A stretch of 64,000 nucleotides of DNA, taken from the NCBI RefSeq assembly GCF_903645315.1, contig NZ_CAHJXL010000001.1:1912001-1976000 (forward strand), read 5' to 3'. Source of the DNA: Victivallis sp. Marseille-Q1083. GTDB lineage: Bacteria; Verrucomicrobiota; Lentisphaeria; Victivallales; Victivallaceae. Of this stretch, positions 1-64,000 are shown one piece after another. The notes beneath the pieces were generated by a model. The model made no database searches, was not told the origin of the DNA, and saw only the letters and a program-made list of their open reading frames with translations. How positions within the stretch are numbered: position 1 is the first letter of the stretch; each line of letters starts with the position of its first letter. The translations under genes were made by a program, and so were the position numbers.

Positions 1-389
1 TCCGCCGCCATCATCAGTGCCACCTGCTCTTTGCTGGCGCTGCCGCTGCCGACCGCCGCTTTTTTGGCCCGCCGCGGCGAATAGGCGTAAACCGGGATTT
101 CCCGTTCCGCCAGGACTGCCAGAATCGCACCGCGGGCCATGCCGAGGATGATTGCCGTCCCGGCATTGCGGCCGACGAACGGCTCTTCGATCGAAGCGGC
201 GTCCGGCTGAAAGGCCGCCGTCAGTTCACGGATGCCGCCGGCCAGCCGCCGGAGGCATTCCGTATGCGGCAGGCCGGGCCGGTTGGCGATCACTCCGCAG
301 TCGATGACGCGGAAACGGCTGCTGTCGCCGAATTCGACGACGCCGTAACCGGTGGTCCGGATGGCCGGGTCTATGCCGAGAATGATCAC
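1..389 (-). CDS. ruvC: Holliday junction endonuclease RuvC (C-terminal part outside window)
   Basis: RuvC resolves Holliday junctions made during recombination and repair, working with RuvAB. The first 129 codons are visible. They open with the RNase H-like strand carrying the first catalytic Asp (LGIDPA, D7), then TGYGVV, and then the second acidic residue in SIEEPF (about E68). The stretch VGSGSASKEQV matches the family pattern before the later catalytic residues, which lie outside the window. The start chosen is a GTG 9 bases after the yebC stop; the reading frame gives the canonical N-terminus from there. The yebC-ruvC order on one strand is common in bacteria and supports the call. The family assignment is secure, but completeness of the C-terminus cannot be judged. 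Confidence 0.93.
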   Translation of the reverse strand, partial: MIILGIDPAIRTTGYGVVEFGDSSRFRVIDCGVIANRPGLPHTECLRRLAGGIRELTAAFQPDAASIEEPFVGRNAGTAIILGMARGAILAVLAEREIPVYAYSPRRAKKAAVGSGSASKEQVALMMAA

Positions 390-398
390 GGCGCCGGC

Positions 399-1154
399 TT
401 ACTCTTCTTCGAGCTGGTCGGCGATTTCGTCGGCAATCTCGAAGTTGGCGGTTACCATCTGGACGTCGTCGAGCTCTTCGAGCCGGTCGACCAGCTTCAG
501 GATCTGCTGGGCGGTGTGAATATCTTTGATTTCGACGGTGGTGTCGGCTTTGCGGGTGATTTCCGCTTCATCGGTGGCGACCTTGGCGTCGGCGAGCGCC
601 TGAGCGATCGCTTCGAAGGCCTCGGGGGCCGCCCAGATTTCCGCCACGCCGTCTTCGACGTCGATATCGTCGGCACCGGCGTCCAGCACGATATCCATCA
701 ATTTATCCTCGTCGGCGTTGTCGCCGGAAATGACGAAATGGCTCAGCCGCTTGAACATCCAGCCGACGGCGCCGGCCGCCGCCAGATTGCCGTTGCTGCG
801 ATCCAGCGTTGTGCGCACTTCGCTGATCGAACGGTTGCGGTTGTCGGTCAGGCATTCGATCAGCAGCGCCACGCCGCCGGGCGCATAGCCTTCATAGAGA
901 ATTTCTTCGAAAGTGACGTCGCCGAGTTCGCCGAGTCCTTTTTTGATCGCGCGGTCGATGTTGGTATTCGGCATGTTGGCGGCACGGGCCGCCGTCAGGG
1001 CCGAGCGCAGCCGGGGGTTGGCGTTGGCATCGCCGCCGCCCATTTTGGCCGCGACCATAATTTCCTTGGCGAGGCGGGAAAAGATTTTACCCCGTTTCTT
1101 GTCGGTGGCGTCTTTCTTATGTTTAATGTTCGCCCATTTACTGTGTCCGGACAT
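399..1154 (-). CDS. yebC: YebC/PmpR family protein
   Basis: The 251-residue product has the family's signature start (MSGHSKWANIKHKK) and the usual length of about 240-250 residues. YebC/PmpR proteins were first annotated as transcriptional regulators; more recent work on relatives links them to relief of ribosome stalling, so the exact role here is open. Three-domain architecture is implied by the N-terminal basic helices, the central region with the glycine-rich ALLIECLTDN segment, and the acidic C-terminus ending in QLEEE. The gene lies directly upstream of ruvC and is probably cotranscribed. A TTGCAG-17-TAATTT promoter lies about 45 bases upstream on the same strand. Start ATG 1154 has a purine-rich AGAGG just before it. 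Confidence 0.96.
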   Translation of the reverse strand: MSGHSKWANIKHKKDATDKKRGKIFSRLAKEIMVAAKMGGGDANANPRLRSALTAARAANMPNTNIDRAIKKGLGELGDVTFEEILYEGYAPGGVALLIECLTDNRNRSISEVRTTLDRSNGNLAAAGAVGWMFKRLSHFVISGDNADEDKLMDIVLDAGADDIDVEDGVAEIWAAPEAFEAIAQALADAKVATDEAEITRKADTTVEIKDIHTAQQILKLVDRLEELDDVQMVTANFEIADEIADQLEEE

Positions 1155-1197
1155 GACAAACCTCTTTTTTGTTTATTTTTTTTACGTATATTCCATT

Positions 1198-1226
1198 AAA
1201 TTACAGCCACATGCCGTTTTCTGCAA
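1198..1226 (-). promoter_or_regulatory. putative sigma-70 promoter for yebC-ruvC
   Basis: Read on the minus strand, TTGCAG (1221-1226) and TAATTT (1198-1203) are separated by exactly 17 bases. The site lies about 45 bases upstream of the yebC start and is divergent from the promoter of the next gene. Prediction by eye only. Confidence 0.5.
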
Positions 1227-1255
1227 GTATGGAACAATAATTTTTGTTTCCGCTC

Positions 1256-1284
1256 TTGCAACTTCCGGGCGATGCGTCTATTTT
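1256..1284 (+). promoter_or_regulatory. putative sigma-70 promoter for the DUF4404 gene
   Basis: TTGCAA (1256-1261) and TATTTT (1279-1284) are 17 bases apart, 50 bases before the ATG at 1334. Prediction by eye only. Confidence 0.45.
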
Positions 1285-1333
1285 TCTGATACGAGAGCTT
1301 GGAATGAGCAGTAATCAGACAGGAGGTGAAAAT

Positions 1334-1582
1334 ATGCCGCTGGATACTTTGAAAAAACTGGAAGAATCGGTGACCGCCCTGGCCGATGTGCCGGGCGAAA
1401 AAAAGGCGCAGTTGTTGACGCTGCTGGCCGAATTGCGCCGGGAGGCGGTCGAACAGGACGGACGGATGCCGGAGACCTCGGATGAATTGCGTTCGACGGT
1501 CCGGGAATTCGAGGTGACCCATCCGGAACTGGTGGCGTTGACCAACCGGGTGTGCATGATGCTGGCCAATATCGGCATTTGA
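1334..1582 (+). CDS. DUF4404 family small protein
   Basis: This is an 82-residue soluble protein, mostly helical and charged. Its C-terminus (REFEVTHPELVALTNRV then ANIGI) follows the pattern I associate with DUF4404 proteins, which end with FE-x-x-HP and a terminal GI. Function of the family is not established. The start chosen is the ATG preceded by a strong ribosome binding site (AGGAGGTG, 1321-1328); the frame is open further upstream, but no comparable site exists there. It sits between the divergent yebC-ruvC pair and frr, with its own predicted promoter. No signal peptide or membrane segment is seen. Confidence 0.8.
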   Translation: MPLDTLKKLEESVTALADVPGEKKAQLLTLLAELRREAVEQDGRMPETSDELRSTVREFEVTHPELVALTNRVCMMLANIGI

Positions 1583-1597
1583 AACGGGCAAACCTGC

Positions 1598-1626
1598 TTG
1601 AAATTTGACGTATTCGGTTCTACATT
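1598..1626 (+). promoter_or_regulatory. putative sigma-70 promoter for frr
   Basis: TTGAAA (1598-1603) and TACATT (1621-1626) are separated by 17 bases, immediately after the DUF4404 gene and 70 bases before the frr start. Confidence 0.5.
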
Positions 1627-1695
1627 TTCCGTGGAAAACAAAATGTCAAAGGAAACATCAGGAAACAACGGTTTAAAACCCCGGAGGAAAACATC

Positions 1696-2265
1696 ATGAG
1701 CGAAAGCAACATTTCGGAATTGCTCCCCCAGTTGAAAGCACATATGGCCAAAGCCGAAGAGGCGATGCGGCACGATTTTGCCGCAGTCCGGACCGGCAAG
1801 GCCTCTCCGGCGCTGGTCGAAGGCATTCTGGTCGATTATTACGGCGCGCCGACCCGGCTGCGCGATCTGGCCAATATCAGCGCACCGGAAGCGCGGCTGC
1901 TGACAATCCAGCCGTACGATATTTCGGCGGTGCATGCCATTGAAAAAGCCATCATCGCCTCCAACCTGGGCATCATGCCGAACAGTGACGGCAAAATTCT
2001 GCGGCTGCCGATTCCGGAATTGAGCGAAGAGCGCCGCATCGCTCTGGTCAAACAGGTCAAACAGCGGGCCGAAGAGGGCAAAGTGGCGATCCGCAATCTG
2101 CGCCGCGACGCCAACGACAGCGCCAAGAAAGCCCAGAAGGGCGGTGAATTGACCGAAGATGAACTCAAAAAACTACTCGACGACATCCAGAAGCTGACCG
2201 ACCGCAGCATTGAAGATATCGACAAGTCGGTCGCTTCGAAGGAAAAGGAATTGATGAGCATTTGA
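1696..2265 (+). CDS. frr: Ribosome recycling factor
   Basis: RRF splits post-termination ribosomes together with EF-G in the cytoplasm. The product is 189 residues, close to the usual 185. The conserved segments are visible: the N-terminal helix, the VRTGKASPALVE motif, the domain with YYGAPTRL, QPYDISAVHAIEKAI, the LSEERR stretch and the C-terminal helix with IRNLRRDAND. The start ATG is preceded by CCGGAGGAAAACATC, a good ribosome binding site. The usual neighbours tsf/pyrH are not present; instead it follows a DUF4404 gene and precedes a small unknown gene. Confidence 0.98.
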   Translation: MSESNISELLPQLKAHMAKAEEAMRHDFAAVRTGKASPALVEGILVDYYGAPTRLRDLANISAPEARLLTIQPYDISAVHAIEKAIIASNLGIMPNSDGKILRLPIPELSEERRIALVKQVKQRAEEGKVAIRNLRRDANDSAKKAQKGGELTEDELKKLLDDIQKLTDRSIEDIDKSVASKEKELMSI

Positions 2266-2304
2266 TTGCCCGGAAATTCATTCGTTCCTTGAGCGGTAAA
2301 AATC

Positions 2305-2725
2305 ATGAAGAAAATCAAGCTCCGGACTCCGACGGCCGGGGCTTTGCTTTTTCGAAACTGAAAACGATGTCGTTCCGCCCCGCCGGATCGTCTCCGGTAT
2401 GGCTCGGGGCGAACTGTACTATCGGGCGGCTCTGTTGTCCGGTGAGGTGAATTTCCGGTTTGTCGCGCTGTACGCCGCCGGCAATCTGTTGAAATTGATC
2501 GATCCGGAGGCCGCCGATATCTATTACCGGCAAATCTGCGATCTGCGTCCCTGTCCGCCGACGGGGCAGGCCGACGGACATCACTGGTTCCTGAAGGACT
2601 CCGGGGCGCTGGCGCAAATTTTTCAACGTCGCGAATATCCGTCCGCCGCTGCGGTGACGGCAATTGCCGAAGCGGTCGAAGAGGAATTGAAAACCGCCGG
2701 GCCGGAGCCGGCGGCGGCGCGATAA
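2305..2725 (+). pseudogene. Small unknown gene with an apparent +1 frameshift
   Basis: An ATG at 2305 opens a short frame (MKKIKLRTPTAGALLF) that stops at 2359-2361. The next frame is open from 2309 to the stop at 2723-2725 but has no ATG, GTG or TTG before 2399, although its peptide upstream of that point (FETENDVVPPRRIVSG, then MARGELYY) looks like real protein. Joining the frames at the five-T run 2348-2352 gives one product of about 139 residues. The most economical explanations are one extra T in that run (mutation or assembly error) or a programmed +1 shift. If neither is true, a 108-residue protein starting at 2399 remains. I do not recognise the family; the C-terminus is Ala/Glu-rich and no membrane segment is visible. 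It follows frr by 40 bases and may be cotranscribed. Confidence 0.55.
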
Positions 2726-2751
2726 AATGCGGCGATTCACCGTTGGAAAGG

Positions 2752-2780
2752 TTGCTTTTATTTCCCGGCTGCGGTATTGT
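2752..2780 (+). promoter_or_regulatory. putative sigma-70 promoter for the antiporter gene
   Basis: TTGCTT (2752-2757) and TATTGT (2775-2780) are separated by 17 bases; the coding start is 37 bases further on. Confidence 0.45.
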
Positions 2781-2816
2781 TATGGATTGGACACGAACTG
2801 ATAGCTCCGGAGAAAA

Positions 2817-4808
2817 ATGTCATCGATTGCCAACGATATTCTGATGGTGGTTCTGGCCGGCCTGGCTGGCGGACTGCTCGCCCGCGTTTTCCGGCAGCCG
2901 CTGATTCTCGGCTATATCCTGGCCGGCGTGCTGGTCGGACCGTACACCACCGGCTTCAACGTCGATGTCGCCAACATTGAAAAATTGGCCGATATCGGGG
3001 CGGCGCTGCTGTTGTTTTCGCTTGGGCTGGAGTTTCCGCTGCGCAGTTTGAAGCCGATCAGAAACATCGCTTTTACCGGGACGTTGATTCAGGTTGGATT
3101 GACCTTCCTGTACGGCGCCGTCCTCGCCAGATTGTTCGGATTTGCCTGGATGCCGGCTTTCTGGTTTGCGACCGCCATCATCTCCAGCAGTACGGCGGTC
3201 ATTCTGAAAACCCTGAACAACCAGGGGCACGCCGAATCGCTGTCCGGCCGGATCATGCTCGGCATGTCCATCGTTCAGGATTTGTCGGTCATTCCGGTGA
3301 TGATTCTTCTGAGCAACATCAGCCAGGTGCATGAATTCAGCGCCAACCTGCTGCTGGCGGTCGGCCGGCCGGTCTGGTATTCGGTGATCTTCGTGCTGAC
3401 GATGGCGATCGTCGGTTCGCGGCTGACCACCTATCTGCTCGGCTGGGTCGCCCGGCTGAACTCCCGGGAGCTGTTTCTGCTGACGATTACCGTGCTCGGA
3501 CTGGGGGTCGGCTATCTCACCCAACTGTTCGGGTTGTCGTTCGCCTTCGGCGCGTTCATCAGCGGCATGGTACTCAGCGAGTCGGATTACAGCCAGCGGG
3601 CGTTGAGTGAGCTGGTGCCGGTCCGCGATTTGTTCGCCTTGCTGTTTTTCGTTTCGGTCGGCATGCTGTTCGATCCGTTTTACCTGTTCGGCCATTTCCG
3701 GCTGGTCATCGGCATCATGCTGCTGGCGGTTTTCGGCCGCGGACTCATCCTGGCGGCCATCAGTTACGTGCTGGGCTATCGTCGGGTGGTGCCGCTGGCG
3801 CTCTTTTTCGGCATGCTGCCGATTTCGGAGATCGCGTTCGTGCTGATCCAGACCGGCGCTTCGATCGGCGCATTCGACAAGGAACTCTATTCCCTGATCC
3901 TCTGCGCCGTCGTCACCTCGATGCTGATCGGTCCGCTGCTGGCCAATCTGACCGCGCCGGTTTACCGGCGGTTTCAGAAGCATGGCAAAGAGCCGCCGCC
4001 CGCCGTCGTCAATCAGGAAGAGGGCGAATTGACCGGCCATGTGGTGGTTACCGGGACGAACGATTATATTCCACTGCTGGCCGAAGCGCTGTGCGTCATC
4101 AAGCTGAAGCACGTCTTCATCGTGCCGGAATATGCACTGTTCTGTCAATTGAAAAGTCTCGGCGCGGCGGTGATTTTCGGCGATCCGCTGCTGGAATCGG
4201 TGCAGCGGGCGGCCCGGGTTTCCTATGCCCGGCTGATGCTGGTGACCAACACCAGTTTTCCGGAAGTGCGGCGGATCATAGAAATCGGCCGGGAACAGAA
4301 TATCGCGCTGCCGATCGTCGCCCAGGCCAATGAGACCGAGATGGAGGTTAAAATCAGCCGGTTGCCGGTCAAGGAGGTCGTGCAGCCCCACCGGGAGGCG
4401 ATGGTCGAAATGCTCCGCCAGATTCTGCTGCATTTGAATATCGATGCCTTGGAAATCCAGCATTATCTGGATTTGCTGCGCCATACGTTTCAAAGCGGCG
4501 GCACGCAGCGCGGCGACGGCATTCCCTATTCCGAACTGGCCGGTTTGTTCAATACCGCCTTTCTGCCGGTGGCTCCGGACAGTGAATTGAACGGCTGTTC
4601 CCTGCGCAACTCCCGGATTCGCGAGAATTATTCCGTTTCAGTTATCGGCGTGGTGCGCGGCGGCGAACTCGATTCCGCGGTCTCTGCCGACTATGTTTTT
4701 GAGCCCGGCGACAAGATCGTCGTCATGGGCAGATTGAAGGATTGTGAAGCATTCATTACCGCCAATTCCGGCGAACCATTGAACCCGGCGGACGCTCTGC
4801 CCGCATGA
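2817..4808 (+). CDS. CPA2 family cation:proton antiporter with RCK-like domain (YbaL/KefB type)
   Basis: The 663-residue inner-membrane protein has about 12 hydrophobic segments in residues 5-390. They include the CPA2 signatures GYILAGVLVGPYTTGF near the N-terminus, LLLFSLGLEFPL, and the SSSTAVILKTL segment. After residue 400 comes a cytoplasmic Rossmann-like region (TrkA-N position), whose nucleotide-binding loop is degenerate (VVVTGTNDYIPLL instead of GxGxxG). A TrkA-C like domain closes the protein (VSVIGVVRGGEL through DKIVVMGRL). Family members exchange K+ or Na+ for H+ and are gated by ligands; which ion this one moves cannot be read from sequence. The ATG at 2817 follows CCGGAGAAA. 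The malic enzyme gene begins 20 bases downstream and is probably cotranscribed. Confidence 0.9.
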   Translation: MSSIANDILMVVLAGLAGGLLARVFRQPLILGYILAGVLVGPYTTGFNVDVANIEKLADIGAALLLFSLGLEFPLRSLKPIRNIAFTGTLIQVGLTFLYGAVLARLFGFAWMPAFWFATAIISSSTAVILKTLNNQGHAESLSGRIMLGMSIVQDLSVIPVMILLSNISQVHEFSANLLLAVGRPVWYSVIFVLTMAIVGSRLTTYLLGWVARLNSRELFLLTITVLGLGVGYLTQLFGLSFAFGAFISGMVLSESDYSQRALSELVPVRDLFALLFFVSVGMLFDPFYLFGHFRLVIGIMLLAVFGRGLILAAISYVLGYRRVVPLALFFGMLPISEIAFVLIQTGASIGAFDKELYSLILCAVVTSMLIGPLLANLTAPVYRRFQKHGKEPPPAVVNQEEGELTGHVVVTGTNDYIPLLAEALCVIKLKHVFIVPEYALFCQLKSLGAAVIFGDPLLESVQRAARVSYARLMLVTNTSFPEVRRIIEIGREQNIALPIVAQANETEMEVKISRLPVKEVVQPHREAMVEMLRQILLHLNIDALEIQHYLDLLRHTFQSGGTQRGDGIPYSELAGLFNTAFLPVAPDSELNGCSLRNSRIRENYSVSVIGVVRGGELDSAVSADYVFEPGDKIVVMGRLKDCEAFITANSGEPLNPADALPA

Positions 4809-4828
4809 ACCATTGAAAGGATTTGAGG

Positions 4829-6172
4829 ATGACCGACCACACCAGGAGTGACCAAGCGCCGCTCGACTATCATGAGAAACCCGTGCCGGGCAAAATTGCC
4901 GTGGTGCCGACCAAACCCTGCCGAACCCAGCAGGAACTGGCGATGGCCTACACGCCCGGCGTCGCCAAGCCCTGCCTGGCGATCAGGGAACAACCGGAAG
5001 CGGTCTGGAATTACACCAGCCGCGGCAACCTGGTCGCGGTGGTCAGCGACGGCACCGCGGTATTGGGCCTCGGCAACATCGGCCCGGAGGCCGGTTTGCC
5101 GGTGATGGAAGGCAAAGCGGTATTGTTCAAGCGGTTTGCCGACATCGACGCGGTGCCGTTGTGTCTCGGCAAGGTGTTCAACGACCGCAATCGCACCGAT
5201 GCGCAGAAAGTGATCGAAACGGTCGAACGTTTGGAGCCGACATTCGGCGGCATCAACCTCGAGGATATCGGTGCGCCGGCCTGTTTCGAAGTGGAAACCG
5301 TCCTGAAGTGGCGGATGAATATCCCGGTGTTCCATGACGACCAGCACGGCACGGCGATCATTTCGCTGGCGGCGATCCTGAATGCGCTGGAATTGACCGG
5401 CAAGCGGCTGGAGGAGTGCCGTTTCGTCATCAACGGCGCCGGTGCCGCCGGCATCAGTTGCAGCGAATTCTACATTACCGCCGGTGCCCGGCGGGAAAAT
5501 TTCCTGATGTGCGATTCGAAAGGGGTCATTCACGACGAACGGACTGACCTGACGCCGGAGAAACGCAAATTCGCGGTTCATACGGCGGCGCGCACTTTGG
5601 CCGATGCGTTGGTCGGCGCCGATATTTTTCTCGGTTTCTCGGTCGGCAACTGCGTGACCAAAGCGATGGTCGGCACGATGGCCAGGGGGCCGATCATCTT
5701 CGCGATGGCCAATCCGGTGCCGGAAATTTTCCCGGCCGATGCGCTGGAGGCCGGCGCCGCCGTTGTCGGCACCGGGCGGACCGATTTTCCGAACCAGATC
5801 AACAATGTCCTCGGTTTTCCGGGTATTTTCCGTGGCGCGCTCGATGTGCGCTCGACCGACATTACCGAGGGCATGAAGCTGGCCGCTTCGCGGGCGCTGG
5901 CGGCGCTGGCCTGCGAACCGGTGCCGGCGGATGTTTTCGCCGAACTGCGGATCGCTTATGAAGAGGATGCCGCCAACGGCGTGTTCGACGGCGAGATGCC
6001 GTTGAAGCGGAGCTATGTCATTCCGAAGCCGTTCGATTCCCGGGTGGTGCCGCGGGTGGCCCGCATGGTCGCCGAAGCGGCCATGGTCGAAGGCGTCGCC
6101 CGGATTGCCATTCCGGACCTCGACGCATATGAGCAGGCGGTCGCCGAACGGGTCAGACGCGCCAACCGTTGA
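4829..6172 (+). CDS. NAD(P)-dependent malic enzyme
   Basis: This is a 447-residue cytosolic enzyme converting malate to pyruvate and CO2 with reduction of NAD(P). The short form lacks the phosphotransacetylase domain found in MaeB. Visible are the N-terminal substrate segment (YTPGVAKPC), the [20 protein letters not shown] block, the metal-binding region [14 protein letters not shown] and FHDDQHGTA, and the NAD(P) loop [10 protein letters not shown]. The C-terminal [15 protein letters not shown] block is intact. The ATG at 4829 was preferred over a TTG six bases upstream because AAAGG lies at a good distance from it. Cofactor choice (NAD or NADP) is not decided here. A strong terminator follows at 6203-6240. 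Confidence 0.95.
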
Positions 6173-6202
6173 GCAACGGAAGGCTGCCGGCGGAACCGGC
6201 AT

Positions 6203-6240
6203 AAAAAAAAAGCGGAACTTTGACCGGTTCCGCTTTTTTT
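6203..6240. terminator. Bidirectional Rho-independent terminator
   Basis: The arms AGCGGAAC and GTTCCGCT form the stem. A run of A precedes it and a run of T follows, so it works on both strands. It lies between the convergent malic enzyme gene and rpsU. Confidence 0.9.
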
Positions 6241-6261
6241 ATCGAGAAGACAGGGTGACAC

Positions 6262-6426
6262 TCAGTGACGACGCTGTTTTTCTTTGCGCTTGATTTCGCT
6301 GGGCTTCTCATAATGACGACGATTGCGCAGTTCTTTGAGCGTGCCTTCTTTGTCAAGCTTCTTTTTCAGCCGCCGCAGTGCGCGGTCGATCGCTTCACCT
6401 TTTTTGACGCGAACTTCCGTTTGCAT
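6262..6426 (-). CDS. rpsU: 30S ribosomal protein S21
   Basis: This short 54-residue basic protein starts [20 protein letters not shown] and continues with the family's [14 protein letters not shown] motif, ending in KEKQRRH. S21 belongs to the small ribosomal subunit platform and helps base-pairing of mRNA leaders with 16S rRNA. The start has a very strong ribosome binding site (AGGGGGTG). It lies 40 bases downstream of the sigma factor gene on the same strand, a reduced version of the rpsU-dnaG-rpoD macromolecular synthesis cluster known from other bacteria, here with order reversed and dnaG missing. A terminator follows. Confidence 0.95.
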
Positions 6427-6466
6427 GTGTATTCACCCCCTTTGCTTGCAGTTATGGATTGACGGT

Positions 6467-7507
6467 TTATTCACTGGCAAAGCCGGCTTCATCGGCCAGC
6501 AATGTCTTCAATTTGCTCAATGCCTGATTCTGGATCTGCCGGACCCGTTCACGGGTGCGGCCGATCGCCTGACTGACCTCCTCAAGCGTTCTGGCCCGGT
6601 AGCCGTCCAGGCCGAAACGCATTTTCAGGATCAGTTTTTCGCGGTCTTCGAGGTCCTCCAGCAAGTCGACCAGCCGGTCGACCGATTCGACATCGCCGAG
6701 CACCTGGTCCGGCGTCATCGTCCGGCGGTCCGGAATGATGTCCTGGAATTCGCCTTCCTCGCCCTGCTGGATCGGGTCCTGCAGCGAAAACGTCCGCAAA
6801 TCCGCCAGCCGTAGGCCGGCTACCGTCCGTTCGCTGAAATCCAGCCGTTCGGCAATTTCGGCATCGGTCGGCTCCCGGCCGAGTTCTTCGGCCAGTTTCA
6901 TCCGGACGGATTTGATTTTGTTGATCTTGCCGGCGGATTGCACCGGGATCCGGATCGTCCGGCTCTGGTTGGCCAGTGCCCGGCGCATCGACTGTTTGAT
7001 CCACCAGGCGGCATAGGAACTGAATTTGGCTCCTTTGGCCGGATCGAATTTTTCGACGGCCCGCATCAGGCCGATGTTTCCTTCGGAAATCAAATCGAGC
7101 AGCGGCAAGCCGAGGCCTTTGAAATCGTGGGCAATTTTGACCACCAGCCGCAGGTTCGCCTTGATCAACGTGGCCCGCGCTTCGTCATGCGCGTAATCGT
7201 CCACGCCGTGAATGGCTTCGGCCAGTTCGGCCTCTTCTTTTTTGCTTACCAGGGAAATCTGACCGATTTCGCCCATGTAGACTTTCATCGTATCGTTTTT
7301 GGAGCCGGCGCCGACTTTGGATTCCAGCGCGTTTTTGCGGGCAGTTTCTTTTTCCTGTTTGGTTTTGGGTTTGGCCTGCGCCGCAGCCGCGTCTTTCCGG
7401 CGGATTTTCAGCGTACGTTCCTTCTTGGTCGAGCTGATCAGTATCCCGGAAGGAGTCATCGATAAGCTCATTTCTTCTGATTCAGATACAAATTCTTCTT
7501 CAGTCAT
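6467..7507 (-). CDS. RNA polymerase sigma-70 family factor (RpoD/RpoS-like)
   Basis: The 346-residue product has the sigma-70 regions in order. Region 1.2 is [18 protein letters not shown]; region 2 runs from [11 protein letters not shown] through [14 protein letters not shown] and [17 protein letters not shown] (region 2.4); region 3 starts at SAGKINKI; region 4 holds [18 protein letters not shown], the -35 recognition helix. There is no recognisable region 1.1 and only a short charged N-terminus, so it could be a compact primary sigma or a group 2 sigma. The ATG at 7507 is preferred over one at 7609 because GGGAG precedes it and the upstream extension looks non-coding. A TTGACA-17-TATTGT promoter lies upstream. 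rpsU follows directly. Confidence 0.9.
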
Positions 7508-7637
7508 AACGTCTCCCGGACCATTAAAAAATAAATCGCGACCGCCTTGCCAGGCTTTTCGCGGATAAAAAACACATTTTTTCCCAAACCGGACTGTTAA
7601 AACCGCCACGGGCTCCTATATTAACCCAGGTTTTGAG

Positions 7638-7666
7638 ACAATAAGATACCCATATTGATTTGTCAA
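7638..7666 (-). promoter_or_regulatory. putative sigma-70 promoter for the sigma factor gene
   Basis: On the minus strand TTGACA (7661-7666) is followed after 17 bases by TATTGT (7638-7643). It has the best -35 box in the window, and lies in the AT-rich gap between the divergent sigma factor and mfd genes. Confidence 0.6.
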
Positions 7667-7711
7667 AATATAAAGATAGTTCATGATTGAAAAAAAGTCA
7701 AGTCCGAAGAC

Positions 7712-10700
7712 ATGAATTGGCAGGAAAAAGTTCAATTTTTTTTGAATCGTGGTCCTTATGATGGGATTCCGGGCGGAGTTGATCCCAATACCTTATCGCT
7801 GATCGTCTTGCGGACTGTTTTGAACGCCGGGCCGCGGGCGCTGGTGGTCACGCCGGATGCCGAACTGGCCGGCCGCCTGAGCGGCGAGTTGGCGCTGTTG
7901 GTCGAGCAGTTGAAATTGCCCTTTCAGGCCGGCCTGCTGCCGGAGCAGCTGGCCGGCCGGCTCTATTCGCCGGCGGTGGATCTGGAACGTTCCGCCATCC
8001 TGCATCAGGTTTTGCACGGCGACTTCCGGCTGCTGGTTGCTTCGGTCCAGGCGGTGCTGGCGCCGGTGGTCAAGCCGGCGGTGCTGCAGGAGAGTGAATT
8101 CGTGCTGCATCCGGGGATGTACATCAAGTTCAACGATCTGCTGGAGCGATTGCTCAAACTGGACTATGACGACGAATACGAAGTGAACACCACCGCCGAA
8201 TTCGCCCGGCGCGGCGGCATCATCGACGTCTATTCGCCGGCGCACGAATTCCCGGTGCGGCTGGAATTCTGGGGCGATCAACTGGAGTCGATCCGGCAGT
8301 TTTCGCCGAAGACCCAGCGGACGACCGGGCTGGTGTCGGAGTATCAGATCATCGGCCGCGGCCAAATGGACAACCGTTTCGGCGAGCCGGGAACTTTTTT
8401 CGATTACCTGCGCTGCGCCGAAGCGGATTTGCTGCTTGCCTTCCCGGAGGAGTGCCGCCGTCACCTGGCGCAGTTCGGCAGTGCGGACGCCGCCGAATTG
8501 CTGGAACGGGAACTTGCCGGACTGCCGGCGGAGAAAAAATTTCTGCTGTCGGATGCGGCGGAGAGCGCGGAATTGCCGACTGTTTCCGCCGAATGTTATC
8601 CGGCGGTCGCCCACCTGACCAAACTTTTGCCGGAGGAGACGCTGCCGGGCGGCATGGAACTGCTCCGGCAGCAGATTGCCGGTCAGATCAGGCAATATCT
8701 CGACTGCAATTACCAGGTGGCGCTGCTGGCGCCGGACGACAGCGGCCTGCAGCATATCCGGAACTGGTGCGAAGTCTACGGAATTCCGGTTGCGGCGGTT
8801 GAAATCGCCGTCGGCCGCCTGCCGGGCGGCTGGCTGTTGCCGGCGGACGAGCTGGTGCTGCTGACCGAACGGGAACTGTTCGCCAGCAATTTTCTCAATC
8901 ACAAGGGCGGCGTTCCCGTCCCGTTGCGGCCGCTGCAGAATAACGATGCTGAAGATGCGGTGATCGCCGAGCTGGACGAGGGGGATTACGCCGTGCATCT
9001 TTCGCATGGCATCGGCATCTTTCGCGGCATCCGGGAAATCGATACCCGCGGGGTGGTCCGGGAAGTGATGGTGCTGGAATATGCCGACAACGCGATTCTC
9101 TATGTGCCGTTGTATCAGGCCGGCCAGGTGAGCCGTTACGTCGGCGCGGCCGGCAAAGTGGCGCTGCACCGGCTGGGCGGCCGGAAATGGACGCAGGATA
9201 AGCAGGGGACGCTGCGGGCGGTGCGGGATTACGCCGCGGATCTGTTGCGGCTGCAGGCGGTGCGCAGCGCCTCGGAAGGCCTGCCGCTGCCGCCGGAAGG
9301 GCTGGAACAGCAGATTTTTGAAAACAGTTTCTCGTTTCAGGAGACGCCGGACCAGTTGCGGGCGATCAGTGAAATCAAGCACGACCTGGCCGGTGATCAC
9401 CCGATGGACCGGCTGCTGTGCGGCGATGTCGGCTACGGCAAGACGGAAGTGGCGATGCGGGCGGCGTTCCGGATGGTGCAGGCCGGCTATCAGGTGGCGA
9501 TCCTGGCGCCGACGACGGTGCTGGCCCAGCAGCATTATTACAGTTTCACGGCGCGATTTGCCGAATATCCGTTCAACATCGACATGCTGTCGCGTTTCCG
9601 CTCCAGCCGGGAACAGCTCGAAATCGTCCGGAAGCTGGCCGACGGCCGGATCGATATCGTCATCGGCACCCACCGGCTTTGCCAGAACGACGTCAAATTC
9701 AAAAATCTCGGCTTGATCATCGTCGATGAAGAGCAGCGCTTCGGTGTGGCGCACAAGGAACACATCCGGCAGCAGCGGGCGGCGCTGCACGTATTGACGA
9801 TGTCGGCGACGCCGATTCCGCGGACGCTGTACCTGGCGATGGCCGGAGCCCGCGATTTGAGCACGATCATGACCGCGCCGGTGGCCCGGCTGCCGATCAA
9901 GACGATCATCAGCCAGCATGACGAAGCGGTGATCGTCGAGGCCATCCGCAATGAACTGGCCCGCAAGGGACAGGTGTATTATCTGCACAACCGGGTCTAT
10001 TCGATCAGCAATGTAGCCGAAAAGCTGCGCCGGCTGATGCCGGAGGTGCGGTTTGCGGTGGCGCACGGCCAGATGGAGGAAGGGGAACTGGAACTGATCA
10101 TGGCCGATTTCCTGGCCGGCGTCATCGATGTGCTGATTTCGACGACGATCATCGAGTCCGGCTTGGATGTGCCCAATGCCAATACGATCATCATCGAACG
10201 GGCTGACCGTTTCGGCCTGGCGGAGCTTTATCAACTGCGCGGCCGGGTGGGGCGCTGGAGCAACCAGGCGTATGCCTATCTGCTGTTGCCGCCGCAGGAG
10301 GCGATTACCTCCGACGGCCGGAAACGGATTGCCGCCATCCGGCGTTACACGCATCTGGGCGCCGGGTTCCAACTGGCGTTGCGGGATCTGGAGATCCGCG
10401 GAGCCGGCAATATCCTGGGCGCGGAGCAGAGCGGCCATATCAACGCGGTCGGCTTCGAGTTGTACTGTCAGTTGCTGCGCAACGAAGTGGCGGCGCTGAA
10501 AGGGGAGAAGGTGGAATTCCTGCCGGATGTCGAGCTGGCGATCGATTTCATCCGCTTTGCCCACCGGGCGCCGGAACGTTATCTGGCGGTCGGCATCTCG
10601 CCGGAGTTTATCCCGAGCGAGCGGCTGCGGGTCGACGTTTACCGCAAGTTGAGCGTACTGTCCGGCGAGGAACAATTGGAGGCGTTCAGCGAAGAGCTGT

Positions 10701-10948
10701 CCGACCGGTTCGGCCGGCTGCCGCGCGAAGTGAAGGATTTGCTGACGGTGACCAGAATCCGGATTCTGGCGGCGCGGGCCGGGTTCGTATTGGTCAATGT
10801 CGTGGATGGCAAAGTGACTTTGCAGAACGCCCAGGGCAGTGTTTACCGCCATAACAATTTGCTGCCGGTGATCAATCCGGCGCTGCCGCCGGCGGCCCAA
10901 CTGCTCAAATTGCTGGATATTCTGCAGCGGATTGTCTGGCACGGCTGA
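7712..10948 (+). CDS. mfd: Transcription-repair coupling factor Mfd
   Basis: Mfd is a DNA translocase that removes RNA polymerase stalled at lesions and recruits UvrA. The 1,078-residue protein is somewhat shorter than the E. coli enzyme (1,148). The UvrB-like N-terminal module includes RRGGIIDVYSP. The RNA polymerase-interacting module has LSHGIGIFRGI and DNAILYVPLYQ. The RecG-like helicase core has Walker A GDVGYGKTEVAMRA, DEEQRFGV, MSATPIPRTLYLAMAG, STTIIESGLDVPNANTI and QLRGRVGR. A C-terminal TRCF domain completes it. The start ATG follows AGTCCGAAGAC, without a strong ribosome binding site. It is divergent from the sigma factor gene. Confidence 0.98.
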   Translation: MNWQEKVQFFLNRGPYDGIPGGVDPNTLSLIVLRTVLNAGPRALVVTPDAELAGRLSGELALLVEQLKLPFQAGLLPEQLAGRLYSPAVDLERSAILHQVLHGDFRLLVASVQAVLAPVVKPAVLQESEFVLHPGMYIKFNDLLERLLKLDYDDEYEVNTTAEFARRGGIIDVYSPAHEFPVRLEFWGDQLESIRQFSPKTQRTTGLVSEYQIIGRGQMDNRFGEPGTFFDYLRCAEADLLLAFPEECRRHLAQFGSADAAELLERELAGLPAEKKFLLSDAAESAELPTVSAECYPAVAHLTKLLPEETLPGGMELLRQQIAGQIRQYLDCNYQVALLAPDDSGLQHIRNWCEVYGIPVAAVEIAVGRLPGGWLLPADELVLLTERELFASNFLNHKGGVPVPLRPLQNNDAEDAVIAELDEGDYAVHLSHGIGIFRGIREIDTRGVVREVMVLEYADNAILYVPLYQAGQVSRYVGAAGKVALHRLGGRKWTQDKQGTLRAVRDYAADLLRLQAVRSASEGLPLPPEGLEQQIFENSFSFQETPDQLRAISEIKHDLAGDHPMDRLLCGDVGYGKTEVAMRAAFRMVQAGYQVAILAPTTVLAQQHYYSFTARFAEYPFNIDMLSRFRSSREQLEIVRKLADGRIDIVIGTHRLCQNDVKFKNLGLIIVDEEQRFGVAHKEHIRQQRAALHVLTMSATPIPRTLYLAMAGARDLSTIMTAPVARLPIKTIISQHDEAVIVEAIRNELARKGQVYYLHNRVYSISNVAEKLRRLMPEVRFAVAHGQMEEGELELIMADFLAGVIDVLISTTIIESGLDVPNANTIIIERADRFGLAELYQLRGRVGRWSNQAYAYLLLPPQEAITSDGRKRIAAIRRYTHLGAGFQLALRDLEIRGAGNILGAEQSGHINAVGFELYCQLLRNEVAALKGEKVEFLPDVELAIDFIRFAHRAPERYLAVGISPEFIPSERLRVDVYRKLSVLSGEEQLEAFSEELSDRFGRLPREVKDLLTVTRIRILAARAGFVLVNVVDGKVTLQNAQGSVYRHNNLLPVINPALPPAAQLLKLLDILQRIVWHG

Positions 10949-11018
10949 AAAGCCGGGGACGGGTGGCGGCCGATGATGAGCGGGATTTTTTTTCAAAAAA
11001 ATTTCCGGCCGCGGCGGA

Positions 11019-11047
11019 TTGAAAGTGGCGGCGCATTCTGGTATAGT
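11019..11047 (+). promoter_or_regulatory. putative sigma-70 promoter for the SIS-domain gene
   Basis: TTGAAA (11019-11024) and TATAGT (11042-11047) are separated by 17 bases and precede the ATG at 11115 by about 70 bases. Confidence 0.6.
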
Positions 11048-11114
11048 TTGTAACTGCCGGAAAATTCCGGCAGGAAAGTCGATACCGGAAGAAGACAAAT
11101 AAGGATTTTCTATC

Positions 11115-12875
11115 ATGAGTCAAACCGCCCGCGAGATGGCCGAACAGTTCCTGAACGGGGAGAAACAGTTCCATCTCGGTATGCTGCCGACGGAGCAATC
11201 CAATCCGAAAACCCGTAATCTGGACCGCATTTTCGCTGCCGATCCGGCCCGGGGAATTCAAACCTTGCTCGCTGTCGATTTCGATATCGTGCCGATGGCG
11301 AAACGCGTGTTCCGGAGCCGGGAATACCGGCAGTTGGTCGATGATGGTTTGCGGACGTTGCGGAATGGCGGCCGGCTGGGATTTTCCGGCTGCGGCGCCA
11401 CCGGCCGGCTCAGCATCCTGCTGGAATCGATGTGGCGGCAATTCTTCATCGGCCTGCGCCGGGAGCATCCGGAATTGGCCGCGAAGTGCGGCGCCTGGGA
11501 GGATCAGGTATTCAGCATCATGACCGGCGGCGATTTCGCGTTGGTCAAATCGGTTGAAAGTTTCGAGGATTACAGCATATTCGGCCGCCGGCAGGCGGCT
11601 GACCTGGCGATTTCCGGCCGGGATATGCTGGTCGCCATCACCGAGGGCGGCGAAACCAGTTCGGTGCTCGGCACTGCGGCGGAAGCCGCCGACCGGGGAG
11701 CCAAAGTCTATCTGCTGTTCAACAACCCGGCCGAGGTATTGTGCCGTTATATCGAACGCTCCCGGCAGGCGATCGAGGACGAGCGGATCACCGTGCTGGA
11801 TTTGTTCTGCGGTCCGATGGGCATTGCCGGTTCGACCCGGATGCAGGCGACCACGTCCGAGCAGCTGATTGCCGGCTTTGCGCTGGAGGAGATCATCCTG
11901 GCGCTGCTGGGGGAAAAATTGTCCGCCGCGGAATTGGCCGCGCTCGGTTTCGACGCCTATGAGCCGGCGGCAGCCTTCGAAGCGATGGTGCGGCAGATTT
12001 CCGGCGACGGCAATGCTGCCGAGCTGGCCGGATATCTGAAATTCGAAGCGGATATTTATGCGAAACACGGTCTGGTCACTTATTATGCCGCCGGCCATCT
12101 GCTGGACATCTTCACCGATACGACGGAACGCTCGCCGACCTTCATGCTGCCGCCGTTCCGGAAATACGATGAAACGCGGCAGGTTCCCTCCTGGGCGTTC
12201 GTCAAGGACCCGCGCTTTTCGACCCGGGAAGCCTGGTTGCGGGTATTGGGCCGTCCGCCGCGCTGCCTGGAGTGGCGCGCCGACGATTACCGGGCGATGC
12301 AGGCGCCCGAAGCTCTGGCGGCCAACCCGCCGGCGATCGGCCGGGCGGAATTGTACAAATTTCTGATCGGCAATGAACCGGATGACTGCCGTTACGAACG
12401 GACGCCGAATGTCGCGGTCCGCTTCAATGCCGGCAGTGAATGCGGGCAATTGCAGGAGTTCTTGACCGCTTTCGAGCGGGAAGCGGCGCATTATCAGCAG
12501 ACGAAGGCGCTCTGGGTCGGGGAACCGCCCGATGCCGCCGGCGCCGACTTTCGAATCGCCTGCCGTTCTCCGCGTTCTCCGCTTCATTTGATTGAGCGGC
12601 TGGCGGTAAAACTGGTGTTGAACACGATGTCGACCGGCACGATGGTCATGCTCGGCCGGGTCAGCGGCAACTGGATGAGCTATGTTCAGGTTTCGAACAA
12701 GAAACTGCGCGACCGCGGCATCCGGCTGGTGGCGGAACTCTGCGGCGTCGATTATCCGACTGCCTGTTATGCACTGCACGAGACGATCGAGGAATTCGGC
12801 CGGACCGATTTCAGCAACCGGGAAATGCCGTCGCCGGTCCAGTACACCATTGAGAAGTTGGGCCGCCGGAGCTGA
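11115..12875 (+). CDS. MurQ/GCKR-like SIS-domain protein
   Basis: The 586-residue soluble protein resembles N-acetylmuramic acid 6-phosphate etherase (MurQ) in its first half. It has TEQSNPKTRNLDRI near residue 20, GRLGFSGCGATGRLSILLES near residue 90 (the sugar phosphate loop), MTGGDFALVKSVESFED near residue 135, and VAITEGGETSSVLGTA near residue 175. It is about twice the length of MurQ (about 300 residues) and close to the length of animal glucokinase regulatory protein (GCKR), which carries two SIS domains. Substrate binding is therefore likely, but etherase activity is not shown. A muropeptide recycling role is one option; a sugar phosphate-sensing role is another. It has its own promoter and a 10-bp hairpin after the stop. 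Confidence 0.8.
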   Translation: MSQTAREMAEQFLNGEKQFHLGMLPTEQSNPKTRNLDRIFAADPARGIQTLLAVDFDIVPMAKRVFRSREYRQLVDDGLRTLRNGGRLGFSGCGATGRLSILLESMWRQFFIGLRREHPELAAKCGAWEDQVFSIMTGGDFALVKSVESFEDYSIFGRRQAADLAISGRDMLVAITEGGETSSVLGTAAEAADRGAKVYLLFNNPAEVLCRYIERSRQAIEDERITVLDLFCGPMGIAGSTRMQATTSEQLIAGFALEEIILALLGEKLSAAELAALGFDAYEPAAAFEAMVRQISGDGNAAELAGYLKFEADIYAKHGLVTYYAAGHLLDIFTDTTERSPTFMLPPFRKYDETRQVPSWAFVKDPRFSTREAWLRVLGRPPRCLEWRADDYRAMQAPEALAANPPAIGRAELYKFLIGNEPDDCRYERTPNVAVRFNAGSECGQLQEFLTAFEREAAHYQQTKALWVGEPPDAAGADFRIACRSPRSPLHLIERLAVKLVLNTMSTGTMVMLGRVSGNWMSYVQVSNKKLRDRGIRLVAELCGVDYPTACYALHETIEEFGRTDFSNREMPSPVQYTIEKLGRRS

Positions 12876-12898
12876 GCATAAATCCCCTGAAAAGTATT

Positions 12899-12926
12899 CG
12901 CCCCGCGGCGGACAGGCCGCGGGGCG
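12899..12926. terminator. GC-rich hairpin after the SIS-domain gene
   Basis: Perfect 10-bp stem (CGCCCCGCGG with its complement) and an 8-base loop. No T-run follows, so it may act as an mRNA 3' end structure rather than a classical terminator. Confidence 0.55.
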
Positions 12927-12949
12927 ACGGTTGCTCCGGTTCGGCGGCC

Positions 12950-12969
12950 GGAAAATCGTTCGATTTTCC
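12950..12969. terminator. Hairpin downstream of the CE7 esterase gene
   Basis: Nine-base arms GGAAAATCG and CGATTTTCC flank a 2-base loop, between the convergent SIS and esterase genes. There is no T-run, so the terminator role is tentative. Confidence 0.4.
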
Positions 12970-13009
12970 GTCGGCTTCGCTTAAACCGGTTCTGTCGGTG
13001 AAAGTTTTT

Positions 13010-14296
13010 TTATTCCGTCATTTTCTGGTGGTTGTCGCGCAGGAAATCGAGCATTTCCCGGATTGCCTCATCGGCGGCCGCCCGCCATTCGTGCGCCATG
13101 TCCGGCACGTCGATCATCTGTTTGTGCCGGGACGGAATGTTGTTATAGGCGGCGTAAACCGAACTCGGCGGGCAGACCGGATCGATCCAGCCGACCAGTA
13201 CGACCACCGGATTTTGAATCCGTCTGGCGAAATTGGCCGCATCGACGTAACTGACGGCCTGCAGCACCGCCTGTTTCTCCTCTTCCGGCGCGCCCTGCGC
13301 CACCCGCGGCCAGCCGGAGGCACGTCCGGCCAGATAGCCGCCGTGGTCGCAGAGGGCGGGGACGTTGGCGACCGTGTACTTGGTGTCCGGATTCATGCCG
13401 CTTAAGATCAACGCCGAAGCGCCGCCCTGGCTGCTGCCGAAGATCCCGAGGTTTTCACCGTCATATTGCGGCAGGTGGCGGACATAATCGATCGCCCGGT
13501 TGATGCCGAGATAAGCGTCGCGGAAAAAGAATTTTTTCCGGTCGGTTTGGCCGATCGCCGGATAATTCCGGTGCTCATAAGTCGCGTCATGGCGCTGCTG
13601 GTTGGCGTCGCGGTCCGGCAATGCCTCGTATTCGTGGACGTTCATGAACAGGGTGATGATGCCGGGATAACGGAACGTCGGGCTGAAATTGGCCGGGCCG
13701 GCCCCCGGCACGGACACCACCGCCGGGAAGGTGCCTTCCGCTTTGGGGATGTTCAGGAACCCATAGATGCGCTTGCCGCCGACATTGGCAAAGCTGACTT
13801 GATAGGCGTTGAATTCCCCGTCGGAGAATTCCGGCAGCGGTTCAATCCGGGCATCGACCGGTATTTGCTGCAGTTCGGCCAGGCTCTCCTGCCAGAACTG
13901 ATTGAAATCGGGCGGCATCGGATAACCCTGCTTGATTTTTTCCGGTTCGACGGCGGCTGCGGCTGCCGCCCGGGCGACTTCCTTGCCGTCCACGGTCAAA
14001 ACCGCATCGCAGCGCAGAAAACCCGGCTGGGTCAACCTGGCGCTGAGGGTTGCCGGTTCGACTGCCAGCTCGTAGTTGCCGGTTTCCAGCCGGTCCAGAT
14101 CGTCGTTGGTGACGGTCAGGGCAATGCTGCCGGCGCGCAGCGGCGCGCCGTCCGCGGTGGCTTGCGCCTGGAAGGTGGTCAGTTGGCCGCAGCGCAATCT
14201 GGGCTGGTCCGGTTCGACCGTCAATTGGTATTGGACATCGGCCGTCAGCACGATGCCGCAACAAAGAAGGAAAACAATCAGAAAACTACGCAACAT
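13010..14296 (-). CDS. Secreted acetylxylan esterase-like protein (carbohydrate esterase family 7)
   Basis: The 428-residue product begins with a signal peptide (hydrophobic residues 4-19). An N-terminal Ig-like stretch of about 100 residues is followed by an alpha/beta hydrolase of the CE7/AXE1 type. The nucleophile is in GSSQGG (about S289), the acid in VGWIDPVCPP (about D372) and the base in DMAHEW (about H402). CE7 enzymes remove acetyl groups from xylan, xylo-oligosaccharides or cephalosporin C. The fold start (PPDFNQFWQESLAEL) is typical of the family. It is the last of three same-strand genes with a CBM9-like protein and a periplasmic binding protein, which suggests a secreted glycan-handling set. 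Confidence 0.88.
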   Translation of the reverse strand: MLRSFLIVFLLCCGIVLTADVQYQLTVEPDQPRLRCGQLTTFQAQATADGAPLRAGSIALTVTNDDLDRLETGNYELAVEPATLSARLTQPGFLRCDAVLTVDGKEVARAAAAAAVEPEKIKQGYPMPPDFNQFWQESLAELQQIPVDARIEPLPEFSDGEFNAYQVSFANVGGKRIYGFLNIPKAEGTFPAVVSVPGAGPANFSPTFRYPGIITLFMNVHEYEALPDRDANQQRHDATYEHRNYPAIGQTDRKKFFFRDAYLGINRAIDYVRHLPQYDGENLGIFGSSQGGASALILSGMNPDTKYTVANVPALCDHGGYLAGRASGWPRVAQGAPEEEKQAVLQAVSYVDAANFARRIQNPVVVLVGWIDPVCPPSSVYAAYNNIPSRHKQMIDVPDMAHEWRAAADEAIREMLDFLRDNHQKMTE

Positions 14297-14347
14297 TTTT
14301 TCATCCTCAATTGCTTGTTGGGAAAAACGATCGGATAATCCTTCGGG

Positions 14348-15013
14348 TCAATCGAACACCACCGGCGCGAATGACTCCGGCGCGTGAAAGTTGAGCTCTT
14401 CGACCAATTGCCAACTCGCCCAGTGCGGATGGCTGGTCTGGTCGCCGCATTTGAAGAGGTTGGCCCGCCAGGTCTGGTTGTGGACCGGCCGGGTGATGCC
14501 GACCCGGCCGGCAATCAGCGAGAAGGGAATGAAGAAGCCGAGACGCCAGGTAACCGGTTCGGCGAGTTCCGGCTCGACGCGGTCGGGCAGGGTATGGAAT
14601 ACCTTGACTTTCGCTCCCTCTTCGGCGGTCAGAGCGGAATAGTCGGCAAAGCCGGAACTGGTGCGTCTGGCATCGCGGACGTGGTAGATCAGGTATTGGC
14701 CGTTGCCGCTGAATTCAAAGTTGAAATATCCCTGGCTGCCGGGCGGTTCGATGAAAAGTTCGACGCAACTGTCCTGGCAGACGCTGTCCTGGAAATGGTC
14801 GGCCACACAGCGGACAAAACGGTCCTGCACCTGAAACAAGCCGTAGAGGCCGAAATCGTCGTGCTGCAGCTTGCAGCGGACGACCGGCCGGTGATCGCTG
14901 CTTTCGGGACGGAAATATTCGATTTTAATCGGTTCGACATCGGCCCAGCACGGACTGTCCCAGCCGGCGGAGAGTTCAACGATGTTGCGGGCGTTGCGAA
15001 TGTGGTAGCTCAT
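14348..15013 (-). CDS. Carbohydrate-binding family 9-like protein
   Basis: This 221-residue protein resembles the CBM9-like domain found in many PVC and Bacteroidota proteins. It has an early W (DSPCWADVEPI), the KLQHDDFGLYGLFQVQD strand pair, and the central DSVCQDSCVELFIEP segment followed by YFNFEFSGNG. The C-terminus carries WRANLFKCGD. No signal peptide is visible, so it may be cytoplasmic or the true start may differ. CBM9-like domains bind reducing ends of sugars in xylanases; stand-alone proteins of this kind are usually uncharacterised. It sits 51 bases upstream of the CE7 esterase gene on the same strand, which supports a link to carbohydrate use. Confidence 0.75.
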   Translation of the reverse strand: MSYHIRNARNIVELSAGWDSPCWADVEPIKIEYFRPESSDHRPVVRCKLQHDDFGLYGLFQVQDRFVRCVADHFQDSVCQDSCVELFIEPPGSQGYFNFEFSGNGQYLIYHVRDARRTSSGFADYSALTAEEGAKVKVFHTLPDRVEPELAEPVTWRLGFFIPFSLIAGRVGITRPVHNQTWRANLFKCGDQTSHPHWASWQLVEELNFHAPESFAPVVFD

Positions 15014-15066
15014 GGCGGTACAAGACTCCTTTATCTTTGGCGCTGAAAGACACGTTGCTTCAGCGG

Positions 15067-16266
15067 TTATTCATTGAGGTGCGGGACGGTGACCAGCTCA
15101 TCCAGAACTGCTTCCGGTTTGCCGTCGGCGTCGACGATTTTTTTGATGATGACGCCGGCGGCGGCGTTGCCGTCCGGCAGCATCGAAATCCGGCCGGTCA
15201 ACGCGTCGAAGTTGCGGATGCCCAGAAACGCTTCCAGCAGGCTTTCCCGGTCGGCCTTGCCGTCCAGCACACTGCCGACCAGACTCATCACGTCGAATCC
15301 CAGCGCCTCGCAGTTGCTCGGGACCCGCCCGGTCCGGTCGAACATGGCGGCATTGAAAAAGTTCAGCTGCGGACTGAATTTGAGCTGGGAACTGAACATG
15401 GCGGCATGGTAGAGCGGGCCGTCGGCCGCATGGGTCAGATTGTTCAGAAATTCCGGCTCATCCCAGCCGTCGGCGCCGAAGATGGTGCCGGTAAAGCCCT
15501 GTTCACGGGCCTGGTTGACGATTTGCGCCGCATCCTCCGGATAAACCGGGGCGAAAATGGCTTCCGGCTTGGCGGCGATCGCTTCCCGCATGACGTTGCT
15601 GTAGCCTTCGCCGTCGCGAAAACCGACCGTTTTGACCACGGTGCCGCCCTTGAGGGTGAAGAAACGACTGAACAGCCGGGCGAGCATCCGGCTGTAAGTG
15701 CCGTCGTCGTCCAGATCGAGCAAGACGGCGACGGTCCGGATGTTGCGTTTGTGCAGCGTATAGTCGGCCAGCGCTTCCGCCTGGTCGCGGTCGGAGAAGC
15801 AACTGCGCATCATGTAGCGGCTCCGCTCGGTCAAATCCTCGCCGGAAGCGCTCGGCGTCACCACCGGCAGTTTCAGCGCGTTGGCCTGGCTTCTCATGCT
15901 CAATGCCGTATCGGTCGTGTAACCGCCGATGACCAGCAGGACGCCTTCCCGGTCCAGAGCCTGCATTCCGCTGATCGCCTGGACGGACCGGCTGCCGTCG
16001 TCCTCGACGAACAGCCGGATCGGCTTGGCCAGAAACGGCTCCTGGCCGTTGAGCTGGTCTTTGGCCAGTTCGATTCCCTGCAGGATCCGCTGCCCGTAGG
16101 CGGCATTTTCCCCGGACAACGGCAGCAGTACGCCGATTTTGTAAACATCGGTTTGCTCGTCCTGCGGTTCGGAGCTCAGACAGCCGCCAAGCCCGGCGGC
16201 GCAACAAATTCCGAGCGCAGCGGCCCAGTGGCGGCAGCGCCGGCGGAAAGAATGCAATCGTTTCAT
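15067..16266 (-). CDS. Leu/Ile/Val-binding type periplasmic lipoprotein
   Basis: The 399-residue product has a basic N-terminus, a hydrophobic stretch and a lipobox (GLGGC), so it is predicted to be a lipoprotein. The mature part is a periplasmic binding fold type I of the LivJ class. It starts with YKIGVLLPLSGENAAYGQ, has LFVEDDGSRS and VIGGYTTDTALSMRSQANALK, then the second lobe with VAVLLDLDDDGTYSRML and IFGADGWDEPEF. No ABC permease or ATPase lies next to it, so it may supply a distant transporter, or act as a sensor, or resemble the LpoA-like penicillin-binding protein activators that share this fold. Ligand unknown. It is divergent from aspS and heads the CBM9-CE7 group. Confidence 0.8.
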   Translation of the reverse strand: MKRLHSFRRRCRHWAAALGICCAAGLGGCLSSEPQDEQTDVYKIGVLLPLSGENAAYGQRILQGIELAKDQLNGQEPFLAKPIRLFVEDDGSRSVQAISGMQALDREGVLLVIGGYTTDTALSMRSQANALKLPVVTPSASGEDLTERSRYMMRSCFSDRDQAEALADYTLHKRNIRTVAVLLDLDDDGTYSRMLARLFSRFFTLKGGTVVKTVGFRDGEGYSNVMREAIAAKPEAIFAPVYPEDAAQIVNQAREQGFTGTIFGADGWDEPEFLNNLTHAADGPLYHAAMFSSQLKFSPQLNFFNAAMFDRTGRVPSNCEALGFDVMSLVGSVLDGKADRESLLEAFLGIRNFDALTGRISMLPDGNAAAGVIIKKIVDADGKPEAVLDELVTVPHLNE

Positions 16267-16395
16267 ATTTCGGTAATCCCCCTGTTTTCAGTTCCGGTTT
16301 CGATAAAATAATGCCGGAAACGGGACAATGCCAGACTGCCAACGCTTTTATATTAAAAAAAACGGCGGAAGACGTTAATATGCGTCCCCGGCCGA

Positions 16396-16424
16396 TTGCA
16401 AAGCGCCGACTGGGGTGCTAAATT
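16396..16424 (+). promoter_or_regulatory. putative sigma-70 promoter for aspS
   Basis: TTGCAA (16396-16401) and TAAATT (16419-16424) with a 17-base spacer, about 95 bases before the aspS start. Confidence 0.45.
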
Positions 16425-16520
16425 ACTGAAATTTTGCAGTTTCCGTAGAAATCGGGCGGGGCTTTCGTTTTGTAACTGCCCGGCGGACGGTGCAGAAAAT
16501 CTGGAACAGTTGAGAAAAAA

Positions 16521-18323
16521 ATGGCTGAATATCGAAGCAACACATGTGCTGAACTGCGGAAAGCCGATGTCGGCAAGACCGTAAAACTGGCCGGCTGGAT
16601 TCACAGCGTGCGTGACCACGGCGGCGTTATTTTTATCGACCTGCGCGACCATTACGGCCTGACCCAGGTGGTGATCGATCCGGAGCGGGAGTTTTATCAG
16701 GAGCTGGAGCGCTGGCGGGTGGAGACGGTCGTCTCCTTTACCGGCAAGGTGGTCGCCCGCGCCGAAGGAACGGTCAATCCGAAGCTGGTTACCGGTGAAA
16801 TTGAAGTGGTGGCCGAGGCGATGGAAGTGCTCGGCGAGGCGGAGGTGCTGCCGTTCCTGATCGCCAAGGACGACCATGCGCCGGAGGCGCTGCGGCTGAA
16901 ATACCGTTTCCTCGACCTGCGGCGGGAGCGTCTGCACCAGAATATTCTGCTGCGTTCCCGGGTGATTGCCGAGATGCGCCGCTATATGACCGGCATCGGC
17001 TTCAATGAGTTTCAAACGCCGATTCTGACCGCCAGTTCGCCGGAAGGGGCGCGGGACTACCTGGTGCCGAGCCGCCTGCATCCGGGCAAGTTCTATGCCC
17101 TGCCGCAGGCGCCGCAGCAGTTCAAGCAGTTGCTGATGGTGGCCGGTTTCGACCGTTATTTCCAGATCGCCCCCTGTTTCCGGGACGAGGACGCCCGTGC
17201 CGACCGCTCGCCCGGCGAATTCTACCAGTTGGACATGGAGATGAGTTTCGCGACGCAGGATGAGATCTTTGCGGTGGTCGAAGGATTGTTCGTCGATGTT
17301 TTCAGCAAGTTTTCCTCGAAGAAATTCGACGGCGCGCCGTTCGTCCGGATTCCGTACCGCGAGGCGATGCGCCGTTTCGGCTCGGACAAGCCGGATTTGC
17401 GCAACCCGCTGGAGATGATCGACGTCACCGAACTTTTCCGCCATTGCGACTTCAAGGCTTTCGCTTCGACGGTGGCGGCCGGCGGCGTAGTGCGGGCGAT
17501 CAAAGCGCCGCAGGTGGCCGGCAAGCCGCGCAAATTTTTCGACGACATGATCAAATTTGCCCAGGAAAATGGCGCCCGGGGCATGGCTTACATCATCTGG
17601 ACCGGCAGTGAAGAGAAGAGCCCGATCGTCAAATTCCTGAGCCGTGAAGTGCTCGACGGTTTGAAGGCGGCCGGCGGAATCGCCGACGGCGATGCGCTGT
17701 TTTTCCTGGCCGATCAGGAAAAGGTGGTTCAGAAACTCGGCGGCGCGGTGATTCCGGAATTGGGTCGCCAGTTGGGATTGATCGATCCGGAGGTGTTCAA
17801 ATTCTGCTGGATCGTCGATTTCCCGATGTTCGAGACCGACGAGGAAACCGGCGAAATCTGTTTCAGCCACAATCCCTTTTCGATGCCGCAGGGCGGCATG
17901 GCGGCGTTGGAAAAGCAGGACCCGCTGGAAGTGCTCGCTTATCAATATGACATCGTCTGCAACGGCATCGAACTCTCTTCCGGCGCGATCCGGAACCATC
18001 GGCCGGAGATCATGTACCGGGCGTTTGAAATCGCCGGTTACGACCGTTCGGTGGTCGACGAGAAGTTCGGCGGCATGATCAACGCCTTCAAACTGGGAGC
18101 GCCGCCGCATGGTGGCATCGCGCCGGGGGTGGATCGCATGGTGATGCTGCTGGCGGATGAGCCGAATATCCGGGAAGTGATCGCCTTCCCGTTCAACCAG
18201 CAGGCGCAGGATTTGATGATGAACGCGCCGGCGGAAGTGACGGTCAAGCAGTTGCGGGAACTGCATCTGCAGGTGGTATTGCCGAAAAAAGAGAAAGAAA
18301 AGCTGGAAAAAGGCGGCGAATGA
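16521..18323 (+). CDS. aspS: Aspartate-tRNA ligase
   Basis: This 600-residue class II synthetase charges tRNA-Asp. The N-terminal OB-fold anticodon domain begins with [20 protein letters not shown]. Motif 2 is [21 protein letters not shown]. The GAD insertion typical of bacterial enzymes lies between about residues 290 and 410, and motif 3 is [20 protein letters not shown]. The length matches bacterial AspRS (about 590). The C-terminus is Lys/Glu-rich. Whether it also charges tRNA-Asn cannot be decided from this window; that would depend on gatCAB or asnS elsewhere. The start ATG is preceded by GTTGAGAAAAAA, a weak ribosome binding site. Confidence 0.97.
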
Positions 18324-18448
18324 CCGTATTGTTTCCAGTCGTTTAAATGAGAGGGGTGAAGCGGTTGATTGGAAGGAACAACTTATTGTTTTGAGTTGTC
18401 TATTTCCAAGTTAGCTGTTTTACCCCTGATAAATTTATTAGGAGATAG

Positions 18449-19585
18449 ATGATGAAGAAAGTTTTGCTGGGTGCCATGGTTGTCGCTCTGGTGGTGATCG
18501 GTGCGTTCGAAGGACGTGGCAGCAATTCCGAATTGCTTGATTTCGTGCCTCGTAATTCGTCGGTGTTGTTTTTTATCAATCTGGAAGATTTCTTTCAGTC
18601 CCAGGCGGTTCAGGGCGTGCGCGATGAAAATATCGAGGTGGAGGCGGCGATGCAGGACCTCGAGAAAAAACTGGCACCCTTCCAGGTGACGCCGGATCAG
18701 CTCTGCCGGCAGGTGCTGATCGGCGCCAATGTGGCGAACATGAACGTTGCCGCACTGTTCCTGACCGATTTGCCGGAGGACAAGTGCAAGGATGTGCTCA
18801 ACGCCATGCAGGCCGACGAGTCCGGACGGACGGTGTCGGAGATGGAGACCAATGGCCGCAAAGTTTTTGTTTCGACCGTCAATCCCAACGATCCGGCCGA
18901 GCTGGCGAATGCCCCGGCTTTGACTTACGTCACGCCGAATATCGTTCTGGCGACGCAGTACAGCCAGGTTGGCGCCGTGCTTTCCGGGCTTGGCAAGGTT
19001 CTGCCGCGCGACCGCGAGGTGCTGGAAGTGGCGGAGGATATGCCGCAGGAGGCGTTGTTCTTTTTCGTCCTGAAAACCCCGAGCGGCGCCCAGCGGGAAG
19101 CGATGCCGCCGAATCCGCTGTTCAACATGGTCGATTTGTTGCAGCTGTACGGCAAACTGACCGGTGACAACGGCCGGGATGTCGAGTTGGATTCCACCAT
19201 TTATTGCCGTGATTTGCGCGGTTCCTCGACGCTCGCCACCCAGTTGCAGGCGTCGGCGGCGATGATTACGACGATGGTTTTCAGCGATGAGCCGGACTTG
19301 GGCAGGCAGTTGTTGGAGTGCATCAAGATCTCCCGCGACCGGGAGGATGTCACGGTAAAAGTCAAAGTGCCGGAGGCGCTGGGCAGCGAAGTGGCGGATT
19401 ATATCGCCTACAAGGGCACCCAGATGCAGAAAAATGGGGAAAATCCGCTCCAGATGATGCCACTGCCCGGGTTGGCGCCGGCGGAAAATGCCGGAGAGGC
19501 GACGGTTACAGTCGAAGGCGACGGCACGGGCGAGATGAAGCTGGAAGATTTGCTGAATGAAATTCCGGTTCAGGATGCGCAATGA
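18449..19585 (+). CDS. Unknown exported protein, related to the protein at 27419
   Basis: The 378-residue product starts with a signal or anchor segment (MKKVLLGAMVVALVVIGAF) and is otherwise soluble, so it is predicted to be periplasmic or envelope-attached. The mature part opens with LLDFVPRNSSVLFFINLEDF. That resembles the opening of the protein at 27419 (VTDLIPQGADGAIWLRNE). Both also share a late helix rich in Thr and Ile followed by a segment with LKVT or VTVKV. I do not recognise a named family; the layout recalls proteins with repeated beta domains such as DUF3352, but this is weak. Two ATG codons occur in tandem after TTAGGAGAT. It is followed closely by the transglycosylase gene. 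Confidence 0.7.
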   Translation: MMKKVLLGAMVVALVVIGAFEGRGSNSELLDFVPRNSSVLFFINLEDFFQSQAVQGVRDENIEVEAAMQDLEKKLAPFQVTPDQLCRQVLIGANVANMNVAALFLTDLPEDKCKDVLNAMQADESGRTVSEMETNGRKVFVSTVNPNDPAELANAPALTYVTPNIVLATQYSQVGAVLSGLGKVLPRDREVLEVAEDMPQEALFFFVLKTPSGAQREAMPPNPLFNMVDLLQLYGKLTGDNGRDVELDSTIYCRDLRGSSTLATQLQASAAMITTMVFSDEPDLGRQLLECIKISRDREDVTVKVKVPEALGSEVADYIAYKGTQMQKNGENPLQMMPLPGLAPAENAGEATVTVEGDGTGEMKLEDLLNEIPVQDAQ

Positions 19586-19610
19586 GTTTATCGAATCCTG
19601 CCGGTAGAAG

Positions 19611-20219
19611 ATGAGGATCGGCGTCCGTCAGCGCCGCCGGTCCGGCAAACGGCGGTTCGGCTGCCTTTTTTATCTGCTTATGCTGACGTTGCTGGGCGGA
19701 ATGGGCGTGGCCGGCTGGCTGGTCGCTCGTGATCTGCTGGATTATTGGGTGGATGACGACCGTTTCGATTCTTATATTCAGGCCGCCGCCGCCAAATACG
19801 CGGTGGACAGCCGGTTGATCAAAGCGGTGATCTTCGAAGAGAGCCGTTTCGATCCGGCGGCGGTCGGCAGTTCTGGGGAAATCGGTTTGATGCAGGTGTT
19901 GCCGTCCGGCGCCGTGGCGGACTGGGCGGAGGAGCAGCGCCAGGCGCCGCCTTCGACGGTGATGCTGTTTTCGCCGGAGTTGAATATCGAGATCGGCAGT
20001 TGGTATTTGGGAAAAGCGTTGCGGCGCTGGCAGCAGTATGAACACGGCACCGAACTGGCGCTTTGTCAGTACAATGCCGGCGGCTCGCGGGCCGAGAACT
20101 GGAAGCCGCCGACGCCGGATGGCGAGGTGTTGGACCGGATTGATTTTAAAAGTACGCGGCGATATGTGGAAAACATCATGGCGCGTTATCGGGATTATTG
20201 TGAAGAAGCCGAGCAATGA
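19611..20219 (+). CDS. Membrane-anchored lytic transglycosylase (SLT domain)
   Basis: The 202-residue protein has a basic N-terminus, one membrane helix (about residues 18-38), and a GH23 lysozyme-like domain. The catalytic glutamate lies in IFEESRFDP (about E77), followed by GSSGEIGLMQVLPSGA and by the ALCQYNAGGSRAENW motif. Such enzymes cleave peptidoglycan between MurNAc and GlcNAc to give 1,6-anhydro products during wall turnover or during insertion of envelope machines. It is the second of three closely spaced plus-strand genes, 25 bases after the previous stop and 7 bases before the next start. Its position in an envelope-related set is consistent, but the in vivo target is unknown. Confidence 0.92.
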   Translation: MRIGVRQRRRSGKRRFGCLFYLLMLTLLGGMGVAGWLVARDLLDYWVDDDRFDSYIQAAAAKYAVDSRLIKAVIFEESRFDPAAVGSSGEIGLMQVLPSGAVADWAEEQRQAPPSTVMLFSPELNIEIGSWYLGKALRRWQQYEHGTELALCQYNAGGSRAENWKPPTPDGEVLDRIDFKSTRRYVENIMARYRDYCEEAEQ

Positions 20220-20226
20220 GGAGTAG

Positions 20227-20940
20227 ATGGCGATGAAAGGCGGAAAGATTTGGCCGGGGCTGCTGACGGCGGCGTTGGCGTTTACCGGTGTTCTGGCGGC
20301 GGAAAGCGCCGCCTGGCGGGAGAATTTTGCCGATACCGAGAAAAAAGACGGCCGGCTCGAAGCGGTAGGCTGGAAACTGGATGCGACGAAGTTCGGCGTG
20401 CCGAAGACCAAATTTTACGTCGAGCCGGAGGAGAGCGCCGAGGACAAGCAGGTTCTGGTCATCGACAGTGAAAAGGCGACCGGCTGCATTTTGTATGATT
20501 TGTCCGACAAGGTCGATTTGCAGAAGACGCCGATCATGCGCTGGCGCTGGCGGGTCAAGACGCTGCCGGACGGCGCGGACGGCCGGGACGAGGACAAGGA
20601 TGACCAGGCGGTGGCGATCTATATCGGAACCAATGCCCTGCTCGGCAAACGCAGCATCGCTTACCGCTGGGAAACCGATACGCCGAAGGATTATGCCGGG
20701 GAAGTCAAATATGCCGGCGGTTTGATGCGGGTCAAATATTTCGTCGTGGAAAATAAGGAGACGCCGGCGGGGGAATGGGTGACTGAAGAGCGCAACGTGG
20801 CGGAGGATTTCAAGGCTGCTTACGGGTCGGTGCCGAAGAAGTTTGCGATCAGCGTTTGCGGCAACAGCCAGTATACGAAGACGGATACCAGAGCCGAGAT
20901 TGATTATATCGAATTTGTGGCGAAATCGGACCAGAAATGA
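20227..20940 (+). CDS. DUF3047 family exported protein
   Basis: This 237-residue protein has an N-terminal signal peptide (residues 5-23, ending LAAES). The mature part carries the signature I associate with DUF3047: MRWRWRVKTLPDGADGR, then DDQAVAIYIG and the YRWETD motif. The fold is likely a beta sandwich. No enzyme activity has been established for the family to my knowledge. The start at 20227 follows GAGGAG; a second ATG two codons later is an alternative. It closes the three-gene set behind aspS and is followed by a clear terminator. Its role in the envelope or in carbohydrate binding is open. Confidence 0.8.
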   Translation: MAMKGGKIWPGLLTAALAFTGVLAAESAAWRENFADTEKKDGRLEAVGWKLDATKFGVPKTKFYVEPEESAEDKQVLVIDSEKATGCILYDLSDKVDLQKTPIMRWRWRVKTLPDGADGRDEDKDDQAVAIYIGTNALLGKRSIAYRWETDTPKDYAGEVKYAGGLMRVKYFVVENKETPAGEWVTEERNVAEDFKAAYGSVPKKFAISVCGNSQYTKTDTRAEIDYIEFVAKSDQK

Positions 20941-20954
20941 CGGGGCGTTGTTCC

Positions 20955-20979
20955 ACGGCCGGGCGATCGGCCGTTTTTT
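20955..20979 (+). terminator. Rho-independent terminator after the DUF3047 gene
   Basis: ACGGCC and GGCCGT arms flank a short loop and are followed by six T residues. Confidence 0.85.
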
Positions 20980-21015
20980 GTATCGCAACAATCGTTCCCG
21001 AAGGAAGTTGAGGGC

Positions 21016-21660
21016 ATGGACGACGGTGAAATGACGGAAGGGGCGGCGTCCGGCGCGGCTCCGGCGGCGGAATTGAGCCGGTTGGGCAAGCTGTGGACGC
21101 TGTTTTTCGTTTTTGCGAAGATCGCCACCTTCGTCATCGGCGGCGGCTATGCGATTCTGCCGGTGGCCGAGCGGGAGTTTGCCGAGAAGCGCGGCTGGAT
21201 CAAGGATGAAGAGCTGTTGGATATGCTGGCGATCGTCCAGACGGTGCCGGGGATCATCGCCGGCAATACGGCGATTTACATCGGGTACCGGGTGGCCGGT
21301 TTCTGGGGCGCGCTCTGTTCGCTCATCGGTATTGCGCTGCCTTCGGTGGTGATCATCACCTTGATTGCGGCGTTTTTCTCGCGCACCCCGATGGATAACG
21401 TCTGGCTGCAGGGGGCTTTCATCGGCGTGCGTGCGGCGATTTGCGGCCTGATGCTTGCGACCGCCTGGAAGATGTGGGGCAAGGTCATGGACGGAGTCGT
21501 ACCCTATCTGCTCGGATTGGGCGGGGCCGCCGGGATTGTCATGTTCTCGTGGAATCCGGCGCTGGTGATCGTGGCCGCCGCGCTGGTCGGTGCGGCGTAT
21601 TATCCGGCCTGCTGGTATTGGACCGCCCGCCGGCGGGCGGCAGGGAACGGCGGCGAATGA
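21016..21660 (+). CDS. Chromate transporter family protein, first half (short-chain CHR)
   Basis: The 214-residue membrane protein is one half of a CHR transporter. It has the signature TFVIGGGYAILPVAEREF, then LDMLAIVQTVPGIIAGNTAIYIG, followed by several hydrophobic helices. Such short proteins occur in tandem pairs that together match the duplicated long-chain ChrA. The family exports chromate or related oxyanions in some bacteria, but in many genomes the natural substrate is unknown. The next gene overlaps it by four bases (ATGA) and encodes the partner half, so the two are translationally coupled. The ATG at 21016 follows GAAGGAAGTTGAGGGC. Confidence 0.9.
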   Translation: MDDGEMTEGAASGAAPAAELSRLGKLWTLFFVFAKIATFVIGGGYAILPVAEREFAEKRGWIKDEELLDMLAIVQTVPGIIAGNTAIYIGYRVAGFWGALCSLIGIALPSVVIITLIAAFFSRTPMDNVWLQGAFIGVRAAICGLMLATAWKMWGKVMDGVVPYLLGLGGAAGIVMFSWNPALVIVAAALVGAAYYPACWYWTARRRAAGNGGE

Positions 21661-22253
21661 GCTATCTGGAGATTTATCTTTGTTTTGTCAAGCTGGGCTG
21701 TCTGTGTGTCGGCGGCGGCAATGCGATGCTGCCGTTGTTCATCGAGGAGATGGTCAACAAGCGCGGCTTGCTCACCATCGAACAATTCGGCAACCTGGTG
21801 TCGATCGCCCAGATGACGCCCGGCCCGATCGGTGTGAATACCGCAACTTACGTCGGTTATCTGCAGGGCGGTATTCCCGGCGCGGTGATCGGAACTTTCG
21901 GACTTTTGACGCCGGGAGTGCTGCTGGTGATCGCGGCGGTCTATTACATCCGCCGCTGGGAGCACAATGCGCTGGTGCAGGGAGTGCTGACCGGCATTCG
22001 GCCGGCCTCGCTGGGGCTGCTGGTGGCGGCGATCGTCATTTTTTCGGAAATGTCGGTGTTCAGCGCCCGGCTGCCGTGGTCGTGGGTGTGCGATTGTTTC
22101 ACCGGCACGATTCGCGCTTTTCCGGCCGTGAAAGTTCGTTTCCCGGCGCTGCTGATCTGCGTCGGCGCGGCGGTCGGTCTGTTGAAAACGAAAATCAATG
22201 TGGTGTATTTTATCATCGGCGGCGCGGTGCTGGGGGCGCTGATCTGCCGGTGA
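21657..22253 (+). CDS. Chromate transporter family protein, second half (short-chain CHR)
   Basis: The 198-residue product matches the first half of the pair in layout. It has a Gly-rich signature (GCLCVGGGNAMLPLFIEEM), then NLVSIAQMTPGPIGVNTATYVGYL, and hydrophobic helices to the C-terminus. The ATG overlaps the previous stop (ATGA), giving a 198-residue protein of the expected size; the frame is open upstream within the first gene but would not make a sensible start. The two halves probably form a heterodimer in the inner membrane. Substrate not known. Confidence 0.9.
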   Translation: MSYLEIYLCFVKLGCLCVGGGNAMLPLFIEEMVNKRGLLTIEQFGNLVSIAQMTPGPIGVNTATYVGYLQGGIPGAVIGTFGLLTPGVLLVIAAVYYIRRWEHNALVQGVLTGIRPASLGLLVAAIVIFSEMSVFSARLPWSWVCDCFTGTIRAFPAVKVRFPALLICVGAAVGLLKTKINVVYFIIGGAVLGALICR

Positions 22254-22278
22254 GCGATCAGGAACAAAGGAAGCAGTT

Positions 22279-23094
22279 ATGAAGATCACGTATGGGATTT
22301 CCCTCTATGACTACATCGAAATTCCGGCGGGAGAGCTGGTGGCGATCTTGCGGGAAAACCGGGTGGAAGCGCTGGAATTCTTTCACGGGATGTTTGCACA
22401 GGGCGACATCCTGGAGACGCTGGAGTTGTTCCGGCAACTGGTCTTTTCCGGATCGGTCGTCAGAACCAGTTGGCATATGCCGTTCTGCTGCGGGTATGAT
22501 TTGTCGACGGTGCCGGAGAATTACTGGAACCAGGAACGGCTCAACTTCGCCAGCCAGCTCGGGCTGGCCCGGCTGCTGAATGCCGGAATCGCGGTATTTC
22601 ATTCCAGTTTGGAGCCGATTCTCAATTACGAACGAACCCGGAAGATCGGCAATGTGATCGCCAATTGCGAAGCGCTGGCGCCGGTGTTGAAGGCGAACCG
22701 GGTCAAGGGTGCCTTGGAGCTGCTGCCGCGCAGTTGCATCGGCAACACGGTCGAGGAACTGCAGTATATCATCGAGCGGCTCGACCCGGAGGTCTATGGA
22801 GTTTGTTTGGATTTGAATCATTGCATGGATCGTTACCGGGAACTGCCGGATGCCATTCGCGCGTTGGGCGGCCGGCTGCTGGAGCTGCACGTTTCGGATT
22901 ACGACGGCGTCGATGAAAAGCACTGGGTGCCGGGGGAAGGCGTCAACGACTGGCCGGCGATCATGGCGGCGTTGAAGGAGATCGATTATGACGGCCAGTT
23001 TGTTTACGAAACCCGCTCGAAAGGCGGTACGGTACGGGACCGCATTGGAAAATTAACCGAAAATTATCGTTGGCTCAGTACATTATCGAAGTGA
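22279..23094 (+). CDS. Sugar phosphate isomerase/epimerase-like TIM barrel protein
   Basis: The 271-residue product is of the AP endonuclease 2/xylose isomerase-like TIM barrel class. It has REN-RVEALEFF near the N-terminus, a metal-site acid in KGALELLPRS, YGVCLDLNHCMD with Asp and His, LLELHVSDYDGVDEKHWVPGEG, and a final FVYETRSKG with the last acid. The order Glu, Asp-His, His-Asp, Glu fits metal binding. Substrate cannot be named; family members isomerise or epimerise keto-sugars such as tagatose, inosose or hydroxypyruvate. It has a good ribosome binding site (AAAGGAAGC). It lies between the chromate pair and the Ca2+-ATPase gene, with no carbohydrate transporter close by. Confidence 0.8.
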   Translation: MKITYGISLYDYIEIPAGELVAILRENRVEALEFFHGMFAQGDILETLELFRQLVFSGSVVRTSWHMPFCCGYDLSTVPENYWNQERLNFASQLGLARLLNAGIAVFHSSLEPILNYERTRKIGNVIANCEALAPVLKANRVKGALELLPRSCIGNTVEELQYIIERLDPEVYGVCLDLNHCMDRYRELPDAIRALGGRLLELHVSDYDGVDEKHWVPGEGVNDWPAIMAALKEIDYDGQFVYETRSKGGTVRDRIGKLTENYRWLSTLSK

Positions 23095-23110
23095 GTGACA
23101 GGAAGAAAAG

Positions 23111-26038
23111 ATGCAGGAACGCGAAGTGACCGGTTCCACCCGGTTTCAGGGGTTGTCCGCCGCTCAGGTCGCGGACAGCCGTCGGGAACATGGCAGCAAT
23201 GTTTTGAATCCGCCCGCCCGCCAGGTGTGGTGGAAGCAATTTCTGGGAAAATTCGACGATCCGGTCATCCGGATTTTAATCATCGCCGCCGTCGTGGCGA
23301 TGGGCACCGGCGAGCTTATCGAAGGCGCCGGAATTCTGGTCGCGATTTTTCTGGCCACCGGACTGGCTTTCCTCAATGAATTCAAGGCGGAAAAAGAGTT
23401 TGACATCCTGAACAAAGTCAATGATGACGTGCCGGTCAAAGTGATCCGCGACGGCCGCTTCCAGGTGATTCCGAAAAAAGAAGTGGTCGTCGGCGATGTG
23501 GCGTTCATCGAATTGGGCGAGGAGTGCCCGGCCGACGGCAGGGTGCTGGACGCGGTCAATCTGCAACTCGATCAATCCCGGTTGACCGGGGAATCCGATC
23601 CGGTCGCCAAGCTGCCGTTCGACAGTCCGGAAATCGCGGCTGACGACGGCGATACTTATCCGGCTTATCTGGTGTTGCGCGGCACCCCGGTGGTCGACGG
23701 TTACGGTTATATCGAAGTGACCGCCGTCGGGGCCGGCACCGAAATCGGCCGCACGGCGCTGGCGGCCTCCGAAGAGACCGACGGCGATACGCCGTTGAGC
23801 CGACAGTTGAAAAAATTGGGCAAATTGATCGGGGTGATCGGCTTCGGGGTCGCGACGGTGACTTTTGCCGCCTTGGTCGTTCGCGGCGTGGCGTTGAAAA
23901 CGTTGACGCAGAGCGCCGCCCAGTGGAGCGTTTCCGCCATTCTGCTGGCGGCGATCGTCGTCGCGCTGGCGCGGGTTTGGCTGCCGGTCTGTTTTGACGG
24001 CTGGGAGTTGTGGAAAGGCCGCGACGCGGCGCCGGGCTGGTTGAAGAAAGGAGCGGCGCGCGGCTGGGGACTGATGGTGGCGTTGGGCGCCGGCATTGCC
24101 GCGCTCGGTCTGGCAATCCTCTGGATTGGCGGCGTTCTGCCGGCGTCCCCGGCCGGCTGGATCAACGCGGCGGCGCTGCCGCACTTCATCAATTTCTTCA
24201 TGATTGCGGTGACGCTGATCGTCGTCGCCGTGCCGGAAGGGCTGGCGATGAGCGTGACGCTCAGCCTGGCTTACAGCATGCGCAAGATGACCGCCGCCAA
24301 CAATCTGGTCCGCAAAATGCACGCGTGCGAGACGATCGGTGCGGCGACGGTGATCTGTACGGACAAAACCGGCACTTTGACGATGAACCGGATGACGGTG
24401 ATGACGGCGGAATTCGCGGCTCTGCAGGGGAAAACGCCGGAGAACGCGTTGAACTTTGTCGCCGTTGCGATGGCGGCCAACTCCAGCGCCAATCTGTCGC
24501 GCGCCGGGGATGGCCGGGCGACGGCGGTCGGCAACCCGACCGAAGGCGCGTTGCTGTTGTGGCTGGAAAAGCAGGACATTGATTATGAACCGGTGCGGGA
24601 GTCGTTCCGGATTCTGCACCAATGGACTTTTTCGACCGAGCGGAAATTCATGGCGACCAAGGGAATTCGTCATGGGGAGCAAACGGAACTGCTGCTGGTC
24701 AAAGGAGCGCCGGAAATCATCCTGAACCGTTGCGTGGCGATCGAACACGCCGATGCTGTGGCGGAGTTGACGGACGCCGAGCGGCAGGATATCCTTCGCC
24801 GGCTGCTGGAATTCCAGCAGCGCGGCATGCGGACCCTGGGATTTGCCTGGAAGGAGAATCCGGCGGCCGGCGATGAACTTGCCGACGTGGCGGTTGGCTT
24901 GACCTGGCAGGGGTTTGTCGCCATTGCCGACCCGGTCCGGCCGGATGTGCCGGCGGCAGTCCAGGCCTGTTACGACGCCGGCATCAAGGTGAAGATGGTT
25001 ACCGGCGACAATCCGGAAACCGCCCGGGAAATCGGCCGCCAGATTCACCTGTGGGATGACCGGGAAGCCGGCGAGGGCGAAATCATCACCGGAGCCGAAT
25101 TCGCCGCGCTGCCCGACGGGGAGGCGGTGGCCGCCGCGGTGAAATTGAAGATCATGGCCCGGGCCCGGCCGAACGACAAGTTGAAACTGGTCAAAGCGTT
25201 GAAGAGCGCCGGCGAGATCGTCGCCGTCACCGGCGACGGCACCAACGACGCTCCGGCGATGAATTATGCCGACGTCGGCATCGCGATGGGCAAAACCGGT
25301 ACGGCGATCGCCAAGGAGGCGGCCGACATCATTTTGCTGGACGACTCGTTCGGCAGTATTGTCAATGCGGTGATGTGGGGGCGTTCGCTCTACCGCAACA
25401 TCCAGCGCTTCATTCTCTTTCAATTGACCGTCAACGTCGTGGCGTTGTCGATTGCCATGCTGGGGCCGTTCATCGGCATCGAATTTCCGTTGACGGTCAT
25501 CCAGATGCTGTGGGTCAATCTGATCATGGATACCTTTGCCGCGCTGGCGCTGGCGACGGAGCCGCCGAGCCGCGAGGTGATGAATCTGCCGCCGCGGCGG
25601 AACGACGCTTTTATCGTCACGCCGGGCATGTGGCGGGGTATTTTTGGGGTGTCGGCGATTTTTCTGCTGATGCTAGTCGGTCTGTTGAGCTGGATGGATT
25701 GCCGGGATTATGAAAATGACCGGTACTGGCAATCGATTTTCTTCAGCTTGTTCGTCTTTCTGCAATTCTGGAATATGTTCAATGCCAAATGTTACGGCAG
25801 CTGCCGGTCGATTTTCAGCCGTTTGTTCGACAACCGGGCCTTTCTGCTGATCGCCGGCGGTATTCTGGTCGGCCAGGTCATTCTGGTGGAAATCGGCGGC
25901 GAGGTGTTCCGGACGACGCCGCTGGGCTGGAAAGAGTGGCTGGCGGTGATCGGCGCTTCTTCGGTGATCCTGTGGTGCGGCGAAGCGGTGCGGTTCGGCG
26001 GCCGGCTGAAACGGCGAAAGACGGGACGGAGCGCATGA
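23111..26038 (+). CDS. P-type calcium-transporting ATPase (P2 type)
   Basis: This 975-residue inner-membrane ATPase exports Ca2+ using ATP. The actuator domain contains LTGESDPV. The phosphorylation loop is CTDKTGTLTMNR (about D418), the nucleotide domain has LVKGAPEIIL, and the hinge is [12 protein letters not shown]. The M4 signature FFMIAVTLIVVAVPEGLAMSV carries the PEGL motif of the SERCA/PMCA group. An extra piece of roughly 60 residues (about 275-340) with added hydrophobic stretches lies between M3 and M4, not seen in the compact Listeria-type pump. The ATG at 23111 follows CAGGAAGAAAAG. It may form an operon with the NhaC antiporter gene 50 bases downstream. Confidence 0.93.
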   Translation: MQEREVTGSTRFQGLSAAQVADSRREHGSNVLNPPARQVWWKQFLGKFDDPVIRILIIAAVVAMGTGELIEGAGILVAIFLATGLAFLNEFKAEKEFDILNKVNDDVPVKVIRDGRFQVIPKKEVVVGDVAFIELGEECPADGRVLDAVNLQLDQSRLTGESDPVAKLPFDSPEIAADDGDTYPAYLVLRGTPVVDGYGYIEVTAVGAGTEIGRTALAASEETDGDTPLSRQLKKLGKLIGVIGFGVATVTFAALVVRGVALKTLTQSAAQWSVSAILLAAIVVALARVWLPVCFDGWELWKGRDAAPGWLKKGAARGWGLMVALGAGIAALGLAILWIGGVLPASPAGWINAAALPHFINFFMIAVTLIVVAVPEGLAMSVTLSLAYSMRKMTAANNLVRKMHACETIGAATVICTDKTGTLTMNRMTVMTAEFAALQGKTPENALNFVAVAMAANSSANLSRAGDGRATAVGNPTEGALLLWLEKQDIDYEPVRESFRILHQWTFSTERKFMATKGIRHGEQTELLLVKGAPEIILNRCVAIEHADAVAELTDAERQDILRRLLEFQQRGMRTLGFAWKENPAAGDELADVAVGLTWQGFVAIADPVRPDVPAAVQACYDAGIKVKMVTGDNPETAREIGRQIHLWDDREAGEGEIITGAEFAALPDGEAVAAAVKLKIMARARPNDKLKLVKALKSAGEIVAVTGDGTNDAPAMNYADVGIAMGKTGTAIAKEAADIILLDDSFGSIVNAVMWGRSLYRNIQRFILFQLTVNVVALSIAMLGPFIGIEFPLTVIQMLWVNLIMDTFAALALATEPPSREVMNLPPRRNDAFIVTPGMWRGIFGVSAIFLLMLVGLLSWMDCRDYENDRYWQSIFFSLFVFLQFWNMFNAKCYGSCRSIFSRLFDNRAFLLIAGGILVGQVILVEIGGEVFRTTPLGWKEWLAVIGASSVILWCGEAVRFGGRLKRRKTGRSA

Positions 26039-26087
26039 GCGGTCGACTGCAAACAATCAATTTTTTTTCGGAGAGAAACTGGTAACG

Positions 26088-27422
26088 ATGGATATTACCG
26101 ATTATTCGTTTACCCGGCCGCCGCAGGCCAGGGCATTGATCCCTTTCGGGGTTTTTCTGTTGTTTTATTTCGGTGTGTCGCTGGCGACCGGCGACTTTTA
26201 CAAAGTGCCGATGCCGGTCGCCTTCCTGGTGGCTTCCGCGACGGCGCTGGTGATGAATCACAAGGCATCGTTGCGCAGCAAAGTCGAACTGTTCGCCCAC
26301 GGCATGGGCAATGTCGACATCATGTCGATGTGCTTGATCTTTATTCTGGCCGGCGCATTTGCCAACACCGCCAGAATGATGGGCGCGGTGGACGGCACCG
26401 TCCACCTGGCCATCGCGATGATTCCGGGCAAATGGCTGCTGCCGGGGCTGTTCCTGGTCGGCTGCTTCATTTCGCTGGCGATCGGTACATCGGTCGGTAC
26501 CGTGGTGGCGTTGGCGCCGATCGCGATGGGCTTGACCCAGAGTCTCGATGTTTCTCCCGGCCTTTGCCTCGGCGTGGTGGTCGGCGGGGCGATGTTCGGC
26601 GACAATCTGTCGATGATTTCCGATACGACGATTGCGGCGACCCGGACGCAGGGGGTGGAAATGCGGGAAAAATTCCGGGCCAATTTGAAAATCGCCCTGG
26701 CGGCCGCTGTGCTGACTCTGGTCATCTATCTGTTCCTGTCGCCGAAGGTGACGCAGCCGCTGCCGTCGGACCAGGCCGGTTCGGTTTGGGCGTTGCTGCC
26801 GTATCTGTCGGTGCTGGTGCTGGCGCTCTTCGGCGTCAACGTCATGGCGGTATTGCTGGTGGGGACGGCACTGGCCGGCGCCATCGGCATCGGCAACGGC
26901 AGTTTTTCGGCATGGGGGTTCCTGGACGCGATGGGGAAGGGCGTGCTCGGCATGTCGGAAACTTTGATCGTCGCGTTGCTGGCCGGCGGGCTGTTGAAGG
27001 TCATCCGCTACAACGGCGGCATCAGTTATCTCCTGAATGCCATCGAACGCCGGATTCACAACCGGCAGGGCTGTGAACTGGGCATTGCCGGCCTGGTTGC
27101 TGTCGTCAACGTTTTTACCGCCAACAACACGGTGGCGATCGTCGTCGCCGGACCGATTGCCAGGGACCTTTCCGATCGTTTCGGCGTCGAACCGAAGCGT
27201 TCGGCCAGCATTCTGGATGCGACCAGTTGCGTCGTTCAGGGAATTCTGCCGTATGGCGCGCAGATCCTGGCCGCCGCCGGCATCGCCGGCAGCACCCTGG
27301 TCAGCCCGCTGGATATCATGCGGTATATGTTCTATCCGTATCTGCTGGCGGTTTGTCTGCTGGCGGCGATTCTGTTCGATTTCAAATTGCTGTTCAAACG
27401 AGTGAAGGATGAAGGAAAATGA
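26088..27422 (+). CDS. NhaC family Na+/H+ antiporter
   Basis: This 444-residue inner-membrane protein has about 11 hydrophobic helices. It matches the NhaC superfamily, with CFISLAIGTSVGTVVALAPIA, GVVVGGAMFGDNLSMISDTTIAATRT, and a second related repeat with VFTANNTVAIVVAGPIARD. NhaC proteins exchange Na+ for protons; relatives of the same fold import malate or histidine (MleN, YuiF). Sodium exchange is the default reading and is not proven here. The following gene overlaps its stop by four bases (ATGA), so translation is coupled. Together with the upstream Ca2+-ATPase this gives an ion-homeostasis block. Confidence 0.9.
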   Translation: MDITDYSFTRPPQARALIPFGVFLLFYFGVSLATGDFYKVPMPVAFLVASATALVMNHKASLRSKVELFAHGMGNVDIMSMCLIFILAGAFANTARMMGAVDGTVHLAIAMIPGKWLLPGLFLVGCFISLAIGTSVGTVVALAPIAMGLTQSLDVSPGLCLGVVVGGAMFGDNLSMISDTTIAATRTQGVEMREKFRANLKIALAAAVLTLVIYLFLSPKVTQPLPSDQAGSVWALLPYLSVLVLALFGVNVMAVLLVGTALAGAIGIGNGSFSAWGFLDAMGKGVLGMSETLIVALLAGGLLKVIRYNGGISYLLNAIERRIHNRQGCELGIAGLVAVVNVFTANNTVAIVVAGPIARDLSDRFGVEPKRSASILDATSCVVQGILPYGAQILAAAGIAGSTLVSPLDIMRYMFYPYLLAVCLLAAILFDFKLLFKRVKDEGK

Positions 27423-28378
27423 AAAAAATCTGGCAGGCTCTGTTGCTGTTGGCGCTGGGAATCGGCGGCGTGACCGCCGCCGAAGTGACCGATTTGATTC
27501 CGCAGGGCGCCGACGGCGCGATCTGGCTGCGCAACGAACGGCTATACGGCCACCCGGCGCTGCAGAGTTTGATGGCGTCCGGCGATATCAGCGGTTTTCG
27601 CGACGAGCTGCAGTTGTTCCGGTTCAATGCCGCCGGCACTTTGCCGGATGTCGTCGTCGCGTTGTTCGGCGCCCAGCGGACCGGCGTCGTTCTGGCGGCG
27701 ATGGAGTACTCGCCGGAACAGTTGGCCGCCTGGCTGAAGCAACGCTATGCGGCGGCGAAAAATGTTCAGGTCAAACAATATCGGCAAGCGGACAAGCCGG
27801 TGGTGGAACTGGTGTTTCAGCGGCCGCAGAAAGCGGACAAAAGCTATTACGTCGTCTATCTGGCCGGGGACGTCGTTTTGCTGGCCGGCAATAAAAATCC
27901 GGTGCCGTGGACGGTGTTGAACGGTCAATATGACGAGGCTCTGGGCAGGCAGTTGGCCGCGATCGGCCGGGATGATCTGATTTTTGGCGTTTCCAACCGG
28001 CCGTCCGGTATGAACTTCGACCCGTTGGGCCTGACCCGGCAGATGGATCGATTGACGTTCCGGGTCGGCAGCGCCGAAAACGGCCAGGGGTTGAATGCCG
28101 AGGCGCTGGCGGCGTTTCAGGATGAGAAAGCGGCGCTGAATGCTGAAAAACAGGCGCAGATGCTGACTACGATTTTATTGGTGGCGCTGTTGGGACAGCA
28201 GCCGGAATTGTTTCGGGCGGTCAATGGCAGTTTGCAGTTTCAGCAGGAGGACGCCGGTCTGAAGGTGACTGGAAAATTGTCGGCGGAAGACCTTCGGCGG
28301 CTGCGGAATTTGTATGAGCGCGATCCGGAGCTGGGGGACAAACTGAAAACATTGCCGGGGAATCCGGTTCGGCAATGA
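27419..28378 (+). CDS. Unknown exported protein, related to the protein at 18449
   Basis: The 319-residue protein has a signal peptide (MKKIWQALLLLALGIGGVTA, cleavage after TAAE likely) and a soluble mature part. Its opening VTDLIPQGADGAIWLRNE and its late helix with MLTTILLVALLGQQPELF resemble the 378-residue protein at 18449, so the two appear to be distant members of one family. The C-terminus (LSAEDLRRLRNLYERDPEL) is helical and charged. No catalytic motif is visible and the family is not recognised. It overlaps the NhaC gene by four bases and the next gene by four bases, so all three are probably translated together. Confidence 0.7.
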   Translation: MKKIWQALLLLALGIGGVTAAEVTDLIPQGADGAIWLRNERLYGHPALQSLMASGDISGFRDELQLFRFNAAGTLPDVVVALFGAQRTGVVLAAMEYSPEQLAAWLKQRYAAAKNVQVKQYRQADKPVVELVFQRPQKADKSYYVVYLAGDVVLLAGNKNPVPWTVLNGQYDEALGRQLAAIGRDDLIFGVSNRPSGMNFDPLGLTRQMDRLTFRVGSAENGQGLNAEALAAFQDEKAALNAEKQAQMLTTILLVALLGQQPELFRAVNGSLQFQQEDAGLKVTGKLSAEDLRRLRNLYERDPELGDKLKTLPGNPVRQ

Positions 28379-29013
28379 AACCGGAAGCGTTCAGGAAGCG
28401 CCGGCGGAAATGGCGGTGGATTCCGGCCGGCGGCGGTCTGCTGCTGCTGTTGCTGCTGTTTCTGGGGCTGGGATTGCCGCGCGACTATCGGCTGCCGCCG
28501 GCGGACGAGGCGGAGATTGCCGCCGCCCAGTCGGTGGTGGAAAAATTGCATGGCGCGATGACCGACCGTGACGGCTATGTCGCCGAAGCGGGGCGTATCG
28601 TCCTGACCGGCGAAGAAATCAACGCGCTGCTGCGTGGGGCGGTGCGGGCTTACCAGTGGCGGAACCGGCCCAGTTTCGGGGTGGAATTTGAGGCCGGGAT
28701 TTTTTATTGCCGTTTCAGTCAGCCGCTGGCGATTGGCTTGGCTGCCAATGGCGAATTGCGATTTACGCCGTGCCTGGAAAATCGGCAATTGCGCGTCGAC
28801 TGGTTGGGCGGCCGAATCGGCTGGCTGCCGGTCCCGGCCGGTTTGATTCAGTCTTCGGCGGACCGGGCGATCGCGGAATTGACTGCTTCGGAAGAGTTCG
28901 CATTGGCCTTGCAAGTGGTCCGCACCATCCGGCTGAACGACCGGCGGGAGCTCGAAATGGAATTCAATCCGCGGGAAATCGGCCCGTTGCTTCAGTTGCT
29001 GAGCCGCCGGTGA
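28375..29013 (+). CDS. Unknown membrane-anchored protein
   Basis: The 212-residue product has a very basic N-terminus (KRRRKWRW), a single Leu-rich membrane helix (about residues 17-34) and a periplasmic domain. The layout, with RIVLTGEEINALLRG followed by strands and a final EFNPREIGPLLQLL, resembles small lipid-binding-like anchored proteins such as YpmS/DUF2140, but I cannot confirm that. It overlaps the previous gene by four bases (ATGA). It is the last gene of the Ca2+-ATPase/NhaC block and is convergent with the AraC regulator gene that follows. Confidence 0.65.
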   Translation: MKPEAFRKRRRKWRWIPAGGGLLLLLLLFLGLGLPRDYRLPPADEAEIAAAQSVVEKLHGAMTDRDGYVAEAGRIVLTGEEINALLRGAVRAYQWRNRPSFGVEFEAGIFYCRFSQPLAIGLAANGELRFTPCLENRQLRVDWLGGRIGWLPVPAGLIQSSADRAIAELTASEEFALALQVVRTIRLNDRRELEMEFNPREIGPLLQLLSRR

Positions 29014-29101
29014 GTTGCGGATTTGCCAGTTTTCGGGCGGAGTTTGCATGCTGGATTGCGTCCGGGTACGAGCAGCCGGAGCGGTTTTTATTTTTGGGTA
29101 T

Positions 29102-29905
29102 TCAACTGCGATAACGACGGCGTACTGCAGTCGGCGTTTTACCGCAATGCTGGCGGATCAGCGCATTCAGATGGGTGACATTGCGCATGCCGGCGGCGAA
29201 GGCGATCTCCTTCAAGCTCAAATCACTGTAAGCGAAAAGGTGAAGGATTTTTTTCAGCCGCTTCTGAATCCGGTATTCGCCGGGGGTGATCCGGTAACGT
29301 TCGAAAAAGAGGCGGCGCAGATGGTCGCGGCTGCCGCCCGCCTGCCTGCTCAATTCTTCCAGTGAATGGTGCCACTGTTCGTCGGCGTCGATCAGCCGCC
29401 GCAGCCGGGCGGCCGGCGTATCCACCTCCGGTTCTTCCAGGAAGCGGGCCAGCAAACCGGCCAGCAGCAGATCGGCTGCCGCCAGATGACGCGGCAGCGA
29501 ACTGTGAATGTAGTCGGTCAGCCGCTTAAAGGCCATGCGCAGCGTTGGAATTTCATCCGGTGCGATGGCGAGTTCGGCGGGAACCGGCAGCGGCCCGCTC
29601 GGCGTATCGATTCGGAAACAGTGCGACGCCGCGTCGAAGCCCAGCGCCTCCCAATCCAGCATCACGACCCAATTTTCCCGTTCCGGACCGTATTCGAAGT
29701 CGGTTTTCATGCCGGGGAAAGCCAGCGAGAGCCGGGCGCCGGCATCGGCGGAAAAAATATTTTTCAATTTGCCGTCCGGCCCGTAGACATAATCGCGAAC
29801 CACCCCCCTGACATAAAAAACCAGCCAGCGGCAGGGGATGGTCTGGCAGGCTTTCTCCGGCTGCCGGTAGACGCCGGCGGCGATAATATGAGGCTGGAGC
29901 AACAT
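29102..29905 (-). CDS. AraC family transcriptional regulator
   Basis: The 267-residue protein has an N-terminal cupin-like sensing region (about 1-110) and a C-terminal AraC DNA-binding domain. Two helix-turn-helix units are visible: SLEELSRQAGGSRDHLRRLFFERYRITPGEY and the second one with DLSLKEIAFAAGMRNVTHLNALIRQ (motifs given in part). It ends with TPTAVRRRYRS. It is divergent from the Gfo/Idh/MocA dehydrogenase gene, 155 bases away, and probably controls it in response to a sugar or sugar derivative. Such AraC-plus-oxidoreductase pairs are common in carbohydrate-using Lentisphaerota and Bacteroidota, which is inference here. Confidence 0.88.
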   Translation of the reverse strand: MLLQPHIIAAGVYRQPEKACQTIPCRWLVFYVRGVVRDYVYGPDGKLKNIFSADAGARLSLAFPGMKTDFEYGPERENWVVMLDWEALGFDAASHCFRIDTPSGPLPVPAELAIAPDEIPTLRMAFKRLTDYIHSSLPRHLAAADLLLAGLLARFLEEPEVDTPAARLRRLIDADEQWHHSLEELSRQAGGSRDHLRRLFFERYRITPGEYRIQKRLKKILHLFAYSDLSLKEIAFAAGMRNVTHLNALIRQHCGKTPTAVRRRYRS

Positions 29906-29961
29906 GTCGCAATTTTATAATATTTGGTTTTATTCTGTAAATATAAATCGCTTCCGGCGGA

Positions 29962-29989
29962 TTACAAATCTTTTTTCCGGAACTATAAT
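29962..29989 (+). promoter_or_regulatory. putative sigma-70 promoter for the Gfo/Idh/MocA gene
   Basis: TTACAA (29962-29967) and a consensus TATAAT (29984-29989) with a 16-base spacer lie in the AT-rich divergent region shared with the AraC gene; an AraC site would be expected here. Confidence 0.5.
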
Positions 29990-30059
29990 GAATGACAAGC
30001 GGGAAGAAACGACGATTTCCCGTCTGCAATGCGGAACCATAAAAACGGAGTGTGAAATC

Positions 30060-31313
30060 ATGGCAGGAAAAATCAGGGTTGGCGTTTTCGGCGCCGGTCG
30101 CGGGGCATATCTGGGTACCACCGTTGAACCGGCCGGCATGGAGCTGGTGGCGATTTGCGATCTCTTCGAACCGTTGCTGGCGCAGGCGAAGCGGACGTTG
30201 AAAAACAGTGCTGTAACTTTCTACACCGACTACGGTAAATTTCTCGAGCATGACCTCGATGCGGTGATCGTCGCCAATTATGCCACCGAACACGCGCCGG
30301 CGGCGATTCGGGCCTTGCAGGCCGGCAAGCATGTCTTGAGCGAATGCATGGCGGTTTTCACGCCGGCGGAAGCCGTCGCGCTGGTCGAAGCGGTAGAGAC
30401 TTCCGGCAAGGTTTACATGTTTGCCGAAAATTATCCGTTTGCCGCGGCCAACCTGGAAATGCGACGGCTTTACCAGTCCGGCGAACTGGGTGAATTCCAA
30501 TATGGCGAAGGAGAATACATTCACCCGATCCCGTTGTCGGAATCCGTCGGCCTGTGCTCCGGGCCGTCGCATTGGCGCGCCTGGCTGCCGATCACTTATT
30601 ATTGCACCCATTCGATGGGACCGGTGATGTTGATTACCGGCACCCGGCCGACCCAGGTCGGCGGTTTCGTCGTTCCCTATGATGAGCACGATCCCCGCCG
30701 GACCGAACAGATCAACAAAATGGATACGGCGAGCATCCTGATGTGCCGGATGGACAACGGCGGCTGGGCCAAGATCATCCCGTGGGCCTTTCTGCGCGAT
30801 CACGGCAACCGGGTGCGCATCTGCTGCAGCCGGGGTTCGATGGAGTGCAACCAGGCCGAGGACGGTTTGCTCCGGGTCCGGCGCGAACCGTTTGATTTTC
30901 CGGACGCGAAAGCGAGCACCGAATTTTACCGGCCGCGGTTTCCGGCCGAATTCGCTTCGGCGGCCGGGTTTTCGCACGGCGGCGGGGATTTTTTCACCGG
31001 TTACTATTTCGCCAAGGCGATTCGGGAGAACAGCCGGCCGATCATCGACGTCTATATGGCGCTCGATATGACTCTGATCGGCATCCAGGGGTACCGTTCG
31101 GCGCTGGCCGGCGGCATGCCGATGCCGATTCCGGATTTCCGCGACCAGGCGGTACGGGACGCCTACCGGCATGACGACTGGAATCCGGACCCGGCCCGGC
31201 CGTGCCGCGACAAGCCGTCGGCAAGCATCCGGGGCGACATCGCCGTTTCGCCGGAAACGGAACGGCATTTCATGGACTTGCGCCGCGACTATGAAAAGTC
31301 ATTGGCGGAATGA
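30060..31313 (+). CDS. Gfo/Idh/MocA family oxidoreductase
   Basis: This 417-residue NAD(P)-dependent dehydrogenase starts with IRVGVFGAGRGAYLG, the Rossmann nucleotide loop. It continues with VAICDLFEP and the family stretch ALQAGKHVLSECMAVFTPAEAVAL, in which KHVLSE replaces the usual KHVxxEKP. The substrate region includes YYCTHSMGPVMLITGTRPTQV. Members oxidise or reduce sugars, inositols and glycosides; substrate here is unknown. The ATG at 30060 follows CGGAGTGTGAAATC. An in-frame start at 29904 was rejected because it would extend the protein by 52 unlike residues across the promoter region. A terminator follows. The divergent AraC gene is the likely regulator. Confidence 0.9.
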   Translation: MAGKIRVGVFGAGRGAYLGTTVEPAGMELVAICDLFEPLLAQAKRTLKNSAVTFYTDYGKFLEHDLDAVIVANYATEHAPAAIRALQAGKHVLSECMAVFTPAEAVALVEAVETSGKVYMFAENYPFAAANLEMRRLYQSGELGEFQYGEGEYIHPIPLSESVGLCSGPSHWRAWLPITYYCTHSMGPVMLITGTRPTQVGGFVVPYDEHDPRRTEQINKMDTASILMCRMDNGGWAKIIPWAFLRDHGNRVRICCSRGSMECNQAEDGLLRVRREPFDFPDAKASTEFYRPRFPAEFASAAGFSHGGGDFFTGYYFAKAIRENSRPIIDVYMALDMTLIGIQGYRSALAGGMPMPIPDFRDQAVRDAYRHDDWNPDPARPCRDKPSASIRGDIAVSPETERHFMDLRRDYEKSLAE

Positions 31314-31453
31314 ACGGCCGATGCTTTTCCGGCCCGGCGGCGGTTGGAATGGGAAAAATGCTGGTGCCGCTGTGAAATCCAGGCTGGTTCAGAAATAAAA
31401 CTGCTGCCATGTCAGGGCATGACTTGAGAAAATGCCTGGCCGGGGGGCGATGG

Positions 31454-31485
31454 GGCGGACGGAACATTGTTTCCGTCTGCCTTTT
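31454..31485 (+). terminator. Rho-independent terminator after the oxidoreductase gene
   Basis: GGCGGACGGAA pairs with TTCCGTCTGCC (one G-U) around a 6-base loop, followed by TTTT. Confidence 0.85.
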
Positions 31486-31521
31486 CAATTTTCCGCGCCG
31501 GGGAAAGTGAATAACAGGTGA

Positions 31522-31839
31522 AAACGGCTTTACGGTTTCGACGGCTTGAATATCGACTGGGAATATCCGGAAAGCCGGGAAGAGTGGGATAAGTATGCCG
31601 TCTATCTGGCGGAATTAAAAGATGAACTGCGCAAACACGGCAAACGGCTGGGCATTGCGGCGTCGAGCTGGGGAGTGAAGCAGCCTCATTCCAGCTTCCT
31701 GTACCACCGGCGGCGGCGCGGCGGAAAAGCGGCAGGCCGGAAATTTTGTTTTCCGGTCCGCTCTGATTTTTTGCCGGAAGAAGACTGGAATGCCGAAAGG
31801 GAAAATGATTGGAAAATGTGGAAAGTGGTTGTAGAGTAG
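31522..31839 (+). pseudogene. Remnant of a GH18 chitinase-like catalytic domain
   Basis: The translated piece reads RLYGFDGLNIDWEYPES and continues as a helix with YLAELKDELRKHGKRLGIAASSWG. This is the GH18 strand-4 motif (DxxDxDxE type, here DGLNIDWE with the catalytic Glu) followed by the expected helix. The frame is preceded by a stop at 31519-31521. After about 55 residues the similarity ends in an Arg/Lys-rich tail with no sense (YHRRRRGGKAAG). The TTG at 31546 lies inside the motif, so no normal start exists. It is therefore a fragment left by decay or rearrangement, in the gap between the oxidoreductase and the hybrid kinase. The rest of the 31314-31924 gap holds one terminator and nothing else recognised. 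Confidence 0.7.
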
Positions 31840-31924
31840 AAGAGAAGAGATTTCTTTTTCGGAAATGGTGGGGGAAATAAGCGGATGCTCCAAGTATAAG
31901 GGGCCTGCCGGGAAGGAGCAGTGG

Positions 31925-34900
31925 GTGGTGGAGACGGCGACGACACGGGGTTTCTGGCGTCGAATCATGGTGGTCGGTCTCATCTGGTTGGCGATGGGAG
32001 CGATGACATCGTTGCGGGGAGAAGCGGCGGCCGGGGAGCCGGAGCCCAAACGAATCTTGTATCTCTGCTCGTACAATGCCTTTTTCCGGTGGACCCGTGA
32101 CATGGTGGAAAGTTTCCAGCAGTTTTGGCGCGGGGAGGACATTCCGGTCGAAATCGATGTTGTCGAATTGAACGTCGCGCGCAATCCGGACTGGAAACCG
32201 CTGGCGCGTGATGTGGAATGGAGCCGGGAGCGGATTTTATCCGGCAATTACGATTTGGTGGTGGCCAGTGGCAATGCGGCCGTCGAAATGTGCCTCGAAC
32301 ATTACGAGGAGCTGCCGGAAACGACCTCGCTGTTGGTTGCCGCCTGCATCGGCGACGTCGGGAATTTGCCCCGGCTGCCGCGTATGACCGGGCTGTTGTT
32401 GGATTTTTCCTCGGTGGAGCGCAATATCGAGCTGGGAATGCGGTTGCTGCCGGAAACCGGGCGGGTGGTGGTCGTCACCGACGGCGGTCCGGACGGCCTG
32501 GCGGTTGCCGGGCATGTCGAATCACTGCGCGGCCGCTGGGGGGATGCCATTGAGCTGGAACAGATTAACGGCGCCGATTGCACGACCGGGGAAATGCTTG
32601 AAGCGTTGGAATCGTTACCGTCGAATGCCCTGATTGTGTTCGACAACTGGTGGGAAGAGCGGACGAAATCATTTCAACCTTTTTCCGCCGTCGGCGGCCG
32701 GGAACGGCCGGCAATAACCTCTCCGGTACTGGTGTCCCGGGATACGGCTTTTGACGAAGGAGTGCTCGGCGGCATCATGACCACCGGCCGCAATTACGGC
32801 CGGGAAACCGCCGCGCTGGCAAAACGCATTCTGGCCGGCGGGCGTGCCGATGATATTCCTTTTGAAGTCGGTTCATCGCAGGCGGTGTTCCAGTGGCCGC
32901 AGGTGGAGCGCTGGCGGCCGGATCCCGCCGCGCTGCCGTCCGAAGCAATATTTCTGAATCGTCCGCCGTCGTTTTTGACGCTCTATTTCTGGCCGGCGGT
33001 CGCCGGAGCGGCGACGATCGGCGGTCTGGTTTTGGCCGTGGTTTTCCTGGCCGTACATTACCGGAACAACCGCAAATTGCAGGCTGTTTTCGACTTGCTG
33101 CCGGTCTGCGTGACGGCGGTGGACGCCATGGGACGGGTGCGTCTTTTGCAGGGCCGGGATAGGCCCGTCCGGAATGAACCGGGGCGAATCGGCCATTTGA
33201 CGGATCTGCCGGCCGGCGGCGAAATTTTTCAGGCGCCGGTCCGGCAGGTATTGGAGACGATGCAGCCGGTCTCGAAGGAATACCGGCGCGATGGTCGGTA
33301 CCGCTATGCCGAATTCCGCCACTTGCCGAAAAAAATTTTCGGTGTGGAAACGGTTCTGTGGGTGTCGACCGACATCACGGAACTGCACCTGGCCCGGGAG
33401 GAGATCGTACGCACCGCGGAGCGTTTCCGGTTGACGCTGAATTCGATCGGCGACGGCGTGCTGGCCACCGATGCCGAGGAAACGGTGACGATCTGCAATC
33501 CGGTTGCCGCCCGGCTGACTGGGTATCCGGTCGAAAAGATCGTTGGCCGGAAACTCGATGAAATTTTCCGTATCGTCCATTATCCGGACGACGGGCCGGT
33601 CGAATCGCCGGTGGCCCGGGCGCTGAGGACCGGCCGGACCGTTGAATTGGCCAACCATACCGATCTGCTTGCCGGCGACGGCCGGCGGTATCATATCGCC
33701 GACAGCGCCGCGCCGATCGTCGACCGGGCGGGACGGATCGACGGGGCGGTGCTGGTATTCCGCGATGTGACGCAGGAATACGAAGGGCGGGACCGGATGC
33801 AGATGAACAATATTTTCCTGAACAGCGCCGCCGACATTGCCGCTTTGACTTATTTTCGCTGCGATGCCGACGGCCGGGTGCTTTCCGCCCGGGAAGGGTA
33901 TGAGGCGCTCTGGCGGAAATGCGGCGACCGGCCGGCGGCGGTCGAGGACTGGGTGCTGCCGGAGGATTTGCCGGAATTTCTGGACGGCTGGCGCCGGCTG
34001 CTGGCTGGCGAGAAACATGAATTGCGGATGGTCTACCGTTCCGCCGCCGAGGGGAAAATGCGTTATTTTGAAATGCGGGCGGTGGAGGACGAAACGCCGG
34101 TTGCCGGCCGGAAAGTCTATTTCGGCATCATTCAGGATATTACCGCCGACAAGGAGAATGAACTGAAATACCGCGATACGCTGACGTTGCTGCAGAATAT
34201 CATGGCCAATCTGCCCTGTTACATTTTTGTCAAAGATGTGGATGCCGGATTGCGTTACCTGATGTGCAACCGGGCGTTTGCCGAGATCGTCTCCCATCCG
34301 GAGGAGGAGATCATCGGCCGGACCGACGCGGAAATCTTCGGCCAGCCTGAAAATGCGGAAAAATTCCGGGAGGACGACCTGAAACTGGTGCAATCCGGCC
34401 GGTTGCTCGATGAACGGGAACAGTTCATCGCCGGTGACGGCAGTCCGCATACCGTGCGGATCCTGAAATGCACCTGGCGCCAGGCCAGCGGCCGGCGTTT
34501 GCTGCTCGGCATGGGGTTGGATATTTCCACGCAAGTCAGGATGGAAGAGGAGCTGAAGGAGAACAACGCGCTGCTGTTGGGAATACTGGATCATCTGCCG
34601 GCGCTGATTGCCACGAAGGATATGCGGGATTTCCGCTACGCGCTCTGGAATAAAAAGGCCGAGGAGATCACTGGAATTCCGGCTGCCGAGGTGATTGGCC
34701 GGACTGATTTCGAGATCGACCATTTCGTCGGCGATCCCGGACGGTTCCGGGAGGAGGATCTCGAAGTGCGTGCCAGCGGGCAACTGAAAAATATCGTCGG
34801 GGCGCTTCAGACGGTGCGGGACGGCAGGAAGTATGTTATGCAGACGATGAAAACGCCGCTGGCGCTCGGCGACGGCCGGTCGCTGCTGTTGACGATGTCG

Positions 34901-37024
34901 GTGGACATTACCGAACGGCAGCGCCTGGAGGAGGAGCAGCGGCGCCTGACCGAAACGCTGCAGTTGTATGCGGAGCAGCAGCGGCTGGTCAACAGTTGTC
35001 TGGAGCGGATTCTGCTGCGGGAGGATGCCGAAGAGGCCGTCTCCGATATCCTGAGCATCATCGGCAGCCAGATCGGTGCCGACCGCTGTTATATTTGCCG
35101 ATACGATTACCGGCGTGCCGTTTGCGACAACACTCACGAATGGACGGCCGCTGGCATTCTGTCGGAACAAAACGAATTGCAGGGGGTCCCGATTGAGATG
35201 ACCGAAGACTGGAACCGGCTGCTGCGTTGCCGGCAACTGGTCTGCTGTGGCAATCTGGCCGGAGAAGGAGTGCCGCTGAAAAGCGCGACGCTCGAATTGC
35301 TGCGCCGGCAGGGCATTCAGTCGATCATCGCCGCCGGCATCTGGCTGGATGAGGAGCTGTGGGGCTTTCTGGGCGTGGACTTTGTCCGGAGTCGCCGGGC
35401 GTTTTCAGAGGGCGACAGGAACATCATCGCCGCCGCGGCGCATATCATTGAAATTTATCTGGAGCGGCGGCACGGCTTGGAGGAACTGCTGCAGAGCGAA
35501 AACGAGAAACGGCAGATTTTCGACAACATCGATACGCCGATTCTGCTGTTCGACGCCGATTTCAATTTCATCCGGGCCAACCGGGCCGCCTATCGCGCCT
35601 ACCGGGCGGAGGAGCGAGCGGGTGAACAACGGCCGTGCTATGAGATTTTCTGCAAGCAGTCGGCGGTGCCGGACTATTGCCCGGTCAGAAAGACGATCGA
35701 AACCGGAACGGTGCACCGGCGGTCGCTTCATGTCGACAATTCCGATTATATCATTGTCACCAAACCGATTTTCGATGCCGACGGCAAACTCGCTTATGTG
35801 CTGGAGAGTGCCATGGACGTTTCCGAACTGAACGCCCAGCAGCGGCGGCTGCAGGCGGCGATGGAGGCGGCGCAGGCGGCCGACCGCACCAAGAGTTCTT
35901 TCCTGGCGACGATGAGCCATGAATTGCGGACGCCGCTGAATGCGGTGATCGGTTTCAGCGAATTGATGCAGGCTGGCGGGATGACGCCGGAGGAACAGCA
36001 GGACAGCCTGAAAGCGATCAATTTCGCCGGCAATACATTGCTCAAGCTGATCAACGACATCCTTGATTTGTCGAAACTGGAAGCCGACCAGTTGGAAATT
36101 TCGCTGCAGCCGGTCGATCTGCGTAAATTGGTTCAGGAGACGGTGCAGTTGTTCAAACCGGGCTGCCGGGAGCACCGCAGCCGAATCGAGCTGGAAGTGC
36201 CGGAGCGGTTGCCAATGCTGCTGCTCGACCAGATCCGTTTGCGCCAGGTGCTGCTCAATCTGATCGGCAATGCGGTGAAGTTTACCGATGACGGCGTCAT
36301 CCGCATCGGCGTAACGCTGGCAGGTCCGGCCGACGGCTCCGGCGGCGTGCTGACGCTATGGGTCAGCGATACCGGGTCCGGTATTGCCAAAGCCTACCAG
36401 GAGAGCATCTTCGAGCCGTTCAAGCAGCAGCATATTCCCGGCAACCGGATTTATCAGGGTACCGGGCTGGGTTTGCCGATCACCAAACGGATGGTTGCCA
36501 AAATGGGCGGTGAAATTTCGTTGCGGAGCGAGTTGGGCGAAGGCAGCACCTTTACCGTCGTGCTGCGGGGCGTACAGTGTGCCGAGCCGGCGCCGGTGGC
36601 GGACGCGCGGCCGGAAAAAGCCGCCCCGGCCGGCCTGCCGGGCGGGAAAATCCTCATCGTCGACGATGTGCCGATGAATTTGAAGGTATTGGCGGCAATG
36701 TTGAAAAAACTGGGTTGGGAAGCGGTCGCCTGCCAGTCGGCGGAGGAGGCGCTGACCCGGGCGGCCCGGGAAACTCCGGCAATGGTGCTGACCGATCTGT
36801 GGATGCCGGGAATGAACGGCGGCACGCTGGCGGCCCGGCTGGCGGCCCATCCGGCGACGGCGGGAATTCCGGTCGTCGTCATCACGGCGGACACCCAGAT
36901 GGATTTTGTGCCGGCGGAGCGTTTTGCCGGCGTTCTGTTCAAGCCGCTGACGCTGGAAAAACTCCGGGCCGCCATCGGCAATGCCGCCGGCGGTATCGCT
37001 TTTGCCGAGCGTGCCGACCGGTAA
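31925..37024 (+). CDS. Hybrid histidine kinase with ABC-binding-like sensor, about six PAS domains, GAF and receiver
   Basis: This very large two-component protein has about 1,699 residues from a GTG at 31925. That GTG, or the next one at 31928, follows AAGGAG (31913-31918); an ATG at 31865 is an alternative. It begins with a signal segment (VVGLIWLAMGAM), then a periplasmic region of about 290 residues resembling ABC substrate-binding proteins (RILYLCSYNAFFRWTRDMV). A membrane helix follows (about 348-378), then about five PAS domains (390-995), a GAF domain (1020-1175), and another PAS (1195-1300). HisKA is SHELRTPLNAVIGFSELM with His about 1332, followed by HATPase_c. The receiver domain has Asp about 1624 in TDLWMPGMNG. 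No partner response regulator lies beside it. Ligand unknown. Confidence 0.88.
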   Translation: MVETATTRGFWRRIMVVGLIWLAMGAMTSLRGEAAAGEPEPKRILYLCSYNAFFRWTRDMVESFQQFWRGEDIPVEIDVVELNVARNPDWKPLARDVEWSRERILSGNYDLVVASGNAAVEMCLEHYEELPETTSLLVAACIGDVGNLPRLPRMTGLLLDFSSVERNIELGMRLLPETGRVVVVTDGGPDGLAVAGHVESLRGRWGDAIELEQINGADCTTGEMLEALESLPSNALIVFDNWWEERTKSFQPFSAVGGRERPAITSPVLVSRDTAFDEGVLGGIMTTGRNYGRETAALAKRILAGGRADDIPFEVGSSQAVFQWPQVERWRPDPAALPSEAIFLNRPPSFLTLYFWPAVAGAATIGGLVLAVVFLAVHYRNNRKLQAVFDLLPVCVTAVDAMGRVRLLQGRDRPVRNEPGRIGHLTDLPAGGEIFQAPVRQVLETMQPVSKEYRRDGRYRYAEFRHLPKKIFGVETVLWVSTDITELHLAREEIVRTAERFRLTLNSIGDGVLATDAEETVTICNPVAARLTGYPVEKIVGRKLDEIFRIVHYPDDGPVESPVARALRTGRTVELANHTDLLAGDGRRYHIADSAAPIVDRAGRIDGAVLVFRDVTQEYEGRDRMQMNNIFLNSAADIAALTYFRCDADGRVLSAREGYEALWRKCGDRPAAVEDWVLPEDLPEFLDGWRRLLAGEKHELRMVYRSAAEGKMRYFEMRAVEDETPVAGRKVYFGIIQDITADKENELKYRDTLTLLQNIMANLPCYIFVKDVDAGLRYLMCNRAFAEIVSHPEEEIIGRTDAEIFGQPENAEKFREDDLKLVQSGRLLDEREQFIAGDGSPHTVRILKCTWRQASGRRLLLGMGLDISTQVRMEEELKENNALLLGILDHLPALIATKDMRDFRYALWNKKAEEITGIPAAEVIGRTDFEIDHFVGDPGRFREEDLEVRASGQLKNIVGALQTVRDGRKYVMQTMKTPLALGDGRSLLLTMSVDITERQRLEEEQRRLTETLQLYAEQQRLVNSCLERILLREDAEEAVSDILSIIGSQIGADRCYICRYDYRRAVCDNTHEWTAAGILSEQNELQGVPIEMTEDWNRLLRCRQLVCCGNLAGEGVPLKSATLELLRRQGIQSIIAAGIWLDEELWGFLGVDFVRSRRAFSEGDRNIIAAAAHIIEIYLERRHGLEELLQSENEKRQIFDNIDTPILLFDADFNFIRANRAAYRAYRAEERAGEQRPCYEIFCKQSAVPDYCPVRKTIETGTVHRRSLHVDNSDYIIVTKPIFDADGKLAYVLESAMDVSELNAQQRRLQAAMEAAQAADRTKSSFLATMSHELRTPLNAVIGFSELMQAGGMTPEEQQDSLKAINFAGNTLLKLINDILDLSKLEADQLEISLQPVDLRKLVQETVQLFKPGCREHRSRIELEVPERLPMLLLDQIRLRQVLLNLIGNAVKFTDDGVIRIGVTLAGPADGSGGVLTLWVSDTGSGIAKAYQESIFEPFKQQHIPGNRIYQGTGLGLPITKRMVAKMGGEISLRSELGEGSTFTVVLRGVQCAEPAPVADARPEKAAPAGLPGGKILIVDDVPMNLKVLAAMLKKLGWEAVACQSAEEALTRAARETPAMVLTDLWMPGMNGGTLAARLAAHPATAGIPVVVITADTQMDFVPAERFAGVLFKPLTLEKLRAAIGNAAGGIAFAERADR

Positions 37025-37061
37025 TGCCATTTCGTTTTCGCGATCATGACGGCTCAAAAGC

Positions 37062-37087
37062 GAAAGTCCGCCAGGAGGCGGACTTTC
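37062..37087. terminator. Hairpin between convergent kinase and ahcY genes
   Basis: Perfect 11-bp stem GAAAGTCCGCC/GGCGGACTTTC with a 4-base loop. No long T-run, but its position between two gene ends suits a shared terminator. Confidence 0.7.
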
Positions 37088-37112
37088 ACAATACGCTTGA
37101 ATGCCGGCTGGA

Positions 37113-38516
37113 TCAGTAGCGGTAGGATTCCGGCTTGTACGGCCCTTCGGGCGGCACGTTGATGTAGGCTGCCTGTTCCGGAGTCAGAACCGTCAATTTC
37201 GCCCCCAGTTTATCGAGATGCAGCCGGGCGACTTCCTCGTCCAGTTTTTTGTCCAGCAGGAAAACGCCTTTGCGGTCCGGATGCCGCGCGATGTCGAGCT
37301 GCGCCAGCGTCTGGTTCGTGAAGCTGTTGGACATCACGAAGCTGGGATGGCCGGTGGCGCAGCCCAGATTCACCAGCCGGCCTTCCGCCAGCAGGTAGAT
37401 CGAATGGCCGTCGGCAAAACGGAAGCGATGCACCGGGCAGCTGCTGCCTTTGATCTCCTCCTTGACGACGCCGGGTTCGCGTTCCAGCTTGGACACTTCG
37501 ATCTCGTTGTCGAAGTGACCGATATTGCAGACGATCGCCTGGTCTTTCATATGGCGCATATGCTCGATGGTGATGACATTGCAGTTGCCGGTGGTCGTCA
37601 CATAAATGTCCGCTTCCGGCAGCGCGTCCTCGACCGGACAGACCCGGTAACCGGCCATGCAGGCCTGCAGCGCGCAGATCGGATCGATTTCGCTGACCAG
37701 CACCCGGGCCCGTTCATTGCGCATCGCTTCGGCACAGCCTTTGCCGACGTCGCCGAAACCGCAGATCATCACCGTCTTGCCGGAAAGCATCACATCCATC
37801 GCCCGCTTGATGCCGTCGGTCAGCGAATGGCGGCAGCCGTAAATGTTGTCGAATTTGCTCTTGGTGACCGAATCATTGACATTGATCGCCTGAAACAGCA
37901 GCTCGCCGCGTTCGGCCATCTGCAGCAGCCGGTGCACGCCGGTGGTGGTTTCTTCGGAGACGCCTTTGACCTTGGCCGCTACTTTGTGCCAATGGCGCGG
38001 ATCTTCGGCCAGCACCCGTTTCAGCAGCCGGTCGATCACCTGCAGCTCATAACTGTCGGACGCCTCGTCGAGGATATCCGGATTGTTTTCCGCCGCGACG
38101 CCGCGATGAATCAACAGAGTCGCGTCGCCGCCGTCATCGACGATCTGGTCCGGACCGCTGCCGTCCGGAAAGGTCAGCGCCCGGTAGGTGCATTCCCAAT
38201 ACTCTTCCAGCGTTTCCCCCTTCCAGGCGAACACCGGCACGCCGTCGGCGGCAATCGCCGCCGCCGCATGATCCTGCGTCGAAAAAATGTTGCAGGAGGC
38301 CCAGCGCACCTCGGCTCCCAGCGCCACCAGCGTTTCGATCAGAACGGCGGTCTGGATGGTCATATGCAGACTGCCGGAAATTTTGATTCCCTTCAACGGC
38401 TGCTGCGGACCGTATTTGGCCCGGGTCGCCATCAATCCGGGCATTTCCTGTTCGGCGATACTGATCTCCTTGCGACCGAAATCGGCGAGATTGATGTCTT
38501 TGATCTGATATTCCAT
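37113..38516 (-). CDS. ahcY: Adenosylhomocysteinase
   Basis: This 467-residue enzyme splits S-adenosylhomocysteine into adenosine and homocysteine, pulling methylation reactions forward. It begins [18 protein letters not shown] and shows the NAD-binding signature [19 protein letters not shown], the substrate motif [17 protein letters not shown], and the C-terminal KPESYRY ending (the conserved terminal Tyr). The length and the insert near residues 150-190 fit the bacterial long form. ATG 38516 was chosen over one at 38546 because the extra ten residues do not match the family. It is last of three same-strand genes, after metK and the kinase gene. Confidence 0.97.
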
Positions 38517-38542
38517 AAAAATGTTTCCGTTGGTTCGAATTT

Positions 38543-39523
38543 TCAATTATTGTAAGGCTGGAAGCTCCGGCACAACGCTTCCCAGCGCTGTTCCGGGATC
38601 TTCGAGCCGACTACCTGCACCACTTCCCTGGCCGTCATCGACGCATAGCGGCCGCACTCACTCAGCGGCCGGCCGTGAAGGTAGCCGAAAAGAAAACCGC
38701 TGGCCCACAAATCTCCGGCCGCGGTGGTATCGACCGCCTTGACCACATCGGCCGGGACATGGCACAACATGTCGCCGGAGGCGATCAACGAGCCGCGCGG
38801 CCCCAGTTTTACCGCCGCGATTTCACAGAACCGCGCCAGTTCCCGCGCCTGCTGCTCTGCCGGTTTGTCTCCGAGCAGCGCCGTCGCTTCGTCCTCGTTG
38901 GCGAATACCAGATCGACGTATTCCTTCAACAGCTCCAGCAGCCGTTCCCGGAACAGGCCGACGACTTCGAACGACGCCAGATCCAGGCCGATCCGGCAGC
39001 CGGCCGCTTTGGCTTGCCGGAAAACCGCTTCGATCATCGCCTGATGAAACAACTGGTAACCTTCGATATAAACCAGGTCGTAAGCGGAGAAGTCCACCGT
39101 TTCGACCTCCTCGGCGGTCAAATCCGACGAGGCGCCGAAAAATGTCCGCATCGTCCGTTCGCCGTCCGGTGTAATCAAAGCCAGACAACGGCCGGTCGGC
39201 AGTTGGTCCGTCTCGAAGAACGCAGATTCGGAGCCGCCCAGCCGGACCAGGCTGCTGCGATAAATTTCGCCGTAAGCATCTTTGCCGGTTTTGCCCAGCA
39301 TGCCGACCGGCACGCCGAGCCGGGCCAGGCCGAAAACCGTATTGCCGGCGGCGCCGCCCGGCACGACGGCGTATTCATCCGCCAACTGTTCGAGCAGCCG
39401 GTCCATCACTTCCGGCGCCAGCAGCTCCATGCCGCCTTTGGCACCGGGCACTTTCTCCAGAAACGGCTCTTCCACCCGCGCCAGCAAGTCCAGCAGCGGC
39501 GAGCCGACTCCCAACACCCGCAT
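38543..39523 (-). CDS. PfkB family carbohydrate kinase, probably adenosine kinase
   Basis: The 326-residue ribokinase-like enzyme starts [17 protein letters not shown], has [18 protein letters not shown], and the catalytic loop with [17 protein letters not shown], where the last Asp of AAGD is the expected base. Its position between metK and ahcY makes adenosine the likely substrate, as it would recycle the adenosine released by ahcY to AMP; the family itself also contains sugar and inosine kinases. The ATG at 39523 was chosen; a GTG at 39538 overlaps the metK stop (GTGA) and could give a five-residue longer protein. No strong ribosome binding site precedes either, so translational coupling to metK is likely. 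Confidence 0.85.
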
Positions 39524-39534
39524 CGCCGTCGTTT

Positions 39535-40731
<1,197 letters not shown>

Positions 40732-40777
40732 GAACCTTTCCTTTCAAGAAACTAAAATAACTGCCATGTCGTAGAGA

Positions 40778-40797
40778 TTCGGCGCCGCAACGCCGAA
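40778..40797 (-). other. Hairpin in the metK leader
   Basis: TTCGGCG pairs with CGCCGAA across a 6-base loop, about 50 bases upstream of metK. It could be a leader structure or part of the pal terminator zone. Function unknown. Confidence 0.45.
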
Positions 40798-40846
40798 GAA
40801 AAAACGAAAGCTTCGGGGAAGTATCGCCATACGGCGCCCCCGAAGC
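40797..40846 (-). terminator. Rho-independent terminator after pal
   Basis: On the minus strand GCTTCGGGG pairs with CCCCGAAGC around an inner CGCC/GGCG hairpin, followed by TTTCG and a run of six T. Confidence 0.85.
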
Positions 40847-40886
40847 CAGAAAAAATCCTCATTCAATCCATGCGTCGGCGAACTGT

Positions 40887-41504
40887 TTATTTGATCTTTT
40901 TGGCGGCCAGCAGTTCGCCCCGGCGATTCTTCGCATAAGCGGCTTCATCGTGGCCGCTCACCGCCGGCTTGTCCTCGCCGTAGCTGATCGTCCGGACATG
41001 GTCCGCCGCCATGCCGCGGCCGGTCAGGTAATTCTTGACCGCAATCGCCCGGCGTTCGCCCAGCGCCCGGTTGTATTCGTTGGTGCCGCGCTCGTCGCAA
41101 TGCCCCTCGACGATCAAATAAAGCTCCGGCGCCTGATTCATATATTCGGCCACCGCATCCAGTTTGGCCTGTTCGGACGGGTTCAGGCTGTCGGCGTCGA
41201 AATTGAAGTAGATGACCGGGAAATTGATGTCGGTCAGCACCGACAGATCCTCCATGCCGATGTAAGCCATGCCTTCCTCAGTCGGCTCGCCCCAGTCCGG
41301 ACTGGGCGTTTCCGGATTGCCGGCGCCGCCCGGGCCGAAGGTGCCATTGCCGAAATCGTCGGGATTGAAGCCGGGATCCATCTCGGCCTGGGGCACCGGA
41401 TAGAGGTCTTCCGTCGGCGTTGAATTATCGAACAGACCGCAACCGGCCGCAAATAACAGGGCACCACTCAACGTGATTCCGCGGAAAACTTTCGAAAAGA
41501 GCAT
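40887..41504 (-). CDS. pal: Peptidoglycan-associated lipoprotein (OmpA family)
   Basis: The 205-residue product has a signal peptide with lipobox FAAGC, a Pro/Gly-rich linker, and a C-terminal OmpA-like domain. The domain starts at VIYFNFDADSLNPSEQAKLDAVAEYM and has YLIVEGHCDERGTNEYNRALGERRA, the peptidoglycan-binding core with Asp and Arg. It tethers the outer membrane to peptidoglycan as part of the Tol-Pal system, which shows that the organism is Gram-negative in envelope type. The other tol genes are not in the window. It has a TTGAAA-17-TATCTT promoter and a terminator of its own, so it is transcribed alone. Confidence 0.95.
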   Translation of the reverse strand: MLFSKVFRGITLSGALLFAAGCGLFDNSTPTEDLYPVPQAEMDPGFNPDDFGNGTFGPGGAGNPETPSPDWGEPTEEGMAYIGMEDLSVLTDINFPVIYFNFDADSLNPSEQAKLDAVAEYMNQAPELYLIVEGHCDERGTNEYNRALGERRAIAVKNYLTGRGMAADHVRTISYGEDKPAVSGHDEAAYAKNRRGELLAAKKIK

Positions 41505-41571
41505 TTGCCTTCCCCCCTAATAAAGTTTGGCTGAAAAGTTTTATTTTTAGTTAATTCATGTCAAATGCTAT

Positions 41572-41600
41572 AAGATAAATGCCTTCAACACATTTTTCAA
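41572..41600 (-). promoter_or_regulatory. putative sigma-70 promoter for pal
   Basis: On the minus strand TTGAAA (41595-41600) and TATCTT (41572-41577) with a 17-base spacer, about 70 bases before the pal start in an AT-rich gap. Confidence 0.5.
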
Positions 41601-41642
41601 TCAAATATTCTGCAATTGAAATATTTTTTTGAACTCTTTCTG

Positions 41643-41671
41643 TTGCGAAATCGCTTTCGGGCAATTATAGT
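41643..41671 (+). promoter_or_regulatory. putative sigma-70 promoter for ilvE
   Basis: TTGCGA (41643-41648) and TATAGT (41666-41671) with a 17-base spacer, 74 bases before the ilvE start. Confidence 0.55.
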
Positions 41672-41745
41672 ACATTTCTGGTAAGTCAACCGGCGGCGAA
41701 TAAGCCATCCGTTGACGGTTTTAATTTCAGTCAGGAAAGCAAGCA

Positions 41746-42750
41746 ATGAACATTGAATGGGAAAAACTCGGATTTGAGTTTCGGCCGACCAAATCCAACA
41801 TTCGCTATGTCTACGACGACGGCAAATGGGACGACGGCAAATTGTACACCACCTACGACATCACGCTTTCGGTAGCCTCCAACTGTCTGCATTACGGTCA
41901 GGCTGCCTTTGAAGGACTGAAAGCCTTTCGTTGCAAAGACGGCAAAGTACGAGTTTTCCGGCCGGAGGAAAACGCCAAGCGCTTGAATTCCACCTGTCGC
42001 CATATCCTGATGCCGGAAGTGCCGGAAGCACTGTTTCTCGATGCGGTCAAACGGGTCGTCCGCGACAACATTGATTATGTGCCGCCGTATGGTACCGGCG
42101 GTTCGCTGTACATCCGCCCGGTGATGATCGGGACGACGCCGCAGATCGGCATTTCGTCGAGCCGGCGTTATGAATTGATCCTTCTGGTCGTGCCGGTCGG
42201 GCCGTATTACAAAGGCGGCATCAAGCCGGTCAACGCGATGATTTCCGACGATATGGACCGGGCGGCGCCGCACGGTACCGGCCACATCAAAATCGCCGGC
42301 AATTACGCGGCCAGTCTCTATCCGAGCAAAGTCGCCAAGGAGCACGGCTGCCAGGTGGCGCTGTTCCTCGATCCGAAGACCCATGAATTCATCGACGAAT
42401 TCGGCACCAGCAATTTCCTGGCGATTACCAAGGACGGCAAATACGTGACGCCGAAATCGGCGTCGGTGCTGCCCAGCGTCACCAACAAGTCGCTGATGCA
42501 GTTGGCCGCCGACCTCGGTATGCCGGTCGAGCAGCGCCGTATCAACAAGGCGGAACTGGCCGACTTCACCGAAGTCGGTGCCTGCGGGACGGCGGTCGTC
42601 ATCACTCCGATCGGCAAAATTTTCTATCGCGACCAGGTTTTCGACTACGGCGACACCATCGGACCGGTGTTGAAAAAGTTGTACGAAGTGATGACCGGCA
42701 CTCAATATGGAGAACTGCCGGACCGATACGGTTGGCTTATGGAGTTGTGA
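41746..42750 (+). CDS. ilvE: Branched-chain amino acid aminotransferase
   Basis: The 334-residue class IV PLP enzyme interconverts Leu, Ile and Val with their keto acids using glutamate. Family blocks seen: CLHYGQAAFEGLKAFRCKDG near residue 45, RPVMIGTTPQIGI, the PLP lysine in GHIKIAGNYAASL (about K186), and DEFGTSNFLAI followed by the threonine-rich ending. Its length and the LKKLYEVMTGTQYG C-terminus match the type II BCAT subgroup. The ATG follows AGGAAAGCAAGCA. It has its own promoter and a terminator 30 bases after the stop, so it is probably a single-gene unit. Confidence 0.95.
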   Translation: MNIEWEKLGFEFRPTKSNIRYVYDDGKWDDGKLYTTYDITLSVASNCLHYGQAAFEGLKAFRCKDGKVRVFRPEENAKRLNSTCRHILMPEVPEALFLDAVKRVVRDNIDYVPPYGTGGSLYIRPVMIGTTPQIGISSSRRYELILLVVPVGPYYKGGIKPVNAMISDDMDRAAPHGTGHIKIAGNYAASLYPSKVAKEHGCQVALFLDPKTHEFIDEFGTSNFLAITKDGKYVTPKSASVLPSVTNKSLMQLAADLGMPVEQRRINKAELADFTEVGACGTAVVITPIGKIFYRDQVFDYGDTIGPVLKKLYEVMTGTQYGELPDRYGWLMEL

Positions 42751-42781
42751 ATCGGGAGCCATCCTTTCGAGCTATTTTTCT

Positions 42782-42808
42782 ACCCGGCTTCCGCCGGGTT
42801 TTTGTTTT
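42782..42808 (+). terminator. Rho-independent terminator after ilvE
   Basis: ACCCGGC and GCCGGGT arms with a 4-base loop are followed by TTTTTGTTTT. Confidence 0.92.
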
Positions 42809-42820
42809 AAATTCAACCTT

Positions 42821-42837
42821 AATTTACCGGGTAAATT
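42821..42837. repeat. 17-bp perfect palindrome just before panC
   Basis: AATTTACCGGGTAAATT is symmetric around its central G and ends three bases before the panC ATG. It occupies the place of the ribosome binding site, and no other is visible. It could be an operator or a small mRNA hairpin. Confidence 0.6.
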
Positions 42838-42840
42838 GAA

Positions 42841-43686
42841 ATGGAAATTTTCAAAACCGTTTCGGAAATGCAGCAGTTCGCGCTGGCCGCCCGCCGGGCC
42901 GGCAGGACGATCGCCGTCGTGCCGACGATGGGGTATCTGCACGCCGGGCATTTTTCGCTGATCGACCGGGCGGTGGCGGAGGCCGACTTGGTCATCGTCA
43001 CCATTTTCGTCAATCCGACCCAGTTCGGACCGAATGAAGACCTTGACAAATATCCGCGTGATTTCGAGCGCGATGTCGTCAATTGCGAAGCGCACGGCGC
43101 AACCGCCGTTTTCGCGCCGTCGCCGGAGGCGATGTATTGTCCCGACCACAGCGTCTGGGTTGCCGAGGAAACGCTCTCCAGGGAGCTGTGCGGTCGGACC
43201 CGGCCGGTTCATTTCCGCGGCGTCACCACGGTGGTGACGAAATTGTTCAACATCACGCAGGCGGAAATCGCCGTATTCGGCCGGAAAGATGCCCAGCAGG
43301 CGTTGATCATCCAGCGGATGGTCCGCGATTTGAATATGCCGGTCCGGATTATCGTCGCGCCGCTGGTCCGCGATGCCGACCAACTGGCGCTGAGCTCCCG
43401 CAACCGTTATCTGTCGCCGGAAGAGCGGAGCCGGGCCCTGAGTATTTCCCGGTCGCTTTTGGCCGCCGAAGCGAAATTGAAGGGGGCTGGGCCGGCGCTT
43501 GCCGAGGCCGCCGCGGCCGAAGTCGCCGCGGAGATCGCCGCCAACGGCGGCAGAATCGATTATGTCAGCGCGTTGGATGCCGACACATTGCAGCCGGTGA
43601 CGCCGGCGACCCGCCGGCTGCTGCTGGCGGTGGCCGCTTATTTCGGCGCCACCCGTTTGATCGATAACATTTATCTGGAATTTTGA
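42841..43686 (+). CDS. panC: Pantothenate synthetase
   Basis: This 281-residue enzyme joins pantoate and beta-alanine with ATP to make pantothenate, the precursor of coenzyme A. It shows VVPTMGYLHAGHFSLIDRA (the HxGH-type nucleotide site), IFVNPTQFGPNEDLDKYPR, VTTVVTKLFNITQAEIAVFGRKDAQQ, and ALSSRNRYLSPEER, all given in part. Length matches the family (about 280). The start has no clear ribosome binding site; a 17-bp palindrome sits there instead. hisD follows 11 bases downstream with a strong ribosome binding site and may be cotranscribed. panB and panD are not seen nearby. Confidence 0.95.
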   Translation: MEIFKTVSEMQQFALAARRAGRTIAVVPTMGYLHAGHFSLIDRAVAEADLVIVTIFVNPTQFGPNEDLDKYPRDFERDVVNCEAHGATAVFAPSPEAMYCPDHSVWVAEETLSRELCGRTRPVHFRGVTTVVTKLFNITQAEIAVFGRKDAQQALIIQRMVRDLNMPVRIIVAPLVRDADQLALSSRNRYLSPEERSRALSISRSLLAAEAKLKGAGPALAEAAAAEVAAEIAANGGRIDYVSALDADTLQPVTPATRRLLLAVAAYFGATRLIDNIYLEF

Positions 43687-43697
43687 GGAGGAAAAGC

Positions 43698-44990
43698 ATG
43701 CAGAAACTGGATTGTCGCGACCGGAATTTTGCCGACCGTTTGCAACAGCTTTACAACCGGCCGAGTTATCCGCCTGAAATTGAGGAGAGCGTTCGCAAAA
43801 TCATTCTCGACGTCAGGGCCGACGGCGATGCCGCATTGTGCAAATATGCCAAAATGTTCGATCATGTCGATCTCGAACCGGCGCAGATTCCGGTCGGCGA
43901 GGAGGAAATCCGCAAGGCCGCGTCCAAAGTCGATTCCGAAGCCAAGCGGGCGATCAAGGCGGCGTTGACCAACATTACCGACTTTTCCCGGCAGCGGATT
44001 CCGCAGCCGTGGAGTCATTCGCCGCGTCCCGGCGTCGTGGTCGGCGAGCGGTTCGAGCCGATGGAACGCATCGGCGTCTACATTCCCGGCGGCACTGCGC
44101 CGCTGGTCTCCACCGTGCTCCACACTGCCGGTATCGCCAAGGCGGCCGGGGTCCGGGAGATCGTCGCGGTGACGCCGCCGAATGCCGCCGGCGAAATTCA
44201 TCCGGCGGTGCTTTATGCGATGAGCAAAGCCGGCGTTTCCGAAATTTACCGGCTCGGCGGCGTCTACGGCATTGCGGCGATGGCTTACGGCACTGAAACG
44301 GTCCGCAAGGTCGACAAAATCGTCGGCCCCGGCAATGCGTACGTTACCGCCGCCAAGAAACTGGTGTACGGCGCGGTGGCGATCGATATGGTCGCCGGAC
44401 CGTCGGAAATCATGATCATCGCCGACGCCAATTGCAATCCGGAATTCATCGCTGCCGACATGTTGTCGCAGGCGGAGCACGGCAGCGGGCTGGAACAGGC
44501 GGTGCTGTTGTGCGACAGCGAAGCGTTGATCGAAGAAGTCGAAGCGGCGATTCTGCGGCAGAAAGCGCAGTTGTCCCGCCTGGAGACCGTCGACAAGGTG
44601 TTGAATCACGGTACATTCCTGATCCGGGTGGAGGATTTCGATCAGGCGGCGGAAATTGCCGGGGCCTACGCGCCGGAGCATCTGGAGATTTCCTGCAAGG
44701 GCGCCGGCATGGTCGCCAAGAAGGTCAAGGCCGCCGGCGCGATTTTCATCGGCCAATGGACGCCGGAACCGATCGGCGATTTCTGCGCCGGTCCCAGCCA
44801 TGTGCTGCCGACCGCCGGCAGTGCTCGCTTTTTCAGCGGCCTGACCGTCGAAGGTTTCTTTCGCCGGATGAGCATCATCAATTATCAGCGCGGCGCGATG
44901 CGCAAAGAAGTGCCGGTCGTCGAGAAATTCGCCGAAATGGAAGGCCTGGCGGCGCATGGCCGCAGTGCGGCAATACGGATTGAGGAATAG
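43698..44990 (+). CDS. hisD: Histidinol dehydrogenase
   Basis: This 430-residue zinc enzyme oxidises L-histidinol to histidine, with two NAD reductions. Seen are [22 protein letters not shown] (part), [30 protein letters not shown]-type Zn-binding segment (here [14 protein letters not shown]), and [16 protein letters not shown] near the end. The ATG at 43698 follows GAGGAGGAAAAGC, an excellent ribosome binding site, and is preferred to an upstream in-frame ATG at 43683. No other his genes are nearby, so it is separated from the rest of the pathway. Confidence 0.96.
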
Positions 44991-45049
44991 CGGCTGTCCG
45001 GCGGAAAATAGATTATTTTTGTTTTTTTCTCCGGCCAGGAACCAATCCA

Positions 45050-45078
45050 TTGCTTGCAATGTCCAAAAGTGGTAGTAT
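45050..45078 (+). promoter_or_regulatory. putative sigma-70 promoter for the parvulin gene
   Basis: TTGCTT (45050-45055) and TAGTAT (45073-45078) with a 17-base spacer, about 130 bases upstream of the coding start. Confidence 0.4.
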
Positions 45079-45205
45079 TTATTTTTTAACCGTCTTGGTC
45101 ACAAGCGAAGCAATTTCGGAAAAATTTTTCGGGACGGTGAAAAAAGTGATGGTAGAAAACAGTATGGAAACAACAGCAATTTAGATTGCAGAAAAGGAAG
45201 TTCTT

Positions 45206-46345
45206 ATGAAAAAATTCTCTTATGTTATGCTGACTGCCGGTTTTCTCAGCGCGGGCGGTTCGCTGGTGGCTGCCGAAGAAGCGGCGCAGACCGCCGTACC
45301 GGAACAACCGGTCGCCGCTCCGGCCGCTCCGGCCGCTCCGGCCGACCCGGAGGCGATTTGGAACGTGTTGCCGGAAGTGGTTGCGGAATACAACGGGCAG
45401 AAAGTTACCCGTGAAGATATCAAAAATATGATTTTGGGCGGTTCTCCGGACGGCAAGCTGCCGCCGGAATTGACGGCGGAAATGTTGGAACAGGCGGCAT
45501 ACCAGCTCGTCCACCAGTATGTCCAGACGCACTTGCTGCTGGAGGAAGCGGCCAAAGCCGGCATCAAGCCGTCCAAGGAAGCGGCGCTGAAAGTATTTTC
45601 CGAGCAGCTCGAATCGCTGTCGCCGGAGCAGTTGGAGCCGTTGAAGGCCTATCTCCAGCAGCAGGAGAAACCGCAGACGATCGATGAATATGTCGAAACG
45701 ATTGCCGGCACGAAAGAAGCGCAGGAGCAGATTGCCATCAACGAATTCCTCCAGAAGGAAATCATCGACAAACTGCCCGATAGCGATACAGCCCTCAAGG
45801 AATTTTATGAAGCGAACAAGGACAAACTGGTTGAACCGGGAGATCCGGAAGGCTCGTTGCGCGCTTCCCATATTCTGGTGAAAGTGGACAAGGACGCTTC
45901 CGCCGAGGACAAGGCGGCGGCCAAGGCCAAAGCTGAAGATTTGCTCGGCAAAGTCAAAGGCGGCGAATCCTTCGAGGCGGTGGCCAAGGCGAACAGCGAT
46001 TGCCCGAGCAAGGTGAAGGGCGGTTCGCTCGGCATGTTCAAGGAAGGCGATATGGTCAAAGAGTTCGAAGATGCCGTGAAAGAAGCCAAGGATGGTGAAA
46101 TCGTCGGACCGGTGGAGACGCAGTTCGGTTACCACATCATCCGTCGCGATGCGTCGGTTGCCGGCGGAAAAACCATTCCGTTCGAAGAATTCAAGCAGAA
46201 GGCGGCCGATACTTTCCGGCAGCAGGAGCAGCAGAAAGCGGTCGGGGAATATCTCGAAAAGCTCGACCAGGCTGCCAAGGTCCAGTATTTCGTCGAAAAA
46301 CCGCAGATGCCGATGTTCAACATGCCGCCGGCGGAGATGCAGTAA
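45206..46345 (+). CDS. Periplasmic peptidyl-prolyl isomerase (parvulin/SurA-like)
   Basis: The 379-residue product has a signal peptide (MKKFSYVMLTAGFLSAGGSL), an Ala/Pro-rich linker, a helical SurA-N-like chaperone region (about 45-200), and one parvulin (PpiC) domain (about 215-320). The domain starts SLRASHILVKVDKDAS and contains KGGSLGMFKEGDMVKEFEDA and QFGYHIIRRD. Such proteins help fold outer-membrane proteins in the periplasm. A Met-rich tail (MPMFNMPPAEMQ) ends the protein. It stands alone with its own promoter and is followed by a good terminator. An ATP- or substrate-specific role is not visible. Confidence 0.93.
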   Translation: MKKFSYVMLTAGFLSAGGSLVAAEEAAQTAVPEQPVAAPAAPAAPADPEAIWNVLPEVVAEYNGQKVTREDIKNMILGGSPDGKLPPELTAEMLEQAAYQLVHQYVQTHLLLEEAAKAGIKPSKEAALKVFSEQLESLSPEQLEPLKAYLQQQEKPQTIDEYVETIAGTKEAQEQIAINEFLQKEIIDKLPDSDTALKEFYEANKDKLVEPGDPEGSLRASHILVKVDKDASAEDKAAAKAKAEDLLGKVKGGESFEAVAKANSDCPSKVKGGSLGMFKEGDMVKEFEDAVKEAKDGEIVGPVETQFGYHIIRRDASVAGGKTIPFEEFKQKAADTFRQQEQQKAVGEYLEKLDQAAKVQYFVEKPQMPMFNMPPAEMQ

Positions 46346-46406
46346 GCGAAACGCCTGTAGGACCGAAGCTGTAACAAGCGTTGCGGCTTCGGACTGTTGA
46401 CAGAGT

Positions 46407-46442
46407 CCCTGATTTCTTCATGAAGTCGGGGATTTTTCTTTT
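46407..46442 (+). terminator. Rho-independent terminator after the parvulin gene
   Basis: CCCTGATTTC pairs with GAAGTCGGGG (two G-U) around a 5-base loop and is followed by ATTTTTCTTTT. The rest of 46346-46583 has two more small hairpins but no gene that I can support. Confidence 0.8.
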
Positions 46443-46583
46443 GTGAAATTGTTCGATTGGCCGTTGAGCCAAAGCCCGGCGCGCAACCGGGGAGTCTCCC
46501 CCCTCGGAGGTTGGCATAGGCGATTGTTCTCAATATGATATTGCGAAAAATGCGACGATAAGTTCTGCGCATTTCCGGCGGCT

Positions 46584-47738
46584 TCAGCCGGAAAACGTTT
46601 CCTGCCGGTTTTCGGTGACGACGATCTTGAAGTCACGATTGGCCAGGGTCAACTGTTCCAGCAGCGTCGATTTGCCGAGCAGGCGGTCGAGCCACGAGAG
46701 TTTCCGGGCGGAAGGGCCGATCACGATATGGCCGACCCGGTGTTCACGCGCAAATTGCAGGATGGTTTCGACGATGTTGTCGCTTTTGAAGGTGAAAACC
46801 GTCGCTCCCACCTGACGCGCCAGTTCCAGGGTATTGGCTAACCGGCGCTGGGTTTCGGCGTTGATCCGGATGGCGCTCTCCTTTGATGTCTGTACGTACA
46901 GCGCGTACCAGTTGCGGTTCAGCCGTCCGGCCAGCCGCGAACCGTAACGCAGCAGCGCGTCGGCGTTCGGACTGTGCGAAGAGAGGCAGATCAGCACCTG
47001 ATCGGGATTGGCGCTGTCTTCCCGTTCGACGCTGCCGGTTTTCTCGCGGAATTTCAAATCAAGCTGGGCGGCAAGCTCCCGCAGCGTCAGTTCCCGAAGC
47101 TGCTGGAGATTGCTGTCCTGAAAGAAATTCGCGAGAGCCGCATCGATCCGGTCTGCCGCATAGACGCGGCCGGAACGGATGCGTTCCCGCAGATCAGCCG
47201 TCGAAACATCTACATTGACCACTTCGTCGGCGCGGGTTACTACCCAGTCGGGAATCCGCTCCTTGACTTTGACGCCGGTGTTTTTCTCGACGATCTCATA
47301 GAGGCTTTCGAGATGCTGTACGTTCAGGGTTGAAATCACATGGATTCCGGCGTCCAGCAGCTCCTCCACATCCTGATAGCGCTTGAGATGTTTCGAGCCG
47401 GGCACATTGGTGTGCGCCAGTTCGTCGACCAGCACCACCTGCGGCCGGCGCGCCAGAATTGCCGGGACGTCCATCTCGGTGATCTCGATCTTGCGGTAGA
47501 GAATCTTCCGGCGCGGCACCGCTTCCAGATCGCCCCGGCAGGCGGCGGTTTCGGACCGCCCGTGGGTTTCCAGAATGCCGATCACCACGTCGAGCTTTTC
47601 CACGTCCCGGAGCCGCAGCGCTTCCTTGAGCATCTGACAGGTCTTTCCCACCCCGGCGCAATAGCCGAGGTAGATTTTGTGCCGTCCGCGCCGGGCGTTG
47701 CGGATCATGGTGAGAAATTTGTCCGGAACGTTATTCAA
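46584..47738 (-). CDS. kdpD: KdpD-like protein without histidine kinase domain
   Basis: The 384-residue protein covers only the N-terminal KdpD input domain and the universal stress protein domain. Walker A is GYCAGVGKTCQML, the Walker B segment is VVLVDELAHTNVPGS, and the USP part has LICLSSHSPNADALL and NWYALYVQT, similar to the c-di-AMP-binding part of KdpD. E. coli KdpD (about 890 residues) continues with membrane helices, GAF and kinase; all are missing and a proper stop follows ENRQETFSG. It is the last gene of the kdp operon and overlaps kdpC by four bases. It may act as a K+ or nucleotide sensor for the separate kinase at 52077. Confidence 0.9.
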   Translation of the reverse strand: MNNVPDKFLTMIRNARRGRHKIYLGYCAGVGKTCQMLKEALRLRDVEKLDVVIGILETHGRSETAACRGDLEAVPRRKILYRKIEITEMDVPAILARRPQVVLVDELAHTNVPGSKHLKRYQDVEELLDAGIHVISTLNVQHLESLYEIVEKNTGVKVKERIPDWVVTRADEVVNVDVSTADLRERIRSGRVYAADRIDAALANFFQDSNLQQLRELTLRELAAQLDLKFREKTGSVEREDSANPDQVLICLSSHSPNADALLRYGSRLAGRLNRNWYALYVQTSKESAIRINAETQRRLANTLELARQVGATVFTFKSDNIVETILQFAREHRVGHIVIGPSARKLSWLDRLLGKSTLLEQLTLANRDFKIVVTENRQETFSG

Positions 47739-48292
47739 TTCAGTTGATCCAGTTTGAGGTTGAGTTCAAGCACGTTGACGAACGGTTCCGACCGGATGAA
47801 ACCGCCCGGATAAGATACACTTTCGCGCACGATTTTGCCAACCGCTTCTTCCGGAACCGAACGGGCTTCGGCAATGCGCGGAATCTGGCAGCGGGCGGCG
47901 GCAAGCGAGATGTGCGGGTCGAGGCCGCTTCCCGATGCGGTGACCAGGTCGGCCGGCAACGGATTCGCGGCCGTCGCTCCGTATTCGGCGATCAGTTTTT
48001 CGGCTCGTTCGCGCAGTGCCGGCGAAGTCGAGGCCAGATTGCTGCCGCCGGCTCCGGCACCGTTGTAATCCACCGCCGACGGACGGTTGTGGAAGTAACG
48101 GTCCGCGGTGAACTTCTGGGCGATCCGTGAGCTGCCGATCACCTCTCCGGCGGAATTGCGAATCAGCCGGCCGTTGGCGCTTTCCGGTACGAAGAGCTGA
48201 GCGGCGCCCCAGATGAACAGCGTATAGACCACACAGCAGACGAAGATTGAAAACAGTGCGAGCCGCAAGGCCCCGAAGATTGAAGAAATCAT
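47735..48292 (-). CDS. kdpC: Potassium-transporting ATPase subunit C
   Basis: The 185-residue protein has one N-terminal membrane helix (about 10-32) and a periplasmic domain with the family motifs GSSRIAQKFTADRYFHNRPSA, GSNLASTSPAL and TASGSGLDPHISLAAARCQIPRIA (given in part here). KdpC stabilises the KdpFABC complex and acts as a chaperone-like subunit for ATP binding. The gene begins 12 bases after kdpB and overlaps kdpD by four bases (both minus strand). Length is close to E. coli KdpC (190). Confidence 0.97.
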   Translation of the reverse strand: MISSIFGALRLALFSIFVCCVVYTLFIWGAAQLFVPESANGRLIRNSAGEVIGSSRIAQKFTADRYFHNRPSAVDYNGAGAGGSNLASTSPALRERAEKLIAEYGATAANPLPADLVTASGSGLDPHISLAAARCQIPRIAEARSVPEEAVGKIVRESVSYPGGFIRSEPFVNVLELNLKLDQLN

Positions 48293-48304
48293 GACAGCTT
48301 CTCC

Positions 48305-50338
48305 TTAAGCCAGACCGGCGGCAGTCAGCGCCAGGTCGATGAGTTTGATGCCGATGAAGGGGGCGATCACGCCGCCCAGTCCGTAGATGAAGATATTGCG
48401 CGCCAGCAGCGCGTCCGCTCCGAGCGGACGGTATTTCACTCCTTTGAGCGCGATCGGAATCAGCAGCGGAATGATGATCGCGTTGAAGATCAGCGCCGAA
48501 AGAATCGCGCTCGCCGGGGTGGCGAGTTTCATCACGTTCAGCACCGCCAGTTCCGGAATCGCCAGCAGGAAGATTGCCGGGATGATCGCGAAATATTTCG
48601 CCAGATCGTTGGCGATCGAAAAAGTGGTGAGCGCGCCGCGGGTCATCAGCAGTTGTTTGCCGATCTCGATGACTTCGATCAGTTTGGTCGGATCGCTGTC
48701 GAGATCGACCATGTTGCCCGCTTCCTTCGCCGCCTGGGTGCCGGAGTTCATCGCGATGCCGATGTCGGCCTGGGCCAGTGCCGGAGCGTCATTGGTGCCG
48801 TCGCCCATCATGGCGACCAGGCGCCCCTGCGCCTGTTCCTTGCGGATATAGGCAAGCTTGTCCTCCGGTTTCGCTTCGGCGATGAAGTCGTCGACACCCG
48901 CCTCCGCCGCGATGGCCTGGGCGGTCAGCGGATTGTCGCCGGTGACCATCACCACCCGCAGGCCCATGGCGCGCAGCCGGGCGAAACGGTCCCGGATGCC
49001 GGTCTTCAGCACGTCGGAGAGCGCTACCACGCCGAGGATTTCCCGGTTTTCCATCACGACGATCGGCGTGCTGCCCTTGCGAGCGACTTCCTCCACGAGT
49101 TCCCGCAAATCTGCCGGTACCGCACGGGCCTGCGCGACAATCGCATCGGAAGCGCCTTTGCGGTATTCGCGGCCGTCGTCGGTTCCGGAGAGCCGGGTTT
49201 GGGCGGAGAACTCGATCACCTTGCCGGAGTGCCGGTCGAAGGGGGCGCGGGTTCCCAGCTCTTTTTCTCCGAGCCTGACGATGGATTTCCCTTCCGGGGT
49301 GGCATCGCCGAAGCTCGCCCGCATCGCGCTTTCAATCAGCCGTTCGCGGGAAACCTTCGCTACCGGGAAAAAGTCGCTGGCAAGGCGGTTGCCGACGGTA
49401 ATCGTGCCGGTCTTATCCAGCAGCAGCGTGTCGATGTCGCCGGCGAGCTCGACTGCTTTGCCGCTTTTGGCGAGCACATTGGCGGAGAGCGCGCGGTCCA
49501 TGCCGGCGAGGCCGACCGCCGCCAGCAGGGCGCCGATGGTGGTCGGAATCAGGCAGACCAGGAGCGCGATCAGCGTCGGCAGCGGAATCGTCACCTCGAA
49601 ATAACGCGCAATCGGATACAGCGTCACCGTCACCAGCAGGAAGCCGAGCGTCAACCCGGCCAGCGTCACGGCCAGTGCCAGTTCGTTCGGCGTCTTCTGC
49701 CGGACCGCGCCTTCCACCAGCGAGATCATCCGGTCGAGGAACGATTCGCCCGCCCCGGCGGTGATCCGTACTTTGATTTCGTCGGACAGCACCCGGGTGC
49801 CGCCGGTGACGCCGGAACGGTCGCTCCCCGCTTCCCTGACGACGGCGGCGGATTCGCCGGTGATGGCGGATTCGTCGATGCTCGCGACCCCTTCGATCAC
49901 TTCGCCGTCGCCGGGAATCGCTTCTCCGGCAGCGACCAGCACCACGTCGCCGGCCTTCAACTGATCCGAGTCGATCCGGCGGATTTCGCCGGATGGCGTC
50001 ACCAGCCGGGCCGGGGTTGTCCGGCGGCTGTCCTTCAAGCTGTCGGCCTGCGCTTTGCCGCGCGCTTCGGCCAGTGCCTCGGCAAAGTTGGCGAAAAGCA
50101 CGGTGAGCCACAGAATGAAGCTCACTGCACCGGTGTAAAGGCTGGATGGCTCCAGAACCCAGACCAGCGAGGTCAGAACCGCGCCGATTTCGGTGACGAA
50201 CATCACCGGGTTGCGGGCCATTTGGGCCGGATTGAGCATTCGGAACGATTGTTTGAATGCCACACGCATCAGGGCGGGATCGAAAATCGTTGCCCGGCGG
50301 CTGTTTTTACGAGTGAGTTTGCTCATTTTCGTTACCAT
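48305..50338 (-). CDS. kdpB: Potassium-transporting ATPase ATP-binding subunit B
   Basis: KdpB is the P-type ATPase subunit that energises K+ uptake. The 677-residue product has the phosphorylation motif [12 protein letters not shown] (about D308, matching D307 of E. coli), TGES in the actuator domain, the M4 segment [10 protein letters not shown] and the hinge [15 protein letters not shown]. It overlaps the 3' end of kdpA by seven bases. An ATG at 50326 ([16 protein letters not shown]) is a possible alternative start. All catalytic motifs are intact. Confidence 0.98.
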
Positions 50339-51996
50339 CCCATGTTAGTCAGATATTCCGCGACCGGTCCCAGCACGGCGACCGGCAGGAACAGCAGCGC
50401 TCCGATGAACAGGACCGTTCCGGCCAGAACGCCGCCGAAGAGCCCGGTATCGGTTTTCAGGGTGCCGACGGTTTCCGGCACGAATTGCTTGGCGGCGAGG
50501 CTTCCGGCGAGCGCCAGCGAGAGCACGATCGGAATGAAGCGTCCGAGCAGCATCACGACGCCGGTGGCGATGTTCCATGGCGCCGTGTTGTCCCCCAGTC
50601 CTTCGAAGCCGGAACCGTTGTTGGCCGAGGCGCTGGTGAACTCATAAAGCATTTCGGTGAAACCGTGGAAACCCGGATTCAGCACGGTGTCGCGGCCCCA
50701 GGCCGGAATCACGCAGAAGAGCGCTACGCCGCCAAGGATGCACAGCGGATGCAGCAGCAGGATCGGCAGCGCGAATTTCATCTCCCGCGTTTCGACTTTC
50801 TTGCCGAGGTACTCCGGCGTGCGTCCGACCATCATGCCGGAGATGAACACCGCGACGATAATGTAACTGAACATGCCGAGAAATCCCACGCCGATGCCGC
50901 CGAAAGTCGTATTGAACCACATGCCCGCCAGCGGTACCAGGCCGGTCAGCGGATTCAGGCTCGAATGCATGCTGTTCACCGATCCGTTGCTGGTACAGGT
51001 GGTAAACGTCGCCCAGATCGGGCTTTGCGTCACGCCGAGCCGCAGTTCCTTGCCTTCGAGGTTGCCGCACTCCGCGACCGCGAGGCCGCGCAGGGCCGGC
51101 GCGGGAGATTGTTCCAGCGAAATTGCCAGACTGATTTTGACCAGCAGAAACGCCAGCATCACCAGAAAAATCACCAGCGCATGGCGTTTGTGTCTCGTGA
51201 TATGGCCGTACAGCCAGACGCAGGCCATCGGGATTACCACCAGTGAGACGCATTCGACCAGGTTGCTGTAGAAGTTCACGTTTTCCAAAGGATGCGTGGC
51301 GTTCGGGCCGAAGAAGCTGCCGCCGTTGGTGCCGAGCTGTTTGATCGAAACGAAAGCCGCCACCGGGCCGCGGGCGATCGTCTGCACTGCTCCTTCCAGC
51401 GTCCGTGCGATTGCCGCGCCTTCAAAGGTCATCGGAACGCCGCAGAAGACCAGCAGCAGCGCGGCGACCGCCGCCACCGGGAGCAGCACGCCGCAGGTCG
51501 AACGCCCGAGGTCCAGGTAAAAGTTGTTCGGTTGCCGCGAGCCGCCGAGCCAGCGCGCCAGCGCCGTCAGCGCCGCCATGCCGGTTGCCGCGCTGACGAA
51601 CTGCAGCCACATCAGTCCGAAGAGTTGCGAACCGTAACTCAGCGCGGACTCCCCGGAATAGTGCTGCAGGTTGGTGTTGGTCACGAATGACGAAACCGTG
51701 TTGAACACCAGATCCTGATTCAGCGCGCCCATCCGGTCGGGATTCAGCGGCAGAAGCTGCTGGAATGACAGCACCAGCCAGACGAAGACGAACATTACCA
51801 GGTTGAACAGCAGCAGCGCGGCGCTGTACTGTTTCCAATTCTGATCGCTTTGCGCCGCCCGGCCGATGACGCCGTGCAGCAGTTTTTCGAATTTCGTATC
51901 CGTTTCGGGACACAGAACGCGGTACATCCATTTCCCGAGCGGGATGGAGAGCGCCACCGCGATGCCGATGGTCCCGATCATCAGAATGACATTCAT
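50332..51996 (-). CDS. kdpA: Potassium-transporting ATPase potassium-binding subunit A
   Basis: This 554-residue membrane protein of the SKT superfamily has four K+ channel-like repeats. Selectivity-filter glycines are visible in [46 protein letters not shown] and [13 protein letters not shown]. Length matches E. coli KdpA (557). It carries K+ from the periplasm into the tunnel towards KdpB. The start ATG follows TTTTGAGGTGTTCCG, directly after the small kdpF gene. It is part of the kinase-kdpFABCD operon. Confidence 0.98.
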
Positions 51997-52005
51997 CGGA
52001 ACACC

Positions 52006-52086
52006 TCAAAACCTTTCCGGTTTGTAAATGACATAGCATAAATACCCGAAGCAGCCCAATGCGGCCGCCGATGCGATTAAGAGCAT
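52006..52086 (-). CDS. kdpF: Potassium-transporting ATPase small subunit F
   Basis: The 26-residue hydrophobic peptide MLLIASAAALGCFGYLCYVI ends YKPERF. It matches KdpF in length, single helix and the YxLYxLLKPExF-type end. KdpF stabilises the KdpABC complex. Its ATG lies inside the last codons of the sensor kinase gene (10-bp overlap) and is preceded by GGAGGAGATCAATC, so translation is coupled. kdpA starts 10 bases after its stop. Confidence 0.93.
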   Translation of the reverse strand: MLLIASAAALGCFGYLCYVIYKPERF

Positions 52087-53909
52087 GATTGATCTCCTCC
52101 GGTTGGCAGGGTAAAGGTGAATACGGTACCGGTATTCTCTTTGCTCCGCACGTTGATGTTGCCGCCGTGGGCGGTGATGATTTCCTTGACGATCGCCAGT
52201 CCGAGGCCGACGCCGCTGACGGCATCCTGCCCGGGGCCGCGGTAAAACGGCTCGAAAACGTGGGTTGCCACCTCTTCGGACATGCCGCACCCGGTGTCAG
52301 AAACGGCGAATTCGACGGCATTGTCCCGCGCTTTGGCCGAAAGCCGGATTTTCCCGCCCGGGGGAGTGAACCGGACCGCGTTGCCGATCAGGTTGTCAAA
52401 CGCGTAATTGATCCGGTTCAACGCCACCGGCACGGCCGGCGCCAGCGGATCGCAATCGGTTTCCAGCGTGATGGAATGCGATTGGCATTCCGCCAGGAAA
52501 CGGTCCTTCGCATTCAGCAGCAATTCATTCGGCGCATGCGGTTCGGTGACGAGTTTGCCGGGTTTGGAGGCTTTGTTGAGGTCCAGGAGGTCGCCGATGA
52601 TCTCGGTCAGCCGCTGGCTGTCGTCACGCATGGTCATGATCAGGTCGAGTTGGTCGGGATTGAGCGCGCCGCACTTTTCTTCCAGCAACAGGTAAATCGA
52701 CATCTGCAGGCTGGTCAGCGGCGTTCTGAGCTGGTGCGACACGGTGGAAATCACGCTGCGCTTGAGTTCCTGCTGTTCGTGGGCCAGCGTGACATCTTTC
52801 AGGATCACCACGACGCCGGTGAGCTGTTCGACCTGGGCGTCGGCCGGAAGCGGCACGGCCATGGGCTGAAAGAAGAATTCCTTGCCGTCGATGAAATGCT
52901 GGATGATGCCGTCGTTTTTGCCGGAAATGCTGACGACGCCGTTCTGGCGGACCTGCCGGAATATGTCCGGCAGCCATTCGAAGGAAAATTCGCCGAGCTT
53001 CCGCCCCTCTTCCAAACCGAAATATTGGCGCGCGCTCCGGGTCGCCAGCTCGATCCGTTCGCTGCGGATATCGAAAACCGCGATCGGAGTCGGCAGCTCG
53101 CTGAACACATCCTTGTTCATCTGCTCGGAACGGTGGAGTCGCCCGACCAGCTGGCTGCGGGCGTTGCGCAGCGCGATCGCCATCGCGTTGAACGAACGCG
53201 CCAGCTGGCCGATCTCGTCGTTGGATTTTGAATCCGGCGCCAGTGCGAGATTGCCGTTGGCGATCTCGTTGGTCATATCGATCAGTTTCTGCAGCGGCCG
53301 CTGAATCCAGCGCGTCAGAAGCAATGAGAAGACGATGATGAACGCGAAACAGCCGATCAGCAGCCCGATCCCGCGCCGGAACAGGTGGTCCGCTTCCGTA
53401 CGGGCGAGGTTGTTGGCTTCGGTCATATTGTTCTGGTTCACGGTCAGAATACCGCCGATTTCCTGTTTCAGTTCCTGAAAGAGCGGAAAGGCCTTTTCAC
53501 GATAGAAGCTCATCCGCTCCGTCGAAGGGCGTTCCGGTTTCCGGAGCTCCGGCAGCAGTGCGATGTATTCGGCCAGCATCCTGGCGACTTTTTCCGCCCG
53601 CGCGCCCTCGGTCGGAACGGTGATGTTGTCCAGTTCCGCTTTCCACTCCCGTTCGATCTTGTCGACCTGCTCGGAGAAAAAGCCGGGGGCGGCGGTCTGG
53701 CCTGCGAAAGAGAACAGAAGACCGCTGTCAATGCGTTCCAGCGCCTCGTTGACATTCTGACAGATGATGACACTCTGGTAATTTTCGCGAAGAATGACAT
53801 CCACGGCGCGGCCAAGCTTATCCACCTGGCGGAGCATCAAAATCCCCGGGACCGCGAACGCCAGCAGCAGGATTCCGAACGAGATTAGAAATTTCTGTTT
53901 GATATTCAT
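52077..53909 (-). CDS. Sensor histidine kinase of the kdp operon
   Basis: The 610-residue inner-membrane kinase has a first helix (8-27), a periplasmic four-helix-bundle like sensor (28-178), a second helix (180-200), HAMP (200-255), PAS (265-375), and HisKA with VISTVSHQLRTPLTSLQ (His about 392). HATPase_c follows, with the N box RINYAFDNLIGNAVRFTPPG, DTGCGMSEEV and GVGLGLAIVKEI. It is not a KdpD; it replaces the kinase half that KdpD lacks here. The gene is preceded by a sigma-54 promoter and by paired dyads. kdpF begins inside its end. The likely partner is the NtrC-type regulator upstream, now broken by an insertion sequence. Confidence 0.9.
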   Translation of the reverse strand: MNIKQKFLISFGILLLAFAVPGILMLRQVDKLGRAVDVILRENYQSVIICQNVNEALERIDSGLLFSFAGQTAAPGFFSEQVDKIEREWKAELDNITVPTEGARAEKVARMLAEYIALLPELRKPERPSTERMSFYREKAFPLFQELKQEIGGILTVNQNNMTEANNLARTEADHLFRRGIGLLIGCFAFIIVFSLLLTRWIQRPLQKLIDMTNEIANGNLALAPDSKSNDEIGQLARSFNAMAIALRNARSQLVGRLHRSEQMNKDVFSELPTPIAVFDIRSERIELATRSARQYFGLEEGRKLGEFSFEWLPDIFRQVRQNGVVSISGKNDGIIQHFIDGKEFFFQPMAVPLPADAQVEQLTGVVVILKDVTLAHEQQELKRSVISTVSHQLRTPLTSLQMSIYLLLEEKCGALNPDQLDLIMTMRDDSQRLTEIIGDLLDLNKASKPGKLVTEPHAPNELLLNAKDRFLAECQSHSITLETDCDPLAPAVPVALNRINYAFDNLIGNAVRFTPPGGKIRLSAKARDNAVEFAVSDTGCGMSEEVATHVFEPFYRGPGQDAVSGVGLGLAIVKEIITAHGGNINVRSKENTGTVFTFTLPTGGDQSCS

Positions 53910-53942
53910 ATTCGAACCTTTGTTGAATCACCGGCAATAATT

Positions 53943-53958
53943 AGCAAAATTCATGCCA
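53943..53958 (-). promoter_or_regulatory. Sigma-54 promoter of the kinase-kdpFABCD operon
   Basis: The minus strand reads TGGCATGAATTTTGCT, with TGGCA at -24 and TTGCT at -12 and exact GG-N10-GC spacing. It lies 34 bases upstream of the kinase ATG. An NtrC-type regulator encoded next door fits this promoter type. Confidence 0.85.
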
Positions 53959-54001
53959 TGTCTATTTTCCGGGGCAAGACGGACCGGAAACCGGCCGATC
54001 T

Positions 54002-54039
54002 ATTGCAAAATGCAATATTCCCGGCTTGCAACCTGCAAT
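54002..54039. promoter_or_regulatory. Paired upstream dyads for the NtrC-type regulator
   Basis: ATTGCAAAATGCAAT (54002-54016) is a perfect dyad ATTGCA-N3-TGCAAT. CTTGCAACCTGCAAT (54025-54039) is a near-perfect second copy. Their centres are 23 bp apart, about two helical turns, and lie about 50-85 bp upstream of the sigma-54 promoter, as expected for enhancer sites. The same dyad occurs at 57046-57060. Confidence 0.75.
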
Positions 54040-54465
54040 TCACAACCCGTATTGTTTGCGTTTGCGCCACAGGGTCGTTTGGTCGATGCCGAGCTTTTCC
54101 GCCGCTTCCTGAAGCGAAGCGGTCGCTTCGATCATACGGCCGATATGTTGCTTTTCCAGCTCTTCGAGGGTGCAGGCTCCGCAATTTTTCGGCGGATTCC
54201 CGGCGGTCCGGAGCGTATCCGGCAACGCGCCGGGAAGAATTTCCGGGCCGTTGGAAAGAATCACGGCGCGTTCCACCGCATTGCGCAGTTCACGCAGGTT
54301 TCCCGGCCACGCATAATTCAGCAGCGCCTCCCGCGCCGCTTCGGAAAACCCGGCGACTTTCTTGTGATTGGTCCGGGCGAAAAATGCCAGCATGCTGTCC
54401 GCCAGCGTCCCGATGTCCTCAGGTCGTTCCCGGAGCGGGGGAAGCGTCAGTTGGAAGACGTTTAG
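54040..54465 (-). pseudogene. NtrC-type response regulator, 3' fragment (interrupted by IS)
   Basis: This piece encodes the end of the AAA+ domain and the DNA-binding domain of the regulator. It opens in frame with LNVFQLTLPPLRERPEDIG, continues with NYAWPGNLRELRNAVERAV, and ends in a Fis-type helix-turn-helix (LQEAAEKLGIDQTTLWRKRK) with the stop at 54040. The gene begins at 56953, and the IS1380-type element at 54466-56046 separates the parts. Without the element and one TTAG copy the coding length is 1,329 bases, exactly 443 codons, which confirms a single ancestral gene. Any protein made from a start inside the IS would lack the receiver and most of the ATPase. Confidence 0.92.
54462..54465. 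repeat. Target site duplication TTAG, left copy
   Basis: TTAG at 54462-54465 matches TTAG at 56047-56050. Removing one copy with the IS restores the regulator reading frame. Confidence 0.9.
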
Positions 54466-56046
54466 CCTGAATGTTGCATGAAACTTTCGAATCGTCGAGA
54501 AATGTTCAGAAGATTCGGAAGTTTTTATTTTCAGAGTCGGATATTGTCGTTTTTTTGCAAATTGAGCATATTCCCCCTTTCCCCCGTTGTTGTTCGGCGA
54601 GCCGGGGACAGCTCTCCAAGGTTTTATTCCCAAGCGATGATTTTCGCAGCGATCAAGCGGAGGAGTTCCTGATTTGGACAAGCACTTGAAAGAGCAACAT
54701 AAATTTTTCTGGTATTCCGCCGAATAATGGCACCGATTTTCACCAGGTATAAGCGAATGCTGCCGCAGGTAGCCTCGGCAAATTGAGTTCCTGTCAACAA
54801 CAATGCCCGAAACCGTTCCATGAGAATATAAGCCAAACTTGAAAGCAGAAGCCGGAATTGATTTGCCGCAAAGTCATGGCAGCTCGTCCGATCAGCGAAA
54901 AGATCCAGCTGCTGTTCCTTGATCCTGTTTTCCATCTCACCTCGGGCGCAATAGACTTTTTCATAAAGATATTGTCCATCATCATCAAGATTGGTGACGA
55001 TAAAACGATTATTCGGTCCGGGGGAGTTGAATTCCGCTTTGGCAATCACCCGGCGCGGGTATTTCCAAGTTCCTGCCGCATATTCGAACTGAGTAAACAG
55101 TTTTGCTTTTTCATGTGTTTCGTTGTAAAGTGCTTCCGCTTTCACTTGAAGATCTTTTGATAATTCCAGCAAACGTGGATTTTTCGCCAATCCGACAATA
55201 TATTTGACCTCATTTTTATCACACCAGTTCAGCATTTTCTGCCGACAAAAGCCACTGTCTCCCCGGAAAATAATCTTAACCTTCGGCCATTTCTGCCGAA
55301 AGCGCTTTACCAGTAGCGAGAGAATCGCCCAAGCATGCTTGGCCGCATCAATTTTTGATGGACGCAAATAAGCCACAAGCAATTGATCCCCGCAGAAAAC
55401 ATACAACGGCAAAAAGCAATAGTGGTCATAATAGCCATGAAAAAAGCGATTTTCCTGCATCCCGTAAGTGAGGTCATCGGTAGCATCGAAATCAAGAATC
55501 AATTCTCGAGGCGGCGTGGAGAAACTTTCGATAAAGAATTCGACAAACAATCGGCTCAAATCTACGCAAGCACGACGATCGATTCCATTTTCGAATCGAC
55601 ATAAAGTGCTTGGAGTGGCGAGTTGACGATCACGACCGACAACAGTTTGAATCAGCGGATCAGTTCGCAATTCATGATGGTCATTGAGATCTTCATGGCC
55701 GGCAACCAAACCAAAAACTCGTTGACGAAGCATGCTCAGATAGGAATGCTCAACTTTTCCGGGCTGTCGAATATCAAAAGAATCCAGCAGGTTACCGGCG
55801 CGCCGGGTCAAACCGAGTTTGCGGTCGAATTCTTTCACAAAAAGCAACCCGCCGTCACTGCTGATATCTCCACCGGCGAAATTGAATTCAATTTTTCTGC
55901 TTTTCGGACCTTGAAAGACCGGAATCGAAACATTACATTTTGTCATTGGCAGACCTCGGCGTTATATTGTGATGTAAGATATTACAATATAATACGTTAG
56001 TCGAGAATCTGCCTCTTTGTTTTTGAAAATTTACGCAATATTCAGG
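54466..56046 (-). mobile_element. IS1380-family insertion sequence, 1,581 bp
   Basis: The element ends are imperfect inverted repeats: the left end begins CCTGAATGTTGCATGAAAC and the right end, read inward, begins CCTGAATATTGCGTAAATT. It is flanked by a 4-bp duplication (TTAG), the usual size for IS1380. It carries one transposase gene on the minus strand with about 158 bases of non-coding DNA on the left and 100 on the right. It sits in the regulator gene, in the same direction as that gene. The intact open frame and matching ends suggest a recent insertion. Confidence 0.93.
54624..55946 (-). CDS. IS1380 family transposase
   Basis: The 440-residue DDE transposase has the family's N-terminus with GGDISSDGGLLFVKEFDRKL, then RQRVFGLVAGHEDLNDH, LILDFDATDDLTYGMQENRF (first Asp), FRGDSGFCRQKMLNW (second Asp), and VYCARGEMENRIKEQQLDLF, which carries the late Glu. 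The length matches IS1380 transposases (about 430-470). The reading frame is complete with no internal stop, so the element may be active. Between its start and the right IS end lies an AT-rich 100-base stretch which probably contains its promoter. Confidence 0.96.
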   Translation of the reverse strand: MTKCNVSIPVFQGPKSRKIEFNFAGGDISSDGGLLFVKEFDRKLGLTRRAGNLLDSFDIRQPGKVEHSYLSMLRQRVFGLVAGHEDLNDHHELRTDPLIQTVVGRDRQLATPSTLCRFENGIDRRACVDLSRLFVEFFIESFSTPPRELILDFDATDDLTYGMQENRFFHGYYDHYCFLPLYVFCGDQLLVAYLRPSKIDAAKHAWAILSLLVKRFRQKWPKVKIIFRGDSGFCRQKMLNWCDKNEVKYIVGLAKNPRLLELSKDLQVKAEALYNETHEKAKLFTQFEYAAGTWKYPRRVIAKAEFNSPGPNNRFIVTNLDDDGQYLYEKVYCARGEMENRIKEQQLDLFADRTSCHDFAANQFRLLLSSLAYILMERFRALLLTGTQFAEATCGSIRLYLVKIGAIIRRNTRKIYVALSSACPNQELLRLIAAKIIAWE

Positions 56047-56050
56047 TTAG
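56047..56050. repeat. Target site duplication TTAG, right copy
   Basis: Second copy of the 4-bp duplication that flanks the IS1380-type element. Confidence 0.9.
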
Positions 56051-56953
56051 CCGGAAAAACAGGTCTTCGCGGAACCGTTTTTCCCGCACCGCCTCCTCCA
56101 GCTCAAGGTTGGTCGCGGCGATGATCCGTACGTCGGCCCGGCGGGTCTCCGCCGCTCCCACCGGCTCGTATTCCCGGTCTTGAAGGAAACGCAGCAGTTT
56201 GGGCTGGACCGCCGCCGGCAGGTCGCCGATTTCATCGAGGAACAGCGTCCCGTGATCGCATGCCGCAATCCGTCCCGGGTTGTCCTTGACGGCTCCGGTA
56301 AACGCCCCCCGGATATGGCCGAACAGTTCGCTGGACAGCAGTTCCGGCGACAGCGACGGGCAGGAGATTACCCCGAACGGCGCATCGGCGCGCCGGCTCC
56401 AATGGTGAATGGCTTTGGCCAGTACGGTTTTGCCGGTGCCGCTTTCGCCGCGCAAAAGAATGATGGCATCGGAATCCGCCACCTGGTGCGCCATTTCAAG
56501 CGTGCGGCGCATGGCCGGATTGGCGGAGTCGAAGATGCCGTCCGGATACAGGGATTTCAAATCGGCGGCGAGGGATGATATCCGATTTTCCATCGAACGG
56601 AGTTTTTCGGCTTTACCGAGAATCACATCGATCTGCGCCGGATTGAACGGTTTGCCGATATAATCGAACGCTCCGAGTTTCATTGCCGAGACGGCGGTGT
56701 CCACCGAAGAAAAGGCGGTCATCACGACAATTTTGAGGTCGGGATTGTCGGCGAGCAGCACCGGGATCAGGTCTAGGCCGTTTTCCGCGCCGAGCCGCAG
56801 GTCGAGAAATACCGCGTCAAAGCGTTCCTTGCGGTTCAGACGCGCCGCCTCGTTCGCGCCGGAGGCCGCCGCCGAGGTGTGTCCGTTTGTTTTCAAGTAC
56901 ATTCCAAGCGTTTTGCGGATGTTCGCTTCGTCATCGATAACCAGAATATTCAT
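56047..56953 (-). pseudogene. NtrC-type response regulator, 5' fragment (interrupted by IS)
   Basis: This part encodes the receiver and most of the AAA+ domain. The receiver begins MNILVIDDEANIRKTLG, with the phosphoacceptor at about D51 (FLDLRLG) and the Lys in YIGKPFNP. The sigma-54 ATPase has Walker A GESGTGKT, the GAFTGA loop (IRGAFTGAVKDNPGR) and Walker B GTLFLDEIGD. It runs to REDLFFRL, where the IS begins; after that the IS adds one Thr and a stop. The fragment keeps the sigma-54 contact loop but has lost the last part of the ATPase and the DNA-binding domain. The intact protein would be 442 residues, normal for the NtrC family. It has a consensus sigma-54 promoter, suggesting self-activation. 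Confidence 0.92.
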
Positions 56954-56985
56954 GGCAGTTGCTCCTTAATTCGGATCATGAAATT

Positions 56986-57001
56986 AGCAAAATCCGTGCC
57001 A
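56986..57001 (-). promoter_or_regulatory. Sigma-54 promoter of the response regulator gene
   Basis: The minus strand reads TGGCACGGATTTTGCT, matching the sigma-54 consensus (TGGCACG-N4-TTGC) with GG-N10-GC spacing, 33 bases before the regulator ATG. It is the best sigma-54 site in the window and implies autoregulation. Confidence 0.88.
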
Positions 57002-57045
57002 ATCCTTTGGGGGAGGTCGCGGCAACCGGAACCGGCGCTTGTTGC

Positions 57046-57092
57046 ATTGCATTTTGCAATACAATATAAAGCAGATCAATTCATTTTGCAAT
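57046..57092. promoter_or_regulatory. Upstream dyads for the response regulator promoter
   Basis: ATTGCATTTTGCAAT (57046-57060) is a perfect ATTGCA-N3-TGCAAT dyad, the same sequence type as upstream of the kinase. AATTCATTTTGCAAT (57078-57092) is a second copy with two mismatches, 32 bp away. They lie about 45-90 bp upstream of the sigma-54 promoter. The second reaches to the 3' end of the preceding binding-protein gene. Confidence 0.7.
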
Positions 57093-57093
57093 G

Positions 57094-57996
57094 TCATTCA
57101 AGACCGTATCGCCGGATTGCTTCTTCCGCCAGGCGGTTGATTCCCTGTCCCGGTTCGATCCCGATGATTTTGCCGTCGAATTCAGCGCGGAATTTTCCCA
57201 GCTCCCTGATCGACCGGACCGGAATATCCTCCGGGACTGCGATGCCGAGCCGGGCGCCATGCAGATTCGGACCGATTATTTCAACCCGGTCGGCGATGGC
57301 GGCGAATTCCTGTTGATAATAACGCGGCAGCCAGACCGACAAGTGGACATCCTGCGTTCCGCCGGCGAGTGCTTCGAAACCGATCGGCAGTGTGGTCGTG
57401 GTCAGCACGACTTCGCATTTGAGCCGTTCCTCCAGCAGCACTTTGATCAGATTTCCGGCGGTCAGTTCATTCAGAAAACCGTTGTTGACGATCCGGATTT
57501 CCGCCCCCGGCTCCGGCTGTACGCCGTCGAGGAAGCGTCCGATCAATTCGGGATGTTCGGCGATCCATTCCCGGGCATTGGCTTCGTACTCGCCTTTGCG
57601 CACGGTGCTCTTCCAGGTCAGCGACTCCAGGTCGGCCGGTTCCCAGCGGAATTGACGCAGGAATTTCATCACCTGCGGGTGGTCTTCGCCAAATCCCCGA
57701 CGCACCACCGTGCAGATATCTTCCTCCTGTCCGAAGACGTTCAATGGATCGTCGAGGTAGCGTATTTTGAGTTTGCTGTTCATCCAGTGCGGCCGCCAGG
57801 CGGTTGCCGCCAGGTATTTCCGGTTTTTTATGGCATATTCCATCTCCTGGATCATGGCCGGAGTCGTGGAAGCGACCACCCGGAATCCTTTGGCCGCGGG
57901 AACGTTCCGGCCGTTCCGGAGGTTAAAATACAGCAGCGTGCCGAAACAGAGGATGACGAGAATCAAATCTGTTTTGTGACGTTTCAGAATGTTCAT
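57094..57996 (-). CDS. Membrane-anchored glycine betaine-type binding protein with swapped lobes (OpuAC family)
   Basis: The 300-residue protein has an N-terminal membrane anchor (about residues 9-25). The next 115 residues match the second lobe of OpuAC proteins: ASTTPAMIQEMEYAIKNRKY, LAATAWRPHWMNSKLKIRYL and DDPLNVFG. After a short linker, the last 130 residues match the first lobe: GNLIKVLLEERLKCEVVL, DVHLSVWLPRYYQQEF, GARLGIAVPEDI and the GIEPGQGINRLAEEAI end, stopping at RRYGLE. That is exactly where the second lobe begins in the usual order, so this is a circular permutation. Trp residues in TAWRPHW and VWLPRYY could form the quaternary amine cage. No permease or ATPase gene is adjacent. 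The place before the kdp regulator points to osmotic adaptation. Confidence 0.82.
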   Translation of the reverse strand: MNILKRHKTDLILVILCFGTLLYFNLRNGRNVPAAKGFRVVASTTPAMIQEMEYAIKNRKYLAATAWRPHWMNSKLKIRYLDDPLNVFGQEEDICTVVRRGFGEDHPQVMKFLRQFRWEPADLESLTWKSTVRKGEYEANAREWIAEHPELIGRFLDGVQPEPGAEIRIVNNGFLNELTAGNLIKVLLEERLKCEVVLTTTTLPIGFEALAGGTQDVHLSVWLPRYYQQEFAAIADRVEIIGPNLHGARLGIAVPEDIPVRSIRELGKFRAEFDGKIIGIEPGQGINRLAEEAIRRYGLE

Positions 57997-58140
57997 TTTT
58001 GCTCTCCTTTTTTTGATTGCCCGGCTTGATTTTCTGTCAATATCACGATATTTTATTTACGTTGCGAGTGGAATCGCGACTGCCGAAAAGTTTTCAGGTT
58101 TAGCAAACCAAAGCGGCATAAAACAGAAAACATTTTTTTT

Positions 58141-58239
58141 GTCCGGAAATTTTGGGCTTTTGTGTGAACCGGGTAACGGGTGCTGCCGACTCGGAAGGTG
58201 TTCCACCACCGACCACAAAAGCCCTCTTTGTTTCCGGAC
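58141..58239. repeat. Long two-part inverted repeat before an unknown gene cluster
   Basis: Outer arms GTCCGGAAA (58141-58149) and TTTCCGGAC (58231-58239), and inner arms GGGCTTTTGTG (58154-58164) and CACAAAAGCCC (58214-58224), form one stem with a 4 x 6 base internal loop and a 49-base apical region that has further pairing potential. It ends directly before the GGAGGAAATC ribosome binding site of the gene at 58253. It looks like a structured RNA leader or a cruciform site; it is not a simple terminator, since no T-run follows. Confidence 0.65.
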
Positions 58240-58252
58240 GGAGGAAATCACC

Positions 58253-58510
58253 ATGAAAAACCATTTCCCCCACTGGCAGCCCTCGTTCCGGGAGCTGGTC
58301 GCGCTGAAAGCCGAACTGTCCAAACTCCGGAAGCAGACCGCGCGGCTCCGCGAACAGCTTGCGGCGCTCGGCCTGGCGGACGCGGAACTGCCGGAACTCT
58401 CCGACGTGCAGCCCGCATACGCGGCGATCGGCCGCGAAATCGTTTCCCGGAGGCTCTGCCCGTGTTTCAGCGTTTGCGCGAAAGCGCAGGGAAAGGCGGT
58501 GGCGAAATGA
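58253..58510 (+). CDS. Unknown small protein (first of three overlapping genes)
   Basis: The 85-residue product is mainly helical: LVALKAELSKLRKQTARLRE (residues 15-34) is a coiled-coil-like stretch with Leu and Lys/Arg heptads. The C-terminus is Cys-containing (RRLCPCFSVCAKAQ). No family recognised. It has a strong ribosome binding site (GGAGGAAATCACC) right after the inverted repeat, and its stop overlaps the next start (ATGA). The frame is open upstream through the inverted repeat, but the ATG at 58253 is the only start with a ribosome binding site. A phage origin is suggested by position only. Confidence 0.7.
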   Translation: MKNHFPHWQPSFRELVALKAELSKLRKQTARLREQLAALGLADAELPELSDVQPAYAAIGREIVSRRLCPCFSVCAKAQGKAVAK

Positions 58511-58902
58511 GCGGAAACAAACTCATGGAAGCGGCGCGGCTGCTGGACGACATCACGCCGGAAGAAAAGGCAAAACTGGAGGCGTTCGGCGACCGCCTGT
58601 CGCCGATATTGGAGCCAACCGGCCGATCCACTATCAAAATCACTTACCATTTCGCGCCGAAGTTGTCCGGTCATGGCAAGGCTTTGAAGCGGTTCCGCCG
58701 CAAAATCGCCGCCGCCTATCCCGGTTTGCGCGAGCTGCGCCACGATCAGTTGGCTGAACTGGCCGATCTGGTACTGCGCTCCTGTGCCGTCAACCGGAAA
58801 AATTTGGCCGACGCGGTTTGGAAATGCGACGAGTTGCCGGACAAAATTCGCGCTTATCTGTACGCGTTTCTGACCGATATCCGGGAGGCAAGGCATGAAT
58901 GA
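58507..58902 (+). CDS. Unknown protein (second of three overlapping genes)
   Basis: The 131-residue soluble protein is largely helical: LMEAARLLDDITPEEKAKLE, then a basic middle (ALKRFRRKIAAAYPGLREL) and an acidic C-terminal helix (LPDKIRAYLYAFLTDIREARHE, in part). The basic patch could bind nucleic acid. No family recognised. It starts in the previous stop (ATGA) and overlaps the next start (58895) by eight bases, so it is made in a coupled cluster. Likely accessory or phage-derived, by neighbourhood. Confidence 0.7.
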   Translation: MSGNKLMEAARLLDDITPEEKAKLEAFGDRLSPILEPTGRSTIKITYHFAPKLSGHGKALKRFRRKIAAAYPGLRELRHDQLAELADLVLRSCAVNRKNLADAVWKCDELPDKIRAYLYAFLTDIREARHE

Positions 58903-59023
58903 CCCGCTGGTGAAAGGCGGCTGCGGCCATTCGGACGCGGAAGCCGAGTTTTCCGGGCTGGCCGGCGGCTGGTGCCTGATCGCGGCGGCCGTGTTCGTCA
59001 TCGTCGCGGCGTTTTTCTCCTGA
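58895..59023 (+). CDS. Small membrane protein (third of three overlapping genes)
   Basis: This 42-residue product has a polar, Cys- and Gly-containing N-terminus (MNDPLVKGGCGHSDAEAEF) and one membrane helix at the end (WCLIAAAVFVIVAAFFS). It is preceded by GGGAGGCAAGGC and overlaps the previous gene. A clear terminator follows 20 bases downstream, so the three genes form one short transcription unit. Function unknown; small one-helix proteins at this place in phage clusters can be holin-like or modulators, which is only a guess. Confidence 0.65.
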   Translation: MNDPLVKGGCGHSDAEAEFSGLAGGWCLIAAAVFVIVAAFFS

Positions 59024-59041
59024 AATTTTTCAATCAACCCC

Positions 59042-59070
59042 GGGCGGCCGTGAATGGCCGCCCTTTTTTT
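59042..59070 (+). terminator. Rho-independent terminator after the three-gene cluster
   Basis: GGGCGGCC and GGCCGCCC arms around a 6-base loop are followed by seven T. The T-run overlaps the stop codon of the convergent tail gene. Confidence 0.93.
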
Positions 59071-59761
59071 ATGCGAACTCGAGCCCCAATCTCAATGTTT
59101 CGGCCGTCATGTTGACGGTGGTGATTTCCTGCGCGGCCGAATCGCCGATCCGGATGATCATGCCGGGCCGCAGCGCCGGCATGAACGCGCAGTCGGCCCC
59201 GGTCGCGGACAAATTTGTAAACACTTTTGGATCGAACCGCAGCACCTGCCGCCGCCGTTTGACCTCCGCGGCGCTGCCGAGATAGAGCGCTTTGTCCGGC
59301 TGCTCCAGCGCGATCCAGTCCGGCACTCCGGACAACTGCCCGATCAACTGCAAAGCCTCCCAGCCGGGGCCGAGGTTGACGAAATGCGGTACCGGCCGCT
59401 GCGGCCAGTCGCCGGCGGTGCGGAACGCGACGCCGGAAAGCCGCTGCAATTCGCCGATAATTTCGGCCAGCTTGGAATTGCGCCTGGCGATCGGCGCGCG
59501 GCCGGCCAGCTTTCCGGCCGCCGCCCGGATCACCAGCCGCTGCTGTCTGGCGTCGATCCGGACGCACTGTTCGACGTAGCCGGCGAAATAAAGCGCCGCT
59601 TTGCCGTTGATCCCGGCGTAAATCTGCACGTCGCCGGCCAACGGTTCCGGCGACTGCACCGCGACAATGCCGCGCCCCGGCGCGTCGCGGTCGAGCACCA
59701 GCGCGATCGAGACGATCGGCAATTCCCGCCCGTTTGCCTTGAAAATCTGGTGAATCTTCAT
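59069..59761 (-). CDS. Phage tail/baseplate hub-like protein (gpD type)
   Basis: The 230-residue product resembles late tail proteins of the gpD hub type. It starts with ANGRELPIVSIALVLDRDAPGRG, has a Gly-rich strand region (YAGINGKAALYFAGYVEQ), then a LysM-like helical part (LAEIIGELQRLSGVAFR) and a final compact beta piece with PGMIIRIGDSAAQ. It is shorter than P2 gpD (387). Its start overlaps the previous gene by four bases (minus strand), as in a U-D pair. Identification rests on layout and neighbours; a VgrG- or gp27-like hub fragment is an alternative. Could also be part of a tail-like particle rather than a full prophage. Confidence 0.55.
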   Translation of the reverse strand: MKIHQIFKANGRELPIVSIALVLDRDAPGRGIVAVQSPEPLAGDVQIYAGINGKAALYFAGYVEQCVRIDARQQRLVIRAAAGKLAGRAPIARRNSKLAEIIGELQRLSGVAFRTAGDWPQRPVPHFVNLGPGWEALQLIGQLSGVPDWIALEQPDKALYLGSAAEVKRRRQVLRFDPKVFTNLSATGADCAFMPALRPGMIIRIGDSAAQEITTVNMTAETLRLGLEFA

Positions 59762-60258
59762 TGCACCGCCTCTTCTATTGCGGCGTTAAGTTCGGCCGGA
59801 TCGGTTCCGGGTAATACCGTTTCGCCGTCGGCGTCGGGTTCGACGGTTTCCGGCGCGGCGTTTTCCTCAAGCCGTTCCGATACCGACCGTACCTCCTGCA
59901 GCTTGAATGAAACGGAAAAGGCGCGCAAGCCGTCATGTTCCTGGACGTCGAGCGAGCCGGAAAAAATCACCTGGTGAATTTTCAGCAGCCCGGCCAATTC
60001 GTCGACGATATCGTAAACGACCGGATCGCCGGCGTCGTCGATCGCGGTCGCGAAGTCGAGCAGCTCGGACAGTCCGGTTTTGTCGGCGATCGGCAGCACC
60101 AGCGACACGGAAAGCTCCTGCGGCTTGTTGCCGGCGGCGGCCGTCGCGGAGCCGCTGCCCTGTCCGGACAGGTCTTTGCGCTCCAGCGGCAGCGACGAAT
60201 TTATTTTGATGTTTTTACCGGGAACGGTCAGTTCCCGGCCGTTGGCCGACAACAGCAT
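59758..60258 (-). CDS. Phage tail protein (gpU-like)
   Basis: The 166-residue product follows the plan of P2 gpU (159 residues). It begins MLLSANGRELTVPGKNIKIN, has a strand with QELSVSLVLPIADKTGLSEL, a helix (LLDFATAIDDAGDPVVYDIV) and a return strand ending FSVSFKLQEVRSVSER, then an acidic Pro-rich tail (EPDADGETVLPGTDP) not found in P2. It starts at the ATG with GGAGG in front (60258); an ATG at 60294 is less likely. The next gene overlaps by four bases. The pair fits the end of a P2-type tail operon. Confidence 0.55.
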   Translation of the reverse strand: MLLSANGRELTVPGKNIKINSSLPLERKDLSGQGSGSATAAAGNKPQELSVSLVLPIADKTGLSELLDFATAIDDAGDPVVYDIVDELAGLLKIHQVIFSGSLDVQEHDGLRAFSVSFKLQEVRSVSERLEENAAPETVEPDADGETVLPGTDPAELNAAIEEAVQ

Positions 60259-60291
60259 AAAAACCTCCGATTTTTGCCGATACGGCAGTTG

Positions 60292-60317
60292 CAATATATC
60301 AAATATGATATATATTG
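60292..60317. promoter_or_regulatory. Near-palindromic operator before the toxin-antitoxin pair
   Basis: CAATATATCA and TGATATATATTG flank a 4-base centre. The element lies 22 bases before the toxin ATG and in the gap shared with the divergent tail gene; the antitoxin is the likely binder. Confidence 0.6.
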
Positions 60318-60338
60318 ATTGTTGAAAGGAGTGCGGGA

Positions 60339-60668
60339 ATGGCTTGGGAAGTCAAATACTACAATAATTCGGTGGCGGAGGAAATTTATAACCTGCCTGA
60401 CCGTACGGTTGCGAAATATCAGCAGATTGTCGAGCGCCTGAGCCGTTTCGGCCCTTCGGAACAGCGCCTGCCGCACTTCAGGCATTTGACCGGAAAATTG
60501 TGGGAAATCCGGGCGATTGCCCATGATGGTTCGGCGCGGATTTTTTACTGCCTGGCGGATCAAAATTGTTTTATCATATTGCATTCTTTTTTGAAAAAAT
60601 CGAATGCAACCCCCAAAAAAGAGCTTGAAAAGGCGCTGAAGCGTCTGAAGGAGGTGCAGAATGACTGA
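60339..60668 (+). CDS. RelE/HigB-like toxin (phage-derived Gp49-like)
   Basis: The 109-residue basic protein resembles HigB/Gp49-like toxins: EVKYYNNSVAEEIYNLPDR, then LPHFRHLTGKLWEIRA, ARIFYCLADQNCFIILHSFLKK and a Lys-rich end with KKELEKALKRL. Such toxins cut mRNA in the ribosome. The ATG at 60339 follows GAAAGGAGTGCGGG. The antitoxin gene overlaps its stop by eight bases, toxin first, the order of HigBA. Opposite in direction to the tail and lysis genes around it. Confidence 0.9.
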   Translation: MAWEVKYYNNSVAEEIYNLPDRTVAKYQQIVERLSRFGPSEQRLPHFRHLTGKLWEIRAIAHDGSARIFYCLADQNCFIILHSFLKKSNATPKKELEKALKRLKEVQND

Positions 60669-60993
60669 AGACAAGTACAATCCGGTGCCGCATGACCATG
60701 AAAAATTCATGAAAAAGGTGATGTCAACCGAAGAGGGACGGCAGGCATATGCCGAAGCGCAACGGGAATTTGCGATACTCGACGCCCTGCGTGAGGCCAT
60801 CGCCGAATCCGGCTTGACCCAGGTGGAACTGGCGCGGCGCATGGGCACCAGACAATCCAACATTTCCCGTCTCCTTAACGGCAGCGTCATTCCCGGCTGG
60901 AAGACGGTTAACAAGGTATTCCGGGCGACCGGGCGCGCCATTGTGAAAATTGAAACCAAACCCATTGCGGATACTCCCGTCACTTCCCGATGA
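60661..60993 (+). CDS. XRE-family antitoxin (HigA-like)
   Basis: The 110-residue protein has an N-terminal linker with FMKKVMSTEEGRQAYAEAQRE and a helix-turn-helix of XRE type: ESGLTQVELARRMGTRQSNI followed by SRLLNGSVIPGWKTVNKVF. It neutralises the toxin in front of it and represses the pair at the palindrome upstream. The start overlaps the toxin stop. Its last 14 bases overlap the 3' end of the holin-like gene on the other strand. Confidence 0.9.
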   Translation: MTEDKYNPVPHDHEKFMKKVMSTEEGRQAYAEAQREFAILDALREAIAESGLTQVELARRMGTRQSNISRLLNGSVIPGWKTVNKVFRATGRAIVKIETKPIADTPVTSR

Positions 60994-61474
60994 CCGACAC
61001 GCCGAGGCTTTTCCCCTCCGACCAGTCCGGCAACCCGTCATGGGAGGTTTCTTCCTGGACCGCGCCGTAAGCGCGGCCGTCGATCCGGGTCATGGTGACG
61101 TCGTTCGGCTCGTAATAGGTGCGGTGCGAAAACGACTGGCAGCCGGCCAGGAGCAGCACGGCGCAGAAAACGGCCGGCAAGAGCCAGAACTTGAATTTTT
61201 TCAGATGGTCGAGAAACAGCCCGTGCAGCAGCGCCAGCACGCCGCGCGCCGAGTATCCGGCCAGCGCGATCGCGGCGGTGCGGAGGTTCTCGCCGACGTC
61301 GTATTCAAGCAAAACGTAATGGATCAGCAGTCCGGAAAAAATCGCGATCACAATTTCGGAAATGGCCTTTTTCATATTGTACGGTTCTCCTTCCTTACGG
61401 TTGACCAGCGTCCCTGCAAAGCCGCCGAATGCGGCCAGCGCGATCACCGGCAGCAGCTCCAGAATTTTTCTCAT
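60980..61474 (-). CDS. Holin-like protein fused to a lipoprotein-like tail
   Basis: The 164-residue protein has three or four hydrophobic stretches: residues 4-24, 38-58, 65-85 and 96-111. The last ends LLLAGC, a lipobox-like sequence, and is followed by a polar tail (QSFSHRTYYEPNDVTMTRID) as in small phage spanin lipoproteins (Rz1 type). No start codon lies between the two parts in frame, so it is read as one chain. An internal ATG at 61375 (MKKAISEIVIA), after AAGGAGAACC, could give a second, shorter form starting after the first helix, the dual-start pattern of some holin/antiholin pairs. It overlaps the phospholipase stop by four bases. Confidence 0.65.
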   Translation of the reverse strand: MRKILELLPVIALAAFGGFAGTLVNRKEGEPYNMKKAISEIVIAIFSGLLIHYVLLEYDVGENLRTAAIALAGYSARGVLALLHGLFLDHLKKFKFWLLPAVFCAVLLLAGCQSFSHRTYYEPNDVTMTRIDGRAYGAVQEETSHDGLPDWSEGKSLGVSVIGK

Positions 61475-62247
61475 TTTTCCCCTTTCAAAACTTTTTCAGC
61501 GTATTGCCGGGCGTGTTCGATCAGGCCGTTCTGATCGCTCCAGGCGAACAATGACGACGGGAACGGCGGCACGTGGATCATCGTCACATTGTCGAGTTCA
61601 GGCCAGCCTGCTTCGTAAATTTGCGTGGTTTCGCGTTCCATCGTCGCCAGCATTGCGGCGGCAGCCCGTCCGATTTTGTTGTCCGGCATGGCCGCGGCGA
61701 CGGCGTCGTCACAGCACAGGATCATGTAAATCCGTTCATAGCCGCCGATTTCGGAAATCTTCGGCGTCGGGATCATATTCTTGACGCCGCCGTCGATAAA
61801 ATAATCGTCGCCGATTTTGACCGGCGAGAAGATTTCCGGGAACGCGGCCGACGCCATGACGGTCGCCGGCGTCGCGTCGCACATCATTGCCGCGTAGTCC
61901 GGCAGCCGCGTCACCGCGACCCGGACATGCCGCAGCGGCCCGGCCGGCAGCCGGCTTTGCAATAATTCAAACATGCCGTCGGCGTCATAAATGTAATCGC
62001 GACGGCCGACCGGCAGCAGCGCCGAAACCGCCGGGCGGAACAGCTCTCCGACCGGCGTCGATCTGATCAATTTGGCCATCGCTTCGGCGGTCAGGCCGGA
62101 GCCGTGCAGCGCGGCGACGATCGCGCCGGCGGAGCTGCCGCGATACTCGTCAAATTTGACGCCGGAAGCGTCGAGCGCCAGCAATACGCCGGTTGCGCAT
62201 TCGATCTGCCGGCAGCCGCCGCCGTTGATGATACATAATGTTTTCAA
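61471..62247 (-). CDS. Patatin-like phospholipase
   Basis: The 258-residue protein has the patatin layout: the oxyanion loop NGGGCRQIECATGVLLAL near the start, the nucleophile in YRGSSAGAIVAAL (about S39), and the catalytic acid in YFIDGGVKNMIP (about D152). It is short and without extra domains. Patatins hydrolyse lipid acyl ester bonds. It lies 10 bases after the GH9 gene and overlaps the holin-like gene by four bases, so all three appear cotranscribed. A role in membrane damage or lysis is inferred from this setting. It resembles lipolytic effectors only in general; no CD-NTase or other defence gene is nearby. Confidence 0.85.
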   Translation of the reverse strand: MKTLCIINGGGCRQIECATGVLLALDASGVKFDEYRGSSAGAIVAALHGSGLTAEAMAKLIRSTPVGELFRPAVSALLPVGRRDYIYDADGMFELLQSRLPAGPLRHVRVAVTRLPDYAAMMCDATPATVMASAAFPEIFSPVKIGDDYFIDGGVKNMIPTPKISEIGGYERIYMILCCDDAVAAAMPDNKIGRAAAAMLATMERETTQIYEAGWPELDNVTMIHVPPFPSSLFAWSDQNGLIEHARQYAEKVLKGEK

Positions 62248-62257
62248 AACAACCTCC

Positions 62258-64000
62258 TTATGGTAAGAAAACGTAGCCTTCCAGCTCTTTGGGATCCGTC
62301 ACCGGCGTCCTGGCGCTCCAGCTTGCCTCCGGCGTCCAGTTGTCGGCCAGCAGCGGCGCCAGCAGCAGCGTATTGATCGATACCGTTTCCCAGACGGTGA
62401 ACTCGTTTTGATCCACCGCATAATCCTGGATCGGCACATGGCTGCGCCAGAGCGGCAGATTGTTTTGCAGGTAAACGGCGATGGCGCCGGCGTTGGGGCT
62501 GACCGTGGAGCGCAGCCGGCCGGGCATCAGGCTCTTGTTGACTGCGGAGAAATTGGCGTCGCCGCGGGCGCTTTTGTTGAGCATCCAGACGTATCCGACC
62601 GCGGAAGAGGCCAGGCCGTTGTTGCCAAAGGTGTATGCCGTAATGCCCGGCACCGGGTCGAAGGTGCCGTTGGCCCGGTTGAGTTCGTCGATTTTGGACA
62701 AAAACCGGCACGGCGAGACTTTGCCGACGCCGGTGGTCATGGCGCGGCCGAGCGCGTTGGCGCCGGTCAGGTTGTTGACGCTGTGCTGGATCGCCGTTTT
62801 GTATTTTTCCTCGCCGGTCAGGTAATAGGCGGCCGCCCAGAGCTGGCCTCTACAGCCCGGATGGCAATTGCCCCAGGCGACGGCGGCGGTGTAGTAGTTG
62901 CCGGGCGGAAAGGTGACGTCACGGTAGGCAAATTGCGCCTGGGCGGAAATCCAGTAGTCGGCTTTGGCGATGATCCAATTGCGCATATAGTCGCGGTACG
63001 CCGGCAGGGCGTCCAGCTCGGCCAGCTCCCAGAAAACGTTGCGGAAAAAAGCGTCGTCGATATCGAACAGCCGCTGGTATTCCGCCCATGCTTCCCCGGT
63101 CATATAGGTCAAATACTTGGCATCGCCGGTCAGCAGATAGAGCTGTCCCGCTGCCCAGAATTGATATTGCATCCGGTAGGTCAGCCAACCGCGATCCGGG
63201 TTGTAATTTTCCGGCTCGTCAAAAGTGTACGTCTGACCGCCGAGCGATACCTCGAAGTGGGCCAGGTTGTCAATTCCCCAGTCAAAGGCCCGGATGGCGC
63301 TGTCGGCGTACAGATCGGCCTGTTTGACCGCGCCGGCCAGCTTGAGCGCCCGCGACAACTGCGCGGCGGTCAGCGCATAGTGCAGCGAGCTGCAGGCGGT
63401 CGGCTCGGACATGCAGAACGGCTCCATTTCGGCGGCCGCGTCGGCCTGGGTCGGATGGCGCGAACACTCGATCCAGCCGGATATCCCGCCGTGCGCGCGC
63501 TGGGTGCGCCGCCAGACATCGCACCCCCACATCGCCTCGCTTAAAATATCCGGGATCCCGTTGCCGCTCTCCGGCAGATTGAGCTGGTTGTCGGTAAACT
63601 TATCCGGATACATCAGATAGGCGCCGGCGAGCGAGCGGACGCCGCCCATGTGCATATCGCGGCGGTCCCAGTCGGCCGCGTCCCACCAGCCGCCGTAAAC
63701 ATCGCGGTGCGGCACATTGCGCCACTGATAGCGGATGATGTTAAAGGCGCTCAAGCTCGCCCAGTTGCCGGCCGAATCCTTGAACGCCTCCAGGTTTTTG
63801 TAGTCGCCCGGAAACGGCGCCTCATAGGTGATATCGTGACTTTTCGCCATCGGCCAGCCGGTGTGCGGCGCGGCTTTGGCGATGCCGGACCGCTGGTGAT
63901 ACAGTCCCCGCGCGTGGATAAAAAACAACTTTTCAGCGACTTTCCGGCCGATCGAAAACGGCCAGGACCAGCCGACGCCCGGCACGTGGATGCGATAAGT
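62258..64000 (-). CDS. Glycoside hydrolase family 9 protein (5' end outside window)
   Basis: At least 580 residues are visible; the frame is open to the window edge (TYRIHVPGVGWSWPFSIGRK). That beginning is the junction of an Ig-like CelD-N domain and a GH9 catalytic domain: VPGVGxSxPFxIG, then YHQRSG. The catalytic Asp pair lies in GGWWDAADWDRRDMH and the proton donor Glu in NEFTVWETVSIN near the C-terminus. GH9 enzymes are mostly endoglucanases. The protein ends with VTDPKELEGYVFLP and has no dockerin or anchor at its C-terminus. It is followed 10 bases later by the patatin gene, an unusual setting for a cellulase. Confidence 0.9.
   Translation of the reverse strand, partial: TYRIHVPGVGWSWPFSIGRKVAEKLFFIHARGLYHQRSGIAKAAPHTGWPMAKSHDITYEAPFPGDYKNLEAFKDSAGNWASLSAFNIIRYQWRNVPHRDVYGGWWDAADWDRRDMHMGGVRSLAGAYLMYPDKFTDNQLNLPESGNGIPDILSEAMWGCDVWRRTQRAHGGISGWIECSRHPTQADAAAEMEPFCMSEPTACSSLHYALTAAQLSRALKLAGAVKQADLYADSAIRAFDWGIDNLAHFEVSLGGQTYTFDEPENYNPDRGWLTYRMQYQFWAAGQLYLLTGDAKYLTYMTGEAWAEYQRLFDIDDAFFRNVFWELAELDALPAYRDYMRNWIIAKADYWISAQAQFAYRDVTFPPGNYYTAAVAWGNCHPGCRGQLWAAAYYLTGEEKYKTAIQHSVNNLTGANALGRAMTTGVGKVSPCRFLSKIDELNRANGTFDPVPGITAYTFGNNGLASSAVGYVWMLNKSARGDANFSAVNKSLMPGRLRSTVSPNAGAIAVYLQNNLPLWRSHVPIQDYAVDQNEFTVWETVSINTLLLAPLLADNWTPEASWSARTPVTDPKELEGYVFLP

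Follow-up and report, generated by a model that had tools for sequence, protein, structure and literature searches.

The window, a stretch of 64,000 nucleotides of Victivallis sp. Marseille-Q1083, carries a kdp locus on the minus strand, as are all window features whose coordinates are given below. A gene for a sensor histidine kinase with HAMP, HisKA and HATPase domains (52077–53909) is followed by a kdpF-like ORF of 26 codons, assigned by its position and sequence (52006–52086), kdpA (50332–51996), kdpB (48305–50338), kdpC (47735–48292) and a gene that we call kdpDN (46584–47738). KdpDN consists of the KdpD N-terminal domain and a Usp domain, the latter matching slightly below the Pfam cut-off, with no kinase domain. 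On the other side of the kinase gene lies an NtrC-type response-regulator gene in two parts. The 5' part (56047–56953) encodes the receiver and most of the AAA+ domain with its GAFTGA motif, and the 3' part (54040–54465) encodes the AAA+ lid and a Fis-type HTH, so that all three NtrC-type domains are present but spread over two ORFs. The gene is not continuous, being interrupted by an IS1380-family element of 1581 bp (54466–56046) with imperfect inverted ends starting CCTGAAT, which contains a transposase gene (54624–55946) and is flanked by TTAG target duplications (54462–54465 and 56047–56050). The regulator gene is adjoined by a gene for an OpuAC-type betaine/choline substrate-binding protein (57094–57996).

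Two sigma-54 type -24/-12 elements with GG-N10-GC spacing, fitting TGGCAY-N5-YTGCW, were found where the preliminary description had placed them, namely TGGCATGAATTTTGCT before the kinase-kdp operon (53943–53958) and TGGCACGGATTTTGCT before the regulator gene (56986–57001). The ATTGCA-N3-TGCAAT dyads described at both promoters were also confirmed, each with a second dyad upstream. At the kinase-kdp promoter, the candidate enhancer dyad ATTGCATTTTGCAAT (54002–54016) is centred 52 bp upstream of the -24 G, and the second dyad, 23 bp further upstream (54025–54039), has the core TTGCAGGTTGCAA, which fits TTGCA-N3-TGCAA in full. At the regulator promoter, the candidate dyad ATTGCAAAATGCAAT (57046–57060) is preceded at a distance of 32 bp by a weaker one, TTGCAAAATGAAT (57079–57091; 8/10). 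The genome contains rpoN. Sigma-70-like matches (9/12) overlap both promoter regions, and seven such matches were listed in a stretch of 3.25 kb (2.6 in shuffles, sd 1.7). Because of this overlap, transcription may start from sigma-70 sites here, a point against the sigma-54 model.

We then looked at how rare this arrangement is. The exact sequence ATTGCANNNTGCAAT occurs three times in the 4.82-Mb genome, and two of the occurrences are the dyads of the window promoters. The third, at C1:1820632, was rejected as a regulon member, as it lies within a AAAGATTGCAATATGCAATCTTT palindrome with no sigma-54 element, downstream of a gene that we take to be ROK-like. With up to one mismatch there were 22 genome sites, compared with three for the reversed-pattern control. 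The joint pattern of TTGCANNNTGCAA and TGGCAYNNNNNYTGCT separated by 30–90 nt was found exactly twice in the genome, both times in the window (control, 0), and six other sites among the ten for TTGCANNNTGCAA had no sigma-54 element within 160 nt. In 148 related genomes the joint pattern gave 13 matches (control, 0), 11 of which were located at the kinase gene (7), the regulator gene (2), proV (1) or an AlaDH-like gene (1), all in genomes possessing this kdp two-component system. The remaining two (G090 and G100) were at other genes; the G090 match adjoins another Fis-type regulator, indicating that the dyad is not exclusive to the regulator studied here.

A search of the 148 relatives for kinase orthologues (E ≤ 1e-60) found at least eight, a lower bound from the part of the first-look candidates that was scored, and all eight had a 10/10 dyad and GG-N10-GC upstream. 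The arrangement thus passed the test of conservation in relatives. Among 18 type-A loci, whose taxonomic spread is a lower bound taken from the matches listed in a scan of genome contigs, 12 had a comparable sigma-54 element and dyads at the kinase gene, mostly in tandem 30–32 bp apart, and the kinase promoter was weak or absent in the other six (L064, L100, L110, L112, L137 and L157). A sigma-54 score of at least 6 out of 7 was reached by 11 of the 18 type-A kinase upstream regions and by 1.3% of shuffles; it was reached at none of 40 classical kdp loci and at one of 26 Firmicutes kdp loci. The 16 type-A regulators formed one group (100/99).

The spacing of the dyads was examined in 19 promoters that share descent, a set from which the same six loci were left out for their poorly scoring kinase upstream regions and which includes the AlaDH-like promoter, found via the pattern itself. 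A second dyad was present at 22, 23, 30, 31, 32 or 34 bp, spacings chosen after the data had been seen, in 18 of the 19 promoters, and shuffling of everything except the best dyad gave a mean of 0.76 and a maximum of 4 in 500 trials. When any spacing from 14 to 60 was allowed, the count was again 18 of 19, compared with a shuffle mean of 4.4 and a maximum of 12. The dyad test was run with 37 of the 40 dyads, omitting three third-best ones of score 7, and was then repeated with all 40. Together, the regulator domains, the presence of rpoN and the conserved promoter and dyads support sigma-54/NtrC-type control of kdp, as had been proposed for this locus, on sequence grounds.

In this genome and in two relatives, the same promoter-dyad architecture precedes proVW, the genes for a betaine ABC transporter; all three of the eight searched genomes that had proV above the curated cut-off shared it. 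In the Victivallis genome itself, the proVW dyads TTGCAGAATGCAA and TTGCAGAATGCAG, plus TGGCATGTCAAATGCT, were missed under the stricter search patterns. These proVW genes lie about 0.56 Mb from the OpuAC-type gene of the window, behind the same kind of dyads, and are likely to encode the partners of the OpuAC-type protein. As the architecture at kdp also precedes proVW, potassium and betaine uptake are probably joined in one regulon. In E. coli, Kdp potassium uptake and betaine uptake are under separate regulators, whereas here sigma-54 promoters with matching pairs of enhancers apparently place the two under one activator. A shared osmotic signal for the two uptake systems could be tested directly in Victivallis vadensis, in which the regulator gene is uninterrupted. 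The first reading of the locus had overlooked both the link to betaine uptake and the IS1380 split.

Autoregulation of the regulator had also been suggested. The promoter and dyads before the regulator gene of this genome agree with that suggestion, but a sigma-54 promoter with dyads was found at only 2 of the 16 type-A regulator genes having upstream sequence, and we rejected direct autoregulation as a general property of type-A regulators. In G033 the regulator gene starts 16 nt behind opuAC in an apparent proV-proW-opuAC-regulator operon, an arrangement that would make indirect autoregulation through the proV promoter possible.

Since IS1380 parts the ATPase core from the lid and the DNA-binding domain, the kdp switch is predicted to be inactive in the assembled genome, and the earlier statement that potassium uptake is switched by this regulator here is doubtful. 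In this regulon an IS has only just interrupted the master regulator, and the promoters still look intact. We consider it improbable that the split gene is an artefact of assembly or of a mixed population and that the living strain is intact. At least 31 near-identical IS1380 copies in the genome, likewise a lower bound from the candidates scored, make mis-joins or mixed populations conceivable, and the gene was uninterrupted in all 15 relatives checked; against this stand the precise 4-bp TTAG duplication around the element and an assembly of five contigs that is 99.72% complete. Somewhat less improbable, though still unlikely, is a rewiring of the operon by IS1380, with transcription of the transposase gene passing through the 3' part of the regulator gene into kinase-kdpFABC, so that constitutive low-level expression would replace sigma-54 switching. 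Transposase and kdp genes are on the same strand, with no minus-strand terminator-like site listed from the transposase stop (54624) to the end of the IS (54466). However, minus-strand terminator-like sites are located inside the transposase gene (55798–55784) and downstream (54406–54386 and 54280–54262), the five such sites in the stretch equalling the shuffle mean of 5.0, and no minus-strand sigma-70-like site was listed where the transposase gene begins.

The split would be immaterial if another enhancer-binding protein of the genome served these promoters. Six further AAA+ activator matches were found in the genome, and the G090 dyad of the same form lies beside another Fis-type regulator; yet the best other match was only 41% identical over the receiver and AAA+ domains, and dyad, regulator and kinase co-occur across genomes, which makes such a substitution about as improbable as an assembly artefact. 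As RNA, the dyads can also form hairpins, and several kdp loci of Bacteroidota have similar dyads that precede T-runs in a terminator-like manner. That the window dyads are terminator or attenuator hairpins and not enhancer sites is nevertheless very improbable, the least probable of the alternatives, because their stems are A+T-rich without T-runs, their folding z-scores are -2.0 and -0.8, and five different genes are preceded by such dyads, which are paired in tandem and helically spaced from the -24 box.

We therefore hold it quite probable, judging from sequence comparison, that the locus encodes a two-component system activating sigma-54 promoters at its own regulator gene, at the kinase-kdpFABC-kdpDN operon and at proVW, and that IS1380 has broken it in this genome. 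In such a system, potassium limitation or an osmotic signal would be sensed by the membrane kinase, perhaps with help from the detached KdpD N-terminal/Usp protein, and the kinase would phosphorylate the NtrC-type regulator. The regulator would then bind two tandem TTGCA-N3-TGCAA dyads, whose centres precede the -24 box by about 50–105 bp, and drive sigma-54 RNA polymerase at these three targets. A wider reading, which we rate only slightly above even, is that one sigma-54 two-component system forms a regulon for K+/betaine osmoadaptation and has moved as a module with fixed tandem enhancers between phyla (Lentisphaeria, Chlorobiota, Desulfobacterota and perhaps Planctomycetota), the regulator having been lost here recently to an exploding IS1380. 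If this joint reading is true, high-affinity potassium uptake and betaine uptake are hard-wired together.

Literature searches on Victivallis with sigma-54 or potassium, on rpoN with betaine and kdp, and on KdpD with Bacteroides gave nothing of use. The locus shares the KdpFABC pump and the KdpD N-terminal domain with the KdpD/KdpE system of E. coli and with classical kdp loci of its own phylum. KdpE is an OmpR-type regulator and uses sigma-70. Here, in place of an OmpR-type KdpE and a full-length KdpD kinase, we found an NtrC-type regulator, a separate kinase and KdpDN without a kinase domain, together with the sigma-54 element that scored below 6 at every classical locus.

Bacteroidota/Ignavibacteria loci of the order RR-kdpFABC-kdpDN-HK resemble this one in having an NtrC-type regulator with GAFTGA beside kdpFABC. 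Their regulators belong to a separate NtrC-type clade (99/99) with a different recognition helix, and the kinase gene is located after kdpDN, unlike here. The preliminary description had suggested looking for the same dyad and promoter in Bacteroidota, but nearly all of these loci lacked the sigma-54 promoter: a score of at least 6 was found in 2 of 27 whole regulator-kdpA intervals, and TGGCAY-N5-YTGC in none of the 27 loci within the last 700 nt before kdpA. TTGGCAY was enriched in those 700 nt, occurring in 16 of 27 loci compared with 2 in antisense and a mean of 1.4 in shuffles, and these promoters may consist of a -24 box and a relaxed -12 box. TTNCA-N3-TGNAA was present in 18 of the 27 intervals, against a mean of 0.87 after shuffling, and in 1 of 41 classical controls. 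We rejected these dyads as the same enhancer, because several extend to CCCTTTCA...TGAAAGGG and then T-runs, and both examples that were folded did so well (z -2.9 and -2.8). Terminators that follow the regulator gene are the better reading.

The closest precedent is Desulfovibrio vulgaris DVU3334, through which NtrC-type regulation of kdpFABC is already published (PMC3333781, PMC4641369), so that the different logic of kdp switching claimed for the present locus is not new. According to the available portions of these papers, two other regulators also target the DVU3334 operon, a difference from the present locus, and the DVU3334 targets named there include no betaine transporter, unlike here. 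As described in the same portions, DVU3334 is a GAFTGA-containing NtrC-type response regulator, placed as the kdp regulator in the sigma-54 regulome, and it targets its own operon (PMC3333781, PMC4641369), as the regulator here is predicted to do. Likened by these descriptions, the present locus matches DVU3334–DVU3339 in having an NtrC-type regulator linked to kdpFABC and a kinase apart from the KdpD-N/UspA-type protein (PMC3333781, PMC4641369).

The kdp locus was read on the minus strand in the order OpuAC-type betaine/choline binding protein (57094-57996), 5' part of an NtrC-type response-regulator gene (56047-56953), IS1380 element (54466-56046), 3' part of the regulator gene (54040-54465), sensor histidine kinase (52077-53909) and, downstream of the kinase, a kdpF-like ORF followed by kdpA, kdpB and kdpC, with a KdpD N-terminal/Usp protein lacking a kinase domain (KdpDN, 46584-47738) at the end. 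The preliminary description had placed a sigma-54 promoter (GG-N10-GC) with upstream dyads before the regulator gene and another before the kinase, and re-checking of the sequence found both promoters and their dyads where it had put them. The exact dyad ATTGCANNNTGCAAT occurred three times in the 4.82-Mb genome, two of these being the dyads of this locus; with at most one mismatch it occurred at 22 genome sites, against 3 for the reversed control. The joint pattern (TTGCANNNTGCAA, a gap of 30-90 nt, then TGGCAYNNNNNYTGCT) matched twice in the genome, both times at this locus.

In 148 related genomes the joint pattern gave 13 matches, in 8 genomes, and the reversed pattern none. Seven of the 13 lay upstream of orthologous kinases, two upstream of the regulator gene (own genome and G024, taken as Victivallis vadensis), and one each before a proV-like and an alanine-dehydrogenase-like gene of G033. 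The other two were at other loci, in G090 (locus L184, 1500-1640) and G100 (L185). The G090 site fell between the 3' end of a Fis-type regulator gene, with an AAA+ match in the same locus, and a neighbouring gene that we take from its sequence to encode a dinitrogenase-cofactor protein; given this position beside a Fis-type regulator, another activator appears to use a near-identical dyad there.

Kinase orthologues (E <= 1e-60, scoring at most 8 candidates in each genome) numbered 8, in 7 of the 148 genomes, two of the upstream regions (L017 and L175) being the two copies of G033. Upstream of all eight stood a GG-N10-GC site and a dyad matching 10 of 10 positions, the sigma-54 element scoring 7 of 7 in seven and 6 of 7 in G023. 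The conservation that the preliminary description had proposed to look for was thus kept, and its observation is real and conserved. Its sigma-54 reading of kdp control very probably holds for the lineage. A G129 contig (L023, C106), from a different family of the order, encoded KdpABC-KdpDN proteins 75-88% identical to those of the window and closer to them than those of same-family genomes; the contig stops within kdpA. The G047 copy (L197, 1-3000) is decaying: its kinase has an in-frame TAG, OpuAC remnants lie alongside, and no KdpA match was found in that genome. Its regulator is uninterrupted from receiver to HTH, with dyads and promoter kept.

The arrangement of the dyads was analyzed at 19 promoters (12 kinase, 2 regulator, 3 proV, 1 kdpF and 1 alanine-dehydrogenase-like). 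The best dyad matched at least 8 of 10 positions at all 19 (shuffle mean, 0.9 of 19), and a second dyad stood 22-34 bp away, mostly 30-32, at 18. When the best dyad was fixed and the rest shuffled in 500 trials, spacings of 22, 23, 30-32 or 34, classes picked post hoc, arose at 0.76 promoters on average and at no more than 4; allowing every spacing from 14 to 60 raised these values to 4.4 and 12. Distances from dyad to promoter were periodic, clustering about every 10.5 bp (vector length 0.61 for 37 dyads, nominal p ~8e-7; best dyad per promoter, n=19, 0.59, p ~0.001; all 40 listed dyads, 0.57, p ~2.5e-6), p-values that ignore the shared descent of the promoters.

The same architecture extended to betaine uptake. 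The proV family, searched in 8 genomes, was above the curated cut-off in three (own genome, G024 and G033), and all three proV genes had the dyad and sigma-54 arrangement. The proV of the own genome (C1:1408771-1409832) has a permease gene behind it and is separated from the window locus by about 0.56 Mb. Ahead of this proV stand TTGCAGAATGCAA, TTGCAGAATGCAG and TGGCATGTCAAATGCT, the dyads being centred 83 and 53 bp upstream of the -24 G; stricter patterns missed this promoter because one base differs in its -12 part. The remaining 6 of the 10 TTGCANNNTGCAA sites of the genome had no sigma-54 element within 160 nt. The OpuAC gene next to the regulator showed no sigma-54/dyad promoter of its own, by eye or by joint-pattern scan, and its product is likely the binding protein of the distant proVW transporter. 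In G024, proV-proW-opuAC-kdpFABC are adjacent, proV and kdpF each being preceded by a sigma-54 site, and a regulator-kinase-KdpDN module on a separate contig has dyad and sigma-54 site before regulator and before kinase. In G033, one unbroken cluster holds proV, proW, opuAC, regulator, kinase, kdpFABC and KdpDN; this genome also has an extra regulator-kinase-KdpDN copy. An alanine-dehydrogenase/PNT-like gene of G033 (L176 on C31, 9884-11095), scoring far under the alaDH equivalog cut-off, is preceded by tandem dyads and a sigma-54 promoter of the same kind and is a possible third regulon branch.

In the own genome the regulator is interrupted. The IS1380 element, with CCTGAAT ends and a TTAG duplication, leaves the receiver, Walker motifs and GAFTGA on one side and the lid and HTH on the other; the regulator was uninterrupted, receiver to HTH, in 15 of 15 relatives checked. 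A genome search gave 49 matches to the element, with at least 31 copies (window copy included) at >=97% identity over >=1,580 bases, a number that indicates a recent burst; the insertion is therefore probably recent. The kinase search (E <= 1e-60) gave a single hit in this genome, and a search for a second regulator copy found none, the best other activator being 41% identical. With the regulator split and no second copy found, kdp and proVW would either have lost inducibility in this strain or rely on another route, for example IS read-through or sigma-70-like starts. Sigma-70-like 9-of-12 matches overlap both promoter regions (7 listed in a 3.25-kb stretch vs 2.6, sd 1.7, in shuffles).

A KdpA scan of named genomes covered at least 80 loci. 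The order regulator-kinase-kdpFABC-KdpDN (type A), or a variant, occurred in Lentisphaeria, in two other genomes from the same phylum (L081, L064) and, among the matches listed, in a Thermoguttaceae-labelled MAG, a Desulfurivibrio MAG, two Chlorobiaceae MAGs, two Planctomycetales MAGs and, in divergent arrangement, two Gemmataceae. A sigma-54 element of at least 6 of 7 preceded 11 of 18 type-A kinases (shuffles, 1.3%), against 0 of 40 classical and 1 of 26 Firmicutes kdp loci; the others (L064, L081, L100, L110, L112, L137, L157) scored 3-5. In L064, L110 and L112 (Verrucomicrobiota and Planctomycetales) the kinase gene is followed by an additional receiver-domain gene, and the promoters are weak or altered. 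The Thermoguttaceae-labelled contig (L095) had, among the matches listed, the full-length regulator and the KdpA closest to those of the window (71% and 76% identity), with fragments in G023 and G129 closer still; it may be either a recent transfer or a mis-binned contig.

The preliminary description had also suggested searching Bacteroidota for the same elements. Only 2 of 27 whole regulator-kdpA intervals of Bacteroidota/Ignavibacteria had a sigma-54 element of at least 6 (shuffles, 1.7%). In a regulator tree with 5 other activators as outgroup, 16 type-A regulators fell on one side of a branch (support 100/99) and 17 Bacteroidota/Ignavibacteria regulators were separate (99/99). TGGCAY-N5-YTGC was absent from the last 700 nt of all 27 loci. 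TTGGCAY was over-represented in those 700 nt, at 16 of 27 loci against 2 in antisense and a shuffle mean of 1.4; it is a -24-like box before kdp that has no GC at the -12 position (L113-L170), and is perhaps a relaxed sigma-54 promoter type. Dyad-like repeats at these loci were rejected as enhancers, being often terminator-like.

The system is of a known kind. DVU3334 of Desulfovibrio vulgaris is described as an NtrC-type regulator with GAFTGA that regulates its own kdpFABC operon, with a kinase separate from the KdpD-N/UspA protein (PMC3333781, PMC4641369). For E. coli kdp, the sections of a 2011 comparative study drawn on here give only an indirect sigma-54 link, via PTS-Ntr (PMC3162934), and a term search of the main text of a 2025 survey of sigma-54 regulons returned neither kdp nor potassium (PMC12316311). 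No report that sigma-54 controls kdp together with betaine uptake was found in the literature searched, mostly outside subscription journals. The predicted regulon shared by K+ and betaine uptake looks new, as does the fixed geometry of the tandem enhancers.
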